This document shows positions 1-48,221 of a stretch of DNA of 48,221 nucleotides, in pieces. Origin of the DNA: a virus; the IMG/VR virus record IMGVR_UViG_3300003321_000121, positions 1,277 through 49,497 of that record, one strand, 5' to 3'. Numbering within the stretch: position 1 is the stretch's first letter; each line of letters starts with the position of its first letter. The translations under genes were made by a program, and so were the position numbers. The notes under the pieces are model-generated. The model did not search any database. It had not been told where the DNA came from and worked only from the letters and a program-made list of their open reading frames with translations.

Positions 1-97
1 CATGCACCGCAGGGGATTCGCCAATAATCACAATCTTTGCAGCTATCGGACCAACGCTAGGTACTATCTTCTTCCCAGTTGGGCTAAACTGTAGCAA
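1..97 (-). CDS. Uracil-DNA glycosylase-like protein (partial, runs off left edge)
   Basis: Only the first 32 codons are in the window. The reading begins at a TTG at 97 and gives MLQFSPTGKKIVPSVG followed by PIAAKIVIIGESPAVH. The stretch of small residues, then KIVIIGESPA, matches the N-terminal strand and GExPG-type motif of family 4/5 uracil-DNA glycosylases, which remove uracil from DNA. A TGA in this frame a few codons upstream leaves TTG as the only plausible start. It overlaps the end of the preceding gene by 14 nt, as other genes here do. The catalytic regions lie outside, so this rests on the N-terminus only. Confidence 0.6.
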   Translation of the reverse strand, partial: MLQFSPTGKKIVPSVGPIAAKIVIIGESPAVH

Positions 98-602
98 GTT
101 CCTGTTCCTTCTCCGTTTGCTTCACATACCGTCTGATTCGCTTTGCTACTTGTTTTGGTGTAGCAGTCTCGGGCAACTCGTTCATCAACGCAGGAATCTC
201 CCAATCAGTATCGCCGGGAGTAAACAATGCCTGTGCTTCGCTTTCCGGAATGTCAAACACCTTCGATGCAATTAGCGAATAATCATTCTTTCGATAGCTT
301 TCGGTTCCTGGATCAAGACCAGATTCATCGCGCAAAGCAATATACAATTGCTTCAAATCCTCATCGTACCAAGTCTCATTCGGATACACTTCATTCACCT
401 TAGCATACTTCAAAATTCTTGGAAATACTACTGGCGCCCAACCCATCGCGCATCCGACCGTTCCACACTTCGGTCCAGCCTTCAATGCCTGTGCAGGAGT
501 CAAGCCTTCCTCCCCAACAGTTGCCACCGTACCAAAGTCAAACAACTTTCGCGGCAACTCGTCCAGAAAATCCGCCAGTTTAAGCAATCTTTTCTTGTTC
601 AT
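84..602 (-). CDS. Conserved phage protein with CGTVGCAMGWAP motif
   Basis: 172 aa soluble protein. It opens with RLLKLADFLDELPRKLFDFG and has a central Cys pair in CGTVGCAMGWAPVVFP (about residues 46-61), followed by a C-terminal segment with ALFTPGD and a helical, charged end. This arrangement resembles an uncharacterised phage family annotated only as hypothetical; the role is unknown. The ATG overlaps the stop of the gene upstream by 4 nt (ATGA), so it is translationally coupled to the operon. The two cysteines could bind metal, but no full metal site is evident. Confidence 0.8.
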   Translation of the reverse strand: MNKKRLLKLADFLDELPRKLFDFGTVATVGEEGLTPAQALKAGPKCGTVGCAMGWAPVVFPRILKYAKVNEVYPNETWYDEDLKQLYIALRDESGLDPGTESYRKNDYSLIASKVFDIPESEAQALFTPGDTDWEIPALMNELPETATPKQVAKRIRRYVKQTEKEQELATV

Positions 603-799
603 TTTGAATCTCCAATATAGTTACTAGTTATATTTGTATTCTCTACTGCACCCATCTTTCCTAATCTAGCAATTGCCTCTACTGCCGCTTCAGTCCGACC
701 CATTGTAATCGCTTGTTCAGCAAGTTGGGTAAGCGCGGTAATTAATTGCTTACTTGTTGGACTATTAAAAATTGATCCAATATGTATTCCAGTTTTCAT
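599..799 (-). CDS. Small hypothetical protein
   Basis: 66 aa. It contains an alanine- and leucine-rich helical centre (LITALTQLAEQAITMG) and no cysteine or membrane segment. The start ATG overlaps the upstream stop by 4 nt and the stop overlaps the next gene, placing it firmly in the minus-strand operon. No family is recognised. It could be a small helical dimer, but that is inference from composition alone. Confidence 0.65.
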   Translation of the reverse strand: MKTGIHIGSIFNSPTSKQLITALTQLAEQAITMGRTEAAVEAIARLGKMGAVENTNITSNYIGDSK

Positions 800-1050
800 C
801 TTCTACATACCGTCATGCTTTCGTGTTTCAAGAAATAAATCCGCTCTCTTAGACTATCAATCTCAACTATCGAATCCGGAGGCCATGGGCTGAAGCGCAT
901 AAAATCCTTCCGCCTTGGACCTTCACAATGCTTCCGTATTACCGTCAATCCATCCGCTGATGCAACTGGAATCTTTGGCTCCTTCACGGGATTGATCGGT
1001 TTCCCGCAATTCGCCACCAATGGGACTAGGAGCCAAAGATACCTATGCAT
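796..1050 (-). CDS. Putative small exported protein or lipoprotein
   Basis: 84 aa. The N-terminus MHRYLWLLVPLVANC is a short charged start, a hydrophobic core and a cysteine, like a lipoprotein signal. The residue before Cys is Asn rather than the usual Gly/Ala/Ser, so the lipobox is imperfect. The rest is basic and proline-rich without a recognised domain. The start shares a TAATG with the stop of the gene upstream. It might be a small envelope protein; function unknown. Confidence 0.6.
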   Translation of the reverse strand: MHRYLWLLVPLVANCGKPINPVKEPKIPVASADGLTVIRKHCEGPRRKDFMRFSPWPPDSIVEIDSLRERIYFLKHESMTVCRR

Positions 1051-1478
1051 TAGTCAACCTTCTTGAACTTGCCCAGTGTAGCAAATCCATCTCCGCCATC
1101 CTTGGTCGTAGCGCGTACACGCTTACCGACGATGTAGTTCGGATTGCTTGGGTCCAGACTTAGCCGTGGCTCGCCAATCGCAGCCTTGGCAACGTTCTTA
1201 AGTTGACCCCGCTGACGCTTGACCCAATCGGTATTCTTGCTTGAGTCAACCGGCTCATACGTGGTGAAGAATCTCATCGTGATCGGATACGGGAATGCTT
1301 CGTCCTCTGCTTCGAAAGTCAGATTGACGCGAGTACCCTTACCATTATCACTCTCTGTTTCCTCACTCTCCGCCTCGGTAATCTGCCACACGGCTTCGAT
1401 TACTTCTACCGCACTGTCGCCACTCAGGTCCAATTCCTCAGTTGGCGAAACAGTTTCGTTCTCTGCAACACTAGTCAT
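1050..1478 (-). CDS. Acidic phage protein, possible DUF669-like single-strand binding relative
   Basis: 142 aa. The first 50 residues are strongly acidic (Glu/Asp/Ser-rich); the rest looks like a beta-rich domain ending VGKRVRATTKDGGDGFATLG plus FKKVD. Proteins of this shape (DUF669 and similar) often lie next to a phage recombination ATPase and are thought to bind nucleic acid. Here a Sak4-like ATPase lies just upstream (1774-2604). The family assignment is inference. The start is supported by a GGGAG Shine-Dalgarno 8 nt before the ATG. It is the first gene after the promoter candidate at 1560-1587. Confidence 0.7.
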   Translation of the reverse strand: MTSVAENETVSPTEELDLSGDSAVEVIEAVWQITEAESEETESDNGKGTRVNLTFEAEDEAFPYPITMRFFTTYEPVDSSKNTDWVKRQRGQLKNVAKAAIGEPRLSLDPSNPNYIVGKRVRATTKDGGDGFATLGKFKKVD

Positions 1479-1490
1479 ATTATGACTCCC

Positions 1491-1541
1491 GGTATATATA
1501 CCATTGGTGGTTTGTGATTATGCCCAATGCGATCCACCAAT
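1491..1541 (-). promoter_or_regulatory. Leader with palindromes
   Basis: The untranslated leader of the 1050-1478 gene holds a perfect 12-bp palindrome GGTATATATACC (1491-1502), directly upstream of the Shine-Dalgarno. It also holds an 8-bp inverted repeat ATTGGTGG / CCACCAAT (1503-1510 and 1534-1541). These could be an operator or an RNA hairpin. Function is inferred from position only. Confidence 0.4.
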
Positions 1542-1559
1542 CGCGTTGGTCAATGATCT

Positions 1560-1587
1560 AATCTACAACAATACTATCTTTTGTCAA
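1560..1587 (-). promoter_or_regulatory. Possible sigma70-type promoter
   Basis: On the minus strand a perfect TTGACA (1582-1587) is followed after 16 nt by TAGATT (1560-1565, 4 of 6 to consensus). The -35 overlaps the stop of the 1584-1781 gene. It would drive the 1050-1478 gene and those after it. The -10 is weaker than in other promoters of this window. Confidence 0.4.
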
Positions 1588-1781
1588 TGGGATAAATCAC
1601 ACCAACCACCATAGCCATTATCATATAATGGCACATAGACCGACTTAAACAATTCTGGTCGCAACGTGCCAATGTCGCTTTGGGCTAAAAACAGCACCAA
1701 TTCATTCGCTTCGTCCTGAGACATTTCAAGCACAACGTCATATGGCACTGGTTGTGCTGGTCGCTTCGTAACTCTAGCCAT
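1584..1781 (-). CDS. Small Lys/Pro-leader protein, member of a four-gene family
   Basis: 65 aa. It begins MARVTKRPAQPVPYDVVLEM and continues SQDEANELVLFL. The same plan, a basic leader with K-x-P-x-P-x-P followed by a hydrophobic strand and an acidic Ser/Ala-x-x-E-A helix, recurs in the products of 6776-7042, 8449-8709 and 8706-8894. The start overlaps the ATPase stop by 8 nt. No characterised homologue is recognised. Conserved length and leader suggest a common partner or target. Confidence 0.7.
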   Translation of the reverse strand: MARVTKRPAQPVPYDVVLEMSQDEANELVLFLAQSDIGTLRPELFKSVYVPLYDNGYGGWCDLSH

Positions 1782-2604
1782 TGTTGCCTCCAGTCAATGT
1801 AGCTCTCGCATCATTCAACGTATTCTGCACCGCTTCCCATGCATTCTTCGCACCACTGGGTAATTCAATCTTACCATCTTTGCTCAATGCTCCAAGCCGT
1901 GATTTCGTCACGCGTTTGGGATCACCCGACCACATGACATATCGCTTTCCGTTCCCAGCAATATTCATGTCCAATACCGTATCAAAGTATGACGGGAACA
2001 TGTTCTTAAACCCACCCGGCAAATCCGGCATAATCTTCGACTTAGCTGGCGCATTGGCCATTTGCTGAATCGCTGTGACTTCTGCTTCCGTTGGATGACT
2101 CGCTACAATCCAGTTAACTCCCAATCCTCTAATGGCCCGCATAGCCCTTGCCCCTGACTCAAGTACAATTCTGAGATGGCTGTAAAAAGCAGCACCATCG
2201 GGGGATTGAGCAGGTGGCGGGGTGTCTTTTTTGAAATACGCCAACGTCGCGTTATATCCAAGCCGCCCAAGTGCGCTGATAGTGTCAACACCCAAGACTC
2301 GGTATCTAAGAGGTCTGGAACTAGCGATATCTGACTCCAGTTCCTTTCGTCGTTCTCTGAGCCACTTAATTGCGTCGTTGAATCCATTCGCCACCCACTC
2401 CTTGCCTACCGGATTAAAGTCAATATCGTCAAATTGGCCGAATTGATAATTCGGACCATCAAGTCCTAGATAACTATTCCGTTCATCCATCCCCGGAGCT
2501 AACACAACAATTCCGGAACCGTAATACTCCAACGCACCTCGTATCAGCGTTGACTTTCCCGCCCCTGATGGTCCCGTGAACAATACTGATTCTGGGCTAG
2601 TCAT
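1774..2604 (-). CDS. Sak4-like RecA-fold ATPase
   Basis: 276 aa P-loop NTPase. Walker A is GPSGAGKST (about residues 11-19) and a Walker B-like strand is RVLGVDTISALG (about 103-114). A later WIVASHP strand fits the RecA-fold sensor position. Size and lack of other domains match the phage AAA_24/Sak4 group, single-strand annealing or recombination ATPases. A Cas4-like nuclease lies upstream in the same operon (3230-4162), a pairing expected of a recombination module. Start: a GGAG ribosome site precedes the ATG, which overlaps the upstream stop (ATGA). Fold is clear; the exact recombinase role is inferred. Confidence 0.85.
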   Translation of the reverse strand: MTSPESVLFTGPSGAGKSTLIRGALEYYGSGIVVLAPGMDERNSYLGLDGPNYQFGQFDDIDFNPVGKEWVANGFNDAIKWLRERRKELESDIASSRPLRYRVLGVDTISALGRLGYNATLAYFKKDTPPPAQSPDGAAFYSHLRIVLESGARAMRAIRGLGVNWIVASHPTEAEVTAIQQMANAPAKSKIMPDLPGGFKNMFPSYFDTVLDMNIAGNGKRYVMWSGDPKRVTKSRLGALSKDGKIELPSGAKNAWEAVQNTLNDARATLTGGNNG

Positions 2605-2762
2605 TCACTCTCCTTCTTAATATCCAATGGAATTTCGTATCCAAGCAAACTCCATTGTCTGCGCTCAACTGAAAATACATATACCCGTCCATACTCAGTC
2701 ACCGCAACTATTTCGCCAGCAAGTTGTCTCGCAAACACTGCAACTATCTTTGGATTAGTCAT
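2601..2762 (-). CDS. Small hypothetical protein
   Basis: 53 aa, beginning MTNPKIVAVFARQLAGEIVA and ending in DIKKESE. It reads as a compact beta-rich protein (VTEYGRVYVFSVERRQW). Both its start and its stop use ATGA overlaps with neighbours, strong evidence that it is a real operon member despite its size. No family is recognised. Confidence 0.7.
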   Translation of the reverse strand: MTNPKIVAVFARQLAGEIVAVTEYGRVYVFSVERRQWSLLGYEIPLDIKKESE

Positions 2763-2995
2763 ACAAATGGATTCCATGTATCCGGGAAATCTTCCGCCTC
2801 TTGATCCAATTCATCCCCGCGAGATTCGTCCTCCAACGCGCTTAGTTCCTCTGACGCAGATAGCGCGAATGATAATTGGTCTATTGCAAATTGCAAACCA
2901 GCACGATACTCCACGTCCGTTGCCGCTACCTCCGCAATCCTCTGCCCCAACGCATTGACTGCGTTATCTACGGCTGATTCGAAATCTTCGCGCAT
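2759..2995 (-). CDS. Small acidic helical protein
   Basis: 78 aa, largely helical and acidic, with heptad-like hydrophobics (AVDNAVNALGQRIAEVAATD) and a highly acidic C-terminal half. It ends in the aromatic sequence DTWNPFV. It is coupled to the genes on both sides. Could be a small DNA-mimic-like or regulatory protein; the composition alone does not settle this. Confidence 0.65.
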   Translation of the reverse strand: MREDFESAVDNAVNALGQRIAEVAATDVEYRAGLQFAIDQLSFALSASEELSALEDESRGDELDQEAEDFPDTWNPFV

Positions 2996-3228
2996 TATAG
3001 TCTAACCTCTTTGTAAGATGGCTTGGTAACTTCTTCGGCTCCAACAATCCGCAAATGCCCATAGCTATCTGTGCCATATTGCAATGCTTCACAGGCCATA
3101 TCAAATGTAGCATGTAAATACGCATCGTCAAGTGTTCTCGCCCACAATCTATTAGGCTTGTGCTCTTGCTTCAATGAGGCAATAGTCAAATAGCTATCAT
3201 CTACAATTGCTTGAATTGCATATTTCAT
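2995..3228 (-). CDS. Small hypothetical protein
   Basis: 77 aa from the ATG at 3228 (MKYAIQAIVDDSYLTIASLK), which has a GGAGG ribosome site 9 nt upstream. A longer in-frame reading exists but lacks such a site and would overlap the nuclease gene. The product is a mixed alpha/beta protein with no cysteine cluster beyond one Cys. Function unknown. Confidence 0.65.
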   Translation of the reverse strand: MKYAIQAIVDDSYLTIASLKQEHKPNRLWARTLDDAYLHATFDMACEALQYGTDSYGHLRIVGAEEVTKPSYKEVRL

Positions 3229-3229
3229 C

Positions 3230-4162
3230 CTAGTAATCCTCCGTTGGTTTCTCGAAATATTCCGACCGCAATATAGGAGCACGTTCATCCGGCTCAGCAA
3301 CACATAGTCTCCGGAATGGACACTCTACATTATAGCTGAAACAATCCCCATAATTCACCGGAGTCTGACGTACCGCCAGATTCTCTATCTTCTCTTGATT
3401 CGGAATCAGCTTCACACTATCCGGGTCCATAATATTCGCAAGCCTATCAGACCCAGCCATGATAATATCCCGATCCAGACTAGCAACTTGATACGCGTTA
3501 AACGCCGCTTCTGCCAATAATGAATCCGACCATTCGGGACAGGCATAATACCGCAACTCCGACGGGACGTGCTTGTATAACCCTTCTATGAATACACTCA
3601 CCCTACCATGAGTCTGGAATACATTCTTTGCTCCCGCAGTGTATAACTTCATCTGCAACGACGTTTCCCATTGGCGCTCCCAACGCGCATCAAGTCTACT
3701 CGCTGTCTTCAAGTCTCCAACCAGTAGCCAGTTTTCCTTAGAACTATAAACAGTCCGGTCGCATTGGAATGATAATATAGTATCCCGCAGGGGCAATTCA
3801 AACCGCTGCTCCACGTCCACCAATTTCCAATCATCCGCTGCGTCTTGAAATGGCCCAGCCAATTTCGCATTCTTGATATAATACTCCATCATGCTTACTG
3901 CCATTTCCTCGGATACCTTATCCTGAGATACATCCGTTAGCTCAAATCTATTATGCCATTCCTCCCGGACGGTCATTACCGCATCCCTACCCAGCCAATG
4001 CGCTGCTTGACCAGCATGGATCACAGAACCAAACTCCAACGATGCCGCGCTATACCGTGCTCGACTCAATACATCACTGAGGAAATGTCGTCTGTGACAT
4101 CTCGCCCCTAGCTCCGCTCGACTGGGGGTAATGACTACTGGTAGTTGAAGATGATTACTCAC
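3230..4162 (-). CDS. Cas4/RecB-type PD-(D/E)XK nuclease
   Basis: 310 aa. The nuclease core shows LVGDLKTASR (about residues 147-156), the D-x-K strand of the PD-(D/E)XK fold, followed by SLQMKLYTAG (about 167-176), the Q-x-x-x-Y motif of RecB/Cas4 enzymes. An early Cys (ARCHRRHFL) and C-terminal cysteines in GDCFSYNVECPFRRLC (about 273-288) fit the four-Cys iron-sulphur site of Cas4/AddB-type exonucleases. It probably resects DNA for the Sak4-like ATPase in the same operon. The start overlaps the upstream stop by 4 nt. Confidence 0.82.
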   Translation of the reverse strand: MSNHLQLPVVITPSRAELGARCHRRHFLSDVLSRARYSAASLEFGSVIHAGQAAHWLGRDAVMTVREEWHNRFELTDVSQDKVSEEMAVSMMEYYIKNAKLAGPFQDAADDWKLVDVEQRFELPLRDTILSFQCDRTVYSSKENWLLVGDLKTASRLDARWERQWETSLQMKLYTAGAKNVFQTHGRVSVFIEGLYKHVPSELRYYACPEWSDSLLAEAAFNAYQVASLDRDIIMAGSDRLANIMDPDSVKLIPNQEKIENLAVRQTPVNYGDCFSYNVECPFRRLCVAEPDERAPILRSEYFEKPTEDY

Positions 4163-4344
4163 TTAATCCTCACCAGTTCCGTTCGCGACGGAACAACCAA
4201 AACAACCCGCTCAATCTTTTCCTCGTAAATTTCATATCCACCAGTAGACTGCTCGGCTAGATATAGTATCGAATATACTTCAACCCGATCCTTGTTAGGC
4301 AACTCAAATATCCCCACCAGCCGTTCTCGTTTCGCTAGTAGCAT
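4159..4344 (-). CDS. Small hypothetical protein
   Basis: 61 aa (MLLAKRERLVGIFELPNKDR, then a beta-rich centre and a VVLVVPSRTELVRIK end). It overlaps the nuclease start by 4 nt. It is the first gene after the HNH endonuclease gene 4371-4739 and may have adjoined the upstream small genes before the endonuclease inserted. No family recognised. Confidence 0.6.
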   Translation of the reverse strand: MLLAKRERLVGIFELPNKDRVEVYSILYLAEQSTGGYEIYEEKIERVVLVVPSRTELVRIK

Positions 4345-4370
4345 TTATTTCCTCCTTACCCAATAATATA

Positions 4371-4739
4371 TTACACTCGTACATACTTCTCAATAGTCTT
4401 TCTTCGCTTTTCATACCAACCTAGCATTCTGTTACAATTGGCACAAAGTATTCCTCTAGCCTTTCCAGTCCTATGACAGTGATCCTTGACTAGATGCTTG
4501 GTCTTACCACACAACGCGCAACCCTTGGATAATAAATATTTATAGTGACGCTCAGTCCAGTTTCGAGTGCGTAACCATTTACGAAATCTACTGTCGCGTT
4601 CTCGTTTGTTCAATACCTCTCTACCTATCCGCTGTCTAGTCCGTTTGGCATACTGCCTACGCTTTTCTCTATATTCGGGCAACTGCATTTGCTTGTGGTA
4701 CCACTCACGCATGTATTTTCGTTGAGCTAGTCTATTCAC
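4371..4739 (-). CDS. HNH / endonuclease VII-type homing endonuclease
   Basis: 122 aa from a GTG at 4739 that overlaps the stop of the preceding membrane-protein gene (GTGA); a longer TTG-start reading would overlap that gene completely. The N-terminal half is very basic (RKYMREWYHKQ, RRQYAKRTRQR), a DNA-binding leader. The C-terminal half has CALCG, then VKDHCHRTGKARGILC and ANCN, the zinc-binding Cys pairs and DHCH-x-TG catalytic loop of endonuclease VII/HNH enzymes. Such free-standing genes spread by homing into neighbouring sequence; the target is not evident. Confidence 0.85.
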   Translation of the reverse strand: MNRLAQRKYMREWYHKQMQLPEYREKRRQYAKRTRQRIGREVLNKRERDSRFRKWLRTRNWTERHYKYLLSKGCALCGKTKHLVKDHCHRTGKARGILCANCNRMLGWYEKRRKTIEKYVRV

Positions 4740-4894
4740 TTTCGATGGACCCAGTACCAGATAACCATTGGCCAAAGTATAATGTCCAATAATGCATCTG
4801 ACCAACGTTGGCTATGATGGGTCAATGGTAGGAACCAAGCCCAAACCCAGACTCCGGCAATGAGATAAAGCCAGAATATAATTATTCCAGCCAT
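4736..4894 (-). CDS. Small two-segment membrane protein
   Basis: 52 aa. Two hydrophobic, tryptophan-rich segments (IIIFWLYLIAGVWVWAWFL at residues 4-22, and LLDIILWPMVIWYWV at about 35-49) flank a short polar loop; the end is HRK. A GGGAGG ribosome site precedes the ATG. It could be a holin-like or superinfection-exclusion membrane protein, but position in the early-type cluster gives no firm clue. Confidence 0.65.
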   Translation of the reverse strand: MAGIIIFWLYLIAGVWVWAWFLPLTHHSQRWSDALLDIILWPMVIWYWVHRK

Positions 4895-4895
4895 A

Positions 4896-5033
4896 TCATT
4901 CCTCCCGCTTTACCATTATCTTCCCCGTCCCATTACATACCGTACACGACTCAATCTTCGTAATCATGGTCTTGTAGCTATCGACTCGAATTAACCCATC
5001 CCCGTGACATACTGGACATTTAGTCACTGTCAT
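4896..5033 (-). CDS. Tiny double zinc-knuckle protein (DnaJ-type CxxCxGxG)
   Basis: 45 aa with two CxxCxGxG motifs, CPVCHGDG (residues 6-13) and CTVCNGTG (30-37), the pattern of DnaJ zinc modules. Together the four cysteines could bind one zinc ion. No J-domain is present. The start overlaps the upstream stop (ATGA). A similar single motif occurs in the 32207-32374 product and inside the polymerase (CRTCNGTG). Function unknown. Confidence 0.75.
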   Translation of the reverse strand: MTVTKCPVCHGDGLIRVDSYKTMITKIESCTVCNGTGKIMVKREE

Positions 5034-5587
5034 CTATCCTCCGGGGTAGCTGAGTCTGCTATGTCCCACAATGCGGTAACGAGGTTGCATTGCTCGTCAG
5101 TCCATGCGGGAACAGGCGATACGCTGTAGGCCCAGTCGAGTAATACCCGCGCCATTTCTGGAGTGATCTGGTTCTTTTGTAGGGATGCGAATGCTTCCTC
5201 ATCTTGAATAGCCTGAGCGTTCCCACCGCGAATTTCCGCTTCTTGGATAGCGGTAGAGATGCGCGACTTCAGGGCGTTGTCGGCATCGCGTGTGTAGACG
5301 CTCCAATCCCACGGCGGGCCGTCCACGAATCCCTCAGCCTTGGCACACTCCGCAACGACTGCTCGCGTGTGTGCCCGAATCGCCTCGTTGATTTCTGGCG
5401 GTCCTACGTGCTCGTCTTTCAGGCTGGCCGCGTCGAATTTATGTACCGATGAGCCAGAGCAATTGCGATTCCAACACTCCCCCCGAAACCAACTCAACGC
5501 ATTGCAACTAGGACACACGCTCGCGTGATTCGCGTCCTCGCGCGGCGCTCCATCTAGGGAGCTAGATGCTGGACGGTCAGCGGTCAT
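5030..5587 (-). CDS. Hypothetical protein with N-terminal zinc ribbon
   Basis: 185 aa. Cysteines in CPSCNALSWFRGECWNRNC (about residues 25-43) form a likely zinc ribbon. The rest is helical and acidic, with Trp-rich segments. The gene is visibly more GC-rich than its neighbours, in codon use and in overall base content, suggesting separate acquisition. It is nevertheless joined to the operon by 4-nt overlaps on both sides. No family is recognised. Confidence 0.7.
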   Translation of the reverse strand: MTADRPASSSLDGAPREDANHASVCPSCNALSWFRGECWNRNCSGSSVHKFDAASLKDEHVGPPEINEAIRAHTRAVVAECAKAEGFVDGPPWDWSVYTRDADNALKSRISTAIQEAEIRGGNAQAIQDEEAFASLQKNQITPEMARVLLDWAYSVSPVPAWTDEQCNLVTALWDIADSATPEDR

Positions 5588-5889
5588 TTCACCGGCTCCC
5601 AGTAAATATGCCAGACATACCCATGCAATTGCACGGCCCCAATATGCCTCGCGTTATCAGGCAACATCAATACCGTCCCCGTCCCAATACAATGCAATAT
5701 CACACTCTGGTCCAATGGCGCATCGGTATCACATTCCCACCAGACATTGATTTGATCTGCGTATTGAACCTGCGCAGTCAATGGCCGCGTGCCATAGGGA
5801 ACTTTGATAGTCAACATACTATGCGAATGTGGAATACCAGAACTATACTCTGGGAAATCCGTTACAGTTTTCAGTATTGTTCTACGCAT
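5584..5889 (-). CDS. DUF7352-like phage protein
   Basis: 101 aa. The order RTILKTVTDF, then MLTIKVPYGTRPLTAQVQYAD, VWWECDTDAP and CIGTGTVL, HIGAVQLHGYVWHIYW matches my recollection of the DUF7352 family (a K-T-I-x-K-Y start, a D-P-D-A-P turn and an I-x-G-T-G strand). The function of that family is unknown; it is common in phages. Coupled to neighbours by overlaps. Confidence 0.7.
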   Translation of the reverse strand: MRRTILKTVTDFPEYSSGIPHSHSMLTIKVPYGTRPLTAQVQYADQINVWWECDTDAPLDQSVILHCIGTGTVLMLPDNARHIGAVQLHGYVWHIYWEPVK

Positions 5890-6208
5890 ATTTCGTTACC
5901 CCTCTACGCTGAGCATTTCTAATCAATTCCATCTGCGTATCTACGCTGATTCCCTGACGCAATTTACGTTCCTGTATATCACGTACCTTCTTGACCTTTG
6001 GTGTATATGGCAATGGCTTATCCACTCCCTTCACCGCTGGCTTGTGTGTTGCCTTTAATTCCCGCCATGCCTCGTAATGCTTCACGCACATTCCCCGTCT
6101 ATAGACTCGACCGCGACAGAGCACAAACGTCGCTTGGCCTGTAGGAATCACTAACCCACACCGCTTTGGCTTGGTCGGATTATCATACCGTCTCTTTACG
6201 TGAGCCAT
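5882..6208 (-). CDS. Small basic protein with zinc-finger-like centre
   Basis: 108 aa, very basic. A Cys/His set CGLVIPTGQATFVLCRG then GMCVKHYEAW (about residues 17-47) resembles the C-x-n-C-x-n-C-x-x-H zinc fingers of small phage DNA-binding proteins and of TerS-type leaders (compare CSEPGCDKP and GLCMTHYQ in 43033-43512). The C-terminal half is a Lys/Arg-rich helix. Likely nucleic-acid binding; exact role unknown. Confidence 0.7.
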   Translation of the reverse strand: MAHVKRRYDNPTKPKRCGLVIPTGQATFVLCRGRVYRRGMCVKHYEAWRELKATHKPAVKGVDKPLPYTPKVKKVRDIQERKLRQGISVDTQMELIRNAQRRGVTKYA

Positions 6209-6585
6209 ATCCCCTTCTGGTCATTGGTAATTTGAATCCGGAACGACTCATAATTATTCCGCAAACACGCTTTAGCACTAGTCACTACCCTCATCGACGT
6301 ACCATGATCAATCCATGCTTCGGCAATGCCACAATATCGTTCTATCAATGCTGACCTAGGCATGGTATATATACCCGAATGATAGCTCCCAATTCGACCT
6401 AGACGGTAATTATTCACCCAGACCGTTACGTCCTCTCGCCCAGACGTATTATCCACGCTTACACACATCAACGATTCATCCTGAGCACATTGCTCAGTCG
6501 GAGTCAGCTTTGGCACCACTGGCGCACACGCTAAGGCAATCGCGGCAATGAGATATTTCACTCCGTTATATTTCAGCACGTACAT
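6196..6585 (-). CDS. Putative secreted protein or lipoprotein
   Basis: 129 aa. The N-terminus MYVLKYNGVKYLIAAIALAC is a signal-like segment ending in Ala-Leu-Ala-Cys, a lipoprotein-like site although the -3 residue is not the usual Leu. A GTG eight codons in is an alternative start, but AAGGGAGG before the ATG favours the longer form. The mature part is beta-rich with four further cysteines that could form disulphides in the periplasm. No family recognised. Confidence 0.65.
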   Translation of the reverse strand: MYVLKYNGVKYLIAAIALACAPVVPKLTPTEQCAQDESLMCVSVDNTSGREDVTVWVNNYRLGRIGSYHSGIYTMPRSALIERYCGIAEAWIDHGTSMRVVTSAKACLRNNYESFRIQITNDQKGIWLT

Positions 6586-6587
6586 AC

Positions 6588-6779
6588 CTACCTCCCTTTG
6601 AATCGTTGTAGTCGCCTAGACTTCCGCGTTTCTGACCTATCCCGCCACATTGCTAATGACCTATCATACCCAACATGCACTATATGCACCAAGCCACAAT
6701 CACAACACCGGATACGTAAGTATCCGTCTTTATTCGGCTCTACCCTTTCCCCGTCGCTTGCTTGATGATATCGGTTCAC
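6588..6779 (-). CDS. Small basic Cys/His protein
   Basis: 63 aa. RIRCCDCGLVHIVHVG (about residues 22-37) holds three Cys and two His in a zinc-knuckle-like cluster, and the C-terminus is strongly basic (SETRKSRRLQRFKGR). This resembles small phage proteins of unknown function that may bind nucleic acid. The start overlaps the upstream stop by 4 nt. Confidence 0.7.
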   Translation of the reverse strand: MNRYHQASDGERVEPNKDGYLRIRCCDCGLVHIVHVGYDRSLAMWRDRSETRKSRRLQRFKGR

Positions 6780-7042
6780 TTCTTCTGCTCAACCCGCAAT
6801 AAACGCTGGTCATCATTCATATACGCCGATGTTTGCGACAAGCTAATACGCAGCGCCATACTTGGGATATCCGCATTAAATGCCTTGAATATATCATAAC
6901 TCGTATTGGATATCCCACCAAACAATCCCACCATTGCTAGCAATCCCTTGAGAAACGACGCCTCGTGCGCATCCAATTCTAGCAAATACCTCGGCGGTGG
7001 AGGCGGCGCCGGTTCAGGTTGTAGCTTTGTTAGTTTTGCCAT
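6776..7042 (-). CDS. Proline-leader family protein (larger member)
   Basis: 88 aa from the ATG at 7042, which has a clear AGGAGA ribosome site. It begins MAKLTKLQPEPAPPPPPRYL and continues LELDAHEASFLKGLLAMVG. Leader and hydrophobic/acidic segment align by eye with the products of 1584-1781, 8449-8709 and 8706-8894. The C-terminal half is unique. Paralogy with low overall identity points to an old duplicated family; function unknown. Confidence 0.7.
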   Translation of the reverse strand: MAKLTKLQPEPAPPPPPRYLLELDAHEASFLKGLLAMVGLFGGISNTSYDIFKAFNADIPSMALRISLSQTSAYMNDDQRLLRVEQKK

Positions 7043-7223
7043 GTTTTCTCCTAGATATAATTTCCCGTTGACCACTTCGTTGTAGTGCCTCAATCTTCGC
7101 CTTGTATTCTACCTCCGACCTATCCAAATCATGCCCTGCGTCAGTATCAATATACGTACTGAACAATGGTCCCGGCTCTGGATAGGTCTGACTATTCCAT
7201 TTCCGCGTTTTAACTGTTCGCAT
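7014..7223 (-). CDS. Small hypothetical protein
   Basis: 69 aa from ATG 7223 (MRTVKTRKWNSQTYPEPGPL), with GAGG just upstream; overlaps the previous gene by 14 nt and the next by 29 nt. The last 12 or so codons overlie the ribosome site of the next gene, so the true C-terminus is plausible but less certain. Acidic middle (DTDAGHDLDRSEVE). No family recognised. Confidence 0.5.
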   Translation of the reverse strand: MRTVKTRKWNSQTYPEPGPLFSTYIDTDAGHDLDRSEVEYKAKIEALQRSGQREIISRRKHGKTNKATT

Positions 7224-7563
7224 TTTCCTCGACCAATCCCAACACCACCGCCGCTTTGGCAATATGCAACCTAAAATGATCTGACACTAATGATCCTGCT
7301 TCAATATCAAATAGCGGCGACGCGAAATGGGCAAACGAAATCGGCAACGTTGTGTAGCTCGTCGTCTTTGCCGTCTTTGGCAATGCTGCTGTGCGAATAT
7401 GTACAGTAGTCTTAGCCTTACTCGGGAAACCATGCACATCCGGTCCCCTCAACGCACTAATCACGTCCCAAATCTGCATTGACGATTTGTTACCTTTCGC
7501 CAACGCTTCATCAATCACATTTAACACGCGCTTGGCTTCTCGGGTCAATTTTGATTTTGCCAT
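7210..7563 (-). CDS. SALRGPD-family protein 1
   Basis: 117 aa. It has RVLNVIDEAL, then QIWDVISALRGPDVHG (about residues 31-46) and TTVHIRTAALPK, ending in a helix with KAAVVLGLVEE. The same order, (V/L)LD/NxIDE, W-(D/N)-V-(I/L)-SALRGPD, T-x-x-I-R-x-A-A-(F/L)-P, A-x-x-LGL, occurs in 9420-9785 and 11264-11668. This is a three-gene paralogous family of unknown function in one operon. The sharply conserved SALRGPD suggests an active or binding loop. Confidence 0.75.
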   Translation of the reverse strand: MAKSKLTREAKRVLNVIDEALAKGNKSSMQIWDVISALRGPDVHGFPSKAKTTVHIRTAALPKTAKTTSYTTLPISFAHFASPLFDIEAGSLVSDHFRLHIAKAAVVLGLVEENANS

Positions 7564-7565
7564 TG

Positions 7566-7970
7566 TTACAAACTCCCTTCGATTGCATCAGCAATCTGAT
7601 CAAAGGTTCCCCCGCTATCGTTTATCCCGGACAAAGACGTTTTTACTAGTGTCGTGGAATCTACCACTACTGGATTGCCACTTTCGACACCCGCCCATTG
7701 CATAACTTCACTAGGCAAGATACCCGGATTATCCGTCGTCTCTGTGACAAACGTCCAAGCATTTGCATCTATATCTTCTGCAACAATCTCCAGTGGAGTA
7801 TACTCCCACGCCCCGATTCCTTCTGCCTCAGCCAAATCGCACAATACTCCTAGACAACAAAACTCATCATTCTCTGTCCGTAATGCCCCAATGCCTTGCT
7901 TGTAATTTCCAGACCGCAATGCAGCCACCCATAGCTTCTTGATTCTCGGATTCATCATTACTCCCACCAT
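7566..7970 (-). CDS. Conserved phage protein (NPxIKxxWVAALRSGxYxQGxGxLR family)
   Basis: 134 aa. The N-terminal part NPRIKKLWVAALRSGNYKQG, then FCCLGVLCDLAEAEG, LPSEVMQWAGV and a C-terminal INDSGGTFDQIADAIE are the hallmark segments of a widespread phage family of unknown function. The ATG at 7970 shares a TAATG with the upstream stop; an internal ATG four codons in with a closer GGGAG is an alternative. The Cys pair may be structural. Confidence 0.78.
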   Translation of the reverse strand: MVGVMMNPRIKKLWVAALRSGNYKQGIGALRTENDEFCCLGVLCDLAEAEGIGAWEYTPLEIVAEDIDANAWTFVTETTDNPGILPSEVMQWAGVESGNPVVVDSTTLVKTSLSGINDSGGTFDQIADAIEGSL

Positions 7971-8197
7971 TAGTCAATTCCTCCATTCGTATTATAGCTA
8001 TCCTCTTTCGCAGCCTGATAGCCAGCTTCGTAACCATCATCATACGCTTGATCATAGTCAGCATCGGCATTAGACCGTTCAACGTCTATACCGTCATCAT
8101 ACCCCTCACTATACCCATCACTCTTGCCATCCTCGTATCCTTCTGCGTACCCATCTGTCTTGCCCCGATCACAGGCATCCTGTTCTTCGATGGTCAT
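7970..8197 (-). CDS. Acidic DGY/EGY-repeat protein
   Basis: 75 aa from ATG 8197, behind a GGAGGGTAGG ribosome site. The sequence is a degenerate tetrad repeat of the type (D/E)GY-x: DGYAEGYEDGKSDGYSEGYD and later YDDGYEAGYQAAK. Net charge is strongly negative and there is no hydrophobic core. Gly-Tyr-Glu/Asp repeats of this type form amphipathic helices in FliH- and Yae1-like proteins. It could be a DNA-mimic or a surface-binding helix; unproven. Confidence 0.7.
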   Translation of the reverse strand: MTIEEQDACDRGKTDGYAEGYEDGKSDGYSEGYDDGIDVERSNADADYDQAYDDGYEAGYQAAKEDSYNTNGGID

Positions 8198-8445
8198 TAT
8201 CCTACCCTCCGCAATTCCTGTCCACAACTAGCACACTTTGGTACCTTCAAAATTGGCGAATCATCCTTGTTGGCCCCATGTTGACTTGGAGACATTCTAT
8301 CCTGTCTTGCATCTCCAATATACACTGCATAATCATTGTGCTCGACTTTGACTGAATTGATAGCCGAGTAGCCCAGAGTTAGAAACCTTACCTCTACATC
8401 ATCACGATACTTGCTCAACGTGTCGATTAGTTCTTTGATCGTCAC
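8197..8445 (-). CDS. Small phage protein with TIKELIDTLSKY start and C-terminal CxxC
   Basis: 82 aa. It starts MTIKELIDTLSKYRDDVEVR, a common N-terminus of small phage proteins of unknown role (helix, then a D-x-x-V beta-strand). A C-terminal KCASCGQELRR adds a lone CxxC, which may be half of a zinc site shared in a dimer. The stop overlaps the next start in TAATG. Confidence 0.72.
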   Translation of the reverse strand: MTIKELIDTLSKYRDDVEVRFLTLGYSAINSVKVEHNDYAVYIGDARQDRMSPSQHGANKDDSPILKVPKCASCGQELRRVG

Positions 8446-8448
8446 GGG

Positions 8449-8709
8449 TCAATCCTCCTTTTCGGCCATTGTCATATACACTCCATACGCATCTGCATCA
8501 GATGTCCATGCTATCCATGCTTGATGTTGGGCGGCCTCATAGATACTCTCTATTGCTTTTGCCGCAGCAGGACTAAATTCAGCCATTCGATCTACCGCCT
8601 TACCCAGTAGCGCAACCAATACTGTATATTCCTTCTCGCTCAAATCCATCAAATCGTACATCGATGGTGGTGGCGGTACTGGCTCCGCTGGTTTCTTGAT
8701 TACTTTCAT
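8449..8709 (-). CDS. Proline-leader family protein
   Basis: 86 aa. It starts MKVIKKPAEPVPPPPSMYDL and continues MDLSEKEYTVLVALLGKAV, the same leader and acidic-helix plan as the family at 1584-1781, 6776-7042 and 8706-8894. It lies directly next to another family member, likely a tandem duplication followed by divergence. Function unknown. Confidence 0.72.
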   Translation of the reverse strand: MKVIKKPAEPVPPPPSMYDLMDLSEKEYTVLVALLGKAVDRMAEFSPAAAKAIESIYEAAQHQAWIAWTSDADAYGVYMTMAEKED

Positions 8710-8894
8710 CGTAAACTCCCATAGCCAAGGTCAAACCGCAATGTTTTCCAAAGGTGATGAACTGTCGGGGAACTGACGTTATCGAAATGTATATCGGTCA
8801 ATTCATTCGCTAGCTTTGTTGCTTCTTCTCCAGACAATTCCACAACCACGCCTAGTTTGGGTATCGGCTCAGGCTGCCGCTGAGTAATCTTCAT
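8706..8894 (-). CDS. Proline-leader family protein
   Basis: 62 aa. MKITQRQPEPIPKLGVVVEL then SGEEATKLANELTDI. This is the shortest and clearest copy of the family: basic leader, P-x-P-x-P, V-V-x-E-L strand, Ser/Gly-acid-x-E-A helix. It shares especially strong similarity with 1584-1781 (VVLEMSQDEANELVLFL). Coupled by 4-nt overlaps to both neighbours. Confidence 0.72.
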   Translation of the reverse strand: MKITQRQPEPIPKLGVVVELSGEEATKLANELTDIHFDNVSSPTVHHLWKTLRFDLGYGSLR

Positions 8895-9079
8895 CCTACC
8901 CTCTCATGTCCAAGGTATACTTGCCCGATTACTTCTCCATTCCGCAGTAATTCCTTATACATCGCCTTCCAATGACATACCGACTTCATCCGCCTAATTA
9001 AATCTAACTGTCTACGTTCTTTCTGCAATGGTGATTTTCTATCCTGATATCGAATCTGCGCGTTGACGGTAGTCTCCAT
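8891..9079 (-). CDS. Small basic protein
   Basis: 62 aa from ATG 9079 (METTVNAQIRYQDRKSPLQK), with GGGAGGGAC before it. An in-frame ATG at 9103 with GGAG is an equally possible start and would overlap the upstream gene by 11 nt. The centre is a basic helix (KERRQLDLIRRMKS), suggesting nucleic-acid contact. No family recognised. Confidence 0.55.
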   Translation of the reverse strand: METTVNAQIRYQDRKSPLQKERRQLDLIRRMKSVCHWKAMYKELLRNGEVIGQVYLGHERVG

Positions 9080-9092
9080 GTCCCTCCCGTGT

Positions 9093-9257
9093 CTAATTAC
9101 CATTGTATATCTCCGCGTGATTCCAGATTAGCGCTACGGCAAGAGTCAAACCTTGGACCACTAGCACAGGAATAAACAACACAACCACAAAAACAATTCC
9201 AGCACCGATCACCACTAACTCCGCCAATGCTTCAATTATCTTCGCTAGCTTACGCAT
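9093..9257 (-). CDS. Small membrane protein
   Basis: 54 aa from ATG 9257 (MRKLAKIIEALAELVVIGAG). One long hydrophobic stretch, about residues 14-43 (VVIGAGIVFVVVLFIPVLVV and beyond), could be one long or two short membrane segments, with a positively charged N-terminus. No functional clue from neighbours. Confidence 0.6.
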   Translation of the reverse strand: MRKLAKIIEALAELVVIGAGIVFVVVLFIPVLVVQGLTLAVALIWNHAEIYNGN

Positions 9258-9423
9258 TGTCCAATACCTCTCCAATATACGGTAACACGTCCACAATCAC
9301 CACAGTTTCTTTGTCGTTCAGTCGTAGATTGACTGGCATATGGCGTACACGATCCACGACCTCAGACTTATATACCACATACCAGTCTCTATACGGATCA
9401 TTAGTAACTGATTGCTTGATCAT
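9250..9423 (-). CDS. Small hypothetical protein
   Basis: 57 aa (MIKQSVTNDPYRDWYVVYKS, ending in VLPYIGEVLDNA). Mixed alpha/beta with alternating hydrophobics (ETVVIVDVLPYI). Its start is an ATGA overlap with the gene upstream and its end overlaps the next start, so it fills what would otherwise be a gap in a gap-free operon. No family recognised. Confidence 0.68.
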   Translation of the reverse strand: MIKQSVTNDPYRDWYVVYKSEVVDRVRHMPVNLRLNDKETVVIVDVLPYIGEVLDNA

Positions 9424-9785
9424 TTAATCAACCCCAATACCTTGGCTGCTACCCTGACATGGTCAATAAAGTGCGAATCGTCTTCACTGCTAAAGTCAAA
9501 CCGTTTTCTACTCCAAATCTGCATTCCCCCAGCATATTGTCTTCTCGCGCGATCTGCCCAAGCAGCTAATTTAGGAAACGCTGCACGACGAATATGTACT
9601 GTCGTGGTATCCTTCAAGTCAAATTCGTTCCCGTCTTTAACATCAGGACCCCGCAATGCAGACAATACATTCCACAATTCAATCGCAACACCATAATCAT
9701 CTTCAGCATCATCCCAATCCGCTTTAGCTCCAGCAAGCAATATCTCGTCGATTCGGTCTAGTATCTCCCTAGTTCTTTCCCGCAT
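9420..9785 (-). CDS. SALRGPD-family protein 2
   Basis: 121 aa from ATG 9785 (MRERTREILDRIDEILLAGA), with GGGGGAAG before it; a longer reading to 9887 would overlap the zinc protein upstream. Conserved motif ELWNVLSALRGPDVKDG (about residues 37-53), then TTVHIRRAAFPKLA and a C-terminal HVRVAAKVLGLIK. The family has members at 7210-7563 and 11264-11668. RTREILDRIDEILLAG resembles VREMLDRIDTFLVTGD of 11264-11668, making these two the closest pair. Confidence 0.75.
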   Translation of the reverse strand: MRERTREILDRIDEILLAGAKADWDDAEDDYGVAIELWNVLSALRGPDVKDGNEFDLKDTTTVHIRRAAFPKLAAWADRARRQYAGGMQIWSRKRFDFSSEDDSHFIDHVRVAAKVLGLIK

Positions 9786-9948
9786 TCTTCCCCCCGCGTT
9801 GTTTGGTATCGACTGTGAATCGTGTACACTTACAATATACTCCCCCACCAGTATCATAGCAACAATCTTCGTTCCCGTGATACACATGCCAGCCTAGCTT
9901 ATGGCCACATTTGCATAGCTGGCCGTTGTCGGGATTTTTGTCAGTCAT
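9769..9948 (-). CDS. Small Cys/His-rich protein
   Basis: 59 aa. LCKCGHKLGWHVYHGNEDCC (residues 11-30) and then VYCKCTRF give six cysteines and several histidines, enough for one or two zinc ions. The start overlaps the stop of the frameshifted gene upstream in ATGA, and its end overlaps the next start by 17 nt. Basic glycine-rich tail. Likely a small nucleic-acid or protein-binding zinc protein. Confidence 0.68.
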   Translation of the reverse strand: MTDKNPDNGQLCKCGHKLGWHVYHGNEDCCYDTGGGVYCKCTRFTVDTKQRGGKNAGKN

Positions 9949-10113
9949 AAAATATCTCCCAGTCCGTAGAAACCTTCTTGAATATCCCGCTCTATTTGAG
10001 CACTGTATTTGTCTTGCTCATGCTGTAATCGTTCGCAACGGGGCGGAGCAATAGTCAGACTTCTTGCGGCGGGCTGGAATTGGCTTTCCACACTGGTAGC
10101 ATTCCTTAGTCAT
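9945..10113 (-). CDS. Zinc-ribbon protein with apparent +1 frameshift
   Basis: The first frame from ATG 10113 reads MTKECYQCGKPIPARRKKSD then YCS and stops at 10018-10020. Skipping one base (plus-strand 10044) continues as PRCERLQHEQDKYSAQIERD and ends GFYGLGDIL at a TGA (9945-9947) that overlaps the next start as ATGA. The joined reading restores CxxC...YCSPRC, the usual four-Cys zinc ribbon of this small phage family (55 residues). This is either a programmed shift, a real mutation or a sequencing error in the C-rich run. Confidence 0.6.
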
Positions 10114-10232
10114 GTTCTTCTCCCGTACGTTAGAGTATCATAATGACATGCCTCACACCTAACCTCACACTTCGCTAACTCTATGTCGATCCGTGCAATT
10201 GAATACGTTATCAAGTCTGATACCTCAGACAT
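10110..10232 (-). CDS. Tiny Cys-containing protein
   Basis: 40 aa (MSEVSDLITYSIARIDIELA, then KCEVRCEACHYDTLTYGRRT). Three cysteines and a histidine sit in a tight cluster. It overlaps the upstream stop by 8 nt and the downstream start by ATGA. The ribosome site is poor (GAAGG abutting the ATG), so translation may depend on coupling. No family recognised. Confidence 0.5.
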   Translation of the reverse strand: MSEVSDLITYSIARIDIELAKCEVRCEACHYDTLTYGRRT

Positions 10233-10503
10233 CCTTCACTGATCCATCTGCATATAGCAAACATGGATCATCTCCATCAATAGTACGATACGCACATTCC
10301 TCACGTGATTGCCAGAGCACATGCATTACTGCCGAATCCGCGTCTAGCTTACTATCACCCGCGACTTCTACAAAGCAAGTAGGCTCTATGCCCCATTTGC
10401 CGAATCCCAAACCTTGGGACACACTACCACTGAGGCCCCTTGCCTGCATGGCCTCAGCGATAGTATGGGGGGAAACATTCGCAATTGCATAGCGGACTAT
10501 CAT
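10225..10503 (-). CDS. Hypothetical protein
   Basis: 92 aa (MIVRYAIANVSPHTIAEAMQ). A helix-like N-terminus is followed by a beta-rich glycine-containing segment, then two Cys-containing strands (PTCFVEVAG and SREECAYRTIDGDDPCLLY). Soluble, slightly acidic. Starts 1 nt after the upstream stop codon. Unknown function. Confidence 0.65.
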   Translation of the reverse strand: MIVRYAIANVSPHTIAEAMQARGLSGSVSQGLGFGKWGIEPTCFVEVAGDSKLDADSAVMHVLWQSREECAYRTIDGDDPCLLYADGSVKDV

Positions 10504-10504
10504 T

Positions 10505-10684
10505 TCAGTCCCAGATACGAAAGGTGAGTCTGTGCGCCCACTCGCGGCCTAGGTCATACGACTCAATGAGTGGGTAGTCGTAGTGTGTCGTTAGGTCAGA
10601 GCGAAACTCAATGACGCCCCGGATAAATGCTTTGATTGCTAATGTCATCGGCTGTCCCCGCAAGAGTCGAATTATTTTCCGCAT
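10505..10684 (-). CDS. Small phage protein (EFRSDxTTHYxYPxxxxYDxGRExAHRLT family)
   Basis: 59 aa from ATG 10684, with GGGGGAATG upstream. After a basic N-terminal helix it reads GVIEFRSDLTTHYDYPLIE then SYDLGREWAHRLTFRIWD. I recognise this pattern (E-F-x-S-D, T-T-H-Y, Y-D-x-G-R-E, A-H-R-x-T) from small uncharacterised proteins common in phage genomes. GC-rich relative to neighbours. Confidence 0.68.
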   Translation of the reverse strand: MRKIIRLLRGQPMTLAIKAFIRGVIEFRSDLTTHYDYPLIESYDLGREWAHRLTFRIWD

Positions 10685-10714
10685 TTGTCATTCCCCCGCG
10701 TTGAATTATCCAAT

Positions 10715-10776
10715 GGGTGATAGCAGGATTTGAACCTACTCTTGAGAGTGCGACTCTCAGGCAACCAGCATCACCC
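10715..10776 (-). tRNA. tRNA-like element with reduced D-arm
   Basis: 62 nt on the minus strand. It has a perfect 7-bp acceptor GGGTGAT / ATCACCC, a T-arm GTAGG-TTCAAAT-CCTGC and an anticodon-type hairpin TGAGA-GTCGCAC-TCTCA with U33 (anticodon CGC if real). Only 10 nt (GCTGGTTGCC) lie between acceptor and anticodon stem, so the D-arm is at most 2 bp, and there is one extra base between T-stem and acceptor. No CCA is encoded. It may be a degenerate or unusual tRNA. Confidence 0.5.
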
Positions 10777-10783
10777 GAATCTA

Positions 10784-11206
10784 CTACAGCATTAATCCCC
10801 GCACAAGCTCTAGTTGCTCCACGACATTTTGCAATGCTTCCTCTGCCTCGCGCAATCTACGACTATACTTCCGCAGCACCGCTGCTGCATAACATTCCAC
10901 GCCAATCTTGGCAATATGCGCTTCTGTTTGAGTCCGCGTCAGCGCTAGTGCTGCTATCATCTCCCGCATTGCCTGAGCACCCCTAGCTCTACGTCGATCA
11001 TTCTCTCGAATCGTTGCAAACCAATCCTCAGACTCCCGCGTTTGCTCTGTGTGCAATTCTTGCTCCACTGGCGGTACGCCGCCTTCAAATAAGTCTGGAT
11101 TGGCTTTAACAATCCTATTTGCTCCAGCTATATCACCTCGTTCCTTTGCCCGACTGTACGCAGCCAACACTGCTGCATCATTCCGTTCCTTGATATACCC
11201 TAGCAT
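10784..11206 (-). CDS. Helical charged hypothetical protein
   Basis: 140 aa from ATG 11206 (MLGYIKERNDAAVLAAYSRA), with a GGGGGAAA ribosome site. Highly charged and helical, with long runs of Arg/Glu/Ala (RENDRRRARGAQAMREMIAA; KYSRRLREAEEALQNVVEQL), probably coiled-coil in the last third. The stop lies 8 nt before the tRNA-like element at 10715-10776. No family recognised. Confidence 0.68.
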   Translation of the reverse strand: MLGYIKERNDAAVLAAYSRAKERGDIAGANRIVKANPDLFEGGVPPVEQELHTEQTRESEDWFATIRENDRRRARGAQAMREMIAALALTRTQTEAHIAKIGVECYAAAVLRKYSRRLREAEEALQNVVEQLELVRGLML

Positions 11207-11263
11207 CGTTTCCCCCTTGTTTACTGGACTCATCAGGCATGGCCCCTACCATGCGACGGGGAA

Positions 11264-11668
11264 TTACTTCCCCGTTTCGTCCTTTAGTTTTAATGCCGCT
11301 GCTGCCGAACGAATGTGCTCGGCAAAATGCCATCTCAGAGCTTCGTAATCCCATATACTTGTAGTCGGCTCACGATAGCCAGTAGTATAAAAACTAGCTG
11401 GTAACCACGTAAGATTGCCCAATGCTGCCGTACGTGGGAATGCTGCAGCACGTATGGCATTTGTTGTGGAGACTTTATCGCCATAGCTATCATTGTCTGG
11501 ACCCCGCAATGCAGACAATACATTCCACAATCTTTCGGCGTGTTGATCGCCAGTTACCAAAAACGTGTCGATTCGATCCAGCATTTCGCGTACTGGATCA
11601 GTCGTTTCCTTTGTCGATTTCGGCAATGGAATCTCTGCCTCGTGATTCGTCCTTGTCGTCTGTGTCAT
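11264..11668 (-). CDS. SALRGPD-family protein 3
   Basis: 134 aa (MTQTTRTNHEAEIPLPKSTK), behind GGGGGAGACC. The N-terminal 25 residues are an extra polar leader. The family motifs follow: VREMLDRIDTFLVTGD, ERLWNVLSALRGPDND (about residues 45-60) and TNAIRAAAFPRTA, with the C-terminal HIRSAAAALKL. It heads the minus-strand run of small genes, upstream of the other two paralogs. No function known. Confidence 0.75.
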   Translation of the reverse strand: MTQTTRTNHEAEIPLPKSTKETTDPVREMLDRIDTFLVTGDQHAERLWNVLSALRGPDNDSYGDKVSTTNAIRAAAFPRTAALGNLTWLPASFYTTGYREPTTSIWDYEALRWHFAEHIRSAAAALKLKDETGK

Positions 11669-11795
11669 TGGTCTCCCCCGGTTTAAGTCGATGTTCGATT
11701 ACCACAAGGGAAATCATATATCAACTACATACCTAGTAGGATTAAGATTTGATTAAGGAATCATTAAGCCATTGACGGATTTAGGGAGAACAAAA
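11669..11795 (-). promoter_or_regulatory. Upstream region of the small-gene operon
   Basis: AT-rich gap before the 11264-11668 gene. It contains three similar elements (GATTAAG at about 11740, GATTAAGG and CATTAAG). On the minus strand TTGATA is followed after 17 nt by TAATCG, a weak sigma70 match. It is the natural place for a promoter of the 84-11668 operon, since a terminator ends the preceding unit. The exact site is not clear. Confidence 0.35.
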
Positions 11796-11831
11796 ATGGC
11801 CCTAGCAAGAATCATACCTTGCTAGGGCCAT
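11796..11831 (-). terminator. Rho-independent terminator of the DUF932 gene
   Basis: A perfect 14-bp stem ATGGCCCTAGCAAG / CTTGCTAGGGCCAT with an 8-nt loop, followed on the minus strand by TTTTTGTT. It lies 5 nt beyond the DUF932 stop. Confidence 0.92.
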
Positions 11832-11835
11832 ACTA

Positions 11836-12945
11836 TTAGAATGCAATCTCCATTATCTTCCCTGCCTGCCGCTCTAGCTTCACGCGTTCATCTGCGTTTG
11901 GCAAATCACGTGCGACTTCAGTAAGTCCACCAGTGAAACCCCACACTGAGTTTGGATTACCATAGCGGTCCTCTGACTTCTCCGCAATCGCATAGGCAAT
12001 TTGCGCCGTCTTGCGTGAGACACCAAGGTTAAACACCGCATCCAACACGTCATCCTTCGACGCACCAAGAATACGCGTCTTCATTGCTGTAACCTTACGC
12101 TCATCCTCTATCGCTGACGCCTCGGCGTACTTCTTTACTTCCAATGCAATGCCCGCGAATGCTTTGTCATCCGCGCTACCTTTGTGCGGGATACGTAGCT
12201 CTGTCACACCCTGCGCGCCCCAAACTCTATGATTGCCGCACACGTATTCATAGAAGAACGTCGTAAGTCTGAAACTCGCGTCTCCAACTTCGGAATTGCT
12301 GACAAAAAATCCACGACCTAACCCGCCATTCGGGTCCTTCTCAAATATCCGCCGCGTGTTGTCCACCAAAAACGCGAACATGTCTTTATCACTCGCGTAT
12401 AGTCCACGTGACCCGTCAAATGCCTCTGGGGCAGGTTGGAACGTGGTTTGATCCGCTAGTCTGATCAGTCGTGACGTTATGTCACTATTCCAGATACGCG
12501 TATAGCTTGGAGTCAATGCAGCACGCAACGTGAGCGCACCATTCCGCTGGAATAGCAAATTATCACCTTCGCCATTTTCACGCGGCTCAATATGCTGCAA
12601 ACCCTCATTCATACACTCACACGCGAGAGCTACCGGAAGCGAACGTAGGTAATTCGCTGGGGCTCCAATCCTACGCGCTAATTGACCAAAGCTATAATGC
12701 GTGAAATCCGCTACGGTTCCCGTCTCGCCTTGGAGCATTGGACGTGAATCGCCAACAACTTGCCCAACCTGCACAAGTTGGTTGCTCGGCACAACACGTA
12801 GCTTCCGCATTTCCACGTTTCGCTTTTCCACGCTATTAGCGCGATGTTGCCTTACTGCCGCATCCAGTTCTACCAGTGATTTAAACCTCTCATCTGCTGG
12901 ACGTGTTGACCACTGATTAAATGCATGCGTAAGAGTCGTAGTCAT
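11836..12945 (-). CDS. DUF932 phage/plasmid-like protein
   Basis: 369 aa. Segments HYSFGQLARRIGAPANYLRS, LRAALTPSYTRIWNSDI, FAFLVDNTRRI, GRGFFVSNSEVG and YEYVCGNHRVWG follow the order seen in DUF932 (phage/plasmid-like TIGR03299) proteins, including the conserved C-G-N-H near the centre. Members are often expressed early in phages and plasmids; their biochemistry is unsettled. It stands alone between two strong terminators, so it is an independent transcription unit. A GGGGAAAC site precedes the ATG. Confidence 0.85.
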   Translation of the reverse strand: MTTTLTHAFNQWSTRPADERFKSLVELDAAVRQHRANSVEKRNVEMRKLRVVPSNQLVQVGQVVGDSRPMLQGETGTVADFTHYSFGQLARRIGAPANYLRSLPVALACECMNEGLQHIEPRENGEGDNLLFQRNGALTLRAALTPSYTRIWNSDITSRLIRLADQTTFQPAPEAFDGSRGLYASDKDMFAFLVDNTRRIFEKDPNGGLGRGFFVSNSEVGDASFRLTTFFYEYVCGNHRVWGAQGVTELRIPHKGSADDKAFAGIALEVKKYAEASAIEDERKVTAMKTRILGASKDDVLDAVFNLGVSRKTAQIAYAIAEKSEDRYGNPNSVWGFTGGLTEVARDLPNADERVKLERQAGKIMEIAF

Positions 12946-12990
12946 TGTAACGTTTCCCCGTTGTGTGTTGAAATGGGCTAGGGAAAAATT

Positions 12991-13015
12991 GGGGCAGGTT
13001 TTTGACGCCTGCCCC
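12991..13015 (-). terminator. Rho-independent terminator
   Basis: GGGGCAGG / CCTGCCCC 8-bp stem with a 9-nt loop, followed on the minus strand by AATTTTTCCC. It lies 9 nt beyond the stop of the 13025-13354 gene. Confidence 0.85.
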
Positions 13016-13024
13016 GGTTGACTA

Positions 13025-13354
13025 TCATTCGTTGATCGCGCTGTAGTGCCCAGACTTTAAATATCGTATCTCCGGGTCCACATACTTTGACCAACGTGCC
13101 ATCCGTTGTGGCGCGTTGCTAGCAAAGTCACTTAGCGTTCGACGTGCTTCGCCTAGTGCATTACTCGCGTGGCAAAGTAAATCATCATCCGCATCAAGTC
13201 GCTTGACCATTTTTGCCGCCTCACTATCCGGCTCGGCAATGGCTTCCAACTTGATTGACGCATCCTCGCGAGCAATCTGCAACGTGCTAATTGTATCCTC
13301 TACCTTCTCAATTAGTTCAAGCAACGTGATCATAGCGCTAGCTGTCGTAAGCAT
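13025..13354 (-). CDS. Hypothetical helical protein
   Basis: 109 aa (MLTTASAMITLLELIEKVED), helical and acidic in the first two thirds, with coiled-coil character (LLELIEKVEDTISTLQIARE; KMVKRLDADDDLLCHASNAL) and a Tyr-rich C-terminus (DPEIRYLKSGHY). A GGGGGAACGG site precedes the start. It forms a one-gene unit ended by the terminator at 12991-13015. No family recognised. Confidence 0.68.
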   Translation of the reverse strand: MLTTASAMITLLELIEKVEDTISTLQIAREDASIKLEAIAEPDSEAAKMVKRLDADDDLLCHASNALGEARRTLSDFASNAPQRMARWSKYVDPEIRYLKSGHYSAINE

Positions 13355-13879
13355 TTTTCCGTTCCCCCATTTCGTCTATCCTTCGCCGCAGCCGTAGCCA
13401 ACGCCTTCCCGCGATGGTCACATATGCGAAATGCATGTGACGCGCACGGAGCTATCGTTGGTACCTATGTACTGGCTGCTCGGATACCCGACGCGGCTAC
13501 TAGCGAATCCTCCGATCCCTGCCGCTGCTGTCAGCCACCGCACGCGCATTCGGCGTGCATAGGAATAATAGTCAATATCACTATAGAATGGGAAATTTTT
13601 TGTGTAACGATTTTTCGGCGGATTGTAACGATTACGTTCGAACACCGCAAACGTCTGGATTGTGGCATTAATCTTAATTTCCGCAATGGCATGGTTTTTG
13701 GCGCCATGCATAAGCCATACCAGCGCCAGTATAGCGACTTAAGCCCCTGTAATCGATGCTAACTATGCCAATCAGCCCCCGATCAGCGCCGGTGGGCTTG
13801 GAACCGGTCATGTATATATGCGTAAAATATCGGGTTACATCGAGCTATAGCGACTTAACGTCGATTGCGGATACAACAA
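13355..13879. other. Non-coding stretch with repeated 13-mer
   Basis: About 525 bp without a convincing gene. Open frames exist on both strands but have no ribosome site, no recognisable residues and no coupling. The first 180 bp are GC-rich. The second half contains TATAGCGACTTAA twice (13730-13742 and 13846-13858). Most likely a regulatory region upstream of the minus-strand gene at 13025-13354. Confidence 0.55.
13730..13858 (-). repeat. Two direct copies of TATAGCGACTTAA
   Basis: Exact 13-bp copies at 13730-13742 and 13846-13858. On the minus strand they read TTAAGTCGCTATA and both point toward the 13025-13354 gene. Shorter relatives, GTCGCTATTAGC (about 16873-16884) and GTCGCTAGG (about 14051-14059), lie upstream of tRNA-Gly and tRNA-Gln. 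Possible promoter or regulator site. Confidence 0.5.
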
Positions 13880-13911
13880 AGGCCCCAGTTAACGTGAGCT
13901 AAAAGGGGCCT
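13880..13911 (-). terminator. Terminator after tRNA-Gln
   Basis: AGGCCCC / GGGGCCT stem with an inner AGTT / AGCT helix, followed on the minus strand by TTTGTTGT. It lies 9 nt after tRNA-Gln and would end the lysis/tRNA transcript. Confidence 0.75.
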
Positions 13912-13920
13912 AATGTAAAC

Positions 13921-13991
13921 TTGGGGCGCTTGGATTCGAACCAAAATAGACAGATTCAAAGTCTGTCGTCCTGCCTTTAGACGACACCCCA
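13921..13991 (-). tRNA. tRNA-Gln (anticodon TTG)
   Basis: 71 nt cloverleaf on the minus strand. Acceptor TGGGGTG / CGCCCCA, D-stem GTC/GAC, anticodon arm ACAGA-CTTTGAA-TCTGT (anticodon TTG, reads CAA), T-arm TTTGG-TTCGAAT-CCAAG, discriminator A. No CCA encoded. Confidence 0.93.
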
Positions 13992-14029
13992 GTGTGACGC
14001 TTATGATGCAAATGGGCTATATGATAATA

Positions 14030-14116
14030 TTATATTACCTTCATTCTCCGAAGCCTAGCGACGATAATTCCTACTATCCAGCCGACCGATGCTCCCCACG
14101 GCGAAAATGTGATCAT
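14030..14116 (-). CDS. Tiny membrane peptide
   Basis: 28 aa: MITFSPWGASVGWIVGIIVA followed by RLRRMKVI. One hydrophobic segment with a basic tail. Its ATG shares a TAATG with the stop of the HExxH protein gene, typical coupling in this genome. It closes the lysis block and might be an accessory lysis peptide, but this is inference. Confidence 0.42.
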   Translation of the reverse strand: MITFSPWGASVGWIVGIIVARLRRMKVI

Positions 14117-14580
14117 TAGTTCGGCGTGATATGACATTCCGACTTCTGGTACCATCGGGGATCGTGATTGTGGCCTTCCTTAGCGTAGCCATTCAGCCAC
14201 ATATAAATATGCAAGAACTCATGTTTAACGATCCATTCATCGAATAGCCGGGCCATAGCAATATACATGATTCCTTCGGTCGGAACAGTCACGGCAAAGT
14301 AGGTAGTCTGATCAAGGTTAATCTGGAAGTCTCTCGCGTTGACCTCGAAATACGCAATCATATCCACGAGACTATCTGACAATGGCTTGAATCCCTCGCA
14401 TTGGGCGATTTCCCTAGACCAGCGGTGGTATATTACCGGAGCCTTATATTGCCCGATCATTGGAGCAGATTCATTGATTACCACACTATCATCGGTACGG
14501 ATTTTCCAGATACTCTGGGACTTAGCTTCGGAGGGAATCAATAGACTTAGAGTCAATAATATAATATTATAATACCTCAC
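14116..14580 (-). CDS. Secreted HExxH protein in the lysis block
   Basis: 154 aa from a GTG at 14580 overlapping the upstream stop. The N-terminus is a signal peptide (YYNIILLTLSLLIPSEAKS). Near the C-terminus KHEFLHIYMWLNG (about residues 119-131) carries HEFLH, the zinc-binding HExxH of metallopeptidases, with NHDPRW downstream as possible third ligands. Two cysteines may form a disulphide. It lies directly after the spanin-like gene. A periplasmic protease or an adapted o-spanin-like partner are both possible; enzymatic activity is inferred from the motif. Confidence 0.65.
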   Translation of the reverse strand: MRYYNIILLTLSLLIPSEAKSQSIWKIRTDDSVVINESAPMIGQYKAPVIYHRWSREIAQCEGFKPLSDSLVDMIAYFEVNARDFQINLDQTTYFAVTVPTEGIMYIAMARLFDEWIVKHEFLHIYMWLNGYAKEGHNHDPRWYQKSECHITPN

Positions 14581-15098
14581 CTAAACTCTACTCCATAACC
14601 TACATATGCACAGGGTTGGACTCCATGTCCCCCATAGCATCCTCCAATGCCCACTTGCAAACCACGACTTACGTGACTTGGTGACAATAGCTTAATCCTA
14701 TCATCACGGTCTTTGATATCACGTTGCAAATCTGCAATAGTCAAATCCTTTGCCATCAACGTAGCACGTAAATCCTTAACAGTACTATCCGCAACTTTAA
14801 TACGATTGACTATCGCGGTGTCTACCTTGACTACAGTGTCATGAACAATCAGGGTTGAATCTGATTGAACATAGACTACCTTAGTCTCAGCCTCGTGCTT
14901 GGCAACGGATTTATCCGACTTTCGCTCTAGACTATCCGACTTAGCAATATCTACCTTCGTCTGCTTATCGTCCCGTTTGATCATTGCGGCATTGGTAGCC
15001 AATTTCTCATTGACCTTACCATGTCGATTGCCAAAGTATAGACCAAGGACCAGTAATATTGCTCCTACTGTTACCTCAATCTTTAAGCGACTTTGCAT
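14577..15098 (-). CDS. Spanin-like membrane-anchored coiled-coil protein
   Basis: 173 aa. One N-terminal membrane segment (VTVGAILLVLGLYFGN, residues 9-24), then a long charged helical region (about 25-145), then a glycine-rich C-terminus (LQVGIGGCYGGHGVQPCAYV) resembling an outer-membrane strand. This is the topology of an inner-membrane spanin spanning the periplasm. It follows the holin and endolysin genes, which supports a role in outer-membrane disruption. No sequence match to Rz is claimed. Confidence 0.6.
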   Translation of the reverse strand: MQSRLKIEVTVGAILLVLGLYFGNRHGKVNEKLATNAAMIKRDDKQTKVDIAKSDSLERKSDKSVAKHEAETKVVYVQSDSTLIVHDTVVKVDTAIVNRIKVADSTVKDLRATLMAKDLTIADLQRDIKDRDDRIKLLSPSHVSRGLQVGIGGCYGGHGVQPCAYVGYGVEFR

Positions 15099-15306
15099 CC
15101 TTGGCCAGTGTGATTAGCTTGCTTATCGCCGGTACTATCGCGTCGGCATCCATGATGACTCCGCTGAGTAATAACCCAATCGCTGCTCCAGCGAGTAATT
15201 TATGGTCAATAGGATTGGTCCCCAAATACCCAACGTATAACGAGGCTAGTGATCCCACTAACCCAATTATATTTCGTCGTATTGATTCAAATGTCACGGG
15301 AGCCAT
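15076..15306 (-). CDS. Holin-like protein
   Basis: 76 aa with two hydrophobic segments (IIGLVGSLASLYVGYLG, about residues 13-29, and LLAGAAIGLLLSGVIMDA, about 37-54) and a charged C-terminus (LAKDAKSLKD). Size, topology and position immediately after the endolysin gene fit a class II holin that permeabilises the inner membrane. It overlaps the endolysin end by 13 nt and the spanin-like gene by 23 nt. Confidence 0.75.
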   Translation of the reverse strand: MAPVTFESIRRNIIGLVGSLASLYVGYLGTNPIDHKLLAGAAIGLLLSGVIMDADAIVPAISKLITLAKDAKSLKD

Positions 15307-15944
15307 AGTTTTGGGGAGTTACCTAAATTATCGGTCTTAATTATGTCCACGTCATATTGAAACGGAATATCCTTGACTCGGTGGTCTGGGGACGGATATG
15401 CAAACTGCCTCATGCAATATCCACGGTGGCTAGGAATATTATCCGCGTTATAGGCTTCCCAGTAATATTGGAATTTTAGTTCCTTGAACAATTCATCATT
15501 ATTCAACCCCGGATCATAGCCAATGTAGATACCGGGAATGTATCCCGCTCTATTGACTATGCTATACCATGCGTTACAGTAATCCGCAACGACTTTTCCA
15601 GATGCGCCCACCGATTCCAAGTCCAGCCAGAGGCTACAACCTTTCGGATAGCCTACTGCTACCGCGTCGTCTACCGCATTCTGCCCGTACCTCTGACCAA
15701 GCGATAATGACGGTACCCAATTTTCATCATCCACATGCTGCACAAGCATTAAGCCAAGGCCAGCGGCATGAATGTCGCTTACCTCGGCTTTCGATATATC
15801 CCAACTATGGTGCTTATCGCGTTTGACGTATCGTACGGCAAACTTAAACTTTGCCGCAGCCATCAATAAGGCTTCATGACTGTGAACTATAGTATTACAG
15901 TCGAATCCCAAACTACCATCTGGTAGTGTGCCTGTATTTGTCAT
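15294..15944 (-). CDS. Endolysin, DUF1906 glycoside-hydrolase-like domain
   Basis: 216 aa. LGFDCNTIV (about residues 12-20), FAVRYVKRD, the DIS turn, LGLMLVQHVDD, GQNAVDDAVAVGYPKGCSLW then LDLESV, and YIPGIYIGY form the TIM-barrel core typical of DUF1906/Rv2525c-like endolysins. The acidic pair in LDLE at a barrel strand end is the likely catalytic acid. Holin and spanin-like genes follow. There is no Shine-Dalgarno: the ATG lies 4 nt after the tRNA-like element at 15949-16022. Confidence 0.85.
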   Translation of the reverse strand: MTNTGTLPDGSLGFDCNTIVHSHEALLMAAAKFKFAVRYVKRDKHHSWDISKAEVSDIHAAGLGLMLVQHVDDENWVPSLSLGQRYGQNAVDDAVAVGYPKGCSLWLDLESVGASGKVVADYCNAWYSIVNRAGYIPGIYIGYDPGLNNDELFKELKFQYYWEAYNADNIPSHRGYCMRQFAYPSPDHRVKDIPFQYDVDIIKTDNLGNSPKLWLP

Positions 15945-15948
15945 AGAA

Positions 15949-16022
15949 GGACATTGCCGGACTCGAACCGACCAATCAAAGCCTAAGCCATGATGCCACT
16001 GTGTCTAGATCACAGAATGTCC
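15949..16022 (-). tRNA. tRNA-like element with CUA in an anticodon-type loop
   Basis: 74 nt on the minus strand. Perfect 7-bp acceptor GGACATT / AATGTCC and a canonical T-arm GTCGG-TTCGAGT-CCGGC. A 5-bp hairpin CTGTG-ATCTAGA-CACAG follows the acceptor directly; its 7-nt loop has U33 and CTA at 34-36, which would read UAG. There is no normal D-arm, and 26 nt lie between this hairpin and the T-arm. It may be an amber-suppressor-type tRNA of odd shape, a decayed tRNA, or a processing signal before the endolysin gene. Confidence 0.45.
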
Positions 16023-16025
16023 AAG

Positions 16026-16055
16026 TGCGGGATGAAGTTTTCGTCATACCCCGCA
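16026..16055 (-). other. Stable hairpin between tRNA elements
   Basis: TGCGGG / CCCGCA stem, an internal ATGA / TCAT helix and an 8-nt loop. It sits between tRNA-Ser and the tRNA-like element, perhaps a processing signal or remnant of another tRNA arm. No U-tract follows, so it is not a terminator. Confidence 0.4.
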
Positions 16056-16088
16056 AATGACGGTCGAGGACGTTATGCCTCTGACCAG

Positions 16089-16175
16089 CGGCAGACCAGA
16101 GATTCGAACTCTGACATCCTTTTTGGGATTCGGCGGTTTTCAGGACCGCTGGTATAGCCATTCACCCAATCTGCC
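16089..16175 (-). tRNA. tRNA-Ser (anticodon TGA)
   Basis: 87 nt class II tRNA on the minus strand. Acceptor GGCAGAT / GTCTGCC, D-arm with GGCTATACC, anticodon arm GCGGT-CCTGAAA-ACCGC (TGA, reads UCA), long variable arm, T-arm CAGAG-TTCGAAT-CTCTG, discriminator G. No CCA encoded. Its 5' 14 nt overlap the end of the HNH gene. Confidence 0.93.
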
Positions 16176-16524
16176 TAGTTTTCTTATTATCTATTGCCTT
16201 AACTGCCTTACAACTACTGCAACGACATCCTAGTTGATACGCCCATAGTGTACCACACTTAGGGTTTCTTTTTCTATTGCGTCGATTCGTCGTATTACAT
16301 TTATAATGACTAAACGCAACGTTCTCAACATTCCAAAATTTCTCTGGATCATCGTGCAGCCACGGTTCAATGTGATCCAAGGATAAATCATCTGGAGTTT
16401 CTATTCGTGCTCCACAACGAAAGCACCAATCTTCATCCAACTTCTGAAGCAACTTAAGCATTACTGCTTTGCGCAAGCGATTGGATGCAGTGCCAATGCC
16501 CAATCCTACCAAGTAACAATCCAT
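16162..16524 (-). CDS. HNH homing endonuclease overlapping tRNA-Ser
   Basis: 120 aa. WCFRCGARIETPDDLSLDHI, then EPWLHDD and ENVAFSHYKCNTTN, is a classic C-x-x-C / DH / H-x-x-C-N HNH nuclease core (about residues 33-80), followed by CGTLWAYQLGCRCSSCKAVK, a second Cys-rich module. The last five codons and the TGA stop lie inside the tRNA-Ser gene (acceptor and D-arm), so the endonuclease gene abuts and partly uses a tRNA gene. The target is probably nearby; not determinable here. Confidence 0.85.
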   Translation of the reverse strand: MDCYLVGLGIGTASNRLRKAVMLKLLQKLDEDWCFRCGARIETPDDLSLDHIEPWLHDDPEKFWNVENVAFSHYKCNTTNRRNRKRNPKCGTLWAYQLGCRCSSCKAVKAIDNKKTRQIG

Positions 16525-16664
16525 CTATGTAAGCCTAGACAAATTACCCATCCACGATAGCCGTGGTAAATCTTGAATATACTCGGTCGAAACCCATTTG
16601 GCCAAGGATATCCAGCGGCCTGTACTGCGTGCTCAGAAATCTTATAGCGTGTTATTCTTACCAT
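16506..16664 (-). CDS. Small basic protein (uncertain)
   Basis: 52 aa from ATG 16664 (MVRITRYKISEHAVQAAGYP) to IVTW. No strong ribosome site; a TTG at 16706 would extend it. It overlaps the HNH start by 19 nt. Composition (Arg, Tyr, Trp, His) is compatible with a small DNA-binding domain. It may be a remnant of a gene split by the HNH insertion. Low certainty. Confidence 0.35.
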   Translation of the reverse strand: MVRITRYKISEHAVQAAGYPWPNGFRPSIFKIYHGYRGWVICLGLHRWIVTW

Positions 16665-16776
16665 TTCTGAAACGGTCGGATGATAAATCGGTGTCCACCC
16701 AAACAAATCAACATTCCATACTTAACGAAGTATATTCGCCACACTTTTCGGTTGAAATGTAAATGATTTATCATAA

Positions 16777-16848
16777 AGCAGACGGTGGGAATCGAACCCA
16801 CGTAGCTAGTTTGGAAGACTAGAGCCTAAACCACTCGACCACGTCTAC
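16777..16848 (-). tRNA. tRNA-Gly (anticodon TCC)
   Basis: 72 nt on the minus strand. Acceptor GTAGACG / CGTCTGC (one G-U), D-arm GTCGAGTGGTTTAGGC, anticodon arm CTAGT-CTTCCAA-ACTAG (TCC, reads GGA), T-arm GTGGG-TTCGATT-CCCAC, discriminator T. No CCA encoded. Confidence 0.93.
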
Positions 16849-17089
16849 GTATTGGCAATGACTGACTGGACGTGCTAATAGCGACAATGCGCTTGGTATA
16901 ATGTGTCACGCATCCTTGTACATTACCAATGTACTATATTATGTAACCTAGCCACGGACTTACCTAGTTGGGGACCATGGCGATATCAACCTCCCCAGCC
17001 TCCACTGACGGTGCGGGGCCGCCAGACTGACATTTTGATACGTCACCTCAGTCACATATTGACTAGATTACTATTGATATCATAATATA
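16849..17089. other. Non-coding leader of tRNA-Gly
   Basis: 240 bp with no supported gene. It holds an IR at 16918-16934, a GTCGCTATTAGC element (about 16873-16884) and AT-rich tracts near 17075. Likely 5' region or intergenic spacer between the 17090-17272 gene and tRNA-Gly. Confidence 0.5.
16918..16934. promoter_or_regulatory. Inverted repeat GTACATT-ACC-AATGTAC
   Basis: A perfect 7-bp inverted repeat with 3-nt spacer. GTACATT also occurs at 18165-18171 in front of the ribbon-helix-helix gene, so this may be an operator of that regulator. Confidence 0.45.
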
Positions 17090-17272
17090 TTACCTTTTCT
17101 TTGTCAAGTCCTTTTTCCAGACTATCCTACCACCACACTCAATTTGATACCCCTTAGGTCCATCAACCATTTGGGGACAATGGGATATTATGGCTATTTC
17201 CTTTGGATCAAGAGTATCACTATCCCATTGATACACATGTCCATTAGTGCAGAATGATATTTCCTTAGTCAA
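17090..17272 (-). CDS. Small Cys-containing protein
   Basis: 60 aa (MTKEISFCTNGHVYQWDSDT). Four Cys/His positions (FCTNGH, ISHCPQM, IECGGRIVWKK) form a possible zinc ribbon. Basic end (KKDLTKKR). The start overlaps the end of the SPFH gene by 8 nt, so it is coupled to it. No family recognised. Confidence 0.65.
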   Translation of the reverse strand: MTKEISFCTNGHVYQWDSDTLDPKEIAIISHCPQMVDGPKGYQIECGGRIVWKKDLTKKR

Positions 17273-17873
17273 TTTTAATTAACGCAATTGGCTTTGCCTT
17301 GGTGCATATGGTTATACCCCCAGTCGTCATCGTGATTCCCCATTTCTTTAATGCAGTACTCAACGACCCAAATATTCGTCTGTCCAGTAATTCCTGATTC
17401 CCAACGATGTCTTCCCATGTCATAGCTGAAGCATGAGCAGCTAATTCAACATTTCCGGCAGAGTGTACCGCTTGTGGAGCATCGTCTTTGGCCAATCCCT
17501 CTGCATGTAACTTACTCTGGTACAACAAGATATCCGAAACATAATACCCAAAATTATAACTAACCGTTGCACTTACGTCATTCTTAGTCGTTATTGGAGT
17601 ATTTGATATGTCTATGTAATACTCTGCACAGTTAGTCTGCCTGATTTCCTGAAAAAATGGCATGGCAAAATACAACCCCGGCTCCAGTACCGGACTCCGA
17701 GTAGATCGTGTCACCTTGCCCCGTTTCCAGTCAAAAGAAAGGTATTCTAGCTTATCTGGACGACCATTAGTATACCGTACCGCCTTGTTCGGGCTACTGA
17801 CTACGAAAAAGGGCCAAATTACTTCGCGGATAAACTTAGCTAGTGATCCTAGAACTTGAACTAACTCAAGCAC
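17265..17873 (-). CDS. SPFH/Band 7-like membrane-associated protein
   Basis: 202 aa from a GTG directly after the upstream stop. The N-terminus has a hydrophobic helix (FIREVIWPFFVVSS). Then VLEPGLYFAMPFFQEIRQTN (about residues 61-80), YYIDISNTPITTKNDVSATV and SYNFGYYVSDILLYQ follow the SPFH pattern (x-x-PGLxxxxPFxxxI; PI-x-TKD-x-V-x-x-x-V-x-x-x-Y-x-V-x-D). SPFH proteins form membrane microdomain scaffolds. This one is short and lacks the usual long C-terminal coiled coil. It is co-transcribed with the RHH regulator. Confidence 0.68.
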   Translation of the reverse strand: MLELVQVLGSLAKFIREVIWPFFVVSSPNKAVRYTNGRPDKLEYLSFDWKRGKVTRSTRSPVLEPGLYFAMPFFQEIRQTNCAEYYIDISNTPITTKNDVSATVSYNFGYYVSDILLYQSKLHAEGLAKDDAPQAVHSAGNVELAAHASAMTWEDIVGNQELLDRRIFGSLSTALKKWGITMTTGGITICTKAKPIALIKID

Positions 17874-18119
17874 TTAGCTATTCTCGCTTTGGTTAAAATG
17901 ATCTTGTTCATTATGATGTTTGCCGCATACGCTACACTTCGGATACGCCGATTTAGCCACTTGTGGCTTTTCCCAACGTCTTAATGCCGTAAATATCGCC
18001 CGTCGAATCCATGTTGTGACTGGTTCCTCTACCGATTCCGCAGCTAGCTTGACCTCGTTGTATTTTTCCTCGGTTATCCACAGTTGCACTAAATGTTTCC
18101 CCTTTGGCCTTCCACCCAT
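17874..18119 (-). CDS. Ribbon-helix-helix-like regulator with C-terminal zinc motif
   Basis: 81 aa from ATG 18119 (GGAG site). KHLVQLWITEEKYNEVKLAA (residues 8-27), then EPVTTWIRRAIFTAL matches the ribbon-helix-helix layout: short strand, helix 1 and helix 2 with a Trp. Such proteins bind DNA as dimers. The tail CSVCGKHHNEQDH adds Cys/His ligands. The leader holds a hairpin with GTACAT half-sites (18162-18198), suggesting autoregulation. First gene after the promoter at 18269-18297. Confidence 0.68.
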   Translation of the reverse strand: MGGRPKGKHLVQLWITEEKYNEVKLAAESVEEPVTTWIRRAIFTALRRWEKPQVAKSAYPKCSVCGKHHNEQDHFNQSENS

Positions 18120-18161
18120 AATTATTCTCCAGAAATTAAACTGCCTTTCTTTCTTCCTTTC

Positions 18162-18198
18162 TTGGTACATTGGGCTTTTGTATCCCTTTATGTACCAA
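18162..18198. promoter_or_regulatory. Inverted repeat in leader of the RHH gene
   Basis: TTGGTACAT (18162-18170) and ATGTACCAA (18190-18198), perfect 9-bp arms around 19 nt. Shares GTACATT with 16918-16934. Operator or RNA hairpin. Confidence 0.5.
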
Positions 18199-18268
18199 TG
18201 CCTTAGACCCCGCTCGAAATTGGCGGTATATACACCGACCCCCTGTTCCCGACTAGTACGCTGTAGAT

Positions 18269-18297
18269 AATATACAGTTAAATCAAAGCAAGATCAA
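18269..18297 (-). promoter_or_regulatory. Sigma70-type promoter for RHH/SPFH/tRNA/lysis unit
   Basis: Minus strand TTGATC (18292-18297), 17 nt, TATATT (18269-18274). The TATATT -10 is shared with other promoters here. The first gene downstream is the RHH regulator. Confidence 0.55.
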
Positions 18298-18306
18298 GGC
18301 CTAAAT

Positions 18307-18768
18307 CTAATATACTTTTGCCAATCTTTTTTCTTTATTACATGTCCCACACAAAATCTGGTAATCTTCTGGATGTCTTAGTGATCTACGGTATATTTGT
18401 GCTTGAGTTAATTCCCGCCTTTCTAGATAGCCATTGTCCTTTTTGTGGTCTAGTTCCCAAGCCACTCCAGAGTATCCGCAGTTTACACAAGCGCCCCCAA
18501 ATAATTCCCGCACTTGCTCTCGAAGTCTACGATACTGCTCTCTGGACTTACTTTTGGCCTTGTTTCTCACTATCGGATCATTTTGATACCGTTTTCTATT
18601 GTATTCTCTCCGCTTAGCTTGCAAAATATCTTTATTTTGTTGATAGTACCGTTTATCACTTTCAGGATGTGCTGCTTTCCATGCTTTAACTTGGGCAGCT
18701 ATCTTTGCCTTGTTGCGCTTGCGGTATTCTTTCATATATTGTCTAGTATATTCAGGAGTCCACGGCAT
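18307..18768 (-). CDS. HNH homing endonuclease, divergent from the capsid gene
   Basis: 153 aa. The first two thirds is a long basic helix (YTRQYMKEYRKRNKAKIAAQ and on), a DNA-binding leader. The HNH core is ACVNCGYSGVAWELDHKKDN (about residues 93-112), with YQILCGTCNKEKR (about 135-147) as the second Cys pair. It stands 220 bp upstream of the capsid gene's first exon, transcribed in the opposite direction. A similar gene lies downstream of the capsid gene. Together with the ORF-less intron this suggests a homing role at the capsid locus. Confidence 0.85.
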   Translation of the reverse strand: MPWTPEYTRQYMKEYRKRNKAKIAAQVKAWKAAHPESDKRYYQQNKDILQAKRREYNRKRYQNDPIVRNKAKSKSREQYRRLREQVRELFGGACVNCGYSGVAWELDHKKDNGYLERRELTQAQIYRRSLRHPEDYQILCGTCNKEKRLAKVY

Positions 18769-18773
18769 TATTC

Positions 18774-18803
18774 AATATAATATAATTCTCCAAATCTTGT
18801 CAA
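18774..18803 (-). promoter_or_regulatory. Promoter of the HNH gene 18307-18768
   Basis: Minus strand TTGACA (18798-18803), 18 nt, TATATT (18774-18779). The -10 ends 5 nt before the ATG, so the transcript would be almost leaderless. A TATATT with 13 nt spacing also exists. Confidence 0.5.
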
Positions 18804-18813
18804 TAGAAAAAAG

Positions 18814-18842
18814 TTGACAGAACTCGCCTTACCTTATATATT
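18814..18842 (+). promoter_or_regulatory. Sigma70-type promoter of the capsid operon
   Basis: TTGACA (18814-18819), exactly 17 nt, TATATT (18837-18842), a near-consensus promoter. It drives the plus-strand virion genes after a leader of about 140 nt. It is back-to-back with the promoter at 18774-18803. Confidence 0.8.
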
Positions 18843-18987
18843 TACTCTAAGACAAAAGCCATTGCTCACTCTTTAGTCGCAATCCGCTTTCGTTACAATT
18901 CAAATGCGCGTGGTCCCGATTGCTAGATAAGCCCACTCCCGCCAATTCGCTCTAGCAGCAGTAGTTTGTAATGAAATAGAGTCAACA

Positions 18988-20546
18988 ATGGCTGATGCCA
19001 CAGATTTTGCAGGACTTACTAGAGCCCCGCAGTGTGTCTGCCATGAGAACGTACTGAAGTAGTCCTGTTCTCAAGAACGTAAACTAAAAACTGGTTGATT
19101 GCGTTCTAAAAATTCCGTGAATTGCTGGAAGCCGTTTAGGTAATCAGCAGCCAAGCGCGTCAGGAATGGCGCGAAGGTTCAGAGACTAGAGAGCGACCGA
19201 GAACCGGATTAGCTCTCCAAGAGTGCGGAACGAGGCAATATAATACCTCGAAGATATAGTCCGTTACTTGGCGAAAGCCAAGGGGGGAGATAAAGAACTC
19301 CCTGAAGGAACTCGACCGATATCTCCCAATCCGTAAGAAAATCTTCCCCATCAATACAGTCCTGCTAGCTCAGGCTCGTAAGCTGGGTCCGGAGACTGTT
19401 ACTTACGCCGGTAACGACCTATTCTTCGATGTCAAAGTCGAGCGTCGTGGTGGTTTCGTTTCTTCAGCGGCAGGATTCCTTCCTACCTCACGTATCGCAC
19501 GTGAAAAGCAAGGCCGACTATCAGTCGCGCGTACTTATGCAAAAGTTCAAGTCGATGGACTTGCGCTAAAGGCAACCAATGATCAAAAGGGTTCATATAT
19601 CTCTGCGGCTAAGAAAATCGTTGAAGATGTCATGGACCAGTGGGAAATCGAACAAGAGCGTATCCTTCATGGTGATTCTCTTGGCGTTCGTGCGGTTATT
19701 GGAACCGTCACTGACACCACCCACGTCATTGCCTCAGCACCTTATGGTATTACCGGCGCAGGTATCGGTAACCTTCACCTAGTTGATGGTGACGATATCG
19801 CTGTGCTTAACGGTACTACCTTCGCTCTACGTGGTAAGACCACGATTTCCTCACACACCGTTTCAGGTGACAACGTTACATTCACTCTCGGTACCGCAGT
19901 CGCAGGTATGGCAGTGAACGATGTTATTGTCACTTGCGTACCTACCGCAGTCGATGCCAATGATACTTCATTCGGTGCAGAACCACACGGCCTAAAGTCA
20001 ATCATGGACGTAGAAGCTGCGTTCGCAACTTTCGAAGGTCTAAACGACCCTCGTTGGGTAGCAAACAAGCTGACTTCTGCTACCGTTGACGAAACCATCG
20101 TCATGAAGCTCCTTAACACCATCCGCGCACGTTCTGGCGTTGACTGGCGTAAGAACCCAAAGAACACTCTGCTACTTACCTCAACTGGTATCTGGCAGGC
20201 GTACGGTGAATCATTGCTAGGTCTACGTCGTTTCTCAGCGCCTACGCTTACCCTTGAGGGTGGATTTACCGGTGTTCAAGTTGCCAATGCCGCATTGGTC
20301 GATGATCCTTGGGCTCCACGTGGTAGACTATACTCTGTCTACGGACCCGACACTTGCTTCGTCGATTTGATGGACTTTGGTGAGATTTCATTCCAAGACG
20401 CTCCTAAGTGGCAGCGTGTTGCGAACCGTGATGCTTGGGAAGCGGTGTTTGCGTCGTACTGGAACTACGGCGCGTTGAACCGTCTGTCTCAGGGTGTCAT
20501 TTCTGGAATTACAGACACAGTTAACTACAGCCCGGTCTTCGCCTGA
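18988..20546 (+). CDS. Major capsid protein, split by a group I intron
   Basis: Exon 1 starts at ATG 18988 (MADATDFAGLT) and, left unspliced, meets a TAG at 19060. Exon 2 continues in another frame: NSLKELDRYLPIRKKIFPIN, then LGPETVTYAGNDLFFDVKVE, RRGGFVSSAAG and on to 20546. With exons 18988-19020 and 19296-20546 the product is 427 aa. DVMDQWEIEQERILHGDSLG and the Gly/Thr-rich rest match a family of phage major capsid proteins that start DFAGLT...YLPIRKK. The first ATG inside exon 2 (19632) is not the true start: conserved coding extends 110 codons upstream of it. Exact junctions are uncertain by a few residues. Confidence 0.85.
19021..19295 (+). ncRNA. Group I intron (IA-type, no ORF) in the capsid gene
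   Basis: Elements in order: P2 GAGAAC/GUUCUC (19045-50/19067-72), P2.1 AGAACG/CGUUCU, P3 UUCCGU (19113-19118) with GCGGAA (19225-19230), P box 19120-19130, Q AATCAGCAGCCAAGC (19142-19156), R GTTCAGAGACTA (19177-19188), P7.1 GAGAGC/GCUCUC, P8 CGAGG/CCUCG, S AAGATATAGTCC (19251-19262) pairing with R as P7, P9 CTTGGC-GAAA-GCCAAG (19267-19282). P7.1 marks subgroup IA. Exon 1 (19012-19020) pairs with 19031-19039 as P1. The 5' site is after U19017 or U19020; the 3' site is after G19295 or G19307; all choices keep frame. Confidence 0.88.
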
Positions 20547-20604
20547 TAACTGTAATTATACCAATGGTTTACGAGGTCTCTGTTCAACTAGTACTTTATC
20601 ACGC

Positions 20605-20650
20605 TTGACTTTCTCCCCAATATTGGTTATACTAATAATCCCTATTGGGG
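20605..20650 (+). promoter_or_regulatory. Promoter and inverted repeat before HNH gene
   Basis: TTGACT (20605-20610), 17 nt, TATACT (20628-20633). The -10 lies inside the loop of CCCCAATA (20615-20622) / TATTGGGG (20643-20650), whose second arm abuts the AGGAGG ribosome site. Possible autoregulation of the endonuclease. Confidence 0.6.
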
Positions 20651-20665
20651 AGGAGGTAAGACAAA

Positions 20666-21181
20666 ATGTACAAAGAAGAACATCGCAAAGAAAAGCAGCG
20701 TGAAGCACAGCGAAAATATCGTGAACGACATGCTGAGAATTTGAAAGCGAAACGAGACGCAGTACGTGAATCAGGAGAAATGAAAGAATACTGGCGAGAG
20801 AAGACGAAACGAAATCGCCAAAAGAACAAGGAGTTGTACAAGTCATTAGACACACGTTGGTACCATAACGCCAAAGATAGAGCCTTTGATATTTTGGGTG
20901 GGAAGTGCGCAAGTTGTGGTTGGACTGATCCAAGAGCCTTACAAGTTGATCATGTAGTTGCGATTGGAGACGCAGAGCGTAGGCGGCTAGGGCATAGAGG
21001 TAGAAAGCTGTACCAAGCAGTCGTCAAGAACCCTACAATGTTTCAACTGCTATGTGCCAACTGCAATTGGATTAAGCGACACGACAAGGGCGAACGATTT
21101 TGTAATATACAACCTTCGATACACGCAACACCACAACTGGACGATAGCAAATTAGCTATCGGGTCTGGAAGGAATAATTAA
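20666..21181 (+). CDS. HNH homing endonuclease downstream of capsid gene
   Basis: 171 aa. The N-terminal 70 residues are a very basic helix (HRKEKQREAQRKYRERHAEN). The nuclease core is GGKCASCGWTDPRALQVDHV (about residues 78-97) and FQLLCANCNWIKRHDKG (about 131-147). It has its own promoter and a strong GGGGAGGAGG ribosome site. It resembles 18307-18768 in layout. Placed between capsid and decoration genes, it appears inserted into the virion operon. Confidence 0.87.
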   Translation: MYKEEHRKEKQREAQRKYRERHAENLKAKRDAVRESGEMKEYWREKTKRNRQKNKELYKSLDTRWYHNAKDRAFDILGGKCASCGWTDPRALQVDHVVAIGDAERRRLGHRGRKLYQAVVKNPTMFQLLCANCNWIKRHDKGERFCNIQPSIHATPQLDDSKLAIGSGRNN

Positions 21182-21183
21182 AA

Positions 21184-21717
21184 ATGGCTTTTCCTCGTTC
21201 GGGTACAGTAGATACCCAAACCTTAAGCGGGACCAAGGATTTCGTCCTTGCCCGAAACGGCGCGACTCAGAGCACGAATATCGCTGCCAATGATCATGTG
21301 AAATTTGACACCGTCGATATGTCCCGTGGGTCGTCCATCGTGCTGGATACCACTACCACATACAGTAATTCCAACGGTGCCGCTTCCCTCGGACGATTCT
21401 CGCTACAGGGAGGTAAGGTATATAAGCTTACTTCCTCAATCGGCTACGTCCTTGGTTCCGGCGCGACTGGGTTGCTTTCGGTACGATGGACAGATGTAAC
21501 TGGCGCTCCAGTGGCAATTGGGTCATTGTCCAATAACTACGTAATGACCGATGCTACTAACGAAACCGGAGATGGGAATTTATTTACCATGTTCGCTCCG
21601 GGCGGTTCGTCACAGGATATTTTCCTTGTCGAACTCAGAATCATCACCGCCACAGCCCTGACATCATTTGGTGATCCTACCAAGGGTGCAATTGTGGCAA
21701 TGGTAGAAACTTACTAA
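21184..21717 (+). CDS. Probable head decoration/fibre protein (C1q-like)
   Basis: 177 aa. N-terminal short leader (AFPRSGTVDTQTLSGTKDFV), then a beta-rich domain with HVKFDTVDMSRGSS, LGRFSLQGGKVYKLTSSIGY and a C-terminal KGAIVAMVETY, like the C1q/TNF-like jelly-roll of phage head fibres. Directly follows the capsid region. A related domain occurs in 27642-28172. Assigned on pattern only. Confidence 0.6.
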   Translation: MAFPRSGTVDTQTLSGTKDFVLARNGATQSTNIAANDHVKFDTVDMSRGSSIVLDTTTTYSNSNGAASLGRFSLQGGKVYKLTSSIGYVLGSGATGLLSVRWTDVTGAPVAIGSLSNNYVMTDATNETGDGNLFTMFAPGGSSQDIFLVELRIITATALTSFGDPTKGAIVAMVETY

Positions 21718-21818
21718 ACCCTGCGTCGGCAGTCACCGACAAAATTATAGAGTGACGGTGGTGGCAGCGCCTCCACGCTCCACCACAGTGCCTCTATACA
21801 TCATGGAGATATAGCCAA
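21718..21818 (+). promoter_or_regulatory. Intergenic hairpins
   Basis: GTCGG-cagtca-CCGAC followed by AAAATTA, then GTGGTGG (about 21760) pairing with CCACCAC. May act as a weak attenuator or mRNA-stabilising structure between virion genes. Confidence 0.4.
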
Positions 21819-22076
21819 ATGGCTAAGATGCATCATCGTACCCTTGAACTCAAGGTTACGACAAACAACGGTGCGCAGACCGTGGCAGTCACGGCAGTGA
21901 ATTACTACCGTACTGACGCTGAACTTGCAGCAAACACTCCGTTTGCTATTGCTGCAACCGGCACCGAAGCTGGTGCTGCACTAGGAACCGCCGCTGCGTC
22001 ACCTTATGACGTGTACGTTGGCGAATTGATTCCGCCTCCTTCTCGTATTCGTATTACCGCAACAATCAACGCGTAA
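21819..22076 (+). CDS. Small structural-type protein
   Basis: 85 aa. Ala/Thr/Val-rich beta pattern (LELKVTTNNGAQTVAVTAVN, then YDVYVGELIPPPSRIRITAT). The composition is typical of small virion proteins such as cement or tail-associated proteins. Lies between the head-fibre-like gene and connector genes. No family recognised. Confidence 0.62.
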   Translation: MAKMHHRTLELKVTTNNGAQTVAVTAVNYYRTDAELAANTPFAIAATGTEAGAALGTAAASPYDVYVGELIPPPSRIRITATINA

Positions 22077-22079
22077 GCG

Positions 22080-22559
22080 ATGATTAAAGCGGATAGGCAG
22101 GAATCGCAAGAATCCGAAATCCGTACGAAACTAAAATCGCTTGATCCACTCTTAGACATCCGCTACGTGGAGTGGATCGGGCGGTATTCGTTAGTATGCA
22201 TGTGGCCCCAGTCAGATGGCCGATGGCCGATGTATCACAAGGGCGAAATTGGTGAACCATTTGACTCACTTGGATGGTTCTGCAAAGACATGGGTGACCC
22301 GTCATCGTTGCCAATTAGCCTAGACGATATCGAGAATCTCGTCATTGAGCGTCTTGCTGCGTGTGATAATACGCGGGAGGACTGGAAATCTCGAATGGCT
22401 GGACATATAAAGCATAACCAGAAAGTCAAGAAAGACCGTCAGAAAATCGCGTTGGATCAAGTAGAAGAAGTTACCTCTACTCTCCGTCACGCGGTTGGTC
22501 ACTTGGAAGAAGTCCAAGTAAACCGAATCATGAAAGAAATAGAATCAGGCAAGCATTAA
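22080..22559 (+). CDS. Hypothetical protein
   Basis: 159 aa. N-terminal mixed domain with Trp-rich segments (YVEWIGRYSLVCMWPQ; GEPFDSLGWFCKDMGD) and a helical, basic C-terminus (HNQKVKKDRQKIALDQVEEV). In other phages proteins with a W-x-G-R-Y-x-L-V-x-x-W segment sit near the head genes without known role. Coupled closely to neighbours (1-3 nt). Confidence 0.65.
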   Translation: MIKADRQESQESEIRTKLKSLDPLLDIRYVEWIGRYSLVCMWPQSDGRWPMYHKGEIGEPFDSLGWFCKDMGDPSSLPISLDDIENLVIERLAACDNTREDWKSRMAGHIKHNQKVKKDRQKIALDQVEEVTSTLRHAVGHLEEVQVNRIMKEIESGKH

Positions 22560-22560
22560 A

Positions 22561-22992
22561 ATGTCGGAGGACATTGTGAGTGCAGAAGTAGATTACCGCG
22601 ACGCTCTAATCGAAGAACTAAAACAGCGTCTTAATGTATACCAGCAGCAAGAAGCCCACCTAATCCCGCTGCCAAATGGCGATTTGCACCGTGGATTCCG
22701 GAAAGTTGACCAACGCCCGGATAATATTGATCCATTTAGCGCGGTAATTCCCGCCAGCGAAGGCAATCCCCTAGATCGTGCTCTGGCAAAGTGCATGGCC
22801 AACAAGCGTCTAGACCAGAAGGACCTGACATGCCTATGGTGTGGATTGTCGTACCCCGAAATGGGCGGCGAGGCAGCCTTACGCGAGCATTTGAAGAAAG
22901 ACCACCCTATGGTTGTCGAAGGCTGGGACAAACAAAGCGACGCCAGTTTGGTAATGGCAGCAATGGCAGATGCAACTTCAACTAAGAAGTAA
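22561..22992 (+). CDS. Protein with C2H2-like zinc finger
   Basis: 143 aa. Helical N-terminus (YRDALIEELKQRLNVYQQQE). LTCLWCGLSYPEMGGEAALR, then EHLKKDHP (about residues 89-116) is a C-x-x-C...H-x-x-x-x-H finger close to the classical C2H2 form. Possibly a capsid-associated or DNA-binding accessory protein. No close family recognised. Confidence 0.68.
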   Translation: MSEDIVSAEVDYRDALIEELKQRLNVYQQQEAHLIPLPNGDLHRGFRKVDQRPDNIDPFSAVIPASEGNPLDRALAKCMANKRLDQKDLTCLWCGLSYPEMGGEAALREHLKKDHPMVVEGWDKQSDASLVMAAMADATSTKK

Positions 22993-23005
22993 ACTCCAAG
23001 TTCCC

Positions 23006-23284
23006 ATGATCAAGGTAGCTCTGACCAATCTGGCCAAAACATTCAACATAGATGTCAAAACATTAGTTTGGATTGCTTCCTTGGTCGGAGCATTGTCTGG
23101 AGCGTATTTGACTGCTCAGAAATTACTAGCGATGCCCATGATCCTAGATAAGCACGTTCAAACTACTGAAGAATTGAAATCAATCGTCGATAAGCAACTA
23201 TGCATCATGGTTGCCGATCATCGAAAAGTAGATTGGCAACTATGCTGGATCAATCCAGCGATGGTAGTACCCAAGGAGCCGTAA
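23006..23284 (+). CDS. Small membrane-anchored protein
   Basis: 92 aa from ATG 23006 (MIKVALTNLAKTFNIDVKTL). A membrane helix VWIASLVGALSGAYLTAQ (about residues 21-38) is followed by a short soluble tail with Cys. The ribosome site is weak; a longer reading from 22970 overlaps the previous gene. Function unknown. Confidence 0.55.
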   Translation: MIKVALTNLAKTFNIDVKTLVWIASLVGALSGAYLTAQKLLAMPMILDKHVQTTEELKSIVDKQLCIMVADHRKVDWQLCWINPAMVVPKEP

Positions 23285-23986
23285 TTGTTAACCAAGGCCC
23301 AAGTCCGTACGGCAATCCGTCAGATGATTGATGATCCAAGTGCAAAACGCTGGAGCGATCCAGCATTGGATCAGTTGATTGAATTGGTAGCAGATGATAT
23401 TTACGGAGACATTCTCGATGTAGCTCCGTATTATAACAGCCAATACCAGCAAATCACCACGTTACACGCACCGGGATATATCGACCTACGCCAGACTATT
23501 TACGGTGGAGATTTGACTCAGCGGTTGTATCGCGTACAACAAGTCATCTCTAATGGTCGGATGTATGGACTCAAGGACCCTAGAGATTATCTGCTAATCG
23601 CGCAGCAGACCACCGGATCAATTACTGACCTCACCGATGTCCAAGGTGTTGCGGCCCAGTATAGTATGGAATTTCTCGGCAATCAACTCTGGCTTCATCC
23701 ACTAAGCACTAGTACTCTTGCAGAAATCCGCTATAACTATAAACCAACCCCATTCACACAACTAACCAACGGCTACGTTGTCGATATGCCAGAGGGATCA
23801 TACCGTGCGTTGATCAATCTAGCCTCTGCAGAAGCATTGCCAAAAGGTAACGCCGAAGAAGCGCAGCAATTTCGTGAAATGGGTAATGATGCAATGACCA
23901 AATGTCTCAACTCAATCCGTCGTCAATATCATGGTATGACTGTTATGTTCGCTGGCGATAGCGCGATTAGCTGGGGCGGTACTTAA
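23285..23986 (+). CDS. Head-tail connector/adaptor-like protein
   Basis: 233 aa from a TTG at 23285 (GGAG 7 nt upstream). MLTKAQVRTAIRQMIDDPSA, then RWSDPALDQLIELVADDIYG is the helical start typical of podoviral adaptor proteins. The middle is a beta domain (GYIDLRQTIYGGDLTQRLYR; MEFLGNQLWLHP) and the C-terminus returns to helices (INLASAEALPKG), a layout like P22 gp4-type or T7 gp11-type adaptors. Location between head and tail genes agrees. Confidence 0.68.
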   Translation: MLTKAQVRTAIRQMIDDPSAKRWSDPALDQLIELVADDIYGDILDVAPYYNSQYQQITTLHAPGYIDLRQTIYGGDLTQRLYRVQQVISNGRMYGLKDPRDYLLIAQQTTGSITDLTDVQGVAAQYSMEFLGNQLWLHPLSTSTLAEIRYNYKPTPFTQLTNGYVVDMPEGSYRALINLASAEALPKGNAEEAQQFREMGNDAMTKCLNSIRRQYHGMTVMFAGDSAISWGGT

Positions 23987-23989
23987 TCT

Positions 23990-25537
23990 ATGGCTATACC
24001 ACAAACTCCTTCTCCACTATCTACTATTGTCACGGCTAAGACGTATAACGCTGCATGGTTCAGCGGGGCAACGAAAGAAGCCCAGATCACTGCGGCAATT
24101 GCCAATGCGGCTACGGATGGCGCTCTATACGTCTACGTTCCCGCGAATATGCTTCCGTACAATGCAGCGTTGGTCACATTTAATTCTACCATTCGCATGA
24201 TTCGTGAAGGCGGAAGTCAAATGGACTTTGACATGAAAGCCTACGGCGCTGCTGGGGATGGAACTCAAGACGATACTGTTGCTGGACAAACTGCTCTTGC
24301 ACACGCATCCGCAGTTGCTTCTGGAGCCGGTACTGGTGGAGCAAAAGTAATTCAGCCCCCGGGGACATATAAGTGGACCAGCCAGCCAGTTGTAACTGGA
24401 TCAGTCAAAATCATCGGTGCTGGTAACGCATCATCAATAAACCGCTTCTATGGCTGCGATGGCTTTAGTCTAATCGACAATAGCGGCCTTGAGGATATTG
24501 GTGTGTCGATGTATTCTGCCGGTGGTGCTGCTGATCCAAAGACCAACATTGGCGTTACCTTAGCTGGAACTAGTCTGGTACATGTTAACTATCTTCGACT
24601 ACGGAACGTTCTTGTCCGTGGAGCATCAATCGGGATTGATGCTAGATATACTTGGGACTCCACATTTGATTCTGTCGCTACAATATTTTGCACCAAAGGC
24701 TTTCGATCATTTGGACTAACAGGTAATAACGCCATTAGCAACTCCAAATTTCTTGGAGACTCCCGTGGTGTATCACTAGAGCAAGACTCGGGCAATCATG
24801 GTGAAGGGTTGAATATTGCCGGAACATTTATCTCTGGTGACATTGGGCTTTGGGCAGATCAATTTATCAAATTGTCACTAGGCGAGTGTACGATTGATCT
24901 ATGTGGTACCAATGCAATGAGTCTGACTAATGTAGACGGCTCGGCAGAAGGATGCTGGTTCTATTCAGGCAACGACACAGTTAGATTTGAAGATTTGGCC
25001 GGGTACTCCACCAATGGCTTCAAGATTATCAATTGCCCAGACATTCGGTCTACTGCGGCACGATCAATCTATATCGGTACGTTCAATCAACATATTGAGG
25101 TAACTAGAAGTAAGCTACAGTATTTCACTAGTCCATATTTCCTTGCTTCCAGTGCTAGATATTGTAATATCTTTCCCAACACCTCAGTAGATGGTTCTGG
25201 TGTTTCTACAAAACTAGAAGGTGGACTAGTTGTAATGGATGCAGATATCAATTTTACTATTCCTGACGCTGGAGCCGAATTTGGTACGTATTTTTGGAAT
25301 GTAAACTCTACCAATCGCACTGCTACGCTACCAACCCGAGCATCATGTTGGCAAGGTCGAAAAATCCGCATTAGAATCGGTGGTGGTGCTGGAAATTTAA
25401 CCGTCAAAGAAGCCGCTGGGGACGGTGGAGCAACGATCAAGGTTCTTCCAGCAGCAACTCCAGCAAGTTGCGATGTAGAGTTTGGCACTGCTCTTGGTAC
25501 TCCACAGTGGATATTAACGAATTACTCGGTATTATAA
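23990..25537 (+). CDS. Tail spike, pectate-lyase fold, copy 1
   Basis: 515 aa. N-terminal particle-binding part (AYNAAWFSGATKEAQ-like; MLPYNAALVTFNSTIRMIRE), then FDMKAYGAAGDGTQDDTVAG, the D-x-x-A-x-G-D-G-x-x-D-D start of right-handed beta-helix spikes (about residues 80-99), then a long beta-helix. The C-terminus (TLPTRASCWQGRKIRIRIGG ... PQWILTNYSVL) closely resembles that of 32374-34542. Likely binds or cleaves host surface polysaccharide. Confidence 0.82.
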   Translation: MAIPQTPSPLSTIVTAKTYNAAWFSGATKEAQITAAIANAATDGALYVYVPANMLPYNAALVTFNSTIRMIREGGSQMDFDMKAYGAAGDGTQDDTVAGQTALAHASAVASGAGTGGAKVIQPPGTYKWTSQPVVTGSVKIIGAGNASSINRFYGCDGFSLIDNSGLEDIGVSMYSAGGAADPKTNIGVTLAGTSLVHVNYLRLRNVLVRGASIGIDARYTWDSTFDSVATIFCTKGFRSFGLTGNNAISNSKFLGDSRGVSLEQDSGNHGEGLNIAGTFISGDIGLWADQFIKLSLGECTIDLCGTNAMSLTNVDGSAEGCWFYSGNDTVRFEDLAGYSTNGFKIINCPDIRSTAARSIYIGTFNQHIEVTRSKLQYFTSPYFLASSARYCNIFPNTSVDGSGVSTKLEGGLVVMDADINFTIPDAGAEFGTYFWNVNSTNRTATLPTRASCWQGRKIRIRIGGGAGNLTVKEAAGDGGATIKVLPAATPASCDVEFGTALGTPQWILTNYSVL

Positions 25538-25581
25538 TCCTTGACAAAACCAGTTCTTACCGACAATAGAGAGGTTAATAA

Positions 25582-27642
25582 ATGGCGAAGCCTATATTAA
25601 CTGACCACCGTTACGATTGGCGAGGCGGGAGAAACACCGCGATAAGTCCTGATCTATTGAATGAAAATGAATTGGTAGATACTACCAATATTCGATTGTC
25701 TACGAGTTTTGGTGGCTTCACCAAGCGTACTGGGTCGCAACGTATGCATTCTACCTCGTTTGGTGCTAGTATTGACGGTGTTTGCCAATGGGATGGGCCG
25801 AATGGTAAGCAGACAGTAGTTATCAGTGGCAATAAACTCTGGTACCGGAATGGGTATGATTATAATACCGGATTCACCAGTGTTGCCCCAACGGTTCCGG
25901 GTACAACGCGATCTACGAACAATGGTACCGATGCTGCCAAGGCATGGAACGGAGCAGCGACGAGTAATTCGATATCTCGGACTACGCCGGGAGTATCGAC
26001 AGTCGCCGCAGGAACTAGAATTTATTGTAAACTAGGCGATCCTGACCAGACGGAAGGATCAAACATTCCATCTAACGATGGAACGTATACATTGACTCAG
26101 TATCAACTAACTATTGATACCACTGGTATTACTGGGACTGGAGGATATTTCTCAGCGTCGTTGACTTGGGAATATTCTACAGACTCTGGAGCCAACTGGA
26201 CTCCAGCAAGCGTAGCACAGCAGAGTGTGAGTACTAGTACCGTTGGTATCACGCTATCGAACACATTCGGTCCAATCACGTTTACTATTCCCGGTGCTCC
26301 GGCACATGTATGGATTAGAGCAGTATTGAGTGTTGGTGCCCAATATACTGGTTGGTCTGGTACAGTTGCCGCGTCGATGACAGTTAACTTATCCGGAACC
26401 ATTTCTACGTTTAGCTGGGTCACTGGAGCCGGAGCAGCCCAACTTGGTTCACCGGTAACATTCGAACCATTCAGAGACAACACTGCTGGTGCTCCATTAG
26501 TGCTATACATTGCTTCAAACAATCACTATTGGAAATGGGACGGCACAGCAACATTGACACTGCTTGATCCAACTTTAAGTGCTCCAGCAGCATTGACGAT
26601 TAAGCCGTATCACACCCGTATGTTCGCTGTGACGAGTGCGTTGCCTAAGACGCTATTCTGGTCCAAGATTGGCGCAGCAGCGGATTTTGCTACTGGCGAC
26701 AAGACCAAGGGTGGTAGTGCTCTGGCTGATTACCTGACTGGTAACGCTCTAATCGCGATGGAAGTAATTGGGTCATCGTTGTTGTTGTGTACTAATGAGG
26801 CAATTGCCCGATTCACAGGTCACGCTTCGGACGATATTGTCATCAGCCAAGACACCGAAGGCATCAGTACCGAAGTCGGTGTTGTTGGACCATTGGCAAT
26901 CAAGCGTTACGAAAATGTCGCTGGGTTTCTATCTAACCGTGGACCATATGCTGCTACAGAAGTAAGTGTCCAGCCAATTGGAGAGCAATTGAACCCAGAT
27001 TGGTTTGCGCTAGACAATGCAAATATCGCAAATAGTCTAGTTGCATACCACCGTGGTCGTAAGGAATTGATGTTCGCTGTGCCGCGTAGTACTGACGGCG
27101 GCAAGAACAAATCCATCTTTGTCCAATCCGTCCGCTTGGGCGCTTGGCAAGGTCCATGGACATATCCATTTGACATTACATGTATGGCTCAATATGTCGA
27201 TATCACCGGGACTCCGAATGTCATTGCTGGTTCCAGCGACGGATTTATCCGCACGATGGATTATCAGAATCCGTCAACCAAGACTGTAGCCGATGATGTA
27301 TTGTATGATGGAACTGGTGGAACGAATATCACATGGACTATCGAATTACCAGTTATTCACTTTAGCATTCCAGCAATCAAGAAGGCTTTGAAATGGATGC
27401 TAATGCAAGCTGACCTACCAATTGGCTCAAATCTCAACGTTAAGGTTGCCTTCGACGGAAGTGGATTCACCAGCTTCCCAGTCACAGCCAATGCCAATGG
27501 CGAGCAGGATTACCGAGTAGATATTGCTGGTGATTCAAGCCAAGGATTCCGACCAAGGATTCAATTGACAGATAATAGTGCATACGTCCAGACTATTTAT
27601 GGCATTAGTACCTATGCATGGAATTACCAACGCACTAGCTAA
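25582..27642 (+). CDS. Tail nozzle/tubular-type protein
   Basis: 686 aa. DHRYDWRGGRNTAISPDLLN, then ENELVDTTNIRLSTSFGGFT and KRTGSQRMH (about residues 7-56) match the N-terminus of podoviral nozzle or tail-stabilisation proteins (T7 gp12-like beta-propeller plan: genome-end G-G-x-x-x, N-x-x-x-x-x-x-G-x-x-x-R-x-G). The rest is beta-rich with an apparent inserted Ig-like region (about 90-250). It follows the connector and spike genes. Functional name inferred from the N-terminus and context. Confidence 0.7.
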   Translation: MAKPILTDHRYDWRGGRNTAISPDLLNENELVDTTNIRLSTSFGGFTKRTGSQRMHSTSFGASIDGVCQWDGPNGKQTVVISGNKLWYRNGYDYNTGFTSVAPTVPGTTRSTNNGTDAAKAWNGAATSNSISRTTPGVSTVAAGTRIYCKLGDPDQTEGSNIPSNDGTYTLTQYQLTIDTTGITGTGGYFSASLTWEYSTDSGANWTPASVAQQSVSTSTVGITLSNTFGPITFTIPGAPAHVWIRAVLSVGAQYTGWSGTVAASMTVNLSGTISTFSWVTGAGAAQLGSPVTFEPFRDNTAGAPLVLYIASNNHYWKWDGTATLTLLDPTLSAPAALTIKPYHTRMFAVTSALPKTLFWSKIGAAADFATGDKTKGGSALADYLTGNALIAMEVIGSSLLLCTNEAIARFTGHASDDIVISQDTEGISTEVGVVGPLAIKRYENVAGFLSNRGPYAATEVSVQPIGEQLNPDWFALDNANIANSLVAYHRGRKELMFAVPRSTDGGKNKSIFVQSVRLGAWQGPWTYPFDITCMAQYVDITGTPNVIAGSSDGFIRTMDYQNPSTKTVADDVLYDGTGGTNITWTIELPVIHFSIPAIKKALKWMLMQADLPIGSNLNVKVAFDGSGFTSFPVTANANGEQDYRVDIAGDSSQGFRPRIQLTDNSAYVQTIYGISTYAWNYQRTS

Positions 27643-28172
27643 TGGCTAATCCTCTACGTGGTCCCGATGCTCCAAATGATCCATTCGTAGACCAGCTAAC
27701 CATGGTCCGTGCTCCGGCAAGACAATTGTCTCAACCAACAATCGACTCAACTGTCCTTGATGACATCGAAGCCGCTAGTATCTACCGCAATGCAGCACTA
27801 AGCGTCAACAACAACGACATTATAACATGGGACACAATAATCACCGATTCTATCGGACTATGGAATGGATCAACTGGGATCGTTATTCCAATCGCGGGAA
27901 AAATCACCGGCCCGTGGCGATTCCATGCTCAAGTGACCTATCCGGGGACTGGAGCGGGGACACTGAGAGGGATTCAGCTTTTGCAGAATGGAGTTGCGAT
28001 TGCGACAAAGACCCATCCGGCAAATGCGCTAAGTGTAAGCCTAAGTAGAATGGTCATTAGCCCACAGCCGGGAGATGTATTTACGGTCAAAATTACCCAA
28101 GACTCCGGTGGGCCACTCGCGTTAACTGTTGGTTCGGCAAATATGTGGTTCGAAGTTTTTCACGCACAATAG
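27642..28172 (+). CDS. C1q-like virion protein
   Basis: 176 aa. Short helical leader (PFVDQLTMVRAPARQLSQPT), then a jelly-roll-like domain: DIITWDTIITDSIGLWNG, GIVIPIAGKITGPWRFHAQV and NMWFEVFHAQ at the end. This plan, I-T-W-D-T and a final x-F-x-x-x-x-x, is that of C1q/TNF-like phage fibres. Start overlaps the nozzle stop (TAATG). Confidence 0.62.
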   Translation: MANPLRGPDAPNDPFVDQLTMVRAPARQLSQPTIDSTVLDDIEAASIYRNAALSVNNNDIITWDTIITDSIGLWNGSTGIVIPIAGKITGPWRFHAQVTYPGTGAGTLRGIQLLQNGVAIATKTHPANALSVSLSRMVISPQPGDVFTVKITQDSGGPLALTVGSANMWFEVFHAQ

Positions 28173-28183
28173 GAATGATCTAA

Positions 28184-28669
28184 ATGTCAATACTAAGTAA
28201 AGTCACAGGTATCCATATCTCTCCAAAGCACGGCATTCATATTGAGCCTCTGAAAGCCCTAGGAACCGCGCTTACTGTCGGATCACTGGGCGGATTTGGC
28301 CCACTTGCCGGGATTGCCGGGAAAGTTGGCTCCGCAGTATCTCATATTCCCGGTGCCACTGCAATTGGAGAAGGCGTCTCAAACATCGCCCATGATGTTG
28401 CGGGTTCTGGATTAATGTCTAAAATCGGTGGAGCCCTGAAAAATGTCGGTGGCCAACTCAAGGATCAATACATTGATCCAGCTACCGGAAATATTAACTT
28501 CGGCAAAGTAATCGGCACTGGTGGAGCAATTTCATCCATGGTTGGCCAAGCCAAGCAGCGCAAGTCAGTAGAGAATTACAACAACGCAGATATCCAGCAG
28601 CGGAATGATTTAATGTCCAAGATTCTCGCAAGTCCGAATTATAATTTGCCAACCAGAGGTAATTTCTAA
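28184..28669 (+). CDS. Glycine-rich virion-associated protein
   Basis: 161 aa. Gly/Ala/Ile-rich, with weakly hydrophobic stretches (ALGTALTVGSLGGFGPLAGI; GKVIGTGGAISSMVGQAK) and a polar helical C-terminus (NYNNADIQQRNDLMSKILAS). Such proteins in podovirus tail regions are often ejected internal proteins that meet the membrane. Inference from composition and position. Confidence 0.58.
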   Translation: MSILSKVTGIHISPKHGIHIEPLKALGTALTVGSLGGFGPLAGIAGKVGSAVSHIPGATAIGEGVSNIAHDVAGSGLMSKIGGALKNVGGQLKDQYIDPATGNINFGKVIGTGGAISSMVGQAKQRKSVENYNNADIQQRNDLMSKILASPNYNLPTRGNF

Positions 28670-29394
28670 TGGTCACGATGGAAGGACTAACTCCACAAGG
28701 ATCACCATTCGCTAAGCCAAAACAAGGCCCAGCGATTACCCCCGCGACATTCCGCAATCGTGGCATGGGTGGACAGATGAATCCAACATATCTACAAGGC
28801 CGTACGCCAAAGCCTCCAACCGGAGTCAACCCAATGTCCACTGGACAGACTGCTCCGGTAATTACTCCAAAACCATCCGCAATGGGCGATAATAGTGCGA
28901 TGCCAATGAACCGAACCCCACAGGCGGCTCCAAAGACTCCGCCTCAAGCCGGAGGCAATACCCTTGGGGATGTGTATAATTTCTTCAAGTCCGATTTGCA
29001 GAACCAAGCCAATCAAGCCAAAGCCAACGCGATCACTGATGCGTCCGCGCGGGGAGTTTATTACGGCACCCCGCTAACTGGTAGCGAAGCAGATATCGAC
29101 ACGCAATACCTCCGTGGACTCGGCCAATTGGACGCAGGCATGTATAGCAACGAGCAACAAAACCAACTCGCTCGACTTGGTATGGCAGTCAATCTATCTA
29201 TGGCTAACGGTCAAAACCGTCCAGCCGCTCCCGGTCCTCTTGACTTCAGTGGTCTGGGTGCGTTGTTTGCTACGCCAGCACAAACCGGCACCAGCAATCC
29301 TCCAGCAGCGCCCCAGTCCACCCGTCAAGGTCCAGTAATTACACCAAAGCGAAACGGCGAAGGATATAGTGTACCTAAAGGTGCAATTCAATAA
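28669..29394 (+). CDS. Proline-rich virion protein with ITPK repeats
   Basis: 241 aa. Extended N-terminal half rich in Pro, Gly and Gln, with a repeated motif: GPAITPATF, APVITPKPS and at the end GPVITPKRNGEG. The middle (LGDVYNFFKSDLQNQANQAK ... GLGQLDAGMYSNEQQNQLAR) is helical. The repeated (A/G)PxITPK may be a docking motif to another virion protein. Start and stop are coupled (TAATGG overlaps). Confidence 0.6.
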   Translation: MVTMEGLTPQGSPFAKPKQGPAITPATFRNRGMGGQMNPTYLQGRTPKPPTGVNPMSTGQTAPVITPKPSAMGDNSAMPMNRTPQAAPKTPPQAGGNTLGDVYNFFKSDLQNQANQAKANAITDASARGVYYGTPLTGSEADIDTQYLRGLGQLDAGMYSNEQQNQLARLGMAVNLSMANGQNRPAAPGPLDFSGLGALFATPAQTGTSNPPAAPQSTRQGPVITPKRNGEGYSVPKGAIQ

Positions 29395-30467
29395 TGGCTC
29401 CAATAACCTCGTTACCTAATGTAAGTCTTGGAAATGCTGCTAGTGATATCGGTAGCGCCGCGAATAGTTTCGTCAAAGGTCTACTCGCGCAGCGTCAGGT
29501 ACAAACCGCCGATGCGTTAAAAGCCGCATTGACCCAAGCACAGTTACTTGGTGCTAGTGCGGAAATGGAACGTGCGCTACATCCTGATCCGTTCAACGTT
29601 ACCAGTGTCGATGACTCTGGGCATTTGGTCCATGCATTGATGGACAAGCGTTCTGGAGAAACGTCATTGTCTACTGGCCCCGGTACACGCGCGCCAGAAT
29701 CAACAATGCTAATTCCAACCGTTACCAACGGTACTCCGTCCGTCGCGCAGAAGTCTCGGTACAATCCAGACGCCCCTGCAACTCCAGTCGAATTACCACC
29801 GGGATCAATCGCTCGACCTGCTCCCGATCAAGCAATGCCTGTTGAGACGGTTAATGGTCCGCAGATTGTTAAAGTCCCCGCGACATATGGTGGTGGTCGT
29901 CCTACTGGACCCGGAGGCTCGCCGCTAATGCCTCGCGCGTCTGAAGCCGATGAACGTAGAGCCAAGGATGCGTTTGAAATGATCCAAGGCCAGAATGAAA
30001 TCGCCAATGTCGCTACCAAGCATCCAGAAGCATACAACGAAGCTGCGTCGTATATGGCAACGAGAAATTTCCTAAACGAAATCCCAATCATCGGTGGACC
30101 GTTGGATCAAGTTCTCGCTGGATCACAAGCCGCATTGTCCCCTGCTGCACAAGCCTATGTTAGAGCGTTTACGCAACTTGCATCTGCTAGAGCATTCAGC
30201 CGTGGTGGTGCAACGCTTACCGCCAACGAAATCAAATGGGCAATGGACGCAATCGCGCCTAGGGCTTGGGCTGATCCTGCAACACGTATGGCTACGCAGC
30301 GGATGATCAGAACCATCATAGCTGGGAATGTCATTGGCAACCCAGCATGGCAACGATACAAGGCTCTTGCTACGCAACTTGGATTTGGCGATCCAAACGA
30401 CGCATCGCAGATAGTCGCACCACAATCAACTGGTAGAGTCAACCCTTATACGGGAGTAAGTAAATAA
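29394..30467 (+). CDS. Internal virion-type protein
   Basis: 357 aa. N-terminal helix (AASDIGSAANSFVKGLLAQR; DALKAALTQAQLLGASAEME), a Pro-rich middle and a helical C-terminal domain (KHPEAYNEAASYMATRNFLN; RMIRTIIAGNVIGN). A single amphipathic stretch may touch membrane. Placed between nozzle and second spike, like ejection proteins of podoviruses. Function inferred from position. Confidence 0.58.
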   Translation: MAPITSLPNVSLGNAASDIGSAANSFVKGLLAQRQVQTADALKAALTQAQLLGASAEMERALHPDPFNVTSVDDSGHLVHALMDKRSGETSLSTGPGTRAPESTMLIPTVTNGTPSVAQKSRYNPDAPATPVELPPGSIARPAPDQAMPVETVNGPQIVKVPATYGGGRPTGPGGSPLMPRASEADERRAKDAFEMIQGQNEIANVATKHPEAYNEAASYMATRNFLNEIPIIGGPLDQVLAGSQAALSPAAQAYVRAFTQLASARAFSRGGATLTANEIKWAMDAIAPRAWADPATRMATQRMIRTIIAGNVIGNPAWQRYKALATQLGFGDPNDASQIVAPQSTGRVNPYTGVSK

Positions 30468-31534
30468 TGGGAGTATCTGTACAACCTGACCCAGAATGGT
30501 ATTCTCTACATTCTCCAGAGGAATGGCAGAGGATATTCCAAGTTGCGCTGAATGCATTGCATACGAATCATAAAGACGCCGACGCATTGGAAGCCTTGCA
30601 ACAAGCGACTGAGGCCCTGAATAGCTTTGAGCGTCCGGCAATCGAAGCCGGTGAACACACGCTATCTAGTGGCTGGGGAAATCCACTCGAAGCCGCCAAA
30701 GGCACCGCTGAAGGTGTGGTCGGTGGAGTATTGGCTCCTGTAATGCTCACCAAAACCGCAGTCTCCCAAGGCCCTGCTGCAATGCTGGACGAAATGGTCA
30801 ATGGGCTAAAGGCCGTCCCTGATGAAATCGCCAGTGGCGACGCCCGCCGCATCGGTAGACTCGGTGGAAATGTCGCTGGTGGAATCCTTGCTGGACGTGC
30901 GATTGGCACGGTGGCTAGACCCGTTGGCGAAATCGCAAAGCGTCCGGGTCTGAAGAATGCCCTAATCACTGCTCAGACTGAACGAGCCGCCGCATCTCAC
31001 GCCGCATTGGACGAAATGGCTGCTCAGCGCGCAGCACAGGCACCACTGAAGCAGGAACTAATGTCCGGTCGTGTGCAGCTTCAAGGCAAACAACTAGAAG
31101 CGCAAGGTATCAAAAACAAACTCCTTGGCCACAAAGAAGCCTATGAGGCTGATCCACGTCAGACCGAAGCGACGCAATTACGGAACGAATTACTCCGACG
31201 CAAACTAGGCGAAGACGAAGGCGACAATGGCGGAAGCTCGGCCCCCGTGACTGAGCCTCCACCAAACTCTCCAGCGCCAAACCGTCCTGCTCCACCAAAT
31301 TATCCGGAGTATGATAAGGAAGCAAGACCTGATCCATATAATCCACCTGATTTGCCTAATCCACCAGACCCAATCCAGAATATCATTGACGAATTGAAAC
31401 GCAACCTCGGTCAATCCCCGCCATCATCAACCAACGAAGCCTTGCGTGGTGGCATTGTCCCACTAAGCGAACAAGACATCTGGCGTTTGCTCGGCAAGAA
31501 GCCAACCGACTTTCCACGGGGAGACATCAAATGA
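30467..31534 (+). CDS. Internal virion-type protein
   Basis: 355 aa. An N-terminal helical domain (SPEEWQRIFQVALNALHTNH), a central Gly/Ala-rich hydrophobic region (EGVVGGVLAPVMLTKTA; GGNVAGGILAGRAIGTVA, about residues 85-150) and long Ala/Glu/Lys helices with coiled-coil character. The C-terminus is Pro-rich. The central region could insert in membrane during ejection. No sequence family recognised. Confidence 0.58.
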   Translation: MGVSVQPDPEWYSLHSPEEWQRIFQVALNALHTNHKDADALEALQQATEALNSFERPAIEAGEHTLSSGWGNPLEAAKGTAEGVVGGVLAPVMLTKTAVSQGPAAMLDEMVNGLKAVPDEIASGDARRIGRLGGNVAGGILAGRAIGTVARPVGEIAKRPGLKNALITAQTERAAASHAALDEMAAQRAAQAPLKQELMSGRVQLQGKQLEAQGIKNKLLGHKEAYEADPRQTEATQLRNELLRRKLGEDEGDNGGSSAPVTEPPPNSPAPNRPAPPNYPEYDKEARPDPYNPPDLPNPPDPIQNIIDELKRNLGQSPPSSTNEALRGGIVPLSEQDIWRLLGKKPTDFPRGDIK

Positions 31535-31686
31535 CCAATGGCAAAGGGGACCAACGCCGTCCAACGCAAATCGACGATACGCAATTTGAATTTAACTGGA
31601 ACCAAACCTTCAGCACCACGCAGCCTAATCCTACGCAAGATGACCGGACCAAGATTCTCACCACCACCCAAAGCCCAAGTAGATAA
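31531..31686 (+). CDS. Small protein in an overlapping frame (uncertain)
   Basis: 51 aa (MTNGKGDQRRPTQIDDTQFE, then FNWNQTF and a Thr/Gln-rich end). Its ATG overlaps the upstream stop as ATGA, the usual coupling here, and its composition is natural. It shares most of its DNA with the frame of 31538-31960. One of the two N-terminal readings, or both, is used. Confidence 0.45.
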   Translation: MTNGKGDQRRPTQIDDTQFEFNWNQTFSTTQPNPTQDDRTKILTTTQSPSR

Positions 31687-31960
31687 CACCCGCGTTGTCC
31701 ACAAGTCCAATCCATCCGCAGAAATGATGGAATTGGCTATGCGACGACAAATGCCAAATCTGGACGAGGAAGCAATTGCTAATCAATCCACTGGGCAAAT
31801 GATCCCGGATACTAACCTATCCCAATTATTATCCAAGCTCGCTATCCAACGCATTCAAGGCTTTGGCTACGGTGCAACTCATGGCCACGGACCATCGGTA
31901 GTTAAGAATGCTCCACAGGGCCAAGGCGGTCACACATATCTCGGAGAAAACAATGACTAA
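31538..31960 (+). CDS. Small protein, C-terminal part well supported
   Basis: 140 aa (MAKGTNAVQRKSTIRNLNLT). From about residue 50 on (VDNTRVVHKSNPSAEMMELA; MRRQMPNLDEEAIANQSTGQ) it is the only open frame and looks genuine; internal ATG starts exist at 31724 and 31727 without a ribosome site. The first 48 residues, basic and unusual, overlap the frame of 31531-31686. Possible small virion protein. Confidence 0.5.
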   Translation: MAKGTNAVQRKSTIRNLNLTGTKPSAPRSLILRKMTGPRFSPPPKAQVDNTRVVHKSNPSAEMMELAMRRQMPNLDEEAIANQSTGQMIPDTNLSQLLSKLAIQRIQGFGYGATHGHGPSVVKNAPQGQGGHTYLGENND

Positions 31961-32207
31961 CGGACAAATGAAATCAGGCAAGCAACATTTTGTTGGAGTA
32001 ATGCAACGGTTGGCCAAGAAACGGTCAGCAAGCCGCTCGCGTAATCCTCTTCAGGTTGGCAATGTACTGACTAAGAAAGCCCCAATGGGAGCGGCACCGG
32101 TAGGTAACTCTAACATCGACAAGCCAGAGGGACAAGGTTTGACAATTCAGCCTACCAAGGGCCAACTTGGTCTGAACCCTAAGCAACAAGGAGCCAAGAA
32201 GTCCTAA
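31953..32207 (+). CDS. Small basic virion-type protein
   Basis: 84 aa from ATG 31953 (GGAGAAAACA site): MTNGQMKSGKQHFVGVMQRL. Strongly basic N-terminal half (AKKRSASRSRNPLQVGNVLT), then Gly/Gln-rich tail ending GAKKS. Similar in style to the 34542-34715 product (small KSK-type proteins). Stop and next start share TAATG. Confidence 0.6.
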   Translation: MTNGQMKSGKQHFVGVMQRLAKKRSASRSRNPLQVGNVLTKKAPMGAAPVGNSNIDKPEGQGLTIQPTKGQLGLNPKQQGAKKS

Positions 32208-32374
32208 TGACCACAGATATCATCACGCATAAAACTCCCTTGGACGATGCGCATGAATGCCCTGTATGTCAAGGCAAAGGATATCTACGCACTGTAACTG
32301 AGCATTTACCAAAGTCCAAGGTTTCTATTGACAAGCTAATCCGCGAACAGCACGGCACACCTAATAACGAATAA
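32207..32374 (+). CDS. Tiny protein with CxxCxGxG knuckle
   Basis: 55 aa (MTTDIITHKTPLDDAHECPV then CQGKGYLRTVTEHLPKSKV). CPVCQGKGYL carries the DnaJ-type half knuckle found also in 4896-5033. Linked by TAATG overlaps to both neighbours. With only one CxxC it would need a dimer to bind zinc. Lies just before the second spike gene. Confidence 0.65.
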   Translation: MTTDIITHKTPLDDAHECPVCQGKGYLRTVTEHLPKSKVSIDKLIREQHGTPNNE

Positions 32375-34542
32375 TGGCAGGATTCCAAACACCCCGACGA
32401 TACGCTAGAAATGATTCCACTCCCGTTCAGGCATCAAGCATTGAACAGGATTTGTACCAACTATCACTCGCTACTGATACCGTTGACGCACGTGCGTTTG
32501 GTGGATTGGAAGATGTCACCGTTGGTCCGACCAAGGAGCAGATGATTAATGCAGCGATTCAATACGCTGCATCGACTGGGAAGTCGCGGGTATTTATACC
32601 ATCATCAATGCTTCCATACAATGCATCGTTAGTAACATTTAATACAGCGGTCAAGTTGGTTACTGAGAAGAATCAAAATGATAGTGTTATTGATGTTCGT
32701 GCGTACGGAGCAGTAGGAGACGGATCAGACGAAACAGCAAAGATTCTCGCTGCGCTTCAAGCCGGTGCTGCGGCGAATGCCTTCGTTGATCTGAACGCGG
32801 GTACGTACTCAGTAACGCCGCTTGTCCTCGGCGCGAACACCAAGCTGAGAAACGGCTCGCTGGATTTCAGGACTTCAGGTGCAGTTACATGTATTGATTC
32901 AACGGGTGGATCACTCGGAGCAGACGTTGCAGTTACTGTTGCTGCAGCACCGGGAGACTTAACGCTTACGTTGGCTTCCGTTGCCGGACTGGCATCTGGG
33001 GATTATTTGATGCTTAAGAGCAATGAAAACTGGGACACAGCGACCAATTGCAAAGTCTCCGAGGTTGTACGTATTCGGGACATTGCAGGGTCTGTAGTGA
33101 CGCTCTATGATGCGATTGATTACAATTATGCCCTAATCAATTCTCCAGTCGTTGCGAAAATTACCTATGTAGCTGGATGGAATTGGCAGAACATTACTCT
33201 AATTGGCGACCCAACGAAACTACAACTTGCTACATATGCAGGGTATTTAAAGGATGCTACGTTTATCGACTGTAAGGCAATTGGATTTAGAAGCAATGGC
33301 TTTGGCTTCAAGACTGGATATAATATCGAGCTTCGCAATCCGACAATTGACGAAGGTGATCCGAATAATCTATTAAGTGGCCGAGGTTATGGAGTCATTT
33401 GGGCTGATGGTTGTCACAACTGCCGCGTGTCGGGCGGAGAAGCAAGAAATCAGAACCATGCAGTATCTATCGGCAGTGATACACTGGTCAACCGTTGGAT
33501 TAAAACAAGCGGCATGCAAGCATTTAGCTGCACTGGTGCCTGTTTCGACTCGCATCCCGGCGCAGATCACGTTAGCTTTGATGACTTGCATGGACATATG
33601 CGCTCTGGTGCAGTACAAGATGGAATAATTAGTCAAGCCCCGCGCACGACGATTACCAACTTCCAGATGAGCGGGCCAAACCCCAATGGCAGTGTAGTCC
33701 GCTGGGAGCCTGCACAAAAGGCTGATGTACCTGTCAAGGGAATTATTCAGAACATTCAGTCCGATGGACCAACGGGTCGCGCAGTATATATTCATCAACT
33801 AGGCTCTCGTGCGATTGATAGTTTGATCATTGACGGAGTACAATACGCCGACGCCGTGCATCCAACAAGTTCCTTTGGTGTAGAAATTCATGCGGCGTCG
33901 GGAAACATCTCAAATGTTGCCATTTCCAATGTGATTCTTGACTCTTGTGTTAATCATGGGATTCATATTCATGCGGACGCTACTAGAACTATTGTCGGCG
34001 GCTCAATTAAGGGTGGTCGAGTCAAGGTTGCCGCGACCAAGCGTTGCATTAACATCGACGGAACAGACGCCAATTCAGTAATTGGGTTTGTTGTTGATGA
34101 TATTCAATTGGAAGGTGGTGACTATGGAGTCAGAGCAGGCGCCACCGCAGGAAGCGTTGACGAAATCACTATTGGGTCGGCTATCGGCTTCAAGAATCAC
34201 GGTGCGCAGAATTTCTTGATTTCTGGGGCCAACTCAAAAGTCTCTCAACAACAAGACATGGGAGCCGATGTTGGTAACGCGGCAAAGACTCTGATTGTTG
34301 GTCGAGAAGCATGGACACAGAGATGGAACACGCCGATTACTGCAAACCGGACAGCTACGTTGTCTACGACTGGAGCAGTAAAGGGAGCTAGATTCCGCAT
34401 TCTTCGAACGGCAAATTGTACTGGTGCATTCAACGTGAACGTTGATACAGGTCCACTCAAAGCACTAGCGACTCCGGGAAGTTTTGCCGATGTCGAGTAT
34501 GATGGTGTTGCATGGATTTTGACGGGATACAGTGTCCTATAA
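32374..34542 (+). CDS. Tail spike, pectate-lyase fold, copy 2
   Basis: 722 aa. N-terminal head-binding part with [20 protein letters not shown] (about residues 87-106), close to MLPYNAALVTFN of copy 1; then [20 protein letters not shown] (about 109-128), the beta-helix entry. A Cys/His-containing helix region in the middle differs completely from copy 1. The C-terminus ([16 protein letters not shown] ... WILTGYSVL) again matches copy 1. Probably a second receptor-binding or depolymerase spike. Confidence 0.82.
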
Positions 34543-34715
34543 TGCCAGCCAAATCTAAAGCCCAATTCCGCGCTATGATGGCCGCAGCCCATGGGAAGTC
34601 TACCCTTGGGATTCCGCAACAAGTAGGCCGGGAATTTGCAGACGCAACATCTCATCCACGGTCACTGCCGGAACGATTGAAGTCCTTGGCGAAGAAGCGG
34701 GCGGGTAAAAAATAG
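34542..34715 (+). CDS. Small basic KSKAQ-type phage protein
   Basis: 57 aa ([20 protein letters not shown] then [16 protein letters not shown]). This M-P-A-K-S-K-A-Q-x-R start with A-x-x-G-x-x-x-x-G-I-P-x-x-V-G-x-E-F is common in small phage proteins of unknown role. TAATG overlap with the spike stop. It ends the plus-strand operon, facing a convergent gene that overlaps it. Confidence 0.72.
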
Positions 34716-35001
34716 GCCCGTGGTAGCGTCCACGTTCGACTTCAAGACACAATCCCCGCAAGTCTAGCTTAGACAGTTGCCGTGTGTCCCACGCGTCCAA
34801 GGCTGGGCGGTAATCTGGATTGGCGTACAGTGACCGCGACACTGCTGCCCCGAATAATACCGTCGTCGGGCATTGTCTTGGCTCTGGGCCGAATCGCTCA
34901 TCAAGGGGAGGCGATTTCAAGCTATCCAACCTCGCATTCAGCTTCCGTGCTCTTTCTGGAGTCCCAATTAAGTATAGCCAAGTTTGATACACATTAGGCA
35001 T
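34600..35001 (-). CDS. Convergent hypothetical protein overlapping the 3' end of 34542-34715
   Basis: 133 aa from ATG 35001 (GGAGG site; [20 protein letters not shown]). Residues 1-95 lie in DNA with no other gene; the last 38 codons lie antisense to 34542-34715 (116 bp). The N-terminal two thirds ([40 protein letters not shown]) look genuine. It has its own promoter (35030-35057). Function unknown; the overlapped C-terminus is the least certain part. Confidence 0.6.
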
Positions 35002-35029
35002 AATGCCTCCGCGTAAAAGGTTATACACT

Positions 35030-35057
35030 AATATATGCCAAAACCCTCGACAGTCAA
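35030..35057 (-). promoter_or_regulatory. Promoter for the convergent gene, overlapping a terminator
   Basis: Minus strand TTGACT (35052-35057), 16 nt, TATATT (35030-35035). The -35 falls in the loop of the terminator at 35040-35069. Start of the gene lies 29 nt beyond. Confidence 0.65.
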
Positions 35058-35069
35058 GCCGAGGGTTTT
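35040..35069. terminator. Bidirectional terminator
   Basis: AAAACCCTCG / CGAGGGTTTT, perfect 10-bp stem with 10-nt loop, U-tracts on both strands. It ends the minus-strand structural operon and any plus-strand read-through. Confidence 0.88.
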
Positions 35070-35090
35070 GTCGTCTGGAAAACTGTCTAA

Positions 35091-35459
35091 TTAGACCTGA
35101 TTCACAAACCCCATCAACGTTGCTTCGCCAGTAATCGCTGCACCAAGTGCGGGGATACTCAATGTAATCGCGGTATTATCATCCCCTTCCAATGGATGAT
35201 CACCAAAGTTAAGAATCACCGGTCCAAGGGTCGCCGGTGGCAATTGAATCCCAATCGTCTTGGCACTACCATCCTTTGTCCATGTCAACGTTGCCCGAAC
35301 CGCCGCAGCAATTGCTCCATTAAACGACATAATCGCCATTGTTGCGTAATTTCGTGAACCTACTACCGCTGGCATTGTCGCGGTTGCTGGAGCATTAACT
35401 GCACTAGTCGATGCTACCACTTCCGGTGTTGCTGTCATTCGCTTTTCTACACTAGCCAT
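35091..35459 (-). CDS. Small structural-type protein
   Basis: 122 aa. Ala/Thr-rich N-terminus (ATPEVVASTSAVNAPATATM), then a beta-rich domain (ATMAIMSFNGAIAAAVRATL; GIQLPPATLGPVILNFGDHP). A GGAG site precedes the ATG. Last gene before the terminator in the minus-strand head operon. A decoration or head-completion protein is plausible; no family recognised. Confidence 0.62.
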   Translation of the reverse strand: MASVEKRMTATPEVVASTSAVNAPATATMPAVVGSRNYATMAIMSFNGAIAAAVRATLTWTKDGSAKTIGIQLPPATLGPVILNFGDHPLEGDDNTAITLSIPALGAAITGEATLMGFVNQV

Positions 35460-35605
35460 TGTTTAACTCCAAGTAAAGTTGCTATAATCCACCATGGTAA
35501 GAAATGAAACGAGAAATCCTGTTGGGGCTGGGGTACCTTGGCCACTGGTGGAGGCGGTGGTGTACCCGGAGTAAATACCGAACTATTCAACGATTGTAGA
35601 GGCAT
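35447..35605 (-). CDS. Small proline-rich membrane protein
   Basis: 52 aa from ATG 35605, in a TAATG with the upstream stop (MPLQSLNSSVFTPGTPPPPP). Polyproline then a C-terminal hydrophobic segment WWIIATLLGVKQWLV. A C-terminal membrane anchor with a Pro-rich head. No family recognised. Confidence 0.55.
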   Translation of the reverse strand: MPLQSLNSSVFTPGTPPPPPVAKVPQPQQDFSFHFLPWWIIATLLGVKQWLV

Positions 35606-35898
35606 TAGATAATCCAGTGAGTCAATCGTGCGATCCAATATAATATAACTAGCTTCCTATGCCAGCCACTAAGATTACATCCAAGTCTCTCTGACTCTCG
35701 ATAGGCTTGAGTATATGCATAGTCCCCAAATTGACTCGTAGACCAATCGTAATTTGCAACCATCCACTTAGCTCCAACCCCACAACATTTCTCATGGTGA
35801 TTAGCGAGTCTCCTCAACGACCCAGCCATGATCCAATGTTGCTTGAGCCTAGTCCATCTACGCTTTAATTGCATTCGTCCGTTCTTGGTGAATATCAT
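35605..35898 (-). CDS. Small basic protein, Trp/His/Cys-rich
   Basis: 97 aa from ATG 35898 (GGGGG site, MIFTKNGRMQLKRRWTRLKQ). HWIMAGSLRRLANHHEKCCG and later RESERLGCNLSGWHRK. Contains Cys and His that may bind metal; it resembles short Rz/peptidase-like phage proteins only loosely. It overlaps the upstream gene by 41 nt; an internal ATG at 35874 is an alternative start. Function unknown. Confidence 0.5.
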   Translation of the reverse strand: MIFTKNGRMQLKRRWTRLKQHWIMAGSLRRLANHHEKCCGVGAKWMVANYDWSTSQFGDYAYTQAYRESERLGCNLSGWHRKLVILYWIARLTHWII

Positions 35899-36037
35899 TA
35901 ATTCCCCCACACCATTCACCAACATCAGCTACACACACTGGGCAACGGATAGTTAATTCCCTTGGATCATCTTGATGTGGCTCGTACAATTCTACGTCCA
36001 ATGCTGTATAATTCGGCCTACTTTTTAGGTATTTCAT
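35858..36037 (-). CDS. Small zinc-finger protein (CPxC...GxxC...H...R type)
   Basis: 59 aa from ATG 36037 in a TAATG with the upstream stop (MKYLKSRPNYTALDVELYEP). RCPVCVADVGEWCGGINDIH then QERTNA matches the short phage zinc finger C-P-x-C-x-A-x-x-G-x-x-C...H-x-x-R. Such fingers bind DNA or act as accessory domains. Located oddly among virion genes. Confidence 0.68.
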   Translation of the reverse strand: MKYLKSRPNYTALDVELYEPHQDDPRELTIRCPVCVADVGEWCGGINDIHQERTNAIKA

Positions 36038-37086
36038 TATGATTCTTCCCAACTAAATGCAAGAACCGCTACACGGGTATCGGATGTGGTACCGTTATCT
36101 GCTTGCCGACAAACCAATCCTTCACCAGCGCGAAGCACTACATAATCATCTTCATCAGTTGAATCGTACAAGTATTGCTCTGCCGGGACCGCGACGCCAA
36201 CCGCAGTCAATACTGGCGGAACAAAGAAACTAGTCACAATTGCTCCACCTGTCAAGGTAAGCCCAGTAGATGCTGTCCGCACAGTTGCAACATTTGCCGC
36301 ATCGGTCGAATCCCTCTTTGCTGGCGTAATTGTCGCACCTGATGCAGTACCCGTAAACGTCACGCGCTCAATAGTAATTCTCGGCGTTGACGCGAATGCC
36401 GTTACCGCAGTCGGCAATGCCATTGCCATGACTTTTTTAATCGTAACCACAATTCCCGAACTGACTGGGTTAATTAGCCAGAAAAATCCCGCCGTAGCAC
36501 CATGTGCAGATGCAAGCACAGTCAATCGTCCAGACTCGGCTTTATAGTGGCCTAGTAATTTCTTTCGTTCGATCAACACCCTTGGCCGACCGTATAGATC
36601 AGTCAATAGATTCGATCTTTGCGCGTCGGATAATACCGTCGGTAATCCAGACTTGGCGATACCACCAACCTTGACTGGATTTCCAGAATCTGCCGACCCT
36701 GCTGTGACATCCCCGGATACAGTTACCGCGCCATCGACCGTTAACGACCCTGCATTGTCGGTAACCGGAACTGCTGTCCCTGCCGCACCAATATTAACAT
36801 CCAATCTACCACCTACCAATGCGGCAGGCAATTGTAGTGTGTCTGTTGTTAACGATCCAGCATTATCACTAACTGGCTGGACCCCAGACGGAATATTCCG
36901 AGTAACCAACCCGTATTCCGTCGATGGGGCAGCGTTCTTGACCGCCGCGATTTCTGCCAATGCCGCCCCAGCAATCTCTACTCTTTCTCGTTGAACTGTC
37001 GCACCACCAACCCCGACTAGAGATTCGGTATCTACATTTTTATCCGCAACAGCGGGCTCAGCAACCTTAATCAGCGCGTCGGCCAT
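36037..37086 (-). CDS. Beta-rich virion protein with DNAGSLT repeats
   Basis: 349 aa. A helical N-terminus, then short repeats SDNAGSLTTDTLQLP and TDNAGSLTVDGAVTVS (about residues 72-122), then a beta-rich C-terminal half (GIVVTIKKVMAMALPTAV; VCRQADNGTTSDTRVAVLAF). Repeats of this type occur in phage head fibres and decoration proteins. Position next to scaffold supports a head role. Confidence 0.65.
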   Translation of the reverse strand: MADALIKVAEPAVADKNVDTESLVGVGGATVQRERVEIAGAALAEIAAVKNAAPSTEYGLVTRNIPSGVQPVSDNAGSLTTDTLQLPAALVGGRLDVNIGAAGTAVPVTDNAGSLTVDGAVTVSGDVTAGSADSGNPVKVGGIAKSGLPTVLSDAQRSNLLTDLYGRPRVLIERKKLLGHYKAESGRLTVLASAHGATAGFFWLINPVSSGIVVTIKKVMAMALPTAVTAFASTPRITIERVTFTGTASGATITPAKRDSTDAANVATVRTASTGLTLTGGAIVTSFFVPPVLTAVGVAVPAEQYLYDSTDEDDYVVLRAGEGLVCRQADNGTTSDTRVAVLAFSWEES

Positions 37087-37089
37087 TTG

Positions 37090-38250
37090 TTACCGTTGTC
37101 TAAGCCACTTCTTCATATCGTCGGCGGTTTTGAAATTGGGTATCGAATCCCCCGCTCCGGGTGCTGAACCGGACCCTGCTGCTGGGGCGTTTTTGTTCTT
37201 GTTGCGTGCGGATTGTACACGGGTATTGTTGCCTTCCGCTAGCCGCTTCGTCAATGCCTCGACTTGTTTCTTCAATTCCGCAACATCACCAGTAGGCTCA
37301 TTTGCGGTAGTAGCAGGCTTACCACTCGATGTATACCCATTCTGCTCCAACGCCATAGGTACATCATACTGGATGATTTCATTAATCCGATCCTGAGTCA
37401 ATACTGGTTCATTCTCAAGGAAATACTTAATAGCTCCTTGTACTTCCTTAGGATCAGCCCCGTATGACTGGGCAATCTTGAATGCCTCCGGTACGCCTAC
37501 TTCTACCCACCACTGATTCCCACGGGCTTCAGCTTCACGTTGCGCGGTAGCTTCTGCCTCCGGCACATACCCCTTCGGCACCATTCCACTTGTCGTCAAC
37601 GCCTGACGATACGCATTGACCAATCCCTTCATCGGCTCAGCGTCGCCAGCAATCAATGCGGTCAATGCAACATTCCATTGATTACGTTCGCTGGTAAATT
37701 CCGCTATCTGCTTCTGGGCTTCTTGATATCTAGTATTGACTTCCTTAAACTGGCTCTGGACGGTCTGATACCTATGTTCGTTCCAATGGCCCTGACTAGC
37801 ATTGCGCAGGACTTCAGTCAATGCTTTGCGTTGTTCTTTCCCCATTGCATTATAGCCAAGCTGGAAATCACCAGAAAGCAATCCCTCCAGCGTAACTTTA
37901 TCTTTAGCTACTTTGTTACCATCTTTGTCATAGACCGGAAATGGTAAGTCAACCTTCTGGTCCCCAGCATTTGGCCCTGCTGACCCAGCTTGCTTCTGCA
38001 CCGCATCCCATTGAGCCTGTAGTTGCGCATCGGACAATCCCTCTGCTCCGGGCAATCTACGCAAGTCCTCAATAGTAATCGCTTCCTTCTCAGCTAATTC
38101 ATCAATAATTGCATTCTCGACTCCTTCATTTTGAGCCGAATCGTACAAATCATCCTTTGACGTTACTGGAGCATCGGTTGGTGTAGACTTATCATCTACA
38201 ACTTGCTCATTACCATCGACTACTTCTAATTCTTCATTATCAATCGCCAT
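37090..38250 (-). CDS. Scaffold-like protein
   Basis: 386 aa. Acidic, disordered N-terminus, a long helical coiled-coil middle (RYQTVQSQFKEVNTRYQEAQ; KQIAEFTSERNQWNVALTAL, about residues 161-200) and a basic Gly/Ala C-terminal segment ending KTADDMKKWLRQR, like the capsid-binding helix of scaffolding proteins. Lies 1 nt from the portal gene. The capsid gene it would serve is about 17 kb away on the other strand. Confidence 0.72.
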   Translation of the reverse strand: MAIDNEELEVVDGNEQVVDDKSTPTDAPVTSKDDLYDSAQNEGVENAIIDELAEKEAITIEDLRRLPGAEGLSDAQLQAQWDAVQKQAGSAGPNAGDQKVDLPFPVYDKDGNKVAKDKVTLEGLLSGDFQLGYNAMGKEQRKALTEVLRNASQGHWNEHRYQTVQSQFKEVNTRYQEAQKQIAEFTSERNQWNVALTALIAGDAEPMKGLVNAYRQALTTSGMVPKGYVPEAEATAQREAEARGNQWWVEVGVPEAFKIAQSYGADPKEVQGAIKYFLENEPVLTQDRINEIIQYDVPMALEQNGYTSSGKPATTANEPTGDVAELKKQVEALTKRLAEGNNTRVQSARNKNKNAPAAGSGSAPGAGDSIPNFKTADDMKKWLRQR

Positions 38251-38251
38251 A

Positions 38252-40687
38252 TTAGACCTTTGGTGGTGTTGCTAGTTGCTCTATTGCTCCAAAACTCCCC
38301 AGTGGTTTTGGTGCTTGTCCAGCCGCGACAGGAATCCCAGTCCCAGACATTTCCGGCGACGGGCTTGTTGCGGGTCCGCTTGGAGGAATATTAGCTGCTG
38401 GTGCTGCTCCCGGTGGCGTAGCTCCGGGTATGGCTCCCCCCGACATTTGCATGATTACCGCCATCTTATCTTGAGGTATTCCCATTACCATTGGTGGTAC
38501 TGGAATCGCTCCAGTTGGATCATTCACTGCTCGTTCCAACTGGTCATAGATACCCCAACGTTCCATGGCTAGTTGACGCATTGGCCATTCTTTCCGCTCA
38601 TCAAGAATTATTTCCATCAACGCATCCTTATGCACAGTGCGATACATTGCTGGCATCTGTGATGCTGGACCTGTTGCAGCCTGTTGTGGCTGCGGAGCCT
38701 GTTGCTGAACATCCTGCCATAGTATTGCGAACCCCGGAGCCTCGTATCTTGCCGCTGGCTCCATTGCAACTAGTTCCTCCCACTGTTCCTCAATAAGACT
38801 ATTGATCCACTGTGCCCGTTCCCACTGTGGCGTATCGCCCATTTGGATATCTTTGATATCTGCGTACATGGACCGTTGCTGGTAGGTATGAGGACTAATT
38901 CTACCCTTGTCCAGTTGATCCTCAAGCAATTGCTGGCGCAACGCGCGTGGCATTGGCATCAATGTTTCAGGATCAACATAGACAACTGGTCTATCGCCCA
39001 GTTTTTCACTATCAATCCGCTTTGCTAAATCACCGCGATTACCAACAGCCGGGATGAGTCTAGGGGTATCAAACAACCATTGTGCATATCGCACAACGAC
39101 ATGTGCCCATTCGGTCGCGCCCTCAGCCGCTGCTCTAACTGCTGGACCAAACGTACGTTCGAACAATTGTTGCGCTGCAAGGACTGCTCGTCCAGATACG
39201 TCTTGTGCGCTTCCGGTCTCCGACATCTGTCCACGGGCAATATCACTCCAACCAGTTTTATCTTCTAGCTTCTTGATCATCCAATCAAGTAGCTTCCATG
39301 CATCTGGCGACGCATTCGCCGCAGCAAGCATTTCCGGCTTCATGCCTGTGTATTCAACAACCGATCCTACAACACTAGAGTATGTTTCCTCCAGAATCGT
39401 ATTCTTCGGCGTTAGCATTCTACCACCAGCATATAGACGTGCGTGTTTTAGCAACGCACCAAGCAACGCATTGATCGCTGTCTGATCCCCGATCCAATCC
39501 GACATTACTGGACGTGGGAATATATCCGTATCCGCACTACCATCGGTGAATCGGGCAAGAGGAATGATTCCACCGGGAAGTTCGTCACCAGATTCAACGA
39601 TTACATTCCCTACAATCCTCATCCACTTACCATTCTCTAACCCCGGCTCAAATTGATCTGGAGCAATCCATAGTAGGTACTCTGGCACTCCCTCAATCAC
39701 TCTCTGCCGACGAGTTGGGAATGGTGGTAGTCCACGCTGCCAGCCCATCGACCGATCAATGGGCATGTCCAACATATCGCTATTAGATGTCAGAGTTGTT
39801 TCCGATTCAATCTTATCGTCGCCAGTTTCCAATCGCGCTTCCGCAACATCACGCATTCTTCGTACTAGTGCCCACCGTGCCCGTGGTTCCAATGGACCAT
39901 TAATCGACCGCGCTTCTGGTGAGAATAAAACTTCATGCGCGAGTAATATACGACATGAAATGTCACCATCGTATAGTGTTCTCGCTGGTGCTCCCGGTTC
40001 TGCTGGTACGCCTTCATCCGCATAGGGCAATTGTACTAGCCCATCCGGACCAACTTCATACCCCTGTGCAACCAACCCCGCATACCGTGGATCATCGGGC
40101 GGAATCAAGTCCATATCCTGAACTTCCGGCCCTTTGGTCTTATCTACAAATACATGTACAAAGCAAACCCCATCCGTCTGTGCATGATACCATGCATCTA
40201 GGAAAGTATTCCATGCACGTAGTACATAGAAATAATACTCTGCGACGGCTTGTTGGGCTTCGGCTGACTCCTTTCCCGACACACCGCCACCAATCGGTTC
40301 GTGCCGGAATCCCGGACGTTGCTCACTAAGGATTCCAAGCCTAAAGTCCAATGCGGGTCCGATGACGTTGAGTACTGGACGCACGTCATTAACGTCTGAT
40401 TGGGGTTCTCGCCATAGTCGTCCATCGCGGGTAGATATCCATTGTTGGCCAGCACGGAAATGACGATGACGGGACCAATGTAGTCGCTTATCGCGGATGA
40501 TTGGTTCCTGTTTCTTCCTTTCCGCTTCGATCCATCGCCTCCAATCGGGACCATTGGTAGAATTTAAATCTGGGAACGCGCTGCCGAACTTTCGCTTTAG
40601 GCGTTGGGACTGATCCGGAGTCGGCGTGTTATCCGGAGTCAGGGTATCGTTAGTAGATGTAACTGCTTCTGGTGGGATTGATGTCAT
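38252..40687 (-). CDS. Portal protein (P22-like)
   Basis: 811 aa. HWSRHRHFRAGQQWISTRDG (about residues 70-89), DVRPVLNVIGPALDFRLGIL, PGFRHEPIGG and the TDGVCFVHVFVD, IPLARFTDG and SVVGSVVEYTGMKPE segments follow the large podoviral portal layout. The Gly/Pro/Met-rich C-terminal 150 residues are probably the barrel and a disordered tail. Next to TerL, TerS and the scaffold. The start shares a TAATG with the upstream gene. Dodecameric DNA gate at the vertex, by family. Confidence 0.85.
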   Translation of the reverse strand: MTSIPPEAVTSTNDTLTPDNTPTPDQSQRLKRKFGSAFPDLNSTNGPDWRRWIEAERKKQEPIIRDKRLHWSRHRHFRAGQQWISTRDGRLWREPQSDVNDVRPVLNVIGPALDFRLGILSEQRPGFRHEPIGGGVSGKESAEAQQAVAEYYFYVLRAWNTFLDAWYHAQTDGVCFVHVFVDKTKGPEVQDMDLIPPDDPRYAGLVAQGYEVGPDGLVQLPYADEGVPAEPGAPARTLYDGDISCRILLAHEVLFSPEARSINGPLEPRARWALVRRMRDVAEARLETGDDKIESETTLTSNSDMLDMPIDRSMGWQRGLPPFPTRRQRVIEGVPEYLLWIAPDQFEPGLENGKWMRIVGNVIVESGDELPGGIIPLARFTDGSADTDIFPRPVMSDWIGDQTAINALLGALLKHARLYAGGRMLTPKNTILEETYSSVVGSVVEYTGMKPEMLAAANASPDAWKLLDWMIKKLEDKTGWSDIARGQMSETGSAQDVSGRAVLAAQQLFERTFGPAVRAAAEGATEWAHVVVRYAQWLFDTPRLIPAVGNRGDLAKRIDSEKLGDRPVVYVDPETLMPMPRALRQQLLEDQLDKGRISPHTYQQRSMYADIKDIQMGDTPQWERAQWINSLIEEQWEELVAMEPAARYEAPGFAILWQDVQQQAPQPQQAATGPASQMPAMYRTVHKDALMEIILDERKEWPMRQLAMERWGIYDQLERAVNDPTGAIPVPPMVMGIPQDKMAVIMQMSGGAIPGATPPGAAPAANIPPSGPATSPSPEMSGTGIPVAAGQAPKPLGSFGAIEQLATPPKV

Positions 40688-40911
40688 TACTTACGTTTGC
40701 GCAATCGACTTACTAATTTATAAACGTGTGAGAATGTAAGGCCGAACTTCCAATAAAAATGATGATCAATAGCTGCTTGATTCTTGGGATAGTCCTCAAC
40801 AAGATGCATATACATCAGACCATCTATTATCAAATACGGCTCTTTGCCCTTGGGCGGAATGTATGGAGAAATTTCAATACAATCCCGGACTGACGAAATC
40901 TTGACGTACAT
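40687..40911 (-). CDS. Small hypothetical protein
   Basis: 74 aa (MYVKISSVRDCIEISPYIPP). A beta-rich start, a Tyr/His-rich middle (AAIDHHFYWKFGLTFSHVYK) and a very basic end (LVSRLRKRK). Lies between the membrane-anchored protein and the portal gene, coupled by TAATG on both sides. Function unknown. Confidence 0.62.
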   Translation of the reverse strand: MYVKISSVRDCIEISPYIPPKGKEPYLIIDGLMYMHLVEDYPKNQAAIDHHFYWKFGLTFSHVYKLVSRLRKRK

Positions 40912-41261
40912 TAATTAATATCCGGATCATCTTCGCGCTGCATTATCCTGAGTACCGTAGCCCAGTCTCCAACTTCAGCCTTTAGCTGTCGTGCTCGACG
41001 CTTGCGGCCTTCAATGGCCCACGCATCGGATTCACCCTCGGCGTATTCAATAATTTCCTGTGGCAATACTTCCTCAGTCGGCTTATCAGTCTCTATCGCC
41101 GCAGGAATACGTTGGGTGACTAGCTTGAATCCATCTGGGACGATTATTGGAGCATGAACCTCTATCCGGATTACTGGAGGGTTCCGCCACAGGCAAAATA
41201 CGCCACTTAGAAATGTAACTAGAATAAGGCAAATTGTCAATAGGATAAATGTCACTAACAT
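40911..41261 (-). CDS. N-terminally anchored membrane protein
   Basis: 116 aa from ATG 41261, overlapping the LAGLIDADG stop (MLVTFILLTICLILVTFLSG). One membrane helix then a soluble, acidic-to-basic tail with helix (AIEGRKRRARQLKAEVGDWA). The topology is similar to a small inner-membrane spanin, but its place in the packaging cluster argues for another role. No family recognised. Confidence 0.62.
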   Translation of the reverse strand: MLVTFILLTICLILVTFLSGVFCLWRNPPVIRIEVHAPIIVPDGFKLVTQRIPAAIETDKPTEEVLPQEIIEYAEGESDAWAIEGRKRRARQLKAEVGDWATVLRIMQREDDPDIN

Positions 41262-41602
41262 GATGTCATTGCCTTTTTGATCTGCTCCTGACGCTTGTAA
41301 GACATTAAGGGCCAAAGAGTTAGCATAATACCTCTTGCCCTTGATCCAGCTACCTTCCATAACCAGAAATCCTTGCTACTACCGTGTCCCTTCTTTTTAA
41401 GCACACGCCCTCCAAGCAATTCTAATAGCTTACCTAACGGCTCAGGATTAACTTGGCTGGCTTGAATAGACTGACCTGAATCTGTTCCGTAAAAACATCC
41501 TTCACCTTCTAGGAACCCAGCAATCCAAGCCAAATCTGCGTTGGTTGGTGTGCGTACAGCAGGGTTTGTTGCTCTGTGTTCAAATCCTCTAGGTTGTCCC
41601 AT
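41255..41602 (-). CDS. LAGLIDADG homing endonuclease (single motif)
   Basis: 115 aa. LAWIAGFLEGEGCFYG (about residues 24-39) is the LAGLIDADG helix with its catalytic acidic residue (G-E-G-C/S-F). Only one motif is present, so it would act as a homodimer. The C-terminal part (FWLWKVAGSRARGIMLTLWP) matches single-motif members. It lies 2 nt after the TerL stop, between packaging genes, free-standing rather than in an intron or intein. TerL and the portal look intact. Confidence 0.87.
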   Translation of the reverse strand: MGQPRGFEHRATNPAVRTPTNADLAWIAGFLEGEGCFYGTDSGQSIQASQVNPEPLGKLLELLGGRVLKKKGHGSSKDFWLWKVAGSRARGIMLTLWPLMSYKRQEQIKKAMTSC

Positions 41603-41604
41603 AA

Positions 41605-43032
41605 TTAAAAGTTCCAGTCTCCTAAGTCTGGCAAATACAAACGACCTTTAGGCTTTCTTAATTCTGCTATCATCTTATCAAATACGGAATCCCGGTTCGG
41701 ATTATCCGGTTCCGGGTCAGGCCGGATTACTACCTCAGCGGACTCATAGATGGCCATGACGCCATAGCGTAGACTGTCCACTGGGTGATCTTCCTGTCTA
41801 GGCCGGAGTCTATTTGGGTCTTTGTTAATCCCCGTATCACGCTGAAGCATCGGTAGCGTGCGGCATAGATTCGGCGCTCCCCAAATCCCCTCATTATCGC
41901 CTCCCGGCCAAGCGCGTAATGCCCCACGTTGCTGAAGCGTGCGGATACGGGATAAACCCGCCGGAATATCAATGTTCCCCTTGTCCACATTGACTCCCTG
42001 TGTCGCCAACATGGTTGCAATAGACTGATTCGAAGTCGCTTGCTTCGCTTGCATTTCCGGGCTACCGACACTATACACCGGCATACGCAGTTTCATCTGG
42101 GACTCGCGGAGTTTTACCGCCTTGGCCACTTCGTCCAATGTGGTGCCGCGTAGGTATAGCTCCGATACTACATCCGTCATACCCGACTTGGGATAATGAG
42201 CCAACCACAGCACGCATGTGGGATCAACGATACCAAAGTCAATCGTACGGACCAAGAAATAATCCCTATCCGCCAATTCATTCTTTGGCGCCATGAGCAT
42301 CGGCTGAAACATAGCTCCAGCCAACTGACTCCAGTCTCCATACAAATACGCCGCTTGGTCTTCTGGCGACATTTGCATGATACCTGCGATATAGGCTTCA
42401 CGATTCGGTAGGGCCGGATTGTCCCAGATTCGTGAGGGAATAAACTGACGCGGGATTGATAGTTTCTGCCCCTCAACTTCTACCGTATCATCATAGATTA
42501 CATACGGTAGCTTCTTGTCAAGGAATCTTTCATATACCCACGCATGGCCTACGTCACCCGGATTTGTCGCTGACCGCATTAGCGGAGGCAAATCCGCAGA
42601 CTTGGTACGATTACGCAGGAACATGAATAAGTATTGATATTTAGTGAACGATGTCAACTCATCAAACTCAATCAAGTCATACTCGAACGACTTATAATTG
42701 AGAATATCCTTCTCATGCTCCGCATAACCCAGTTGCGTTATCGCTCCACTAGGCCATCTCCACCGCGACTCCGCTTCTTTCCAAACCGCTCCCGGCACGA
42801 CATCTGGATATAGCTGAAGCATACGGTCGATTACTTCCTGCAACTGTGGCCGTGTGCGACGCAAAATCAACGATCTATGCTTAGGATGATGCGCACGATA
42901 AAGGGGAAGCATGGCTAGGGCGTCGGTTTTTCCTCCACCTACCGCGCCCCCGTACATGACTTCCCTTACTGTTGATGATAAAAATGCAGATTGTGGTCCG
43001 GGGTTAGCGGACCAGATTAATCGTTGGCTCAA
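41605..43032 (-). CDS. Terminase large subunit
   Basis: 475 aa from a TTG directly after the TerS stop. EVMYGGAVGGGKTDALAMLP (about residues 24-43) is the Walker A of TerL; DLIEFDELTSF the Walker B/catalytic Glu; LVRTIDFGIVDPTCVLWLAH (about 256-275) the first nuclease strand with its acidic residue; HPVDSLRYGVMAIY near the C-terminus the last nuclease motif. It packages DNA through the portal. All motifs are present, so the gene is not interrupted. Confidence 0.92.
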   Translation of the reverse strand: MSQRLIWSANPGPQSAFLSSTVREVMYGGAVGGGKTDALAMLPLYRAHHPKHRSLILRRTRPQLQEVIDRMLQLYPDVVPGAVWKEAESRWRWPSGAITQLGYAEHEKDILNYKSFEYDLIEFDELTSFTKYQYLFMFLRNRTKSADLPPLMRSATNPGDVGHAWVYERFLDKKLPYVIYDDTVEVEGQKLSIPRQFIPSRIWDNPALPNREAYIAGIMQMSPEDQAAYLYGDWSQLAGAMFQPMLMAPKNELADRDYFLVRTIDFGIVDPTCVLWLAHYPKSGMTDVVSELYLRGTTLDEVAKAVKLRESQMKLRMPVYSVGSPEMQAKQATSNQSIATMLATQGVNVDKGNIDIPAGLSRIRTLQQRGALRAWPGGDNEGIWGAPNLCRTLPMLQRDTGINKDPNRLRPRQEDHPVDSLRYGVMAIYESAEVVIRPDPEPDNPNRDSVFDKMIAELRKPKGRLYLPDLGDWNF

Positions 43033-43512
43033 TTATTCAGTCAGTGCTTTCAACGCGCGTTCCTTCACGACATCTTTGTCTAAGGGCTTGAGTGAGTCAA
43101 AGCCACAATTCGGACATACTGTAGTCGTCTCGCCGGTATTGAGGGTAGGTAGTAATACGATACCGGCAGCTACTTTTTTCTCACTCTGCGTCGCCACCGC
43201 TCGACCATATGCCCGATTCATCACATCTTTCATCAGCGATACCTGTGACGCGGTGGCTCTGGTACGACCGTCCAATATAGATTGCATTACCGGCGCGATT
43301 ACTTGGGCTATTTTTTGCCAATCCTCCGTCGTACGCGCTAGGGCCATCTTCTCGCCTAAATCCTTAGGCCAATTAATCAATGGTACCGCCGGAGTCGTGG
43401 CTGGAGATTTCAGTTTTCCCGATCTCCGCTGGGCCTGATAATGAGTCATGCATAGGCCCCGACTCTTTACCGGCTTATCGCATCCGGGTTCGGAACAGGT
43501 ATTACTCTGCAC
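43033..43512 (-). CDS. Probable terminase small subunit with zinc finger
   Basis: 159 aa from a GTG at 43512. The N-terminal [20 protein letters not shown] then THYQAQ is a C-x-n-C-x-n-C-x-x-H finger seen in phage DNA-binding proteins. The middle is helical ([20 protein letters not shown]), and [14 protein letters not shown] adds a CxxC. It precedes TerL without a gap, the usual TerS place. TerS identity is inferred from context; sequence alone is not decisive. Confidence 0.65.
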
Positions 43513-43840
43513 GATTTATCGACCGTTCGCTACTGAATCCCTCGGGATATCGCTTGATTAACTTGGCAATATTTGTATCCGCTACATAACTAAGCAATGT
43601 ATCTATCGCCCATGCTGCCTCAGCAAGATACCACTGGATATCACCTAGTTCATCAATCAATTTTTCCCTATGTAACACATGTCCATGAAATAAATGCTTC
43701 TTGACCAAATCGGCTACTTCCCCAGCCTCACCACACAATCCCAATACCGCATTCAGCAATGCCTTATCTGGGTCTTGCCTACATTCCTCACTTAACGTCC
43801 GCATTGCATTGCGTTGATAGGTATTAAACTCCCCGTTCAT
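43502..43840 (-). CDS. MazG-like NTP pyrophosphohydrolase
   Basis: 112 aa. [20 protein letters not shown] (about residues 33-52) and [20 protein letters not shown] (about 60-79) carry the E-x-x-E and D-E-x-x-D Mg-binding motifs of the all-alpha MazG/dUTPase-type NTPases. These hydrolyse NTPs or dNTPs to monophosphates. Neighbours are a dATP/dGTP diphosphohydrolase-like protein and a 5'-nucleotidase, forming a nucleotide-pool block. Start overlaps the upstream stop (ATGA). Confidence 0.85.
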
Positions 43841-44190
43841 AGTTTCTCCACTGGATTCGGCTTGCTTTCCTTGATATCCTCGAACAAGAATCCCATTGTA
43901 TTAAACATAATCGCGCATAGAATATCTCGGCGGATTGCTCCACGATTACGCCAATCTCTCCATGCCTCAAACACATGCCGAATCAACGACTTGATATATA
44001 CTCCCTTCGGGATTCCCTTTTGCCAATTATCTGAATCTCGCATTGCCTGACCGGGAGGCACATTGCGTAGACGACATTCATGCATGTATTTGGCGTATTC
44101 CTCTAGTACCTCCGGAGCCAGAAATCCTTCATAATCCAGTTTCCCATTGTCCGAATCCCTCGTCGCTCCAGTCTCAAATAGTCTTGTCAT
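43837..44190 (-). CDS. dATP/dGTP diphosphohydrolase-like protein (DUF5664/PF18909 type)
   Basis: 117 aa from ATG 44190, overlapping the nucleotidase stop. RLFETGATRDSDNGKLDYEG (residues 3-22), then LAPEVLEEYAKYMHECR and RDSDNWQKGIPKGVYIKSLI (about 51-70), RHVFEAW and LCAIMFNTMGFLFED match closely the pattern I know for the dATP/dGTP diphosphohydrolase N-terminal family (MazZ-associated DUF5664). The longer reading upstream lacks coupling. It probably acts on deoxynucleotide triphosphates. Confidence 0.82.
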   Translation of the reverse strand: MTRLFETGATRDSDNGKLDYEGFLAPEVLEEYAKYMHECRLRNVPPGQAMRDSDNWQKGIPKGVYIKSLIRHVFEAWRDWRNRGAIRRDILCAIMFNTMGFLFEDIKESKPNPVEKL

Positions 44191-44732
44191 TACCGTTCCC
44201 CATCCGCCTGTGACACCGCATACCGTCCGCCTAGGGCCTGCACCAACTTCGGCCATGTCCATGTGCCATCGTTCCATGGGCGCTTGAATAGTTTACCACG
44301 TAGACCAATTGCTTTGATTGTCTCTGGTTTATCATCAATCATCACGTCTACTTTGATCAATGTCTTATCACTTGCCCCGATATAGTCATTCTCGACTCTG
44401 TTTTCCCCAAGCAACCCAGTCCGAATTAACGCTGACCATTTCGCATCGAACATTGGTCCACGGACACAACTAGTGATATAGACGATTCGATCACCAATAT
44501 CCCTCAGGGCCTTGATTGCCTCAACTGCACCTTCAACGGGTTGGATATTATCATACAAATCCGGGTGTCGTAGATAGTCATAAATCTTGTGACCACACTT
44601 AACATGATTGAATATATCCCACGTTTTGATGTCATTCTTGGTCAAAAAATCATTATGATCTGCGTTGTACCGGCGTAGCCACTCGCCCATTAAATCCAAC
44701 GCTACATCATCTACGTCTACGCCAATGATCAT
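44190..44732 (-). CDS. 5'-deoxyribonucleotidase-like HAD protein (NT5C type)
   Basis: 180 aa. MIIGVDVDDVALDLMGEWL has the D-x-D-x-V catalytic aspartates of HAD enzymes; RIVYITSCVRG supplies the Thr/Ser motif; VDVMIDDKPETIKA the late D-D motif (about residues 127-140). The size and insert (DIKTWDIFNHVKCG) match the NT5C family, which dephosphorylates deoxynucleoside monophosphates. With MazG-like and diphosphohydrolase-like genes it could steer dNTP breakdown to nucleosides. Confidence 0.83.
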   Translation of the reverse strand: MIIGVDVDDVALDLMGEWLRRYNADHNDFLTKNDIKTWDIFNHVKCGHKIYDYLRHPDLYDNIQPVEGAVEAIKALRDIGDRIVYITSCVRGPMFDAKWSALIRTGLLGENRVENDYIGASDKTLIKVDVMIDDKPETIKAIGLRGKLFKRPWNDGTWTWPKLVQALGGRYAVSQADGER

Positions 44733-45010
44733 ACGCCGATTCCCAATTTCTTCTCAATCCGCATACTGATATCCTGACCAGTAACCGATCCAAGCACGGT
44801 GCCAATGGTGTAGGGCACGAATAGCGCCCACGACATATCCTTGGTAACGATCAAATATTTCATCGTCAAGAACCAAACTCCATTACTCGCTATCGCCGCA
44901 ATGAAATGATACATCTTACTATTTCGATTCCGTGACCGACTGACAATGCTAAATGACACATTCTGCGCATAGGCCATCGCCATCATTACCAAGATTCCCG
45001 CGAATGTCAT
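44729..45010 (-). CDS. Small membrane protein
   Basis: 93 aa with three hydrophobic segments: GILVMMAMAYAQNVSFSIV, FIAAIASNGVWFLTMKYLIV and LFVPYTIGTVLGSVTG. The central AYAQNVSFSIVSRSRNR and a C-terminal IEKKLGI occur in phage/bacterial small membrane proteins of unknown function. It overlaps the nucleotidase by 4 nt. Confidence 0.68.
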   Translation of the reverse strand: MTFAGILVMMAMAYAQNVSFSIVSRSRNRNSKMYHFIAAIASNGVWFLTMKYLIVTKDMSWALFVPYTIGTVLGSVTGQDISMRIEKKLGIGV

Positions 45011-45012
45011 GA

Positions 45013-45804
45013 CTAGATATCCTCTTTCCGATAAATTACCGACGACTGCCGCTTCTCATTATTCTTAGTGCTAAAGTCAATACGAATATGAGATGGGAGC
45101 AATGGTGGGTACAGTTTATCCTCTGCGTATCCTGTACGACTGTCATATGCACTCCCGGTAATATATTCATACGTCGCATTCCACTTGATTGGATCACGCG
45201 TCCTACGGGTATCTGCAAGTGTCGCATAGTATCGTGGCGGCAAATCCAGTGCTATGTGGCTGTGTGCTGTGAGAATGGCATCCGCAATAAATGTCCGATC
45301 CGGTAATTGGCCCTTAGACACTTTACTGGCAATCGACACACCTGAGTCCGACCCGTGGTGTGTATAAATTGAGAATATCGCCGGATGCTCCGATCCCGCC
45401 TTCAACACCAAATGCCAATACGCTGCTATCCCCAGATACGGGATTCCTAATTTCGCACATAGAGTCTCGTCGAAGTCAAGACCTGTTTCCTTATATACCC
45501 TATTACCATGATTTCCCTTGACTCCAAATAATCCACGACCTTTGATTGGCTCTAGCAACTCGACCAATGCATTCTGCTGCTCTGTTGGATTCAGCAATTG
45601 GCTATACACATCACCCTTACTATTCTTCGTCGCGCATTCTCCACCGTCGCCCATGTAGACCCAGACTGCAAGCGGGTCATCCTCAACTCGCTTTATCATT
45701 GATTTAATAAAACCTATATCAGACTGTTTTGCCCCCAAATGCCAACAGACAAATGGAAAAAGATGCAATTCACTTTTGGTCGTCTCATAACGGTAGTACT
45801 TCAT
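45013..45804 (-). CDS. Metallophosphoesterase
   Basis: 263 aa. LFPFVCWHLGAKQSD, VWVYMGDGGECATKNS (GD-x-x-E; about residues 47-62), LFGVKGNHGNRVYKE (GNH; about 92-106), IYTHHGSDSG and ILTAHSHIALDL give the metal-binding motifs in order (D/H-x-x-GD-GNH-H-x-H). Substrate unknown; phage enzymes of this group may act on nucleotides or nucleic-acid ends. Overlaps the EndoVII-like gene by 20 nt. Confidence 0.88.
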   Translation of the reverse strand: MKYYRYETTKSELHLFPFVCWHLGAKQSDIGFIKSMIKRVEDDPLAVWVYMGDGGECATKNSKGDVYSQLLNPTEQQNALVELLEPIKGRGLFGVKGNHGNRVYKETGLDFDETLCAKLGIPYLGIAAYWHLVLKAGSEHPAIFSIYTHHGSDSGVSIASKVSKGQLPDRTFIADAILTAHSHIALDLPPRYYATLADTRRTRDPIKWNATYEYITGSAYDSRTGYAEDKLYPPLLPSHIRIDFSTKNNEKRQSSVIYRKEDI

Positions 45805-46231
45805 TAAATTTCTCCAAGTAAGTTAGTGCTGCACGTAGCAACTGGATATCATCCCCGAAGGCACCAATAGACTTATTGCATCTCAAACACAATAGTCCAC
45901 GCCACTTGCCTGTCTTGTGGCAATGATCCACGGATGGAAGAATTGGCTTGCCATTCCTCGTTCCCCAATCGTGTGTGCCACAGATACCACAACCTTTCTT
46001 TGCCAACTCGGCAAATTGTTCTGGAGTCAAGTCGAACTTACTCAATCTCCATTTAAGTACTCGACCATCATCCTTCCAACGTCTATAATTTTCTCGACGC
46101 TTCTTGCGCCGTTTCTCTCCGTTTCGTTCAAGGTCTGTTTTCTTATACAGCTTAACCTTATCCGGGTTCTCGTCTTTCCACTTTCGAACATACGCTGAAT
46201 TAGAGGACACGCTTAAATCCTTTGTCATCAT
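45785..46231 (-). CDS. Endonuclease VII-type HNH homing endonuclease
   Basis: 148 aa. Basic helical leader (KDENPDKVKLYKKTDLERNG; KRRKKRRENYRRW). The C-terminal core is GCGICGTHDWGTRNGKPILP then SVDHCHKTGKWRGLLCLRCN and KSIGAFGDD, the full endonuclease VII pattern. A GTG 8 codons downstream of the first ATG (VSSNSAYVRKW) is an alternative start with less overlap onto the ATPase gene. It appears inserted between the ATPase and phosphoesterase genes. Confidence 0.87.
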   Translation of the reverse strand: MMTKDLSVSSNSAYVRKWKDENPDKVKLYKKTDLERNGEKRRKKRRENYRRWKDDGRVLKWRLSKFDLTPEQFAELAKKGCGICGTHDWGTRNGKPILPSVDHCHKTGKWRGLLCLRCNKSIGAFGDDIQLLRAALTYLEKFNEVLPL

Positions 46232-46949
46232 TCAGCTTCAACCCGCCCATATCTTCTATCGCCAACGGGTCCATTGGCGGAAATCGTCCCTGACGCAATA
46301 CCTGCACATCCTTCCGCGATCTGCGATTGACATACTGAGCCGTGTCTAGAATTGCAGGCAAGTCTGTCGATCCACGGAACCAGCTTGCAATACGGGACAT
46401 ATCAGTATCTTCTCCCAGCTTTGGGCTATGGTGTAGAATGAGTACCGTGATCCCGTGTTGGTTTGACCACTTGCGTAAATCGTTGTACAAGGGCGCCATC
46501 GCGCTGGAATCATTCTCATCCGCACCATGTACACGTCTCCATGGATCGATGATAAGCATGTTGCGATCATCATTAAGTAGACGATCCAATAGCATTAGAC
46601 GTTGAGGCCGTAAATCAAGCCGCATTGCTGCGGCTTCAATGAAGTCAATGTCGAAGTTGCAATCAGCAACGCCTTGGATTTCGGCATATCTGGTAATACG
46701 ACTATTGACGTGAGCAATGGTTTCTTCTCCACAAAGGTATAACGGACGAATGGGTAGGTTGTCTGGATCACCCATTGCGCTGACCAGTTCCCAGTTCGTC
46801 CAACGCGACTTACCAGATTTCTCAAAGCCTGCCACACCATTTATCTTACCCCGTTGCCACAACCCATGCACCAACCAATGTACTGGTTCTGGTTGCATGT
46901 TACGATCATATTTAACACTTGGGTAGAGTGAGTGGAAATTCTCATGCAC
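46200..46949 (-). CDS. RecA-fold ATPase, RepA/AAA_25-like
   Basis: 249 aa. GVAGFEKSGKSRWTNWELV (about residues 38-56) is Walker A (G-x-x-K-S-G-K-S); DRNMLIIDPWRRVHG (about 127-141) Walker B; ITVLILHHSPK the sensor strand. The YLCGEETIAHVNSRI segment is typical of RepA/AAA_25 hexameric helicase-like ATPases. Next to DNA polymerase, a helicase or helicase-loader role in replication is likely. Promoter at 46963-46991 leaves almost no 5' leader. Confidence 0.82.
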   Translation of the reverse strand: MHENFHSLYPSVKYDRNMQPEPVHWLVHGLWQRGKINGVAGFEKSGKSRWTNWELVSAMGDPDNLPIRPLYLCGEETIAHVNSRITRYAEIQGVADCNFDIDFIEAAAMRLDLRPQRLMLLDRLLNDDRNMLIIDPWRRVHGADENDSSAMAPLYNDLRKWSNQHGITVLILHHSPKLGEDTDMSRIASWFRGSTDLPAILDTAQYVNRRSRKDVQVLRQGRFPPMDPLAIEDMGGLKLNDDKGFKRVL

Positions 46950-46962
46950 ATTTGGTATCCAT

Positions 46963-46991
46963 AATATAGTTCACTAGTAACATTTTGTCAA
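46963..46991 (-). promoter_or_regulatory. Sigma70-type promoter
   Basis: Minus strand TTGACA (46986-46991), exactly 17 nt, TATATT (46963-46968). Same hexamers and spacing as the capsid promoter. The predicted start lies about 6-8 nt before the ATG of the ATPase gene. Confidence 0.8.
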
Positions 46992-47003
46992 CAATCAATG
47001 TGA

Positions 47004-48221
47004 TCAAGAAACGTTGTACCAATTCGTTCCTTTCTTATTTAGGGCAATTTCAGCCGGGAAATCCATGTCCCAAATCTTCCGAGTGAACATGTTAACTATA
47101 AGTGGAGTATTGACTTCCACTTTATCCTTCGGCACTTCGAACAATACCGCATCATGTACATGGATTAGAGGCCAACCTAGTGTCCCCCATACGTTCGGTG
47201 TATAGAATAAATCTATCAATCCAAGTCCAACAATGTATGCTCCCATGTCCTGAGGCAAACGGGACCAGACCTGTTTTTTGATTTCGTAATCCAATTCACC
47301 GGGATGTTTCCGATCCGCGATATATCCTAACCACGTAAATTCTCTCCCCGTTGGCGATTTCAATTTTCTTGTGCGCAATACCTCGTCGCATACGTCACGC
47401 TGCCATCGTGGAACCTCTGGACACACTCGGTACAAGGTATCCAATATACGCTGAGCCATTTTCGCGTCCACATTTGCCCCAGTACCTTTTCTAAAAGCCT
47501 CTGCGGTAAGTTCCGTAGCAAGTTGCTCAGGACGCGCACCATAAAATCCGGCATAGCTGACTCGCTTACTCTGGTCACGACTAAGTGATATCGTTGGGTC
47601 GTAGTCGTGAATAGCGTTGAGCAGGTAAGTATGATAGTCCGGTTTATTATTACGTTCTTTGATTGGCTCATATAACGCTGCCCTCAATGTCTTATCACCT
47701 GACAATACCGCCATAGCACGTGCTTCGATCTGAGCCATATCGGGATAGATAAATTCATACCCTTCCCGTGGGACCACAAACCTCCGTGCTTCCTTTGGTA
47801 AATTCATCGGATTGGTTCCTACCTCTACCAATCCTTCTTTCCCCGCTATTCTTCCGCTTCCTGTACCCCAAGGATCAAACTCACAATGGAGTATATTATC
47901 CACCCCACCACGTAGCCGACTAACTGTATCCAACTCTGCACGTAGCTCAGATACTCGTACAATCTCAGCGATAATTGGGTACTGAGATGCCAATGGGTCC
48001 AGTTGTGCAGCTTTGACAGTTTCGACACCTTTGTATTTCCGTGGGCGAATATGTAATCCCCGATATACTACATCCGCAAGTTGATCTGGGCTATCGGAGT
48101 TAAATGGAAGATTCTTCGTTACCATTCCAGTCCCGTTGCACGTACGGCACGTCGGGAGACTCTCGGTTAGAGATTTCAGGCTTTTGAACCCAAGCCCCTT
48201 CGCGGTTGATGCGCTCAATTC
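47004..48221 (-). CDS. DNA polymerase I (family A), partial
   Basis: At least 405 codons to the right edge, where the frame is still open; the TTG at 48218 is not a real start, so the N-terminus (including any exonuclease domain) is missing. Motif A is FIYPDMAQIEARAMAV, motif B SRDQSKRVSYAGFYG (K...YG) and motif C LIHVHDAVLFEV. NPMNLPKEARRFVVP replaces the usual N-L-Q-N-I-P segment. An upstream CRTCNGTG sits before the thumb region, a Cys pair not usual in family A. Replicative polymerase. Confidence 0.93.
   Translation of the reverse strand, partial: ELSASTAKGLGFKSLKSLTESLPTCRTCNGTGMVTKNLPFNSDSPDQLADVVYRGLHIRPRKYKGVETVKAAQLDPLASQYPIIAEIVRVSELRAELDTVSRLRGGVDNILHCEFDPWGTGSGRIAGKEGLVEVGTNPMNLPKEARRFVVPREGYEFIYPDMAQIEARAMAVLSGDKTLRAALYEPIKERNNKPDYHTYLLNAIHDYDPTISLSRDQSKRVSYAGFYGARPEQLATELTAEAFRKGTGANVDAKMAQRILDTLYRVCPEVPRWQRDVCDEVLRTRKLKSPTGREFTWLGYIADRKHPGELDYEIKKQVWSRLPQDMGAYIVGLGLIDLFYTPNVWGTLGWPLIHVHDAVLFEVPKDKVEVNTPLIVNMFTRKIWDMDFPAEIALNKKGTNWYNVS

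Follow-up and report, generated by a model that had tools for sequence, protein, structure and literature searches.

In mycobacteriophage LittleE the major capsid gene is interrupted by a group I intron, the splicing of which was shown by RT-PCR and protein sequencing (PMC3706429). The locus considered here lies in a window of 48,221 nt, i.e. bases 1277-49497 of a 49,497-base IMG/VR virus record from an uncultivated phage, and resembles the LittleE case in that a group I-like intron resides in a phage major capsid gene, with exon 1 ending in U and the intron ending in G. The LittleE intron also differs in its length (about 819 bp), in the endonuclease ORF it holds, in the phage concerned and in its single 5' splice site. 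Closer in size is the ORF-less 265-bp intron in the minor tail gene of BAKA (PMC3706429), which likewise is small, interrupts a virion gene and is surrounded by many free-standing HNH genes; unlike the present case, its host is a tail gene and a duplicated splice site was not reported (PMC3706429).

Regarding mobility, the psbA intron of S-PM2 and the endonuclease F-CphI offer the nearest parallel, in that the intron is ORF-less and a free-standing endonuclease gene lies beside the host gene, the intron shielding the genome of the endonuclease itself in what is called collaborative homing (PMC6083498). Cleavage and protection were measured in S-PM2, whereas the HNH gene found downstream of the capsid gene in the window occurs in intronless relatives too. 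In T4 gene 60, the coding sequence contains an insert of 40-50 nt with a stop, and homing genes lie nearby. The mobA insertion has been noted (PMC2988022). The window shares with the bypass segment of gene 60 such a stop-bearing insert of 40-50 nt and the proximity of homing genes, but differs in that the intron, self-splicing and with its splice site duplicated, would give a simpler route.

The intron and its host gene

The host frame, exon 2, extends on the + strand from 19319 to the stop at 20546, opening with a single A followed by YLPIRKK. It scored 82.7 bits against NCBIfam NF033394 (cut-off 80) and matched the major head protein family phrog_14242 with an E-value of 1.3e-23; judged by these profiles, the intron's host is a true major capsid gene. 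Against five relatives, dN in exon 2 was 0.09-0.21 while dS was near or at saturation, so that the capsid protein has been under strong purifying selection and the gene has been functional. As first described, the frame is open upstream of its first in-frame ATG, but for 124 codons upstream of ATG 19632 rather than 110. A promoter-like site, TTGACA-17-TATATT, is present at 18814-18842 (+) with 11/12 consensus matches, a score that in a consensus scan alone is not above chance; TTGACA occurs at a similar distance from the ATG, -156 to -180, in three relatives (L003, L005 and L008). No relative of the capsid protein was found in bacterial genomes, PDB sequence searches with the capsid and HNH proteins gave no significant match, and the AlphaFold model of the capsid protein, with a mean pLDDT of 38, was set aside.

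Upstream of this frame, a scan with all Rfam families placed a group I intron match (RF00028) at 19043-19283 (+), with 70.1 bits and an E-value of 7.1e-16 for a gathering threshold of 50, and no further group I intron in the whole 49,497-base record. The initial annotation had recognised a group I intron in the capsid gene, with P3, P7, P7.1, P8 and P9 elements and without an endonuclease; all of this was borne out, the covariance model folding the segment as group I. The helices P1, P3, P4, P5, P6, P6a, P7, P7.1, P7.2, P8, P9 and P9.1 were all found with standard pairs, on the + strand. P1 joins 19074-19080 to 19101-19107, with U19080.G19101 at the 5' splice site; it is followed by P3 (19113-19118/19225-19230), P4 (19122-19127/19145-19150), P5 (19131-19133/19139-19141), P6, read from the sequence as CC 19151-19152 with GG 19176-19177, and P6a (19156-19161/19168-19173). 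The P7 pseudoknot, GACUA 19184-19188 with UAGUC 19257-19261, encloses P7.1 (19189-19194/19212-19217) and P7.2 (19197-19199/19205-19207), together spanning 19189-19217, as well as P8 (19231-19235/19246-19250, spanning 19231-19250), and is followed by P9 (19267-19272/19277-19282) and P9.1 (19285-19289/19298-19302). P7.1/P7.2 is a mark of subgroup IA, to which the intron is assigned because these helices are present. Its RNA fold beat 200 of 200 shuffles (z -4.16), and open stretches do not exceed 52 codons on either strand.

The nearest sibling in IMG/VR is an intron in an HK97-type capsid gene (L089), 89% identical over the 74 nt of core from P3 to P7. The two share the same helices, with compensatory differences in P3, P6a, P8, P9 and P9.1; unlike the intron of the window, that of L089 forms P2 as a separate hairpin, and a second copy of the P1 target was not noticed in it.

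Intron borders defined by intronless relatives

Twelve relatives were retrieved from IMG/VR, nine of them with an intact 5' end and all nine intronless. Their N-terminus reads MADPQILQDFTPVLKNV^YLPIRKK, the protein starting with MADPQILQDFTPVLKNVYLPIRKK in most of the nine, and all nine show the exact empty site KNV^YLPI. Since YLPI starts at 19320 in the window, the 3' splice site is placed between G19318 and A19319, G19318 being the terminal base of the intron. On the other side, CCT GTT CTC AAG AAC GT at 19064-19080 (+), directly 5' of the intron, encodes PVLKN plus the initial two bases of the V codon, and the residues preceding YLPI in intronless L002-L007 and L012 are identical to the PVLKNV of the window; the ancestral 5' site is therefore set at 19080/19081 and the intron, at 19081-19318 (+), measures 238 nt and not the approximately 275 nt first proposed.

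The internal guide sequence GCGUUCU (19101-19107, +) forms seven pairs out of seven with either copy of AGAACGU, the one at 19074-19080 or the one at 19046-19052. A systematic scan for 7-bp P1 helices with a terminal U.G left only these two options, with the exon ending at 19080 or at 19052; use of the upstream one would lengthen the intron to 266 nt, from 19053. As the ancestral site, 19052 is ruled out by the PVLKNV at 19064-19080. The P1 first drawn by Rfam, GAGAAC:GUUCUC, was rejected as the true helix because its exon end is without a U.G; with the scan limited to 19070-19330, RF00028 scored 65.9 bits and Rfam itself placed P1 at the 19080 junction. The sequence supports well the group I intron, the gene that hosts it and the borders given here.

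An ORF-less subgroup-IA intron would have entered the major capsid gene within its first conserved stretch, splitting the Val codon in KNV^YLPIRKK. The guide GCGUUCU would pair with the exon AGAACGU to form P1 and, following the chemistry of the family, an exogenous G would attack after the U, after which exon 1 would attack after G19318 and the exons would be joined at A19319.

A short insert duplicating the 5' splice target

The first exon starts with ATG and MADATDFAGLT at 18988-19020 (+), which by DNA alignment and translations is the nucleotide homologue of MADPQILQDFT in the relatives. Compared with six intronless relatives, an extra G near 18997 shifts the frame and makes a second ATG at 18995. 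Between MADATDFAGLT and PVLKNV, an insert of 43 nt (19021-19063, +), not in any relative, contains a TGA at 19055-19057, a TAG at 19060-19062 and, at 19046-19052, an AGAACGU identical to the P1 target at 19074-19080. What is odd at this locus is, judging from the alignments, this short insert, which duplicates the splice site and breaks the reading frame of the relatives. The 5' exon had been taken to end with MADATDFAGLT at 19020, but joined to exon 2 this segment reads MADATDFAGLTISPNP-stop, an early termination. Splicing at 19080 likewise leads to an early stop in both frames, ...ENVLK* from ATG 18988 and ...MRTY* from ATG 18995, while splicing at 19052/19053 yields an open capsid frame of 430 codons from ATG 18988, with a predicted product MADATDFAGLTRAPQCVCHENV^YLPIRKK... 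that is without the conserved LQDFTPVLKN segment. Given the insert and the extra G, only splicing at 19052/19053 leaves an uninterrupted frame from ATG 18988 into exon 2. Reading TGA as Trp was also tried and dropped, as it provides no start-codon ORF of at least 60 codons across the junction.

The 43-nt insert with its second AGAACGU and the 1-nt insertion upstream would be later gains at the locus; the ancestral downstream copy, if spliced, would then give a stop-containing message, and splicing at the upstream copy (19052/19053) is the most likely source of capsid, a choice of 5' site held at slightly below an even chance. In ViennaRNA folding, the downstream copy is paired with a probability of about 0.99 while the upstream copy is sequestered in a hairpin at 19044-19073; because the downstream copy is favoured, the productive upstream site looks disfavoured at equilibrium. 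A bolder proposal is that capsid output is set by two equal 5' targets 28 nt apart and in different frames, the fold hiding the upstream, productive one, in which case some factor, for instance the ribosome or timing, must switch between them, or else that a recoding insert sits beside the intron; such a scheme is considered quite unlikely.

The same intron could also be read with the insert and the extra G as assembly or sequencing faults, or as marks of a defective allele, the gene then being MADPQILQDL(T)PVLKNV^YLPIRKK, spliced only at 19080/19081. If both changes are taken away, the exon reads as in all relatives, the frame-2 codons of the first exon retain the residues of the relatives (PQILQDL, PVLKNV), and exon 2 is under purifying selection. 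The allele with both changes was seen in one genome only among the collections searched: patterns for the guide sequence, the junction and the insert recovered no second intron-bearing allele from IMG/VR, some matches being unrelated. The insert, however, holds the exact 7-nt P1 target, which is rare in the genome: the 49.5-kb record has AGAACGT three times on its + strand, and two of these lie at the insert and the exon 1 end; it arose in 158 of 20,000 dinucleotide shuffles of the insert (0.8%). Moreover, a single open frame is restored by the insert and the extra G in combination, and a repeat that could account for a mis-join was not found. No source of the insert was found elsewhere in the window or in the loci compared. 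A fault or a defective allele is regarded as a rather unlikely origin of the disturbed junction, ranking second after splicing at the upstream copy.

Another possibility is splicing at 19080/19081 with the insert handled by the ribosome, either through readthrough of the TGA at 19055 from ATG 18995, the product of which would be MPQILQDLLEPRSVSAMRTY[UGA]SSPVLKNVYLPI, or through hopping as in T4 gene 60. From ATG 18995, a single stop precedes the natural one and both conserved segments are retained, the stops fall within the stable hairpin at 19044-19073, and the 19080 site is the one favoured by folding. Yet a capsid needs high expression, of which simple readthrough would fall short. The gene 60 bypass needs an upstream nascent-peptide signal, for which the insert, starting about eight codons past ATG 18995, comes too early; an identical take-off/landing pair is not evident, matched codons being not compelling, and the bypass signals of T4 gene 60 were not found. 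Recoding of this kind is judged unlikely and ranks third. Splicing at the duplicated upstream target keeps its place as the preferred reading, and the double splice site, if real, would be a natural test of how an essential gene is kept working after its intron junction has been disturbed.

HNH genes around the capsid gene

Two free-standing HNH genes bracket the capsid gene, as the initial annotation had it: one upstream and divergent, of 153 aa (18307-18768, -), matching HNH PHROGs, and one downstream, of 171 aa (20666-21181, +), matching phrog_2255 with 1.4e-10. The promoter that had been attributed to the latter finds a counterpart in a promoter-like TTGACT-17-TATACT at 20605-20633. Both genes and the capsid-adjacent HNH genes of L002, L006, L008, L009, L011 and L013 are homologous to one another, and in L002, L006 and L013 an HNH gene lies directly before the capsid start codon. 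In L006 and L013, where the HNH gene is immediately 5', the capsid start codon is TTG. The flanking genes of the window belong to a free-standing homing-type family whose members, in this group of phages, cluster near the capsid gene.

The layout had been presented as that of collaborative homing, in which a flanking HNH protein would spread the intron by cutting, at its insertion site, a capsid allele that lacks it, and the intron would in turn protect its own genome, an account compatible with the intron reading above. The arrangement itself holds, an ORF-less intron standing beside two intact-looking HNH genes as in S-PM2 psbA/F-CphI (PMC6083498; reviewed in PMC3984707). Where the proposal suffers is in the distribution of the downstream gene: intronless L006, L007, L012 and L008 still have an orthologue (49-52% identity) in the corresponding position; the gene is also carried by L009 and L011, whose 5' capsid ends are missing, and L002, L003, L004, L005 and L010 are without it at that place. 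Since the intron protects the genome of its nuclease and this HNH gene is found in intronless genomes, cutting at the intron site is unlikely unless specificity has changed, and collaborative homing via the downstream HNH is weakened.

By its place and orientation, the upstream HNH gene is confined to the window among relatives with upstream sequence, i.e. to the one intron-bearing genome known. Local tblastn shows distant homology between it and the other HNH genes beside the capsid gene, and a pattern search of IMG/VR returned no relatives of it. The upstream HNH may take part in homing; a single genome yields no correlation, however, and on that footing this gene is no more than compatible with homing. 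Free-standing homing-gene clusters around essential genes and collaborative-homing layouts have both been described already (PMC10448857), and the HNH genes here resemble such a homing-gene island, which is common in phages. Taken as a whole, collaborative homing at this locus is deemed unlikely. The account preferred here, of a subgroup-IA intron in the capsid gene, a later insert and 1-nt insertion, splicing at the upstream site and flanking homing-type HNH genes, is on the whole probable; that splicing occurs, like the 5' site used and any mobility, is what we infer from the nucleotide record.

A third HNH gene (16162-16524, -) is located between tRNA-Ser (16088-16175) and tRNA-Gly (16777-16848), with no homologue in the family loci searched. 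Arrays of numerous tRNA genes lie upstream of the capsid gene in L002, L003, L006, L008 and L013, while the window has only three tRNAs in all.

Capsid genes as intron hosts

A capsid gene had been called an unusual host for such an intron, a view that the wider survey and the published LittleE case contradict. Searching IMG/VR with a P4-P7 core pattern gave 110 stretches and 77 distinct open frames behind introns, the frame used being the longest near the intron, so that a few are intron ORFs and not exons. About 15 of these 77 frames are major capsid proteins by Pfam (SU10_MCP 5, Gp10A-like 4, Phage_capsid 2, Phage_capsid_4 2, Gp23 1 and Phage_capsid_2 1), a sum which assumes that the families mark different members. 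With PHROGs, the frames behind sibling introns include photosystem II D1 (10), tail protein (7) and several major head families. Group I introns in capsid genes are known and fairly common, and the window adds a well-bounded example. The survey points to capsid genes as one of the commoner hosts for this class of intron in viral metagenomes and, this being so, the annotated capsid genes of uncultivated phages may often lack their N-terminus.

In L063 and L078, psbA-like genes of cyanophage type contain two to four group I introns over a distance of about 1-2 kb, and L060 has two neighbouring group I introns (3012-3814) and, upstream of them at 2047-2100, a match to the glutamine-II riboswitch. 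In L224 (Rhizobium phage RHph_N3_13), a stretch resembling a group I intron (2065-2147) lies between a hypothetical gene and the annotated terminase large subunit gene, which suggests an unannotated terminase exon.
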